Assembly: GCA_012798515.1 (NCBI GenBank)
Contig: JAAZNB010000422.1
Span: forward strand, 1-33,599
Source of the DNA: Chloroflexota bacterium
GTDB taxonomy: Bacteria; Chloroflexota; Anaerolineae; Anaerolineales; Anaerolineaceae
Length of the DNA stretch: 33,599 nucleotides
Direction: 5' to 3'
A program made the translations under genes and the position numbers. Positions within the stretch are counted from its first letter, which is position 1. Each line of letters begins with the position of its first letter. Positions 1 through 33,599 of this stretch are shown piece after piece. The notes beneath the pieces were generated by a model. That model was not told the DNA's origin and ran no database searches. It worked only from the letters and a program-made list of their open reading frames with translations.

Positions 1-285
1 AACACCCCGGTGCCGACCGATACCCCCGAGCCGACCCAGGAACTGGAGGCTGCCGCGGTAGGCGGCGACCTTGCCGCCCGTACGCAGACGGTGGCGGCCT
101 TGTTGACCCAGGCGGCGCAAGCCGGTGGTGGTGTGCCAGGTGGCACCCAGCAAGTCACACCCACGGCCTTGCCTACGGCGGGCTTTGCCGACGAGGTGGG
201 CCTGCCGGGCCTGTTGGGCCTGTCGGTGCTGCTGGTGGGCGTGATCTTCCTGGTGCGTCGCCTGCGCCTGTCGGGCAGCGGCTAG
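1..285 (+). CDS. C-terminal fragment of a surface/secreted protein with Thr/Pro-rich linker, LPTAG-like motif, hydrophobic helix and RRLR tail (5' end outside the window)
   Basis: Frame 1 is open from base 1 to a TAG ending at 285; C-terminus ...TALPTAGFADEVGLPGLLGLSVLLVGVIFLVRRLRLSGSG; the GTG at 10 is probably not the real start. Confidence 0.75.
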   Translation, partial: NTPVPTDTPEPTQELEAAAVGGDLAARTQTVAALLTQAAQAGGGVPGGTQQVTPTALPTAGFADEVGLPGLLGLSVLLVGVIFLVRRLRLSGSG

Positions 286-343
286 ACTTGATAGAACAGG
301 CGCTGTTAATGCCTGCCCGGTAAGTAAAACCGATCTATACACA

Positions 344-371
344 AAAACAGCATCCGGCCGGATGCTGTTTT
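344..371. terminator. Perfect 28-bp palindrome, terminator-like
   Basis: AAAACAGCATCCGG/CCGGATGCTGTTTT directly downstream of the first CDS, flanked by A and T runs. Confidence 0.75.
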
Positions 372-410
372 ATATTAACGTGAATTGGGGAAAAGCCGGT
401 AAAGGGCCCG

Positions 411-451
411 GTGTGTTAATGCAGGCAGGGAAACTGCCTGCATTAACACAC
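411..451. repeat. Perfect 18-bp inverted repeat with GGAAA loop
   Basis: GTGTGTTAATGCAGGCAG-GGAAA-CTGCCTGCATTAACACAC. Confidence 0.85.
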
Positions 452-458
452 TAAGAAC

Positions 459-536
459 CTATCCGAAAAAATTTCTGTGTAGTGTTTTTTGTCGAGCGAA
501 GCTCGACAAAAACACTACAAAAGAATATTCGGATAG
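459..536. repeat. Nested palindrome with CTATCCGAA/TTCGGATAG ends
   Basis: Outer arms CTATCCGAA (459-467) and TTCGGATAG (528-536); inner arms TGTAGTGTTTTTTGTCGAGC / GCTCGACAAAAACACTACA with one bulged T. Confidence 0.8.
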
Positions 537-575
537 ATATTAAATCATTACCTCGGTAATGAAAAGGGTGTGTTC

Positions 576-2036
576 TCAGGCGATGCTGGCGGCGATCTGT
601 TCGCCGTAGCCCAGCAAAGCTTTGACCATGTCTCCCGAGCGGCCCTCGGCGTAGACACGCAGCACCGGCTCGGTGCCGGAGGGGCGGATGAGCAGCCAGG
701 AATCATCGGCCAGGATGTACTTCACGCCGTCCTGGGTGCTGACTTCCACCAGCGACTGGCCGCCGATCTGGGCCGGGGCGTCGTCTTGCAGGCGCTTGAC
801 CATCTGGACTTTGGACACGGGGTGTTTAAGGCGCATGTCCTTGCGCTCGTAGAAGGCCGGGCCGACCTCTTTCAACAGGTCCTCGACCAGCTCGTGCAGC
901 GTGCCCCCGGAAGCGGCCACGATTTCGATCAGCAGCAGGCCCATGAGGACGCCGTCGCCTTCGGGGATGTGCCCCTTGAAGGAAATGCCACCGGATTCCT
1001 CACCGCCGATGAGCACGTCTTCTTTGAGCATGTAATCGGCGATGTGATTGAAGCCCACCGGGGTTTCGTGCATGCTCAGGCCGTATTGCTTGGCCAGGCG
1101 GTCGATCATGCGCGTGGTGGAGACGGTGCGCACTACCGAGCCGCTCCAGCCGCGTTTTTCGACCAGGTGCTTGAGCGCCAGGGCCATGATCTTGTGCGGG
1201 TCTACGAAGTTACAACGCTCGTCCATGGCGCCGATGCGATCGGCGTCGCCATCGGTGGCCACACCAAAATTGCCCAGGCCGGCGCCGATGGCCCCGGAGA
1301 GCGCCCCCAGGTAACGGCTGATGGGTTCCGGGTGCACCCCGCCGAAGCCGGGGTTCATCTCGCCGCGGATCTCCTGGACTTCGCAGCCGGTGCCCTGCAG
1401 CATGCCGCGGATGGCGCCGCGGCCCGAGCCGTACATCGAGTCCACCACCACACGCGGCTGCCGCTCAGCGATCAGGTCGAAGTCGATCAGCTTGCGCAGG
1501 TGTTCACTGTAAGCAATGATGGGATTGAAACGGATAATCGATTTGGACTGGCGGGCCTGTTCGTAATCCATTAAGTTGGGGCCGCGCGCCTGGGCTTCGT
1601 TGTCGTTCAGGTAGACTTCCACCTGGCGGCACTGCTCGGGCAGCGCCGAACCGCCGTAGGCAGACTTGAGTTTGACGCCGTTGTAGCGGGGCGCATTGTG
1701 TGAGGCGGTGATCATCACACCGCCGACCGCGTTCAAGTTGCGCACGGCATACGATAGGGCCGGGGTGGAGATATCGGCCTGAGACAGGTAAACCGTATAA
1801 CCATTGGCAGCCAGGACGCGGGCGACTTCTTGGGCAAAACGGTCTGAGAGGAAACGCGTATCAAACCCGACCACCATACGGTTCATATCTGGCGCGATGC
1901 CCTGGCTCGAGCCGTTCAGCCAGGAGGGAGAAGCCACCGCGTCGGCGATAGCCTGGGTCACCAACCGTAAGTTGTTAAAGGTGAAGGTGTCTGATATAAC
2001 CGCACGCCACCCGTCTGTACCAAAATGTATGGTCAT
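576..2036 (-). CDS. Phosphoglucomutase/phosphomannomutase (alpha-D-phosphohexomutase family)
   Basis: Motifs TASHNAPRYNGVK, DGDADRIG, GGEESGG, RPSGTEP; SD-like aggag before the start. Confidence 0.95.
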   Translation of the reverse strand: MTIHFGTDGWRAVISDTFTFNNLRLVTQAIADAVASPSWLNGSSQGIAPDMNRMVVGFDTRFLSDRFAQEVARVLAANGYTVYLSQADISTPALSYAVRNLNAVGGVMITASHNAPRYNGVKLKSAYGGSALPEQCRQVEVYLNDNEAQARGPNLMDYEQARQSKSIIRFNPIIAYSEHLRKLIDFDLIAERQPRVVVDSMYGSGRGAIRGMLQGTGCEVQEIRGEMNPGFGGVHPEPISRYLGALSGAIGAGLGNFGVATDGDADRIGAMDERCNFVDPHKIMALALKHLVEKRGWSGSVVRTVSTTRMIDRLAKQYGLSMHETPVGFNHIADYMLKEDVLIGGEESGGISFKGHIPEGDGVLMGLLLIEIVAASGGTLHELVEDLLKEVGPAFYERKDMRLKHPVSKVQMVKRLQDDAPAQIGGQSLVEVSTQDGVKYILADDSWLLIRPSGTEPVLRVYAEGRSGDMVKALLGYGEQIAASIA

Positions 2037-2129
2037 TGATTTCTCCTAAAATCGTTGTGTATATCTCAAATGGCTCATGGGGGGATTAATCACAGCGCAG
2101 GAGACCTGTGCGCGTTGTTGTGAGCCTGA

Positions 2130-3365
2130 TTATCCGGTAACAAGGGTTGAGGATGGTAAAACCGTGGGAGCAAGGGTGTTGGAAGCGGCAGGCGTGGGGA
2201 CCGGGGTAGCCGTCGACAGCAGTGACTGCACGATCCAGCCTTCCAGTCCCTCGGTGGTGCGCACCCGGATCCAGGTGACGCTCCCGTTCTGGACCGTGTC
2301 GTCCAGTACCTCGACCAGCATGCCGTTGAGCAGGCTCTTGACCACCACAGAGGTGGGGTCGGGCTGAGCCCGGACGAAGGCCCCGTCGGACTCTCCCGCG
2401 CTGATCTTGGCCCACAGGGGTGTGGGCTGCGGGCTGACCGTCAGGGTAGGTGTCCGGGACGGTACCAGGGTGTTGGTGGGGCTGCTGGTAATGGTCGGGG
2501 AGGGGGAGGTGGGGGTCACCGTACCGGTGGCAGTAGGCGTAGGCGTTTCGGTGCGGACCGGGGGCATGCTGACGGGCTGCTGGAAGGCCGTGTTCAACCC
2601 GTTGGCTACCACGAAGATGAGCACCACGCTGACCAGGAAGGCGCCTGAAAAGGCGTACCCGATCCAGTTGGCCGGGCGGAGCCCCAGGGCAAACAGGACG
2701 ACGCCCCCGGCCAGGACGGCCCACACCAGGTGCAGGGCGAACAGGAGCAGCCCATCTGGCCACAGCCCGGAGACGCCGCTGGTCAGGCCAAAGCCGGCGA
2801 TGCCAATGGGCAGGTACAGCTCGTAGGCGATGGCAATGCTGGCCGCCACCGGTTTTTGCCGGGGAGCGCGCGCCAGCAGATACGCAGTCAACGCAGCACC
2901 CAAGGTGAGCACCAGGAAGTCGGGCCAGGTGAAATGAACGTGAAGAGCAGCCTGTTGGCCGGCGAGGCTCAACGAGCGGGTGATCCAACCGGTCAGCGCG
3001 CCGCAGGCAAAGACGATCAGGCTGCCGATGACCGTCCCACCCAGGGCCTGTACGAAAAAGCTGAACGAGCCCACCACCGTGGCCAGGGAAAGGCCGGTGA
3101 TGGGGGCCATCAAGGGAGCCAGGATGGCGGCCAGGACGAACAGGGCCGGCGCGTCGAAGACCAGCCCCAGGCCGAGGAGCACGCCGCTGAGCAGGGAGAA
3201 CATGAAGAAATCCAGCGATGGGGTTACCCGCCGGGCCAGTTCTTCGAGGAAAGTGGAACGTTCGTCATCGCCGTCCAGCGTGGGAATGCGGCGTTTGCGC
3301 CTGCGGCGCGCCGGAGGCAGCGGATTGACCTCATCTGGTAAAGGTTCACTGGTAGGTAAAGTCAT
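2130..3365 (-). CDS. DUF389-like multi-pass membrane protein with Thr/Pro-rich linker and C-terminal SH3b-like domain
   Basis: LAAILAPLMAPITGLSLATVVGS and several TM helices, then PTPTATGTVTPTSPSPT linker, then GAFVRAQPDPTSVVVKSLLNGMLVEVL...WIRVRTTEGLEGWIVQSLL (SH3b-like). Confidence 0.75.
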   Translation of the reverse strand: MTLPTSEPLPDEVNPLPPARRRRKRRIPTLDGDDERSTFLEELARRVTPSLDFFMFSLLSGVLLGLGLVFDAPALFVLAAILAPLMAPITGLSLATVVGSFSFFVQALGGTVIGSLIVFACGALTGWITRSLSLAGQQAALHVHFTWPDFLVLTLGAALTAYLLARAPRQKPVAASIAIAYELYLPIGIAGFGLTSGVSGLWPDGLLLFALHLVWAVLAGGVVLFALGLRPANWIGYAFSGAFLVSVVLIFVVANGLNTAFQQPVSMPPVRTETPTPTATGTVTPTSPSPTITSSPTNTLVPSRTPTLTVSPQPTPLWAKISAGESDGAFVRAQPDPTSVVVKSLLNGMLVEVLDDTVQNGSVTWIRVRTTEGLEGWIVQSLLSTATPVPTPAASNTLAPTVLPSSTLVTG

Positions 3366-3832
3366 TTTCGAAGGGTTGCTACGATCCTTAAGGGTTTTTC
3401 GAGCAAATCGAGCGCAGCCTGGATGTCGGGGACGACCATGTCTGCCGCGGTCAATGCGGCTGTGGCCAGCCCTTCACGGGATAACACCGCGATTCCAATG
3501 GCGGCGGCGCGCAGCATCTCCGCGTCGTTGGCCCCCTGGCCGATGGCGACGACGTGTTCGGCGCCAAGTGAACGTACGTATTCGCTTTTTTGCTCGGCTT
3601 CCGATCCCGGGCGCAGGCGGGTGGCCTGCAGGTTGAGCTGCTGGTCGATGAGCGCCTGGCGGCCGTGCGTGTCGGCCGTGACCAGGTGGATCTTCACCCG
3701 GTCACGCAGGCTGCCGAGGGCGCGAGCCACGCCTTCCAGCAGCTTTCCGTCGTGCGCCAGTGTGCCGTTGACGTCGCACACCAGGTGTTCAATTTGGATT
3801 GTTCCATGCCCAGGGATATTCAACTCGATCAT
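3362..3832 (-). CDS. HAD-superfamily soluble P-type-ATPase-like phosphatase (COG4087-like)
   Basis: CDVNGTLA motif I, LVTADTHG motif II, IGQGANDAEML motif IV; overlaps the next CDS by ATGA. Confidence 0.8.
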   Translation of the reverse strand: MIELNIPGHGTIQIEHLVCDVNGTLAHDGKLLEGVARALGSLRDRVKIHLVTADTHGRQALIDQQLNLQATRLRPGSEAEQKSEYVRSLGAEHVVAIGQGANDAEMLRAAAIGIAVLSREGLATAALTAADMVVPDIQAALDLLEKPLRIVATLRK

Positions 3833-3838
3833 AAGACA

Positions 3839-3844
3839 ATTATA
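3839..3844 (-). promoter_or_regulatory. -10 hexamer TATAAT 6 nt before the HAD start codon
   Basis: Minus strand TATAAT-tgtctt-ATG. Confidence 0.6.
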
Positions 3845-3875
3845 ATACAGGAGATTGTATTTCCTCTTCGTGGAG

Positions 3876-3881
3876 TAAAAT
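3876..3881 (+). promoter_or_regulatory. -10-like TAAAAT 7 nt before the lipoprotein start codon
   Basis: TAAAAT-tgccctc-ATG. Confidence 0.5.
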
Positions 3882-3888
3882 TGCCCTC

Positions 3889-4935
3889 ATGGTATACAAG
3901 CGCCCCAAACTTTCCGGTTTTTCCCTGTCCTGGCTCCTCGCCCTGTTGCTGGCCGCTCTCCTGACCGCCTGCAGCAGTAATGCAACGCTTTCTCCAACCC
4001 CTGAAATGCCCACGGCGGAAGCCGTTACGGCTACCCCGGCTCCCACCGAGACGCCCGTCCCGGAACAGGGACGCGTGCTGCTGGTCAGCGACGGGACCTC
4101 TGCGCTGGTAGATGGGGTCCGGCAGACGCTGCAAGCGCGCGCTGCAGAGGCCGGTTGGGCGCTGGAAGAACTGCCCGCCATGCAGACCTCGGATTTCACC
4201 CCGGGGACCAAAGTGGCTGTGTTCCTGACCCCACCGTCGAACCTGGCGGAATTGCTGGGCGCGGCCGGGCAGACGCAGCTGATCGTCTTCAGCCCCACCG
4301 ACCTGGAAGCCTCGCCCAACCTGAGCGTGATCCGCGTCCAGCCCGAACAGCAGGCCTTTGTGGCCGGCTTTGTGTCTATCATCCTGGCGCCGGACTGGCG
4401 TGCGGCGGGCCTGGTGCCTAACGACACCCCGGCCGGAGCGACCATCGAGCAGGCCTTCATGAACGGCGGCCAGTATTTCTGTGGCATCTGCAACCCGGTT
4501 TACGGGCCGGTGGTGCGCTTCCCGTTGACCGCGACGCTGTCTCAGGCCAGTTCACCGGCTGAATGGCAGGCCGCTGCTGACGAGCTGGGCCAGTACAACC
4601 TGTACGTGGTCTACGTGGCCCCCGAGGCCAGCAGCCCGGAATTGTTGAACAGCCTGGCGGGCAAGAACTACGTCTTGCTGGGCGGCGGGCAGGTTCCGCC
4701 GGAAGAGGTCCTGCCGCGCTGGGCCGGCAGCATCCAGATCGACGCCCTCAGTGCCCTGGAAGGTCTGTGGCCCGGCGTGGCCGCCGGGACGGGCGGGCAG
4801 GTGGCCAGCGCTCCGGTGGGGATCGTGGATGCCAACCCCGATTTTTTGACCGAGGGCCGTGTGCAGCTGGTCGACGAGGTCTTGCAAGGGCTTTCAGCGG
4901 GCTGGTTGAGCCCCCTGGACGTTCCCACGGAATAA
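3889..4935 (+). CDS. Lipoprotein, BMP/periplasmic-binding-protein-like
   Basis: Signal peptide with LLTACSS lipobox, Thr/Pro linker, then an alpha/beta domain (VLLVSDGTSALVDGVRQTLQARAAEAGW... GQYFCGICNPVYGPVVRFPL). Confidence 0.65.
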   Translation: MVYKRPKLSGFSLSWLLALLLAALLTACSSNATLSPTPEMPTAEAVTATPAPTETPVPEQGRVLLVSDGTSALVDGVRQTLQARAAEAGWALEELPAMQTSDFTPGTKVAVFLTPPSNLAELLGAAGQTQLIVFSPTDLEASPNLSVIRVQPEQQAFVAGFVSIILAPDWRAAGLVPNDTPAGATIEQAFMNGGQYFCGICNPVYGPVVRFPLTATLSQASSPAEWQAAADELGQYNLYVVYVAPEASSPELLNSLAGKNYVLLGGGQVPPEEVLPRWAGSIQIDALSALEGLWPGVAAGTGGQVASAPVGIVDANPDFLTEGRVQLVDEVLQGLSAGWLSPLDVPTE

Positions 4936-4945
4936 CCAGGCATTC

Positions 4946-5010
4946 GGAGTCTCCGCTTTTGGAGAGGGTAATGCCCTTGCAAAAGCGATTCCCTCGATGA
5001 TTTTCGGGAA
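4946..5010. repeat. Intergenic hairpin element related to the one at 15672-15736
   Basis: CGCTTTTG...CAAAAGCG stem, then TTCCCTCGATGATTTTCGG tail shared with the 15.7-kb element. Confidence 0.5.
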
Positions 5011-5052
5011 CCAGGATTTCTGCCGCAAGGAATCACAGGGGATAGACCGGTT

Positions 5053-5694
5053 TTACTGCGGGGGGCGGGTCTGCGGTCCCATGAACTCTTCGACGGTGGC
5101 CTGCCCGGGTTGGTTGATGCCTTCGCGCCGGAATACCTTCCACAAGGTCAGGGCCAGGATCTTGATGTCCAGGCCCAGCGTCCAGTGATCCACGTACCAC
5201 ACGTCCAGGCGGAATTTTTCGTCCCAGGAGATCAGGTTGCGCCCGTTGACCTGCGCCCAGCCGGTGATGCCGGGGAGCACCGCGTGGCGGCGGAGCTGTT
5301 CCGGGCTGTAGCGTTCCAGATAATGGGCAAACAACGGCCGCGGGCCGACCAGGCTCATTTCTCCTCGCAGAACGTTGATCAGTTCGGGCAGCTCGTCCAG
5401 GCTGGTGGCGCGTAGAAAACGGCCCAGGGGGGAAATGCGCTGGCCATCCGGCAGCGGACGCCCCTGTTCGTCGTAGGCGGTACGCATGGTGCGGAATTTG
5501 TAGACGTAGAACAGCTTGTTGTTCAGGCCGGGACGCTGTTGCAGGAAGAACACCGGGCGGCCATCGACCGCCCACACCAGCAAAGCCAGCAGGACCAGTA
5601 AAGGAGAGACCAGCAGCAGCCCGGGCACGGTCAGGAGCAGATCGAAGAACCGTTTGCGCCTGGGCACGCCGGGGGTCAGGATTGTAATTGCCAT
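5053..5694 (-). CDS. Undecaprenyl-phosphate sugar phosphotransferase (bacterial sugar transferase)
   Basis: [67 protein letters not shown]; start moved to the ATG at 5694. Confidence 0.93.
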
Positions 5695-5815
5695 CACAGG
5701 GCATTTTACCAAAAAATTGCGTTCGTTGATATAATTCGGGCAGCCTGTGATCGAGCCGGCAGAGATTTGTGACGCTCGAATGCACGTCAAAAAAGAATTT
5801 TGAGGAAGGCGGATC

Positions 5816-6802
5816 ATGACGAAGAAAGGCCGAGTTTTTTCGGGAGCCAGGCCAACCGGCCGGCAGCACCTGGGAAACTATATGGGTGCAATCCAGAACT
5901 ACGTGGCGCTCCAGGGCGAATACGATTGTATTTATTGCATCGTGGACCTGCACGCCCTGACGACGTTGGAAACCACCCTGGATCTCAAACAGAATACGTA
6001 TGAGATGGCGTTAGATTGGCTGGCGGCCGGGATCCGCCCGGAAGAATCGATCATTTTTATCCAGTCTCACGTGCCCCAGGTGACGGAGCTGCACACCATC
6101 CTGTCCATGGTGACGCCGTTGGGCAAGCTGACTGATCTGCCTACCTTCAAAGACAAGGTACGCGAGCAGCCGCACAACGTCAATTATGGCCTGCTGGGTT
6201 ACCCGGTGCTGATGACGGCCGACATCGTCCTGTACAAGGCCGGCGCCGTGCCCGTGGGGGTGGACCAGGCCCCGCACCTGGAGTTTGCCCGCGAGACGGT
6301 ACGCTCGTTCAATTATCACTACAATACCAACGTGTTGATCGAGCCGCAGATGAAAGTCACCCAGGTGCCCAAGGTGATCGGCATCGACGGGCAGCAGAAG
6401 ATGAGCAAGAGCCTGAACAACCACATCGAACTGGCCTCGACTGCCAAAGAGACCGAGCAGCGGGTCATGCAGATGGTGACCGATCCACAGCGCCAGCGGC
6501 GCAGCGACCCGGGTAACCCGGATATCTGCAACGTTTTTGCCTTCCACAAGGTGTTCTCCAGCCCCGAGGAAGTGGCCACGGTCAATACCGAGTGCCGCCG
6601 GGCGGGGATCGGCTGCGTGGATTGCAAACGCATGATGGCGCGCAACCTCAACCAGCACCTCGAACCCTTCCGGGAGCGCCGCCAGCAGATTGCCGGTAAC
6701 CCGGATCAGGTGTGGGCCATCCTGGATGATGGCGCCCAACGGGCGCGTGCGATTGCCGAAGCGACCATGCAGGAAGTGCGCGCGGCTGTGGGCCTGGCGT
6801 AA
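5816..6802 (+). CDS. trpS: Tryptophan--tRNA ligase
   Basis: FSGARPTGRQHLGNYMGAIQN, PVGVDQAPHLEFAR, KMSKSLNN; SD gaggaagg. Confidence 0.97.
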   Translation: MTKKGRVFSGARPTGRQHLGNYMGAIQNYVALQGEYDCIYCIVDLHALTTLETTLDLKQNTYEMALDWLAAGIRPEESIIFIQSHVPQVTELHTILSMVTPLGKLTDLPTFKDKVREQPHNVNYGLLGYPVLMTADIVLYKAGAVPVGVDQAPHLEFARETVRSFNYHYNTNVLIEPQMKVTQVPKVIGIDGQQKMSKSLNNHIELASTAKETEQRVMQMVTDPQRQRRSDPGNPDICNVFAFHKVFSSPEEVATVNTECRRAGIGCVDCKRMMARNLNQHLEPFRERRQQIAGNPDQVWAILDDGAQRARAIAEATMQEVRAAVGLA

Positions 6803-6831
6803 GAGCATCAGTTTATCTGGATAGAATACAG

Positions 6832-6863
6832 GCCGGACCGGAGATGCACTTCTCCGGTCCGGC
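6832..6863. terminator. Perfect 13-bp hairpin downstream of trpS
   Basis: GCCGGACCGGAGA-tgcact-TCTCCGGTCCGGC followed by tattt. Confidence 0.75.
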
Positions 6864-6871
6864 TATTTAAC

Positions 6872-6938
6872 AACGTGAGTTCGGGCAGGCCGGGAAAGGG
6901 CGCCAAAACCACTTTCCCGCTGGTCTCGGACTCACGTT
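6872..6938. repeat. Interrupted inverted repeat with AACGTGAGT ends
   Basis: AACGTGAGT (6872-6880)/ACTCACGTT (6930-6938) and inner GGGAAAG/CTTTCCC. Confidence 0.7.
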
Positions 6939-6961
6939 AATGGATTGCCGGGGGCCTGGCT

Positions 6962-7264
6962 TTATCCTTCGAAGGGACGCACTTCGATGACCGCGTCCAG
7001 GTTGAGTGGGCCGTAAATGTGGGGGAAGAGCTGGCTGCCGCCCTCCAGATTTTCGAAGCGGATCTCGGCCTCCACGCGCTGCTGGTCGATGACCAGCACG
7101 ACCAGCCCGCTGCGGCCGCGGTAGAAGCGCTCGGCCACGCCATCGATCTGTTCCTGGGTGGAACAGTGGATAAAGCCCTCGGTATTCAAGGAATCGGCCT
7201 GGTAAAGGCCGGTTTTTTGAGCATTTTGCCAGTCGGTCAACGGAGTGATGTGCAGCAGGACCAT
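6962..7264 (-). CDS. DUF952 family protein
   Basis: MVLLHITPLTDWQNAQKTGLYQADSLNTEGFIHCSTQEQIDGVAERFYRG...; SD aaggagg. Confidence 0.85.
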   Translation of the reverse strand: MVLLHITPLTDWQNAQKTGLYQADSLNTEGFIHCSTQEQIDGVAERFYRGRSGLVVLVIDQQRVEAEIRFENLEGGSQLFPHIYGPLNLDAVIEVRPFEG

Positions 7265-7362
7265 GGGTCCTCCTTGGAAAGGAAAGATGCATTGGGGACA
7301 GTCCACAAAAACCTGGTCCCCACCTGCGGTTGGACAGGAAAATGGTTACGGCCGGCCGGGCG

Positions 7363-7557
7363 TCAGTCTTGCCCGGGGCCGGGATCGTCTGGCTGAGATT
7401 CCTTTTTTGACCCCGGAGGGCGCGAACCGGCGCTATCCTGGCGGGATGTTTTGCGTTTCTCCAGCCAGCCGTTCAAGAAGGCCAACCCGACCAGGGCGAC
7501 CAGGATGACCGGCCATACCCACAGGGAGATATCGGACGAGCTGTCAAAGAATTGCAT
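7363..7557 (-). CDS. Small single-pass membrane protein
   Basis: MQFFDSSSDISLWVWPVILVALVGLAFLNGWLEKRK...; SD aaggag. Confidence 0.65.
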   Translation of the reverse strand: MQFFDSSSDISLWVWPVILVALVGLAFLNGWLEKRKTSRQDSAGSRPPGSKKESQPDDPGPGQD

Positions 7558-7579
7558 GCAGAGCTCCTTTCTGGCGCGG

Positions 7580-8128
7580 TTACTTGCCCGGGTACACCCC
7601 AATCAGCTCTGCCTGGGCCAGGATATGCCCTTGCAGGGCCTTTTCTACGGCCGATTTATCCGCCTCGCCGCTGAGGTCGAGGAGCGTATCCGCGGCGTAG
7701 ATCCTGAAGCTGTAATGGTGGGAGCCGATGGGCGGGCAGGGACCACCGTAGGCGGTGTTGCCCCAGCTGTTCTTGCCCATGGCGGCGCCCTCTGCCAGGG
7801 TATCTTCACGGCTGGCCTCTGGCAGGCCGGTCGTGGCGGCGGGCAGGTCGTAGACCACCCAATGCACCCAGCCCATGGCGTCCGGGTCATCCATGATCAG
7901 GACGAAACTGCGTGTGTCTTGTGGGGCGTCGCTCCACTCCAGTGGCGGGGAGGCGTCCGCCCCTTTACAGGTGTAGTCTGCGGGAATGGCCTGCCCGGCG
8001 GAGAAGGCACTGCTGCTCAAGGACATGCTGGCCACGCCTTGCGTGGAAAGCTGCGTGGCAGGGCGGCAGGCGGCCAGCCCGAGCCAACCCAGGCCTACAA
8101 TCACCCACAAGATCGATCGGGTTTTCAT
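7580..8128 (-). CDS. YbhB/YbcL-type (PEBP/Raf kinase inhibitor-like) lipoprotein
   Basis: LAACRPA lipobox; SSAFSAGQAIPADYTCKGADASPPLEWSDAPQDTRSFVLIMDDPDA...WVHWVVYDLP. Confidence 0.93.
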   Translation of the reverse strand: MKTRSILWVIVGLGWLGLAACRPATQLSTQGVASMSLSSSAFSAGQAIPADYTCKGADASPPLEWSDAPQDTRSFVLIMDDPDAMGWVHWVVYDLPAATTGLPEASREDTLAEGAAMGKNSWGNTAYGGPCPPIGSHHYSFRIYAADTLLDLSGEADKSAVEKALQGHILAQAELIGVYPGK

Positions 8129-8181
8129 CACATGGTCTCCATCAGGATCGCGTAAAACGGCCCCTGTGACGGGGTGGCGGG

Positions 8182-8514
8182 TCATGGCAGGATGCCCAGG
8201 AAACGCACGGCGGCCACCACCACCATCCCGGTGAGCACAGAACCGAACAGGCTGCGGGTCTTCCAGGCCACCAGCAGGGTGGGCACGGCGGCCACCAGGT
8301 ACAGGTTATTTACATTGAGCTGGATCTGGCCATCTACCATCAGGATGGAAGGGAAGAGCATGGCGGCCAGCACGGCCGGCGAAACGTAACGCAGCCAGGT
8401 GACGAACACCGGGGCCAGGGGCCTTTCAGATAGCAGCCAGACCGGCAGGACCCGGGGAATGTAGGTGACCAGGGTCATGCCCAGGATGGTGATCAAGACG
8501 AGGTTTTGGTCCAT
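8182..8514 (-). CDS. azlD: AzlD-like branched-chain amino acid transport protein
   Basis: MDQNLVLITILGMTLVTYIPRVLPVWLL...; overlaps azlC. Confidence 0.85.
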   Translation of the reverse strand: MDQNLVLITILGMTLVTYIPRVLPVWLLSERPLAPVFVTWLRYVSPAVLAAMLFPSILMVDGQIQLNVNNLYLVAAVPTLLVAWKTRSLFGSVLTGMVVVAAVRFLGILP

Positions 8515-9209
8515 GACTGTAAGAACACTCCTAGCGTGGCGCCCAGAACGGTGGCCAGGATCACGTTCCACTGATCCAGGCCCAGGGCGAAGAGCACCAG
8601 CGACACGATGCCCGAGAAGATGGCCACCCACAGGTGGGTGTGTGATTGGATCTGCATGACCAGCAAGGCAATGAACATGGCGGGTAAAGCGTAATCCAAC
8701 CCAAAAGGCCGTACGTCGGCGATCAACTGCCCGGCCAGGATGCCCAAGGCCGTCCCGATGACCCAGGCCGCCTGGGAGACCAGGTTGATGATGAAGGTGA
8801 CGGCTTTGGAAGGCCCCGGCCGGTTGAAGCGCAGCGAATGGACGGCAAAGGTCTCGTCGGTGATTTCGTAGGCAAAAGCAGCCAGCTCACTTTTACGCCA
8901 GCCGGCCAGGTGCGGGGACAGGGCGGCCGACATGAGCAGGTGGCGCAGGTTGACCACGAAGGTGGTGGCGATGATCGACAGCGGCGAGACCCCGGCGGCG
9001 AACAGTCCCACCGAGATCAGTTGGGCCGAGCCGGCAAAGACGATCACCGACATGATCAGGGTATTGAAGAAAGATAGGCCGGCTTTTTCGGCCAGCACAC
9101 CGTAGGCAAAACCGACCGGCAGGTAGCCCATGACGATGGGCATGGCCTGCGAGATGCCTTCGATGACCTGCTGCCTGACCGGAAACACCTGTGTTTCAGT
9201 GCTTTCCAT
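8493..9209 (-). CDS. azlC: AzlC-like branched-chain amino acid permease
   Basis: GISQAMPIVMGYLPVGFAYGVLAEKAGLS...FAGSAQLISVGLFAAG...NLRHLLMSAAL. Confidence 0.93.
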   Translation of the reverse strand: MESTETQVFPVRQQVIEGISQAMPIVMGYLPVGFAYGVLAEKAGLSFFNTLIMSVIVFAGSAQLISVGLFAAGVSPLSIIATTFVVNLRHLLMSAALSPHLAGWRKSELAAFAYEITDETFAVHSLRFNRPGPSKAVTFIINLVSQAAWVIGTALGILAGQLIADVRPFGLDYALPAMFIALLVMQIQSHTHLWVAIFSGIVSLVLFALGLDQWNVILATVLGATLGVFLQSWTKTSS

Positions 9210-9212
9210 ACT

Positions 9213-9848
9213 TTATAACATCCTCCGCCCAAGGGCATCGTAGGCTTCTACCGGCGTAAGCTTGAGCGCGCTTTGTTCGTATTCGGGACGCAAAAGCGAC
9301 CAGATCATGGTGTTGGCAGGGTCGTCCCCGGGGCGCAGTTTGCGCTGGCGCAAGGTGCCGTCCAGGGCATATCCCAGTTTGCGGGGCACCGCCGCGCTGC
9401 GCAGGTTGCGCTCGTCGCAGTGGATCTCGACCCGCTCCAGGTCGAGCAGCTCGAAAGCCACCTGGGTCAGGGCTGCGGCGGTTTCGCTGGCGAGGCCCTG
9501 GTTGATCTCACCGGCGTGGATCCAGTAACCGATCTCGATCCCTCCCGGGCCCACGCGCGGGTGCAGCCCGGTCCCGCCCAGCACCCGGCTTTCGTCGCGG
9601 TCGAAGATGCCGTAGGTGTAATTGCGGTCGCTGTCGAAGTCGCTGCGCCAGGTGCGCAGCAGGTCGATGCGCGCCTGTAATTCCAGGGGTTCGTTTTGAA
9701 TCCAGGGCATCCAGGGGCGCAGGTGTTCAATACTGGCCTCGATGGCTTCTTTAAGCAAATAAACGTCCGCCGGGTTCCAGCATCGCAGCACCAGACGTTG
9801 GGTCTGGATACGATAAGCCGGCCCGGTGAGGGGGGTCGGTAGCGTCAT
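9213..9848 (-). CDS. GNAT-family N-acetyltransferase (RimJ/RimL-like)
   Basis: TQRLVLRCWNPADVYLL...GGTGLHPR...GIEIGYWIH...RVEIHCDERNLRSAAVPRKLGY. Confidence 0.93.
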   Translation of the reverse strand: MTLPTPLTGPAYRIQTQRLVLRCWNPADVYLLKEAIEASIEHLRPWMPWIQNEPLELQARIDLLRTWRSDFDSDRNYTYGIFDRDESRVLGGTGLHPRVGPGGIEIGYWIHAGEINQGLASETAAALTQVAFELLDLERVEIHCDERNLRSAAVPRKLGYALDGTLRQRKLRPGDDPANTMIWSLLRPEYEQSALKLTPVEAYDALGRRML

Positions 9849-9894
9849 CCTGTATTCCTTTTGTACCGGGTGGAAAAGACCGTTAGAGTGGTGC

Positions 9895-10104
9895 TTAATC
9901 CTCGACGGTAAAACCGATCTTAATGGTTACCTGCCATTCAATGGCGGCGTCTTCGATGATCCGTCCCCGGGTTTCGACCACTTCGAACCAGCCCATATTG
10001 CGAACCGTCTGGCCGGCTTTCTTGACCGCACTCTGGATGGCATCCTCGATGCTGGTAAGGGATGTCCCGGTCAATTCGATGATTTTATACACGCGGTTGT
10101 CCAT
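9895..10104 (-). CDS. Dodecin-family protein
   Basis: MDNRVYKIIELTGTSLTSIEDAIQSAVKKAGQTVRNMGWFEVVETRGRI...QVTIKIGF; SD gaggagg. Confidence 0.93.
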   Translation of the reverse strand: MDNRVYKIIELTGTSLTSIEDAIQSAVKKAGQTVRNMGWFEVVETRGRIIEDAAIEWQVTIKIGFTVED

Positions 10105-10167
10105 GATTCCTCCTCTGGCGACATACGCTTGCGCATAAAGGTGGTTGCCTTAAGGGAAAAGCGGTGA

Positions 10168-10216
10168 TCTCGGGATGGTTCGAGGCGGCAAAGCTGCCCC
10201 CAACCATCCCGGGAGA
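10168..10216. terminator. Long GC-rich hairpin
   Basis: TCT/CGGGATGGTT ... AACCATCCCG/..AGA with an internal GGC/GCC stem, between two minus-strand genes. Confidence 0.55.
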
Positions 10217-10235
10217 CCCTGGGCCCCAATTTGGG

Positions 10236-11717
10236 TTAATTATAGTTGAAGAAATTGTAAACGGCCTGGGAGATTTGGGCGATCATGATGTTGGCCGGGT
10301 CGAAGACCAGCTGCACCGGGTGGTAGAGGAAAACGTTCAGGACGTAATTTCCGCCCGGGGTGTAGATGATGGCCACGTCGCTCATGGTGTGCAGCAGGCC
10401 GTCGGCTTCCTCGATCCAGCCGTGCTTGTGGGCAATGGGTGTGCCTTCGGGAACGCCGGCTTCCAGCAGCAGAGCAGTCTTGTTGCGCAGCAGATAAGAG
10501 ATGACCAGTTTGCACTCGTCGGATGAGATCTGCCCGGAGAAGGTGCTGATCAGCTCCCCGCTGCCGCTCTCGGCGCACTGGTAGATATCTTCCAACACGC
10601 GGCCGATTTCGCTGGGCGTGGTCTGGTTGTAGACGTCGGGCTGCAAGTTGATGTCGGTGCGCGTGTTGGCCGGCGTGTCGTATAGCTGGAGCAGCGGTGC
10701 GCCCAGGTAAAAATATCCGGCGATGAACGTGTTTTGCAGCCCCAGGGCTTGCATGTCGGCCGTCACGTCCAGCGGGCCGCTGACCGGGTCGATGACCTGC
10801 TCCATCAGGCTGTCGGCCGGAGGATTCTCAGAGCGGACGATCATGCCTTCCATCAGTTCCAGGATCCAATCCGGGGTGGGCTCTGCGGTGCGTTTCAAGA
10901 CCGAGAGCATGATCGGCACCTTCATGGTGCTGGCGGCGGTGAAAGCGATCTCGGTGGGCACGTCCGCGCCGTTCATACGGGCAAAATGGATCGTGCGCCC
11001 GGTTTGCAGGTCTTTGAGGTAAATCTCAGCCAGGCCGCCAAAATCAGAGGTATCCAGGATCTGTTCCAGCTGGATTTGCAGGTGCTCCGGGAGGGGGGGC
11101 AGCGAATCTACGTTCTGGAGCGGCAGGTCGACGGTGCGCTCAGAGAGGGATCGCAGGGCATCCTGGATGGGCTGGATGGATGCGTCCACCTGCAGCGTCT
11201 CGCCGGGTTGGCCGGGTTGCAGCTCCGGCCGGGCCGGCAGGGGGATGGCCGGGGTGGGCGGCTGGTCGTAGCGCGGCACGATTTCCGATTCCAGGTAGGT
11301 GCGCACCTGGTCTGCATCTACGCCGGCTTCCAGGGGGATCGCGACCGGTGCATATTCCAGCTGGTTGAACAGATAATCCCAGAAAGCGCCCAGGTCTTTC
11401 GGGCGGCCGGCGGAGCGGACCTGGGCCAGCATGGCGTCCAGGTCCAGGTGGAACCCCAGGCGCTGCGGATCCACCTGGATGGCGGCCCCGGCGTAGTGCA
11501 GCTCTACCGGCGCCTGATAGGCCTGAAGCAGGCGCTCGGAGGCCTGCTCCGGATCTAATCCGCCCACGGGCACCCCACCCAGGGTAGAACCTTGCGGCAG
11601 GCCGCCGGGCAGGTTCTGAAACTGGTTCCACTGCCAGAAAGTCAGGCCGGCGGCGGCCAGGATCAGGGCCAGGGAGAGGATGCGCAGGAAGAAAGCAGTA
11701 GTGAGTTTAAATTCCAA
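10236..11717 (-). CDS. Class A beta-lactamase-like serine hydrolase with membrane anchor
   Basis: N-terminal TM; AASTMKVPIML (SxxK), VRSENPPADSLM, HKHGWIEEADG; TTG start. Confidence 0.85.
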   Translation of the reverse strand: MEFKLTTAFFLRILSLALILAAAGLTFWQWNQFQNLPGGLPQGSTLGGVPVGGLDPEQASERLLQAYQAPVELHYAGAAIQVDPQRLGFHLDLDAMLAQVRSAGRPKDLGAFWDYLFNQLEYAPVAIPLEAGVDADQVRTYLESEIVPRYDQPPTPAIPLPARPELQPGQPGETLQVDASIQPIQDALRSLSERTVDLPLQNVDSLPPLPEHLQIQLEQILDTSDFGGLAEIYLKDLQTGRTIHFARMNGADVPTEIAFTAASTMKVPIMLSVLKRTAEPTPDWILELMEGMIVRSENPPADSLMEQVIDPVSGPLDVTADMQALGLQNTFIAGYFYLGAPLLQLYDTPANTRTDINLQPDVYNQTTPSEIGRVLEDIYQCAESGSGELISTFSGQISSDECKLVISYLLRNKTALLLEAGVPEGTPIAHKHGWIEEADGLLHTMSDVAIIYTPGGNYVLNVFLYHPVQLVFDPANIMIAQISQAVYNFFNYN

Positions 11718-11848
11718 GACGGCTCCAGGGCGCCCGCAGGTTGACCAGGGTCATCGGGATCGGCACCCGGCTTAATCTTATCTCGCTTTTGTCAAACGAG
11801 AAAGGTTGGCGTAAAAGAGTTCAGCCGGCCTTCTGGGAGAAGCAGCCG

Positions 11849-12817
11849 CTAGCCTGGCCCGGAGATCTCCTGGTAAGACCTTTCGAGGTCCTTGCGGCGG
11901 GCCAGCTCGCTGGCGTAATGGCTGCCCAGGCTCGCAGCATGCCCGGCCAGCCAGTCCGTCAGGCGAGTCGTCCCGGCCGGCGGGGAGGGCGTATAGAGCA
12001 GGCCGCGGGTCAACCCCAGCACCTCTTCCCAGGTGATCAGCACGTCGCCTTTCAGCTGCCCCAGGGCCCAGCCGGCCAGATACCCCCAGCGCGGCGGCAC
12101 CGGGATGAGCGGCCGTTCTTTTCCGATGGCCGCGCCGATGGCCCGGACGAGCTGGCGGTAGGTGAAGGTTTCCGGGCCGGTGGCGTCGATCACCCGGCTG
12201 GCGGCGGTGTGGCCTTGTTCCACGGCCAGGGCAGCCAGGTCGTCCACGTAGATGGGCTGCAGGCGGTACTGGCCGTCACCGAACACGCCGAACACCGGCA
12301 GTCGCCGCAGCACCCAGGCGATGTTGTTGATCAGGATGTCCTCTTCTCCGAACAATACGGTGGGGCGCAGGATGGCGTAGGACAGCCCGGAATCGATCAG
12401 GGCCTGTTCCAGGCGGGCTTTGCCGCGGAAGTATTCCAGGTCGGATTCGAGTGAAGGATTGGTGATGCTGACGTGGACGATGCGCTCCACGCCGGCGGCG
12501 CGGGCCGCCCGGAACAGGGTGAGCGTGTTCTCCACCGCCTGGCTATGGCGGAACCCGGAAGCGTTGAAACGCACCCAGTAGGTGTTGTAAAGCACCCGCA
12601 CGCCTTGCAAGGATTCCACCAGCAGCTCGGGTTGGTCGAAGTGGAACGGATGGGCTTCGATCTGCCCCTGGAAAGGGTTCCGCCGCCGGGGAGAGTTGGT
12701 CAGAGTGCGCACCGTTTGCCCTTGCGCCAACAGGCGAGCGGCGATGTATTTACCGGAGTAGCCGAAGGCGCCGGTGACGGCGTGCACGCCCTGGGCAGTA
12801 GGGTTTGTCTGGTTCAT
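11849..12817 (-). CDS. NAD(P)-binding NmrA/SDR-type epimerase-like protein
   Basis: HAVTGAFGYSGKYIAARLLAQGQTVRTLTNSP; FGDGQYRLQPIYVDDLA. The 485-aa ORF is over-extended; start at the ATG at 12817. Confidence 0.88.
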   Translation of the reverse strand: MNQTNPTAQGVHAVTGAFGYSGKYIAARLLAQGQTVRTLTNSPRRRNPFQGQIEAHPFHFDQPELLVESLQGVRVLYNTYWVRFNASGFRHSQAVENTLTLFRAARAAGVERIVHVSITNPSLESDLEYFRGKARLEQALIDSGLSYAILRPTVLFGEEDILINNIAWVLRRLPVFGVFGDGQYRLQPIYVDDLAALAVEQGHTAASRVIDATGPETFTYRQLVRAIGAAIGKERPLIPVPPRWGYLAGWALGQLKGDVLITWEEVLGLTRGLLYTPSPPAGTTRLTDWLAGHAASLGSHYASELARRKDLERSYQEISGPG

Positions 12818-12824
12818 GTATACG

Positions 12825-12830
12825 AGTATA
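12825..12830 (-). promoter_or_regulatory. -10-like TATACT 7 nt before the start codon
   Basis: Minus strand TATACT-cgtatac-ATG. Confidence 0.5.
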
Positions 12831-12922
12831 TACCAAGTGTAAGGGCGCTTGCGGGCGGGTATAATCTGAAGAACTGGGGAAGAACTGCCTGAAAAACGGC
12901 GCAATAAACAGGAGGTTGAATC

Positions 12923-13360
12923 GTGCGAGCGGTCGTCCAACGAGTCCGGCAAGGGAGTGTTACGGTTGAGGGCCAAAAGGTGGCTCAAATTCAGGCGGGC
13001 CTGGTCATTTTGCTGGCCATCGGCCCGCAAGATAACGTCGATACGGTGAATGCCATGGCGCGCAAGATCGCCATGCTGCGCATCTTTAGCGACGATCAGG
13101 GCAAGATGAACCTTTCGGTGCTGGACATCCACGGCGAGGCCATCGTCGTTTCTCAGTTCACCCTGTATGCCGATACGCACAAGGGCAACCGGCCCTCTTT
13201 CTTCGGCTCGGCGGCGCCGGAAGTGGCTTCGCCACTGGTGGATCACTTCGCCGGGCAGCTGCGCCAGCTGGGCGTGCCCACGCAGTGCGGCGTGTTCGGC
13301 GCGCACATGGTAGTGGAGATTATCAACGACGGGCCAGTGACCATCCCGTTGGATATGTAG
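12923..13360 (+). CDS. dtd: D-aminoacyl-tRNA deacylase
   Basis: [17 protein letters not shown]...[18 protein letters not shown]...[22 protein letters not shown] start with SD aggagg. Confidence 0.97.
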
Positions 13361-13373
13361 GACCCGGCCGGGG

Positions 13374-14108
13374 TCATCCCCACAAGACCGTGTCCAACTG
13401 TACGGCCCAGGCGCCGGCTTCCAGCAGCGCCCGGCCGTCTTCCAGACGGTAGACGCCGCCGCCGGCGATAACCGGCAGGTCCCAGCGCCGGGCTGTCTTG
13501 AGCGCCTGGAAGGCCAGGGGCAATAGAGACGGGCCGTACAGGCGGCCGGAAAGCGGCGCAGACGGCGCCGGCAGGCTGCCGTAAGGCGCGCCCAGGCTGA
13601 TGGCGCACACGTCCAGGCGACCCAGGCCGCGCAGCCAGTCCTCGCCGGCCCGGTCCAGCGCTACCTGAACGATGAGAGGCAGTTCGCCCAGGGCGGCTGA
13701 GACCAGCTCGGTAGCCTGCTGGCGGGAGCAACCGGGCGGAATGCCCAATTCGATGGCCGCCACACCCTCCACGTCTTCCAGGGTACGCGCCAGGCCGGCA
13801 ACCTCTGCCGGGGTCCCGCCGAAGAGGTGCACCCACACCGGCAGGCTGGCGTGGGCCCAACGTTCCCCATAACGCTGCAAGGCGGCAGACAACCCGGGGT
13901 TGGGCAGCCCGCTGTGCAGCAGACTGCCGCCAGGATAGTGAATCACGCCCCGCCGGACGGCAGGCTGGCGCGCGGACAGGCTCAACGGGTGGGTAATGAA
14001 AGCGCCGGGCGGTTCCGGCCAGTTCCAACCGGCCGGCGGGGTAAAGCCCAGGCTGCCCGCCGCGTTCAACCAGGGGGACGCGATCAGGAGTTCTTGTCGA
14101 GCTGCCAT
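13374..14108 (-). CDS. Diverged dihydroorotate dehydrogenase-like TIM-barrel protein
   Basis: LIASPWLNAAGSLGF, LPVWVHLFGGTPAEVAGLARTLEDVEGVAAIELGIP, VIAGGGVYRLEDGRALLEAGAWAVQLDTVLWG. Confidence 0.7.
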   Translation of the reverse strand: MAARQELLIASPWLNAAGSLGFTPPAGWNWPEPPGAFITHPLSLSARQPAVRRGVIHYPGGSLLHSGLPNPGLSAALQRYGERWAHASLPVWVHLFGGTPAEVAGLARTLEDVEGVAAIELGIPPGCSRQQATELVSAALGELPLIVQVALDRAGEDWLRGLGRLDVCAISLGAPYGSLPAPSAPLSGRLYGPSLLPLAFQALKTARRWDLPVIAGGGVYRLEDGRALLEAGAWAVQLDTVLWG

Positions 14109-14878
14109 GCCGGATCGGGTTCGTGCACGCTGCCGGACGAGCGCAGCAGGTCAACCAGGGGATCGTGCAGCGGTACGCTCGTCGCCGGCGGCAGGTGACG
14201 GTGCAGGCTTTCCCAGGCGGCGATCACTTCCGGAACGCTCAACGGCCGGCCGGCCCGTTGGGAGGCGCGGCGCACGAACAGGGCGTGTTGGGTGCGGTGG
14301 CACATGGCCGCGGCGACCTTGCGCTCCAGCACCGGTGAGGCGTCCAGCAGGAAATGAGCCGGGTCGTCTTTGTTGATCAGGTGCGGTTTGGGGTGGTCCG
14401 GGTAGTTGGCCTGGGCGCTGTAGAGCAGCAGCTGCGCATCCTGCAGCGATTCCACTGCCGCCCGGGTGGCCCGGTGCACCAGCTGGTGGGCCGGGTGGCC
14501 ATATTCCCCGTTGGAGCCGTGGGTGATGACGGCCTGGGCTGCGACCTTGCGGATGTGGGCGGCGATTTGCTGTACCAGGATGTCCCATTCGGCCTGGAAG
14601 GGGTAGAGCTCATCCCCGGGCCCGACGGTGGGATCGACGTAATCCAGGTAGGTCAGGCCGGCCATCCCCAGGGCCTGCACCGCGCAGGCCAGTTCTTCCT
14701 GGCGGACGGCGCCCAGTTCGTGGCGTTCACACACAGGGGGCTCGCCGGCTTCTCCGCCTTCTCCCCGGGTGGCGCTCAAGCCGTACACGGCCGCGCCCTG
14801 GGCCGCCAGCAGTGCCAGGGCGCCGCCAAATAACATGGTTTCGTCGTCCGGGTGGGCAAAAACAGCTAATACGTTCAT
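14084..14878 (-). CDS. PIG-L/LmbE-family deacetylase
   Basis: VLAVFAHPDDETMLFGGALALLAAQG...HGSNGEYGHPAHQLVHRAT. Confidence 0.93.
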   Translation of the reverse strand: MNVLAVFAHPDDETMLFGGALALLAAQGAAVYGLSATRGEGGEAGEPPVCERHELGAVRQEELACAVQALGMAGLTYLDYVDPTVGPGDELYPFQAEWDILVQQIAAHIRKVAAQAVITHGSNGEYGHPAHQLVHRATRAAVESLQDAQLLLYSAQANYPDHPKPHLINKDDPAHFLLDASPVLERKVAAAMCHRTQHALFVRRASQRAGRPLSVPEVIAAWESLHRHLPPATSVPLHDPLVDLLRSSGSVHEPDPAWQLDKNS

Positions 14879-15555
14879 ACGACCTCGATGAGATGAAGAT
14901 CAAATACCGGGCCATCCCGGCAGCACAGCTTCCACCCTCGCCGGGTGTGTAGGGCGCACACGCCGCATTCTCCACTGCTGCCACAGGGCATGTCCGTTTC
15001 GACCAGGACCTGCCCGGCCGGCAGGCGCCGGCCCGGGGGCAGGCGTAGCAGGCGGCGTACGTCTGTGGCCTGCGCCAGGGGGAGGCTGATGGCCAGGTAA
15101 TCGGCCCAGGAGGCGCTGTCCGGCAGCGCCTCGGGTGGGATGAGTTCGACCGCCGCCGGCAGGCCGGGCGGCGGCTGGAGGGCGAACAACGCCAGGTCGG
15201 CGTTTTGCGCCAGGGCTCGTTCGATGAGCGGGGCCAGGTACTGGGGGCGGGTACCGAAGTCGGCCAGAAGTACCCGGCGCGCCGGGCGGGGGAGGTGAAA
15301 GCCTTTGCCGAATGGACCACGCAGCGTCAACGTATCTCCCACCCGCCAGGAATCGGGCAACGGCGGCACGACGGTCATGGCGCTGCGGGCGAGGCCGGCC
15401 GGGAACAACGGGACGGGGAGCGGGTCCATGGCGCCCTCCCGGCGGGCCAGCAGGTATTGGCCCGGGGCGGGGTGCAGGTCTGCCGGCATAGTGACCTTCC
15501 CGCCCAGTTCGTTCCCGCTCGTGTTCCACAATTCAATAATGCGGCTGGTAATCAT
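14875..15555 (-). CDS. PyrK-like (dihydroorotate dehydrogenase electron-transfer-type) Fe-S protein
   Basis: PGQYLLAR, GDTLTLRGPFGKGFHLP, C-terminal MPCGSSGECGVCALHTRRGWKLCCRDGPVF four-Cys cluster motif; ATG at 15555. Confidence 0.75.
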   Translation of the reverse strand: MITSRIIELWNTSGNELGGKVTMPADLHPAPGQYLLARREGAMDPLPVPLFPAGLARSAMTVVPPLPDSWRVGDTLTLRGPFGKGFHLPRPARRVLLADFGTRPQYLAPLIERALAQNADLALFALQPPPGLPAAVELIPPEALPDSASWADYLAISLPLAQATDVRRLLRLPPGRRLPAGQVLVETDMPCGSSGECGVCALHTRRGWKLCCRDGPVFDLHLIEVV

Positions 15556-15671
15556 CGCCAAAGGTTGCTTCCCTGGTTTTACTGCTTTCGAACTGCCGTT
15601 ATAATTATTGGGTAGCTACTCCGCCGGAGGTGAAAGAAAGGTTTCCCATCCTCCGCACAATTACGTGGAGC

Positions 15672-15736
15672 CTATCTGAAAATCAGGAGGGGGCATCCCC
15701 TCTCAAAAAACAACTCCCTCAATAAATTTCGGATAG
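15672..15736. repeat. Palindromic element with CTATCTGAAA/TTTCGGATAG ends
   Basis: Ends resemble the 459-536 element; inner GAGGGG-cat-CCCCTC hairpin. Confidence 0.6.
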
Positions 15737-15797
15737 ATACTTTGTTGGTATCTTATCCCATTATTATTGATTTGCCAAATTGATAAGGAGAGCGGGA

Positions 15798-16850
15798 ATG
15801 AATATTGCGAATGTATTCGCTGCGATCGCAGGCCTGGGTTGGGTAGCTGCGATTGGCGTTTTGGCTATCATCCTGGTGCGCACTTCACGCAACCAGCCGG
15901 TGCGCCGCCTGGGAACGGTGGCGTTGATCCTCTTCCTGGTGGCGGTGGCATTGACCACGGTCAGTTCCGGGGTGGTGTTTATCAACCCGCAGGAGCGGGG
16001 GGTGGTAATCTCGGCTGTGTCCCCCAGCGGGTATCGCTCGGATGCGCTGCAACCCGGCCTGCGCTGGGTGATCCCCTTCGCCGAATCGGTGGTGCGTTAC
16101 CCGGTTTCCAAGCAGACGTATACCATGTCGATTAGCACCAGTGAGGGGGACGTGCAGGGCGACGATTCGATCGCGGCGCGCACGGCCGATGGACAGGAGA
16201 TCTTCGTCGACGCCTCGGTCATTTACGCCATCGATCCAAACCAGGCGGTCTCGATCCACATCGCCTGGCAGAATCGCTATTCGGAAGATTTCGTGCGACC
16301 CCAAACGCGGGGTGTCATCCGCGATGCGGTCTCGCAGTTCGGCGTGGAAGAAGTGGTCAGCTCGAAGCGGTTTGAGATGGTGGATGAAGTGCGCCGCAAC
16401 CTGGAGCAGAAGTTCTCGGAAAACGGCCTGGTGTTGGTGGATTTCGTCTTGCGTAACATTACATTCTCACCCGAATACGCCGCCTCGGTAGAACAGAAAC
16501 AGATCGCTGAACAGCAGGCCCAGCAGGCGCGCTTCGTGGTGGAGCAACGCAAACAGGAAGCCGAGCAGGCCCGCCAGGTGGCGGAAGGCAAAGCCGACGC
16601 CCAGGTGATCGAGGCCAAGGGCGCGGCCGAAGCGCGCGTCATCGAGGCCCAGGCCGAAGCGCAGTCGCTGGAATTGATCGCCGCAGCGTTGCAAGACAAC
16701 CCCAACCTGCTGACCTACCAGTACATCAGCAAGCTGACCCCCAGCATCCAGACCCTGCTGCTGCCCAGCGATTCCCCCTTCCTGTTCCCCCTGCCGCAAG
16801 GGGTGACCCAACAGCCGCAGACGCCGGCCGGCCCGGAGACCAATCCGTAG
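15798..16850 (+). CDS. SPFH/prohibitin-family membrane protein
   Basis: MNIANVFAAIAGLGWVAAIGVLAIILVRTS..., INPQERGVV, coiled QKQIAEQQAQQARFVVEQRKQEAEQARQVAEGKADAQVIEAKGAAEARV; SD aaggaga. Confidence 0.93.
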   Translation: MNIANVFAAIAGLGWVAAIGVLAIILVRTSRNQPVRRLGTVALILFLVAVALTTVSSGVVFINPQERGVVISAVSPSGYRSDALQPGLRWVIPFAESVVRYPVSKQTYTMSISTSEGDVQGDDSIAARTADGQEIFVDASVIYAIDPNQAVSIHIAWQNRYSEDFVRPQTRGVIRDAVSQFGVEEVVSSKRFEMVDEVRRNLEQKFSENGLVLVDFVLRNITFSPEYAASVEQKQIAEQQAQQARFVVEQRKQEAEQARQVAEGKADAQVIEAKGAAEARVIEAQAEAQSLELIAAALQDNPNLLTYQYISKLTPSIQTLLLPSDSPFLFPLPQGVTQQPQTPAGPETNP

Positions 16851-16946
16851 GGGCGCCTGCTTTGGAGATTGGCCGGCCGTAAAAATTCAACCGAATTGTA
16901 GAGCACTCCCGGGGTTAATCCGGGGGTGCTCCTGGTGAGAATCCGG

Positions 16947-16952
16947 TATAAT
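16947..16952 (+). promoter_or_regulatory. -10 hexamer TATAAT 6 nt before the selD start codon
   Basis: TATAAT-tattct-ATG. Confidence 0.65.
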
Positions 16953-16958
16953 TATTCT

Positions 16959-18026
16959 ATGAGTAACCCCAATCTGGCTCCTTCTGGACGACAGATTCGC
17001 CTTACCAGCCTTTCCAGTTGTGCAGGTTGAGCTTCCAAGCTAAGCGCGGAAGCGCTGGCGCAGGTTCTGCGCCCCCTGGGCGGCCTTTACCAGGCTGCCA
17101 ATTATCCTGACCTGCTGGTCGGTTTAGGTGAACCTGACGATGCAGCTGTGTGGCGCCTGGATGACCAACGCGCCCTGGTGGTGACTACGGACTTCTTCAC
17201 CCCCGTGGTAGATGACGCCTATGACTATGGCGCCATTGCCGCCGCCAACAGCCTGTCGGATGTCTACGCAATGGGCGGGCAGCCGTTCCTGGCCCTCAAT
17301 ATTGCCGCGCTTCCCCCCGACCTGCCTCCCGAGATCCTCACCGAGATCATCCGCGGCGGCGGCGAAAAGGCATTGGAGGCCGGCGTGGTCATTGTGGGCG
17401 GGCATACCGTCCAGGATAAAGAGCCCAAGTTTGGCCTGGTGGCCATTGGCTTTGTGGATCCCGGGCGTATGATCACCAAGGGCGGGGCGCGCCCGGGGGA
17501 CCGCCTGGTGCTGACCAAGCCCCTGGGCTTCGGCGTGGTCACCACGGCCTTGAAGCGTGAGGTAGTCGAGCCGCAGGATCTGGCTGAAGCGGTGGGATGG
17601 ATGAAACGCCTGAACCAGGGCGCGGCCGAGCTGGCCAATTCCTTCGATGTGCGCGGCGGGACCGATGTGACCGGTTACAGCCTGCTGGGCCACGGCCTGG
17701 AAATGGCCCGTTCCAGCCGGGTGGGGCTGCGTATCGAATACGATAAGATCCCCTTCTTGAACTGTGCCCGCAAGTACGCCGAACAGTGGACCTTCCCGGG
17801 TGGGGCCGCGGATAACCGCCTGTATTTCCAATCCCAGGTGCGCTTCGACGCTCGCCTGGACGAAGCCGCCCAGATGCTGCTGTTCGACCCGCAGACCAGC
17901 GGCGGCCTGCTGCTGGCCGTTTCTCCGCAAAAGCGCGCCACTATGATCGACTGGGCCTGGGCAACCCAACGCACGGCCTGGGAAATCGGCGAGGTGGTCG
18001 AGGGGAATGGCATTCAGGTGGTCTGA
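16959..18026 (+). CDS. selD: Selenide, water dikinase, probable selenoprotein with Sec24 encoded by TGA 17028-17030
   Basis: [91 protein letters not shown]...; single in-frame TGA aligns with E. coli SelD Cys17 (CxxK); no other stop between 16959 and 18024. Confidence 0.93.
17057..17073 (+). promoter_or_regulatory. Putative bacterial SECIS apical hairpin
   Basis: GGCGCAG-GTT-CTGCGCC, perfect 7-bp stem, loop starting with G, 33 nt after the TGA; resembles E. coli fdhF UUGCAGGUCUGCA. Confidence 0.8.
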
Positions 18027-18678
18027 CCTGCCCTTTCCCTGGCAGGCCGCTGTAGAGCAGGCCTGGACGGCGTACCGTACCGGCAGTGTGCCGGTGGGCG
18101 CAGTCGTGGTAGACGCGGAGGGCGTGATCCTGGGGCGCGGGCGCAATGGTATGGAAGAGCCGCCGGGCGAAAGCCGGCTTTACCGCCACCATCTGGCGCA
18201 CGCCGAGCTGAATGCCCTGCTGGCAGTGGCGCGCCCGGCTTCCGAGCTGCACGCGTGCAGCCTGTATTCCACCCTCGAACCCTGTCCACTGTGTATGGGC
18301 GCCGTATATATGTCCGGTGTGCGCAGCCTGTACTACGCCGCCAGTGATCCGCACGCCGGCAGCGTAAACCTGTTGGGCGCCACACCCTACCTCTCGTTGA
18401 AGCCGGTTGCGGCCTGGGGGCCGGGACCGCGCAGCCTGGAGCTCTTTTGCGGGGCGATCCACACCGAATACCGCCTGCGCCGGCACGCGCACAATGGCGC
18501 CGACCCGGTGATCGCCCGGTGGCGGCCGGCGCTGCCCGAGATCGTCGCCCTGGGAGAAGGCCTGTATAGCCATGGGTTCTATCCAACCGCCGGCAAAGAA
18601 GGCTGGGACGTGCAGACTGCCATGGCAGCCGTCCTGGAAGGATGCGACCTGGCGTTGAACGGGAGGCGGGTAGCCTAG
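18007..18678 (+). CDS. CMP/dCMP-type zinc-dependent deaminase
   Basis: HAELNALL ... EPCPLCMGAVYMSGV zinc-site motifs; start overlaps the end of selD. Confidence 0.88.
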   Translation: MAFRWSDLPFPWQAAVEQAWTAYRTGSVPVGAVVVDAEGVILGRGRNGMEEPPGESRLYRHHLAHAELNALLAVARPASELHACSLYSTLEPCPLCMGAVYMSGVRSLYYAASDPHAGSVNLLGATPYLSLKPVAAWGPGPRSLELFCGAIHTEYRLRRHAHNGADPVIARWRPALPEIVALGEGLYSHGFYPTAGKEGWDVQTAMAAVLEGCDLALNGRRVA

Positions 18679-18769
18679 AGCCGGCTCGGCGGTTGTTCTT
18701 TCTCGAAAAATCCCCCTTTTTATCCTGCCAATCCCCATTAATGATGACAAAAATATGACCTTTTGCGGT

Positions 18770-18775
18770 TAAAAT
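18770..18775 (+). promoter_or_regulatory. -10-like TAAAAT 7 nt before the uvrC start codon
   Basis: TAAAAT-taatccc-ATG. Confidence 0.55.
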
Positions 18776-18782
18776 TAATCCC

Positions 18783-20645
18783 ATGATGCCTGTATCAGAC
18801 CATATTCAGGGCATCCTGAATACTTTGCCCACCAAACCCGGCTGCTATATTATGAAGGACGCTACCGGGACAATTATCTACGTCGGTAAAGCTATCAACT
18901 TGCGCAACCGGGTACGCTCGTATTTCCACAGCAACCACGACCACGACAACAAGACGCGTAAGCTGGTGCGCAATATCGCCGACATCGAATGGATCGTCGT
19001 CGCTTCTGAGCTCGAGGCGCTCATCCTCGAGATGAACCTGATCAAGAAGCACCGCCCGCACTACAACGTGCGTTTGAAGGACGACAAACGATATCCCTAC
19101 ATCAAAGTGCATTGGGGTGACCCGTATCCCAAGGTTACCGTGACGCGGCAGATGGTCCAGGACGGTTCTCGCTATTATGGCCCTTACACCAGTGTGTGGG
19201 CCGTGCACCAGACCCTGGACGTCTTGCGGCGCATCTTCCCTTACCTGACCTGCGACCGGGAGATCACCGGGAAAGACCCGCGCCCCTGCCTGTATTACGA
19301 CATCAAGCTGTGCGCCGGGCCCTGTATCGGCGCCATCGACCAGGCGGGCTACCGCCAGCTGATCGCCGACCTGGGGCATTTCCTGGAGGGCCACACCCAG
19401 CCTATCGTGGAGCGCTTGCAGAGCGAGATGGAGACGGCCGCGGAGGAGCTGCGTTTCGAGCAGGCGGCGGCCAGGCGCGACCAGATCCAGGCCATCGAAA
19501 AGGTCGTGGAGCGCCAGAAAGTCATCTCTGCCGAGCAAATGGATTCAGACGTGATTGCCCTGGCGCGCAGCGACAGCGAAGCCTGCGTGCAGATCTTCTT
19601 CGTGCGCGCCGGTAAGCTGATCGGCCGCGAATATTTCATCCTGGAAGGCACGCAGGACGAAGCCGACAGCGAAGTGATGGCCGAGTTCCTGAAACAGTTC
19701 TATTCCGAGGCGGCCCTGGTGCCGCCGCAGTTGCTGCTGCCCAACGAGATCGAAGAGGCGCAGATCATCCAGCAGTGGCTGCGCACGCGCCGTCACGGGC
19801 AGATGGTGGAGCTGGTCGTGCCGCACAGCGGCACCCCCCAGGAGCTGGTCGAGATGGCGACCGAGAACGCCGTCGAGACGCTGAAAGCCTTGCGCGCCCA
19901 ATGGGAAGTGGACACCAACCGGCAGAGTGAGGCGCTGGCCGAGTTACAGCAGGCGTTGCAGCTACCCAGCCCGCCCAACCGCATCGAGTGCTACGACATC
20001 TCCAACACGCAGGGGACGGCTTCGGTGGGCAGTATGGTGGTGTTCGAGCAGGGAGTGCCCAGCAAGAAGTTGTATCGCCGTTTCAACATCCAGACGGTCG
20101 AAGGGCCCAATGACTTCGCCAGCATGGAAGAAGTGCTCACCCGGCGCTTCCGGCGCTGGGTGGCTGCCCAGGAGCAAACCAAATTAGGCAAGAAGGTGGA
20201 CCCTTCCTTCGCCGTGCTGCCGGATCTGCTCATCGTGGACGGTGGTAAAGGACAGCTGGGGCGGGCCGTGGCCGTCCTGGAGCGTTTCGACCTGCTGGGC
20301 CGCGTGCCGGTGACGGGGTTGGCCAAGCAAGAGGAAGAGCTCTTCCTGCCGGGGCAGTCAAACTCGCTGCTCCTGCCGCGCCAGTCGCAGGGGCTGTACC
20401 TGATCCAACGCGTGCGCGACGAGGCCCACCGCTTTGCCATCACGGCGCACCGCAAACGGCGCACCAAGCTGGGCCTGGCCTCGCGCCTGGACGCCATCCC
20501 GGGGATCGGGCCTACGCGGCGAAAGGCCTTGCTGACCCAATTTGGCTCCATCGAAGCGATCGAAGAAGCCAGTGTGGAAGAGCTGGCCACTGTGCCGGGG
20601 ATCAACATCGACCTGGCAGAAGCAATTAAATCTATGTTGGAGTAA
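18783..20645 (+). CDS. uvrC: Excinuclease ABC subunit C
   Basis: [56 protein letters not shown]-terminal Hh[19 protein letters not shown]. Confidence 0.98.
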
Positions 20646-21044
20646 ATGGAAGTGAAACCAATGGCCTGGCTAGTCGCCAACGATGCCCTCCTCCGGCGCT
20701 TGATGCAAGAGCTGCTGGGGGACTTGGGCTATGAGTTTCAGGATTTTCACGAACCGGGGACGTTTATGGAAACGCTGCTGGATGGCGAGCAGCCCGATCT
20801 GCTCTTTCTGGACATACAAAAGCCAGAATTAGCCGGGTTGGAGCTGCTTTCGTTTATCCGTACGCACAACGACTGGGATGGACTTCCGGTGGTGATGGTG
20901 ACCGAGGAGAGTGAAGATGAATGGAGCGAACAATCTGTCCGCCTGGGCGCCGATGGCTACCTGTTTAAACCGGTAAACCTGGATGATCTGGAACAGACCA
21001 TCCAGCTGGCGCTCGACCGGCGGCGCATCCGCGGCGAAGAGTAA
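20646..21044 (+). CDS. Single-domain response regulator (REC)
   Basis: WLVANDALLRRLMQELLGDLGY, DLLFLDIQKPELAG, VVMVTEES, GADGYLFKPVNLDDL. Confidence 0.9.
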   Translation: MEVKPMAWLVANDALLRRLMQELLGDLGYEFQDFHEPGTFMETLLDGEQPDLLFLDIQKPELAGLELLSFIRTHNDWDGLPVVMVTEESEDEWSEQSVRLGADGYLFKPVNLDDLEQTIQLALDRRRIRGEE

Positions 21045-21049
21045 CCCGT

Positions 21050-21226
21050 TTATCCACCGGTAGCGACTTTATCCGCCATCAGAATTTCGATGGTTTCCAT
21101 ATCCAGGCAGTATTCCTTGGTGTCGATGGTTTCATCCGGGTCAATGTAACGATCGAGGGGGGTGAACTCGAGATTGGCGTACCGCCCGCTGGCCGGAAGT
21201 TTGTAGGGGATGGGTGTGTCTTCCAT
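21050..21226 (-). CDS. Small acidic hypothetical protein (58 aa), not in the ORF track
   Basis: MEDTPIPYKLPASGRYANLEFTPLDRYIDPDETIDTKEYCLDMETIEILMADKVATGG; SD aaaggagag upstream. Confidence 0.55.
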   Translation of the reverse strand: MEDTPIPYKLPASGRYANLEFTPLDRYIDPDETIDTKEYCLDMETIEILMADKVATGG

Positions 21227-21229
21227 TTT

Positions 21230-21690
21230 GCTCTCCTTTTGGCCTGTTCATTCCAATAATAGGTTCGCCTGTCTTTCCTGCCGTAGGGACGTCCCGTACA
21301 GGAAAAAACAACGACAAGGTCACCTCGGTGAATTGAGGTGAACGTCAGAGGACTACCAGGACGACTACCAGTTGACAGTTGAGACCCGCTGGGGGGTTGG
21401 ATGCATTGCTGCTGTGTTGTTTTGGAGAAAGAAGCCCGTATTGGACTCCGGAGGCATCCGCTGATCGATCGATTTTCCCCTATTGGTCCAGGGTTAGCGC
21501 TCCCTTCGCAGAGAGGAACCTCCACCTCGTTGTCTTACCCGGCGGTTTGCCGCCAGTAAGATTCAGCCGCTATTTCTCCGCGTACCGGTAATCCTCACGT
21601 TATATGGGTAACCACCACCCAGCTTGAGTCGAAAGAGGTCCTCGCCCTTCTCTGTGTGGAATTACCTATATTGTAAAAAATCATAGCATG
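21230..21690 (-). ncRNA. Candidate structured leader RNA or ncRNA upstream of the 58-aa ORF
   Basis: About 450 nt without a convincing CDS, with several hairpins (e.g. 21533-21561 TCTTACCCGGCGG/CCGCCAGTAAGA; 21327-21350 TCACCTC/GAGGTGA region). Confidence 0.35.
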
Positions 21691-21835
21691 AGGCCCGGCG
21701 CATTTCAAGTATTTTGTGACAATCTGAACTAAAGGATCGATATTGTCATATTTAAATTATGACGATTGGCGGTAGAGAAGACAACCTCTCATTTTCTGGG
21801 CGCCGGGGGCCTGCATCTTTCCGCTCAACCGACGT

Positions 21836-21841
21836 TATAAT
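21836..21841 (+). promoter_or_regulatory. -10-like TATAAT upstream of the ABC permease operon
   Basis: gacgtTATAATagggttagg, about 190 nt before the permease start. Confidence 0.4.
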
Positions 21842-22033
21842 AGGGTTAGGCGGCGCAGCGGTTAAAAACCGTTAACCTATCCTTAAACACGTATGGGGAT
21901 CGAGGATTGGGTTCATCGATTAGAATAAGATAGAATTCGGTTCTTTTAGATGGCCGCGCCAGGCCCTGAGAACTGCAACACCTCAAATCTACGTTCGTTT
22001 TAGCCAGGATCTTTGTTCTACAGGAGTGGTAGA

Positions 22034-23095
22034 TTGAGCGGTGTAAATGCTGACACTGCAATCCAGGTCGAGGGGGAAATCAACGGGTCGTCCGACGATC
22101 ATACTGGGACCGGCGCGGTGCGTTCGAACGACAAACCGGCCTCGTCTCTCAAACGTTATGAATGGAGCGCCTTTCTATACATCCTGCCGGCTTTTCTGGT
22201 GTTGGGCATTTTTCACATATACCCGGTGTTCAATGCCATCTACATCAGTCTGAACAAGGGGCCAATCAACAAATTTACTTTCATCGGTATCGACAATTAC
22301 GTCCGCGCCCTGGGCAGTTCAGAGTTCTGGAGCTCGCTGGGTACCACCTTCACCTACTCGTTGATGACGCTGCCCTTCGCCATGGCCTTCGGGCTGTTTT
22401 TTGCCTATCTGCTCTACCAGCGCATCCGGGGTAAGGCTTTCTTCCGTACGGTGTTCTTCTTGCCCTACGTGATCTCGACGGTCGGGTCGGCCACAGTCTG
22501 GTCGTGGATCTTCAACCCGTCCAGCGGCCTGGCCAACCAGCTATTGAAGTTGTTTGGCCTGCAACCCCTGCGCTGGCTGATCGAGCCGGCCGGGATCTTC
22601 CAAATCCTGAACCGCCAGTACCAGCTCAACTTTCCGGAATGGCTGCATGGCCCCAGCGTGGCCCTGATCGCCATCGCTATTTTTACCGTGTGGCAGACCA
22701 TGGGGTATGACATTGTCATTTTCCTGGCCGGCCTGACCAACATCCCCCGTGAAATCTACGAAGCAGCCCGCATCGATGGCGCCAACGGCGTACAACTCTT
22801 CCGCTACATTACCCTGCCCTTGCTGGCGCCGACCACGTTTTTCGTGTTGGTGATCTCGATCATCAACTCGCTGCAATCTTTCAACCAGATCTACGCCATG
22901 AATTCCGCCTCGGCGCAGGTGCTGGGCGGGCCGCTGCACACCACCAACACCCTGACCGTGTATATGTTCGACCAGCTGTATACCAAATCGAACTTTGGGT
23001 ATGCCTCCACGATAGCCGTCTTGCTTTCCGTGCTCATCATGGTCTTGACCCTGTTCAATTTCCGTTTCTTTGGCGACCGCACGGAGCAGGAGTGA
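22034..23095 (+). CDS. Sugar ABC transporter permease (MalF/UgpA-like)
   Basis: YILPAFLVLGIFHIYPVFNAIYISL..., EAARIDGANGVQLFRYITLPLLAPT EAA motif; TTG at 22034 has an SD (aggag) at good spacing. Confidence 0.93.
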   Translation: MSGVNADTAIQVEGEINGSSDDHTGTGAVRSNDKPASSLKRYEWSAFLYILPAFLVLGIFHIYPVFNAIYISLNKGPINKFTFIGIDNYVRALGSSEFWSSLGTTFTYSLMTLPFAMAFGLFFAYLLYQRIRGKAFFRTVFFLPYVISTVGSATVWSWIFNPSSGLANQLLKLFGLQPLRWLIEPAGIFQILNRQYQLNFPEWLHGPSVALIAIAIFTVWQTMGYDIVIFLAGLTNIPREIYEAARIDGANGVQLFRYITLPLLAPTTFFVLVISIINSLQSFNQIYAMNSASAQVLGGPLHTTNTLTVYMFDQLYTKSNFGYASTIAVLLSVLIMVLTLFNFRFFGDRTEQE

Positions 23096-23105
23096 GGAGA
23101 GAAAC

Positions 23106-23957
23106 ATGGCCATTTTTAACGGCCGTATGAACCGGACCAGACATCATCTAAGCCAGGCGCTGATCTACCTGATTTTGATTGCCGGGGCGCTGTGGTCGCT
23201 GTTTCCCTTCGTGTGGATGGTTTTGTCCTCCTTGAAGGGTTACGTAGAGGCCTCGGCCGCCGCCAGCCTGCTGCCCAAGAACTGGTTGTGGTCCAACTAC
23301 GTGGAAGCCTGGAACCAGGTGGACATCTTCCCGCGGTATTTCTTCAACACGATTCTCATCGCCACCATGACCGTGCTGGGCGTCCTGATTACCTCGTCGC
23401 TGGCGTCTTATGCCTTCGCCAGCATGCGCTTTCCCGGTCGCGAAGTGCTGTTCTTCGTGTTGCTCAGCACCATGATGGTGCCGTTCGAAGTGACCCTGGT
23501 GCCCAATTTCATTATGATCCGCCGACTGGGCTGGATCGACCATTACCAGGCCATGATCATCCCCTGGGCGGCCAGCGCCTTCAGCATCTTCTTGCTACGC
23601 CAGTTCTTCCGGGCCATTCCTTCCGATCTACGCGACGCGGCGGTGATCGATGGCTGTACGCACCTGCGCTACCTGTGGTCGATCGTCCTCCCGCTTTCCA
23701 AACCGGCCCTGGTAACCAGTGCCCTGTTCACCTTCCTGGGCAGCTGGAACTCTCTGATGTGGCCGTTGCTGGTCACCAACGACCCGCTGCTGCGGCCGAT
23801 CCAGGTTGGCATTGCGGCTTTCATTAAAGACGCCGGCACGCAGGTGCAGTTGCTGATGGCGGCGGTGACCATCAGTGTGATCCCCGTGATCCTGATCTAC
23901 CTGCTGCTGCAGCGCTGGTTCATCGAAGGCATCGCTACCGTGGGGATCCGCGGCTAG
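23106..23957 (+). CDS. Sugar ABC transporter permease (MalG/UgpE-like)
   Basis: LWSLFPFVWMVLSSLK..., DAAVIDGCTHLRYLWSIVLPLSKPAL EAA motif; ATG at 23106 with SD gaggag. Confidence 0.94.
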   Translation: MAIFNGRMNRTRHHLSQALIYLILIAGALWSLFPFVWMVLSSLKGYVEASAAASLLPKNWLWSNYVEAWNQVDIFPRYFFNTILIATMTVLGVLITSSLASYAFASMRFPGREVLFFVLLSTMMVPFEVTLVPNFIMIRRLGWIDHYQAMIIPWAASAFSIFLLRQFFRAIPSDLRDAAVIDGCTHLRYLWSIVLPLSKPALVTSALFTFLGSWNSLMWPLLVTNDPLLRPIQVGIAAFIKDAGTQVQLLMAAVTISVIPVILIYLLLQRWFIEGIATVGIRG

Positions 23958-24245
23958 TCGCGCCCGGTAGGGGCAGATATTAAACAAACTTTAATCGAAC
24001 GATCCAGGCGCTTTAAAAATGAGCAGCTAGAATCAAAAGGTCAGGATTGTGTTGGTTTTGTATGGGCCTGGTAGAGGTGACCGATCCCTCCTCCACGGCC
24101 ATTAAAGTGCAGTATTGGGTTTCGAATCGTCGTAATATAGAAACAGGAAGAGACAAATTGCGTCCAAATTCAGGCCGGTCAACGGGGAACCGCCCGGCCT
24201 CCAGGCGGGAATCCAGATTCTAGAAAGATCTTGAGGAGAAAAGGA

Positions 24246-25619
24246 ATGAGAAAGAACCCTGTTTTTCTTGTTGTAATGGCGTTGAGCGTGCTGGCTATGC
24301 TGCTGTCGGCCTGCGCTGCCCCAACCGCCGAACCGACCGCGGTGCCTGCAACTGAGGCGCCGTCTACTGAGCCGACCATGGCCCCTGCTACCGAAGAAGC
24401 GCCGACGGAAGCCGCCGCCGAGCCGGCCGAACCCATCGAAATCCAGTTCTGGCACGGTCAGAGCCAGTCGCAGCAAGAAGCCCTGGGCGCATTGATCGAC
24501 GAGTTCAACAGCTCTCACCCGGACATCCAGGTCGTGGCGACTTACCAGGGCACCTACAGCGACCTGTATAGCAAAGTTACGGCTGCCATCGCCGCCGGGA
24601 CGCCCCCGGACCTGACGATCGCTTACCAGAATGACGTTTCGAATTATGTCAATTCCGACGCCGTCATCCCCCTGGACGACCTGATGGCCGATCCGGAAAT
24701 TGGCTTCAGCGACGAAGACATGAATGACATCTTCCCGGCCTTCATCGACCGCTACCCGCAGGCGGGCAACCAGGTCTACAGCATCGCCTTCATGCGCAGC
24801 ATGGAAGTGATGTACTACAACAATGACCTGCTTAGCGCCGCCGGAATCACCGAGCCGCCGGCCAGCTGGGACGATTTCATGAACGCCTGTGAGCTGGTCA
24901 CCAAGGCGCCCGACGTGTACTGCTACGAAATGAACACCGACGCTTCCCGCTTCGCCAATTGGATCTTCAGCCGCGGCGGCGACCTGCTCAACGAAGACGG
25001 CCAGACGGTGGCCTTCGACTCCCAGGCCGGCCTGGACACGCTGAACTTCATCAGCGACCTCTTCACCAACAATTATGCCATCGTCATTGGCCAGGCCTAC
25101 CAGGACCAGACCGACTTCTCCCTGGGCAAGATTGCTTTCGCCTTTGGCTCTTCCGCCGGCCTGCCCTACTACAAACAGGCCATCGACGAAGCGGCTGTGG
25201 TCCAGGATTGGGGCATTGCTCCCTCCCCGCACACCACAGCGGACCCGGTAGTGGACCTGTACGGGCCGAGCGTGGCCATCTTCAAGACCGACGATGCCCG
25301 CCAGCGGGCGGCTTTCACCTTTGTGAAATGGCTGATGGATAACGAGCCGAATTCGGAATGGGTGCAGGCCACGGCCTACTTCCCGGCTCGCCAGTCGACC
25401 AAGGACCAGCTGTCCGGCTTCATCGCTGAGAACGCGCTTTACGGCGACGCCTACAGCTGGCTGCCCTACGGCCGCACCGAACCGACCATCGCGGCCTGGA
25501 ACCCGATCCGCAGCATCATCGCCGACGCTATGACGGCAGTTGCCAACGGGGTCCAGACACCGGAAGAAGCCTTGAATGACGCCGTCACCAAGGCCAACGA
25601 CACCATCGCCAACCAGTAG
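24246..25619 (+). CDS. Sugar ABC transporter substrate-binding lipoprotein
   Basis: MLLSACAAP lipobox, Thr/Glu/Pro linker, IEIQFWHGQSQSQQEALGALIDEFNSSHPDIQVV...; SD gaggag. Confidence 0.95.
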   Translation: MRKNPVFLVVMALSVLAMLLSACAAPTAEPTAVPATEAPSTEPTMAPATEEAPTEAAAEPAEPIEIQFWHGQSQSQQEALGALIDEFNSSHPDIQVVATYQGTYSDLYSKVTAAIAAGTPPDLTIAYQNDVSNYVNSDAVIPLDDLMADPEIGFSDEDMNDIFPAFIDRYPQAGNQVYSIAFMRSMEVMYYNNDLLSAAGITEPPASWDDFMNACELVTKAPDVYCYEMNTDASRFANWIFSRGGDLLNEDGQTVAFDSQAGLDTLNFISDLFTNNYAIVIGQAYQDQTDFSLGKIAFAFGSSAGLPYYKQAIDEAAVVQDWGIAPSPHTTADPVVDLYGPSVAIFKTDDARQRAAFTFVKWLMDNEPNSEWVQATAYFPARQSTKDQLSGFIAENALYGDAYSWLPYGRTEPTIAAWNPIRSIIADAMTAVANGVQTPEEALNDAVTKANDTIANQ

Positions 25620-25645
25620 TTTCTGCACGCGTATTTGAACACAGG

Positions 25646-25675
25646 CGCCTGCCTCCGGGCAGGCGCTTCTTTTGC
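25646..25675 (+). terminator. Rho-independent terminator
   Basis: GCGCCTGCC-tccg-GGCAGGCGC-ttctttt. Confidence 0.85.
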
Positions 25676-25746
25676 GCTAATTTACAGGGTAAATACGTCA
25701 AAACGTTTTATCTATGCAAAGTGCTGTCACCCACCCCTTAAAAAGA

Positions 25747-25804
25747 GTGCGAGATGGCTGCTTCCAGCGGCACATTTGTGCCGCTGGAAGCAGCCATCTC
25801 GCAC
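25747..25804. repeat. Perfect 28-bp-arm palindrome
   Basis: GTGCGAGATGGCTGCTTCCAGCGGCACA-tt-TGTGCCGCTGGAAGCAGCCATCTCGCAC. Confidence 0.95.
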
Positions 25805-25869
25805 AAAAATCTTTTTTCCCCCACTTCGCGGCGTTTTTGCCGCGGAGAGGGGGCCGGGGGAGTGGAAAA

Positions 25870-25911
25870 GGGTAGGAAACGCATCTCGCAATTTAGATGC
25901 ATTTCCTACCC
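25870..25911. repeat. 17-bp inverted repeat with one mismatch
   Basis: GGGTAGGAAACGCATCT-cgcaattt-AGATGCATTTCCTACCC. Confidence 0.85.
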
Positions 25912-26017
25912 TGCGCCAATTTACAATCTGCCTTTACGCCGTACACAACCCGTGTTATAATCTGGCCTCGCGTTGTTAAAGTGGAATGATGCAATCATGA
26001 TGTAAGGATTGGTAAAG

Positions 26018-26362
26018 ATGAGCGACCTGTTGAAAGAGATCGAGGCACCTGAAAACCCCAACATCCCTCACCTGCTGCCAGGTGACGGGGTTAGCGTACA
26101 CGTAAAAATCAAAGAAGGCAACCGCGAACGTATCCAGGAGTTCAAAGGCGTCGTTCTGTATACACACAATAACGGCACCAACTCTACTTTTACCGTTCGC
26201 CGCGTGGCCTCCAATGGGGTCGGCGTGGAGCGTACCTTCCTGACCCGTTCCCCCCGCATCGACAAGGTTGTGGTCGATCGTCACAGCAAAGTACGCCGCG
26301 CCCGCCTGTACTTCCTGCGCGGCCGGACCGGCAAGAGCGCACGGCTCAAACAAAAATTCTAG
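26018..26362 (+). CDS. rplS: 50S ribosomal protein L19
   Basis: [53 protein letters not shown]...[22 protein letters not shown]. Confidence 0.97.
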
Positions 26363-26444
26363 ACCGCTGCCCGGTTTCGACACGGGTGTTTTCTTTCCTG
26401 CACGCTTTTGCTCAACAGGTGAGAAGAATCAGGTTGATTTCGTA

Positions 26445-26470
26445 GGGTGCAACCCGCACAGGTTGCGCCC
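26445..26470 (+). terminator. Hairpin downstream of rplS
   Basis: GGGTGCAACC-cgcaca-GGTTGCGCCC followed by tttcagttct. Confidence 0.6.
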
Positions 26471-26479
26471 TTTCAGTTC

Positions 26480-26485
26480 TATAAT
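26480..26485 (+). promoter_or_regulatory. -10 hexamer TATAAT 6 nt before the start codon
   Basis: TATAAT-agagcg-ATG. Confidence 0.6.
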
Positions 26486-26491
26486 AGAGCG

Positions 26492-27223
26492 ATGATGACG
26501 CCACTGATTGGGATTACTTGCAACCGAGATGCCCCTGAAAATGGGGTTCACCAGAACAACCTGTCACAGGCTTACGTGCGGGCCGTGTTCCGAGCCGGGG
26601 GGCTGCCGGTGCTCATTCCGGTTGGGCTGCCGGCCGAGCAGTCTCCGGCGCTGTACGAGCGCCTGGACGGCCTGCTGTTGAGCGGCGGAGGCGACATCGC
26701 CCCGCAGCGTTTCGATGGCCAACCCCATCCCAGGATCAACGGTATCGATCTGGAACGGGACGAGATCGAGATTGGCCTGGTACGCCTGGCAGCCGAGAAT
26801 GGTTGGCCGTTCCTGGGCATCTGCCGCGGGATCCAGGTGATCAATGTGGCCCTGGGCGGAGGCCTGTATACTGACGTGGCGGCTCAGCTTCCCGGGGCGC
26901 TGCGTCACGATTGGTATCCGGACATCCCGCGGGACTACCCGGCCCACGCGGTTACCCTGGAATCCGGCACCGTCCTGGAAAAAATCCTCGACCAGCGGCA
27001 GGTGCAGGTCAACAGCCTGCACCACCAGGGGGTCGACCGGGCCGCGCCCGGCCTGCGCGCCAACGCCTACGCCCCGGATGGCCTGATCGAAGGCGTAGAA
27101 TTGGACGGCCATCCCTTTGGGGTGGGAGTACAGTGGCATCCCGAATGGCTGGTGGACGCGGCACCCATGCAGGCCCTGTTCCGGGCCTTCATCCAGGCCG
27201 CCCAGGCAGGCAAGCGACGATGA
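26492..27223 (+). CDS. Gamma-glutamyl-gamma-aminobutyrate hydrolase-like class I glutamine amidotransferase (peptidase C26)
   Basis: PLIGITCNRD, DGLLLSGGGDIAPQRF, FLGICRGIQVINVALGG, VNSLHHQGVD, GVQWHPEW. Confidence 0.95.
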   Translation: MMTPLIGITCNRDAPENGVHQNNLSQAYVRAVFRAGGLPVLIPVGLPAEQSPALYERLDGLLLSGGGDIAPQRFDGQPHPRINGIDLERDEIEIGLVRLAAENGWPFLGICRGIQVINVALGGGLYTDVAAQLPGALRHDWYPDIPRDYPAHAVTLESGTVLEKILDQRQVQVNSLHHQGVDRAAPGLRANAYAPDGLIEGVELDGHPFGVGVQWHPEWLVDAAPMQALFRAFIQAAQAGKRR

Positions 27224-28077
27224 AGCCGGCTGCGACGCCGCCCGCGGGAACGGCCTTGATCGGCATGTTCGATTCCGGGGTGGGCGGGCTGTCGGTGTTG
27301 CGGGCTATCGCCGGGCACATACCGGGCCAGCCGGTGCTTTTTGTTGCCGACCAGGCGCACGTCCCTTACGGAACCCAGTCGTTGGAGACGGTGCGCCATT
27401 ATTCGGAGGAGATCACACGCTACCTGCTGCGCTGTGGCGCCGGCCTGATCGTGGTAGCCTGCAACACAGCCTCGGCTGCGGCGCTGCATCACCTGCGCCA
27501 GGTGTTCCCCCAGGTGCCCTTCGTGGGCATGGAACCGGCCGTCAAACCGGCCGCCGAGCAGACCCGCTCCGGCGTGGTGGGCGTGCTGGCCACCCCGGCC
27601 ACGTTCCAGGGAGCCTTGTACGCCTCGGTGGTGGAACGCTTCGCCCGGGACGTGAAGGTCTTGCAACATACCTGCCCGGGCCTGGTCGAAGAGATCGAGG
27701 CGGGACGATTGCAAGGGGAACGGACACGCGCAATTCTGGAAGAGGCCTTGGGGCCCATGTTGGCGCAAGGCATCGATACGGTGGTCCTGGGCTGCACGCA
27801 TTACCCCTTCGTCATTCCCCTGATCCAGGAGATCGTTGGACCCGGGGTGCGCGTCATCGACCCTGCCCCGGCCGTCGCCCGCCAGGCAAAGCGGCTGTTG
27901 GCCCGGGTGGACCGCGCCGGGACCGCGCCAGGCCGGACTATTTTGATGACCACCGGCCAGGGCGAGCCGTTCAGACGTACGATCTTGACTTTACTGGCCT
28001 GGGATGTGCCGGTGGAGCAGATCGCATGGGGGCAAGACCTGGGTCGCCACGTTGGGGATGCTGATCCAGGGCGGTGA
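27220..28077 (+). CDS. murI: Glutamate racemase
   Basis: IGMFDSGVGGLSVLRAI, VPYGTQS, VACNTASAAAL, VVLGCTHYPFV; ATGA overlap with the upstream gene. Confidence 0.96.
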   Translation: MKPAATPPAGTALIGMFDSGVGGLSVLRAIAGHIPGQPVLFVADQAHVPYGTQSLETVRHYSEEITRYLLRCGAGLIVVACNTASAAALHHLRQVFPQVPFVGMEPAVKPAAEQTRSGVVGVLATPATFQGALYASVVERFARDVKVLQHTCPGLVEEIEAGRLQGERTRAILEEALGPMLAQGIDTVVLGCTHYPFVIPLIQEIVGPGVRVIDPAPAVARQAKRLLARVDRAGTAPGRTILMTTGQGEPFRRTILTLLAWDVPVEQIAWGQDLGRHVGDADPGR

Positions 28078-28187
28078 GGCCGGTTTTCCTTTTCCTTCAC
28101 GGCCGGCGCGCCGGCCCTGAAGGCCCCGTATGCGAGAAATGATCTCTGGTATACTTAACTTTACAAACCCATGGAGGGCTGAAGGTT

Positions 28188-28715
28188 ATGGCACCTACTG
28201 AAATTGACATTGATCCTGTTAACCATATTACGACCGACGCCATTGGTAAGCCGGGCCAACGAGTGTTTTACATTCAAGCCTGGCAGGGAAACCGAACCGT
28301 CAGCCTGGTTGTAGAAAAATTCCAGATTCAGACGTTGGCGATTGGTGTAGAACAGTTCTTGAGTGAGATCGTGGACCGTTATCCGGAACTGCCGGAGGCG
28401 TCTTCGGATTATGTGGAAGAGAAAATGCACATCCGCCCGCCGGTCGATCCCGTTTTCCGGGTTGGAGAACTGGGCCTGGCGTATGATTCGGACCGGGATT
28501 TACTGGTATTGGTGGCGCGCGAGAGCGTTGGCGAAGCACAGCCGACGGAAGAGGCCGCCGTGGTCCGATTCTGGTGTTCACGGTCGCAGCTGCGTTCGAT
28601 GTGCCGTTGGGGGCTGGAAGTCGCCGGTCGTGGCCGGCCGATCTGCCCGTTGTGCGGCGAAGCCATGGAACCGGAAGGGCATTTCTGTCCCAAGAGGAAC
28701 GGGCACAAACATTAA
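28188..28715 (+). CDS. DUF3090-like protein (TIGR03847/SCO1662-type)
   Basis: GQRVFYIQAWQGNRTVSLVVEKFQIQTLAIGVEQFL..., C-terminal CPLCGEAMEPEGHFCPKRNGH. Confidence 0.75.
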   Translation: MAPTEIDIDPVNHITTDAIGKPGQRVFYIQAWQGNRTVSLVVEKFQIQTLAIGVEQFLSEIVDRYPELPEASSDYVEEKMHIRPPVDPVFRVGELGLAYDSDRDLLVLVARESVGEAQPTEEAAVVRFWCSRSQLRSMCRWGLEVAGRGRPICPLCGEAMEPEGHFCPKRNGHKH

Positions 28716-28823
28716 AGGTAATTACTCGGCCCGAGGTGAATTCGGGAACTTCCTCCCCTACCTCTGAGCAGTTACCATTGAAGCTTATTACCGGTAGCTC
28801 CGGAAGAAGTGTGGTGTGGTAAT

Positions 28824-29558
28824 ATGGCCACAATGCAAAACAAAGAATGGATCTTGATGGCCTTGCAGAAAGCCAAGCTTGACCTGCAAGGCCAGTTCTT
28901 AATTGGTTCGAACTACACGTTCATGTGCAATTTGACGTATGAATCCGCGGATCTCACCGCGGTGTATAAACCTGCGCGAGGAGAACAGCCCCTGTGGGAT
29001 TTCCCGCCGGGCACCCTGGCTAAACGCGAGGTGGCGGCATTCTGGGTCAGCGAGGCTCTGGGCTGGGACCTGGTCCCGCCCACGGTCTACCGCCAGGACG
29101 AACTGCCCCTGGGGCCCGGTTCGCTGCAGCTCTACATCGATCACGATCCGGAGTACCATTATTTCCGTTTCACCGAGGCAGAGAAACAGCGCCTGCGGCC
29201 GGTGGCCCTGTTCGATTTGCTGGTCAACAACGCCGACCGTAAGGCCGGCCACATCTTGTGCGATCGCCAGGACCACCTGTGGCTGATCGACCACGGCGTC
29301 TGCTTCCACACCGAGGATAAGCTGCGCACCGTGGTGTGGGATTTTGCCGGCGAGGCCATTGATAAGGGCCTGAGCGATGACCTGTGCACTTTTACCGGCG
29401 ATTTGCAGGTCACGGACGAGTACCGCTGTCACCTGGAAGAGCTCTTGAGCCGTCATGAAATCGGCTCACTGGCGACGCGGGCTCAACGCCTGGTCGAGAG
29501 CGGTTTCTTTCCCTATCCCAGCGGGCGGCGCCGGCCATACCCCTGGCCGCCGGTGTAA
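28824..29558 (+). CDS. SCO1664/TIGR03843-like protein (PI3/4-kinase-like fold)
   Basis: GSNYTFMCNLTYESADLTAVYKPARGEQPLWDFPPGTLAKREVAAFWVSEALGW, LFDLLVNNADRKAGHILCDRQDHLWLIDHGVCFH. Confidence 0.78.
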   Translation: MATMQNKEWILMALQKAKLDLQGQFLIGSNYTFMCNLTYESADLTAVYKPARGEQPLWDFPPGTLAKREVAAFWVSEALGWDLVPPTVYRQDELPLGPGSLQLYIDHDPEYHYFRFTEAEKQRLRPVALFDLLVNNADRKAGHILCDRQDHLWLIDHGVCFHTEDKLRTVVWDFAGEAIDKGLSDDLCTFTGDLQVTDEYRCHLEELLSRHEIGSLATRAQRLVESGFFPYPSGRRRPYPWPPV

Positions 29559-29639
29559 CAAACCCACGGCAAACTACATCTGCCCTTAGAAGGGTAGAAC
29601 TGCATTCTCACCTGCTAGACCATCATCGAGGAAGTTGCA

Positions 29640-30677
29640 TTGGGACACTATGCTCTGGTATTCGTCGGTTTTGGAAACGTAGGGCGCGCCCTGGCGCGTC
29701 TCCTGCTGCGTAAACGCGCCCAGTTGGAGGACGGTTATCAAATCACCTTCCAGGTGAACGGTATCGCCACCGGGCGGCACGGGATGGCCATCGACCTGCG
29801 GGGCATCGACCTGGAGGCTGCCCTGGCCTGCCTGGAATCCGGGGGCCGGCTGGATCGCTTTTCCACCCTTCCCACCCCGGCCACCATCCTGGACTTCATC
29901 CAGGCCTGCCCGGGAGACGTGCTGTTCGAGAACACGCCCATCAACCATCTCACCGGGCAGCCCGCTACGGATCATCTGGCGGCAGCCCTGCGCCAGGGGA
30001 TGCACGCCATCACCGCCAACAAGGGCCCGGTGGTGCACGCCTATGCTGAATTGAACCGGCTGGCGCATGCCCAGGGCCGGCGTTTCCTGTTCGAGTCGGC
30101 CGTCATGGATGGCGCCCCTATTTTCTCCTTGTTCCGCGGCGGACTGCCGTGTGTGGAACTGCGCGGTTTTCAAGGTATCCTGAATTCCACCAGCAACATG
30201 ATCCTGGAGCGGATGGAGAGCGGCGAATCCCTGGAAGAGGCCATCGTCTATGCCCAATCGATCGGTATTGCCGAAACCAACCCTCTCAACGACGTCGAGG
30301 GCTGGGACGCGGCAGTCAAGGTAGCCGCCCTGGCCACGGTCTTGATGGGCGTGCCCCTGCGGCCGCAGGACGTGCAGCGCACCGGTATCAGCGCCATCAC
30401 CCCCGCCATGCTCCAATCTGCCCGGGAATCCGGGCAGCGCTGGAAGTTGGTGTGCCGGGTGCAGCGGCAGGGGGAAGGGCTGCGGGCCAGCGTGTGCCCG
30501 GAACAGGTGCCGGCCGAATCGGTGCTGTCCAACATCCATGGGACCAGCTCCTATGTCGAGTTCGCCATGGACGTTCTGCCCGGTCTGGGCATCGTGGAGG
30601 GCAACCCCTCCCCGGAGACCACTGCCTACGGCTTGTTGGCGGACATGCTCAATGCCCTGCGAGAGGATGGCGTATGA
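29640..30677 (+). CDS. Homoserine dehydrogenase, short form
   Basis: LVFVGFGNVGRALARLLL, ITANKGPVVHAYAEL, FESAVMDGAPIFSLFR, GILNSTSNMIL, NPLNDVEGWDAAVKVAALA; TTG start with SD gagga. Confidence 0.9.
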   Translation: MGHYALVFVGFGNVGRALARLLLRKRAQLEDGYQITFQVNGIATGRHGMAIDLRGIDLEAALACLESGGRLDRFSTLPTPATILDFIQACPGDVLFENTPINHLTGQPATDHLAAALRQGMHAITANKGPVVHAYAELNRLAHAQGRRFLFESAVMDGAPIFSLFRGGLPCVELRGFQGILNSTSNMILERMESGESLEEAIVYAQSIGIAETNPLNDVEGWDAAVKVAALATVLMGVPLRPQDVQRTGISAITPAMLQSARESGQRWKLVCRVQRQGEGLRASVCPEQVPAESVLSNIHGTSSYVEFAMDVLPGLGIVEGNPSPETTAYGLLADMLNALREDGV

Positions 30678-31360
30678 GCGAGATGTATTGGATCGGTGGG
30701 CTGGAGGAACGCCTGGCGCCGGATGGCGCCGGGGTGGTCCCGGGGCTGGCGCGCCTGGCCGCCCGCTATGGGCTGCGCCTGGATGCGTTGGAAGAGGTCC
30801 ACTGGCTTGGAGCGGATCCCGTCGCCGGGGCGAATGCAGCGCCCACGGGGCGCCCGGTGTGGTTCTATTGGGAAGACCGGCCGGGCATGGCGCATTACCT
30901 GGCCCACGCGGCCGGGCGTGGCATGGCGGCCGGCGAGCAGCACCTGGTGGTCCTGGCCGAGTGGGCCAGCGAGACCTTCACCGCCGAGTTGTTTGCCTCG
31001 CCGCGCGCCGTGGGCCGGTATAACCTGGTCCCGGAGGCCCGCCTGGCGGCGCGCCTGACCTTTCCCTCTGGAGCGGAAGATGCCAGCAGCGGGCTGGCGG
31101 CATTGCAGGCGGCCCTGGTACAGGGCGAGCTGGCCCCCGAAGACGTGCGCCTCCTGGCGGGCAGTGCCTGGGATCAGAACGGTTATGGCGCTGCCTTTCC
31201 ACAGGCGGCGCGGGTAATCGGCGGCCGGCCCGGGGCAGACGGCCTGGCCCTGTTGCATGCTCTACTGGACATGCTCAAGGGGTCCTCGCTGCCGGCGGGA
31301 ATGTGGATGAGTGCAATATTACCGGGGCCGCTCCTGGCGACGCTGGTCGAACGAATCTGA
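30674..31360 (+). CDS. Hypothetical protein, possibly thiolase-fold-like, translationally coupled to homoserine dehydrogenase
   Basis: MSEMYWIGGLEERLAPDGAGVVPGLARLAARYGL...YNLVPEARLAARLTF...; ATGA overlap with the upstream gene. Confidence 0.6.
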   Translation: MSEMYWIGGLEERLAPDGAGVVPGLARLAARYGLRLDALEEVHWLGADPVAGANAAPTGRPVWFYWEDRPGMAHYLAHAAGRGMAAGEQHLVVLAEWASETFTAELFASPRAVGRYNLVPEARLAARLTFPSGAEDASSGLAALQAALVQGELAPEDVRLLAGSAWDQNGYGAAFPQAARVIGGRPGADGLALLHALLDMLKGSSLPAGMWMSAILPGPLLATLVERI

Positions 31361-31373
31361 CCAAAGGACGAAC

Positions 31374-31886
31374 TTGGAACATCGCATCTACCTGGCTCTT
31401 GGAACCAACCTGGGGGATCGTTTTCACCACTTACAGCAGGCTGTATCCCTGTTGGCGCCGGAGGTTCACGTGCGGCGCATTTCGCCGGTCTACCAGACCC
31501 CGCCCTGGGGTTACCTGGACCAGCCCGATTTCCTCAACCAGGCTCTGGAAGCCGCCACGGACCTGGCGCCTGAAGCGCTGCTGCGTTACCTCAAGGCCAT
31601 CGAAAAAGAAATGGGCCGCGAGAAGGTCGTCCGCAACGGCCCGCGCATTATCGACCTGGATATCCTGTTCTACGACGACTTGATCCTGAAAACAGAGGAT
31701 TTGCAGATTCCACACTGGGGAGTCGCTCAACGGGCCTTTGTGCTGGAACCCCTGGCCGATCTGGCGCCCGAGCTGCGCCACCCGCAGACAGGGCGCACGG
31801 TTGAGGAGATGCTGGCCGGGGTGGACCGCTCGGGGGTAACCCTGTTCTGGCGTCCCGACCGGGACCACCCGGAGCGTATGGAGTGA
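31374..31886 (+). CDS. folK: 2-amino-4-hydroxy-6-hydroxymethyldihydropteridine diphosphokinase
   Basis: IYLALGTNLGDRFHHLQQAVSLL, SPVYQTPPWGYLDQPDFLNQ, GPRIIDLDILFYDD; TTG start with SD aaagga. Confidence 0.95.
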   Translation: MEHRIYLALGTNLGDRFHHLQQAVSLLAPEVHVRRISPVYQTPPWGYLDQPDFLNQALEAATDLAPEALLRYLKAIEKEMGREKVVRNGPRIIDLDILFYDDLILKTEDLQIPHWGVAQRAFVLEPLADLAPELRHPQTGRTVEEMLAGVDRSGVTLFWRPDRDHPERME

Positions 31887-31889
31887 AAC

Positions 31890-32762
31890 GTGACTGAGCA
31901 AAGACCTGGCAGCCCGTTGCCCTGGGGGCAACGGACCTATGTGATGGGCATCATCAACGTGACCCCGGACAGCTTTTCGGGAGATGGCTTGCTGATGGCC
32001 GCTGATCCTGTGGCGGCGGTGGTGGAACACGCCCGCAGCCTGGTCGCAGCGGGCGCCGACATCCTGGACATTGGCGGCGAGAGCACCCGGCCGGGGGCGG
32101 CTTACGTCTCACAAGAAGAAGAGCTGCAGCGGATCGTCCCGGTGGTGGAAGCCCTGACGGCCGCCCGCCTGGGGCCGATCCTGTCTGTGGATACCTACAA
32201 AGCCGCGGTGGCTGAAGCCGCCTTGAACGCCGGGGCCCATTGGATCAACGACGTGTGGGCCCTGGGCGCCGACCCGCAGATGGGCGCGGTGGTGGCCCGC
32301 CACGGGGCGCCGGTGATTTTGATGCACAACCGTTTGAAGCCGGGCAGCGCCGAACTGCGCCAGCGCCTGGGCGGGCGTTACGTGGGAGTGGAATACGACA
32401 ACCTGCTGGCAGAGGTCAAAGCTGAACTGCTCGAAGCCGTGGAGCGGGCCCACGCGGCCGGCATCCCCGACGAGCACATCCTCCTGGATCCCGGGATCGG
32501 GTTCGGGAAGACGGTGGAACACAGCCTGGAGTTGCTGGACCGCCTGGGTGAAATCCGCGCCCTGGGCTATCCTCTGCTGCTGGGCCCGTCGCGCAAGTCT
32601 TTCATCGGTTATACGCTGGACCTGCCGCCGCAGGAACGCGAGGAAGGCACCGCCGCGGCGGTCGCGGTGGGCATTGCCCGCGGGGCTGACATCGTCCGTG
32701 TACACGACGTGGCGCGCATGGCGCGGGTGGCGCGCATGACGGATGCCATCGTGCGCCGCTGA
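31890..32762 (+). CDS. folP: Dihydropteroate synthase
   Basis: VMGIINVTPDSFSGDGL, DIGGESTRPGA, LLDPGIGFGKTVEHSLELL, LLGPSRKSFIG; GTG start. Confidence 0.97.
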   Translation: MTEQRPGSPLPWGQRTYVMGIINVTPDSFSGDGLLMAADPVAAVVEHARSLVAAGADILDIGGESTRPGAAYVSQEEELQRIVPVVEALTAARLGPILSVDTYKAAVAEAALNAGAHWINDVWALGADPQMGAVVARHGAPVILMHNRLKPGSAELRQRLGGRYVGVEYDNLLAEVKAELLEAVERAHAAGIPDEHILLDPGIGFGKTVEHSLELLDRLGEIRALGYPLLLGPSRKSFIGYTLDLPPQEREEGTAAAVAVGIARGADIVRVHDVARMARVARMTDAIVRR

Positions 32763-32792
32763 AGCCGGCGCCGGCCCATTATTTCCTTTTTC

Positions 32793-32860
32793 GATACACA
32801 AATACCAATACGAACGTGTATCTACTATGGAGCGCTGAAACCGCCCCATAGTAGATACAC
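32793..32860. repeat. Inverted repeat with alternative pairings between two convergent genes
   Basis: GTGTATCTACTATGG (32816-32830) / CCATAGTAGATACAC (32846-32860), plus an extra GATACAC at 32793-32799. Confidence 0.8.
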
Positions 32861-32933
32861 AACCCATTCGCCCGAACTGGCGCCAATGGGGAATTTTCCC
32901 GGGCCGGGTACGGCGCCGGCGCACACCGGGCTT

Positions 32934-33599
32934 TTAACGGGCCAGTACCTCCCGGGCGGCGGCGACGATATGCTCGACCGACAGGCCGTATTTGCTCAGC
33001 AGGGCCTCGTAATCGCCGGATTCGGTAAAGCGGTCGCGCGTTCCAATGCGGCGCAGGCGGGCGGGGTGCTTTTCGGCCAACACTTCGGCCACGGCGCTGC
33101 CCAGGCCGCCCACGATGGTGTGGTCCTCGACGGTGACGATACCACCCGTCTGGCGGGCGGCGGCCAGGATGGCGCTCTCGTCGATGGGTTTGATGGTGTG
33201 CATGTCCACCACACGGGCCGAGATGCCCTGGCCGGCCAGCTGCGCTGCGGCCTGCAAAGCCTTGGGCAGCATGTCACCGATAGCCATCAGGGTCACGTCC
33301 TGGCCTGCCTGCACGGTGATGGCCCGGCCGATCTGGAAATCGAGCCGGTCGTCGTAGATAGCCGGCACCGGGACGCGGGTCAGGCGCAGGTAGACCGGCC
33401 CATCCCATTGGGCGGCGGCGCGCAGCGCCAGGCGTGTGCTGGCGGCGTCGGCGGGCATGATAACGGTCATGTTGGGCAGGGCGCGCATCAGGGCGATGTC
33501 TTCCATGGCCTGGTGGGTAGCCCCGTTGGTAGCAGTGGTCAGCCCGGCGTGGCTGCCGGCGATCTTGACGTTCAGGCTGGGATAGCACACCGTGGTGCG
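32934..33599 (-). CDS. Transketolase C-terminal subunit (partial; 5' end outside the window)
   Basis: GATHQAMEDIALMRALPNMTVIMPADAASTRLALRAAAQWDGPVYLRLTR...VVDMHTIKPIDESAI...TVEDHTIVGGLGSAVAEVL. Confidence 0.9.
   Translation of the reverse strand, partial: RTTVCYPSLNVKIAGSHAGLTTATNGATHQAMEDIALMRALPNMTVIMPADAASTRLALRAAAQWDGPVYLRLTRVPVPAIYDDRLDFQIGRAITVQAGQDVTLMAIGDMLPKALQAAAQLAGQGISARVVDMHTIKPIDESAILAAARQTGGIVTVEDHTIVGGLGSAVAEVLAEKHPARLRRIGTRDRFTESGDYEALLSKYGLSVEHIVAAAREVLAR

Follow-up and report, generated by a model that had tools for sequence, protein, structure and literature searches.

Results

The selD locus

The window, that is, the whole stretch of 33,599 nucleotides that was analysed, carries a gene for selenide water dikinase (selenophosphate synthetase, SelD), with an SPFH/HflK-like gene upstream, a gene for a TadA-like deaminase overlapping its end, and uvrC also among its neighbours. 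The features of the locus are as follows:

16901–16931, forward strand: inverted repeat GAGCACTCCCGG ... CCGGGGGTGCTC between the SPFH gene and selD, with no T-run
16947–16952, forward strand: TATAAT, resembling a −10 hexamer, 6 nt upstream of the ATG
16959–18026, forward strand: selD, 355 aa with the predicted Sec24 (TIGR00476, PF00586, PF02769)
17028–17030, forward strand: in-frame UGA at residue 24, predicted to encode Sec and matching E. coli Cys17 in the 3U0O alignment; TGA in 129 of 130 homolog loci
17037–17039, forward strand: codon for Lys27, the counterpart of E. coli Lys20; Lys in 114 of 114 distinct TGA-type sequences
17043–17056, forward strand: preceding hairpin AGCGC-GGAA-GCGCU, with compensatory changes at two pairs; less conserved
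17057–17073, forward strand: predicted bacterial SECIS hairpin, GGCGCAGGUUCUGCGCC, 32 nt after the UGA, loop GGUUC at 17063–17067, with compensatory changes
17148–18026, forward strand: truncated ORF from standard calling, start GTG, without Sec24 and Lys27

The selD frame opens at ATG 16959, meets a single internal TGA at residue 24 and ends with a terminal TGA at 18024–18026, in agreement with the preliminary description, which had extended the frame upstream of 17148 through exactly one stop. With this TGA read through, the protein matched TIGR00476 with 360.7 bits (cut-off 125) over profile positions 1–310 of 311, whereas the product of the standard ORF call, which starts 63 codons downstream of ATG 16959, scored 310.7 bits and began at profile position 51; only the read-through protein matched the profile over its full length. 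Both the identification of the gene as selD and the claim that the standard call loses 63 residues, including the catalytic Sec and Lys, were borne out by these matches. A phmmer alignment with E. coli SelD (PDB 3U0O), a full-length homolog, placed residue 24 on Cys17 and residue 27 on Lys20, which is the position and spacing that had been proposed. The full-length match above the curated cut-off, together with the predicted Sec24 and Lys27 in the N-terminal loop, places the protein in the SelD family, and the closest relative shares 74% identity with it. A selD gene with an in-frame TGA at the catalytic position is thereby confirmed in every detail.

Conservation of the in-frame TGA

Among 60 related genomes searched, 47 had a SelD with one internal TGA, and a scan of species genomes added 80 further loci, mostly from Anaerolineae and including named isolates. 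The catalytic codon could be read through the motif RLT...CAG[*/C]..K in 130 loci from Anaerolineales and other Chloroflexota; some genomes were in both sets, and 114 distinct sequences remained after the removal of duplicates. The codon was TGA in 129 of these loci and TGC in one, and the isolates with TGA comprise Longilinea arvoryzae, Levilinea saccharolytica, Leptolinea tardivitalis, Ornatilinea apprima and Leptolinea sp. HRD-7. Identity at codon positions 1, 2 and 3 was 0.78, 0.89 and 0.43 before the TGA and 0.80, 0.91 and 0.61 after it, a pattern that indicates protein-coding constraint on either side. Because of this constraint and the near-invariance of the codon, the in-frame TGA is not a matter of chance. 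Cys occupies the equivalent of Sec24 in E. coli SelD, in the SelD of one relative (G016) and in fused SelDs, so the conserved UGA stands where other homologs have Cys.

The SelD of G016 (L085), a single-contig genome, is the one with TGC, and a search of this genome found no selA, selB, selC or MnmH. Six other relatives (G003, G015, G027, G009, G028 and G032; loci L096–L101) have open frames of 735–796 aa whose SelD part carries the catalytic Cys; these are probably the known NADH dehydrogenase-SelD fusion. Two of them, G028 and G032, possess selA, and a Sec-type SelD was found in neither. Second, more distant Sec-type SelD copies occur in G003, G024, G031 and G055 (L082, L080, L083 and L086), that of G055 with a tRNA-Sec gene some 3 kb away.

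A conserved hairpin downstream of the UGA

Over the 114 distinct sequences, the 48 nt after the UGA folded with a mean energy of −18.2 kcal/mol, against −10.6 for synonymous-codon shuffles (mean z −2.45), and the stretch from +26 to +44, numbered from the base that directly follows the UGA, gave −10.5 against −3.1 (mean z −3.2). The hairpin at 17057–17073 has an energy of −12.1 kcal/mol, compared with −3.6 for synonymous-codon shuffles. Four of its six pairs are kept in at least 112 of the 114 sequences, and the remaining pairs in 105 and 102. Numbered from the U of the UGA, pair 31–45 is G-C, A-U, G-U or U-A and pair 32–44 is C-G or A-U; 96% of the cells are paired, and neither the pairing nor the covariation score was matched by any of 500 shuffles or by slid partners, a count that is not to be read as a probability since the sequences share ancestry. 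The compensatory changes are of several kinds: G-C to A-U, G-C to U-A (L177, L079) and C-G to A-U (L173). In nearly all sequences, GU stands in the middle of the loop. A published model of the bacterial SECIS (PMC13188914) requires a loop of 3–9 nt, a stem of 4–16 bp, a spacing of 16–37 nt, a minimum free energy of at most −7.5, and also a G at loop position 1 or 2; the hairpin, with a stem of 6–7 bp, a G-first loop of 3–5 nt, a spacing of 32–33 nt and the above energy, agrees with it on every point. The window gave nothing at the Rfam gathering thresholds, and the single-sequence fold of the region did not stand out from dinucleotide shuffles (z −0.98). It is covariation and the codon-preserving shuffles, not the single-sequence fold, that point to a SECIS here.

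The preceding hairpin at 17043–17056 also fits the geometry of the model (loop GGAA, spacing 17 nt), but one of its pairs is disrupted in 42 of the 114 sequences and another in 47, so it was rejected as the main SECIS and 17057–17073 is the better candidate. It is possibly an accessory to the latter. In four genomes that represent three further families within the order (G052, G039, G045 and G050; L087, L089, L091 and L093) the hairpin lies at about nt 17–36, some four codons nearer to the UGA, and its loop still contains GU.

The SECIS of E. coli fdhF is likewise a short stem-loop after the UGA, with apical AGGUCU where the window has the similar AGGUUCU. Counted from the U of the UGA, this loop motif occupies nt 21–26 in fdhF (E. 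coli genome record) and nt 35–41 in the window's selD; the hairpin loop of the four genomes just mentioned sits at about the fdhF position, unlike that of the window.

Selenium machinery in the draft genome and in relatives

The window belongs to a draft genome in 768 contigs (97.75% completeness, 8.96% contamination). The preliminary description had proposed looking for selA, selB and selC in it: selB was found (C160:12773-14644; 332.4 bits; SelB winged-helix domains), selA and selC were not, the RNA-family searches for selC having scored only part of the candidates. The selC candidates of this genome turned out to be ordinary tRNAs for Arg, Leu, Gly, Tyr, Ser and Leu, and no selA adjoined selB among the neighbours scanned. 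Neither FdhA (TIGR01591) nor MnmH (TIGR03167) was found in the draft. The absence of the three sel genes from a complete genome had been named as grounds for abandoning the selenoprotein reading; the genome here is a draft, and selB is present.

Among the 60 relatives, selA was detected in full or in part in 50. At least part of it was present in 45 of the 47 genomes with a TGA-type SelD, compared with 5 of the 13 without (Fisher p = 1.9e-5). A tRNA-Sec gene (selC) scored above the Rfam cut-off in 42 of 60, and ARAGORN confirmed tRNA-Sec in all five relatives tested. The Rfam search loses genes, as a DNA search gave further matches, some partial, in G004, G024, G037 and G043. Three relatives (G007, G013 and G036) possess selA, two of them together with selB and selC, and yielded no SelD over the cut-off, which could reflect either assembly gaps or another source of selenophosphate.

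In the relatives, selA and selC lie mostly on different contigs or far apart, so that two separate gaps would be needed to explain their absence from the window's draft, and this is the one weak point of reading the gene as Sec-type. Given a draft of 768 contigs in which selB is present, assembly gaps are nevertheless the most likely explanation, and this strain would then possess both genes.

Discussion

The window gene is almost certainly a Sec-type selD that is translated by SelB-dependent insertion of Sec at UGA 17028–17030. The reading of selD as a selenoprotein gene, put forward in the preliminary description, is supported: it agrees with the conserved TGA, with the SECIS-like hairpin and its covariation, with selB in the draft itself, and with selA and selC in relatives. 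With the UGA in the A site of the ribosome, the downstream hairpin at 17057–17073, perhaps together with the preceding one, would hold SelB, and SelB would deliver Sec-tRNA-Sec; translation would then run on to the UGA at 18024. We infer from the homology that Sec24 in the N-terminal loop and Lys27 take part in the formation of selenophosphate from selenide and ATP; the product would feed the synthesis of Sec, including that needed for the synthesis of SelD itself.

Other explanations of the internal TGA have to be weighed against this one. An error of sequencing or assembly, the true codon being TGC or TGT and the protein an ordinary Cys-type SelD, might be considered because a Cys-type SelD exists in the family, with TGC in a single-contig genome (G016). 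However, more than 100 homologs, some of them from isolates, have TGA at this codon, which makes an error not credible; a covarying hairpin follows the TGA, and the Cys-type gene of G016 lacks this hairpin. We regard such an error as extremely improbable. The TGA might also be a nonsense mutation, which would leave either a selD pseudogene or a shortened SelD translated from GTG 17148, and the failure to find selA and selC in the draft would fit this. Against it, conservation across the order covers the TGA as well as the codons around it, with protein-coding constraint, the product from 17148 would be without the catalytic Sec and Lys, and the draft has selB; this explanation, too, is highly improbable and was rejected, like the error, on the conservation of the TGA. 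Nothing was found in favour of a third alternative, in which TGA would encode an amino acid, e.g., Trp or Gly, throughout the genome, and it is practically inconceivable: several conserved genes of the window end in TGA and none of the other genes checked has an internal TGA. The codon thus serves as an ordinary stop here, and its use in the window's other genes refutes a reassignment.

Sec-containing SelD (SPS2) has been described in bacteria and archaea, e.g., in Pasteurellales, Clostridia and Deltaproteobacteria (PMC1794560, PMC4561486), with Sec always at the same position of the protein (PMC4561486). The window gene shares with these the enzyme family, the position of Sec, a UGA within the coding region and the SelB-dependent system, and in the known bacterial genes, as in the window, the SECIS hairpin lies just 3' of the UGA. 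It differs only in its lineage (Anaerolineales, Chloroflexota) and in details of the hairpin, which lies 32 nt after the UGA and has a second, weaker hairpin before it. The mechanism is thus best read as standard SelB-dependent Sec insertion involving no new principle, and the Anaerolineales gene as a further example of an already well-known type; our literature search found no paper on the SelD of Anaerolineae. A more far-reaching view, prompted by the lack of FdhA and MnmH, the two other families searched for in the draft, is that SelD is one of very few selenoproteins in this strain, or the sole one, with Sec decoding kept largely to make its own supplier, and that between lineages the SECIS hairpin has moved by about four codons without losing its GU-containing loop. 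We consider this view rather unlikely.

Gene callers that treat TGA solely as a stop remove the catalytic N-terminus of SelD, so that the selenium pathway can be overlooked or wrongly assessed when Anaerolineales genomes are annotated. The family is also well sampled and has a covarying SECIS hairpin at a varying distance from the UGA, which makes it useful for studies of recognition by SelB.

The region upstream of selD

In 25 of 115 homologs, TATAAT or TACAAT occurs 6–10 nt upstream of the start codon, compared with about 1.2 expected by shuffling, which suggests that the selD mRNA may be leaderless in the window and in part of the Anaerolineaceae. The inverted repeat at 16901–16931 probably forms a terminator-like hairpin that belongs to the upstream gene.
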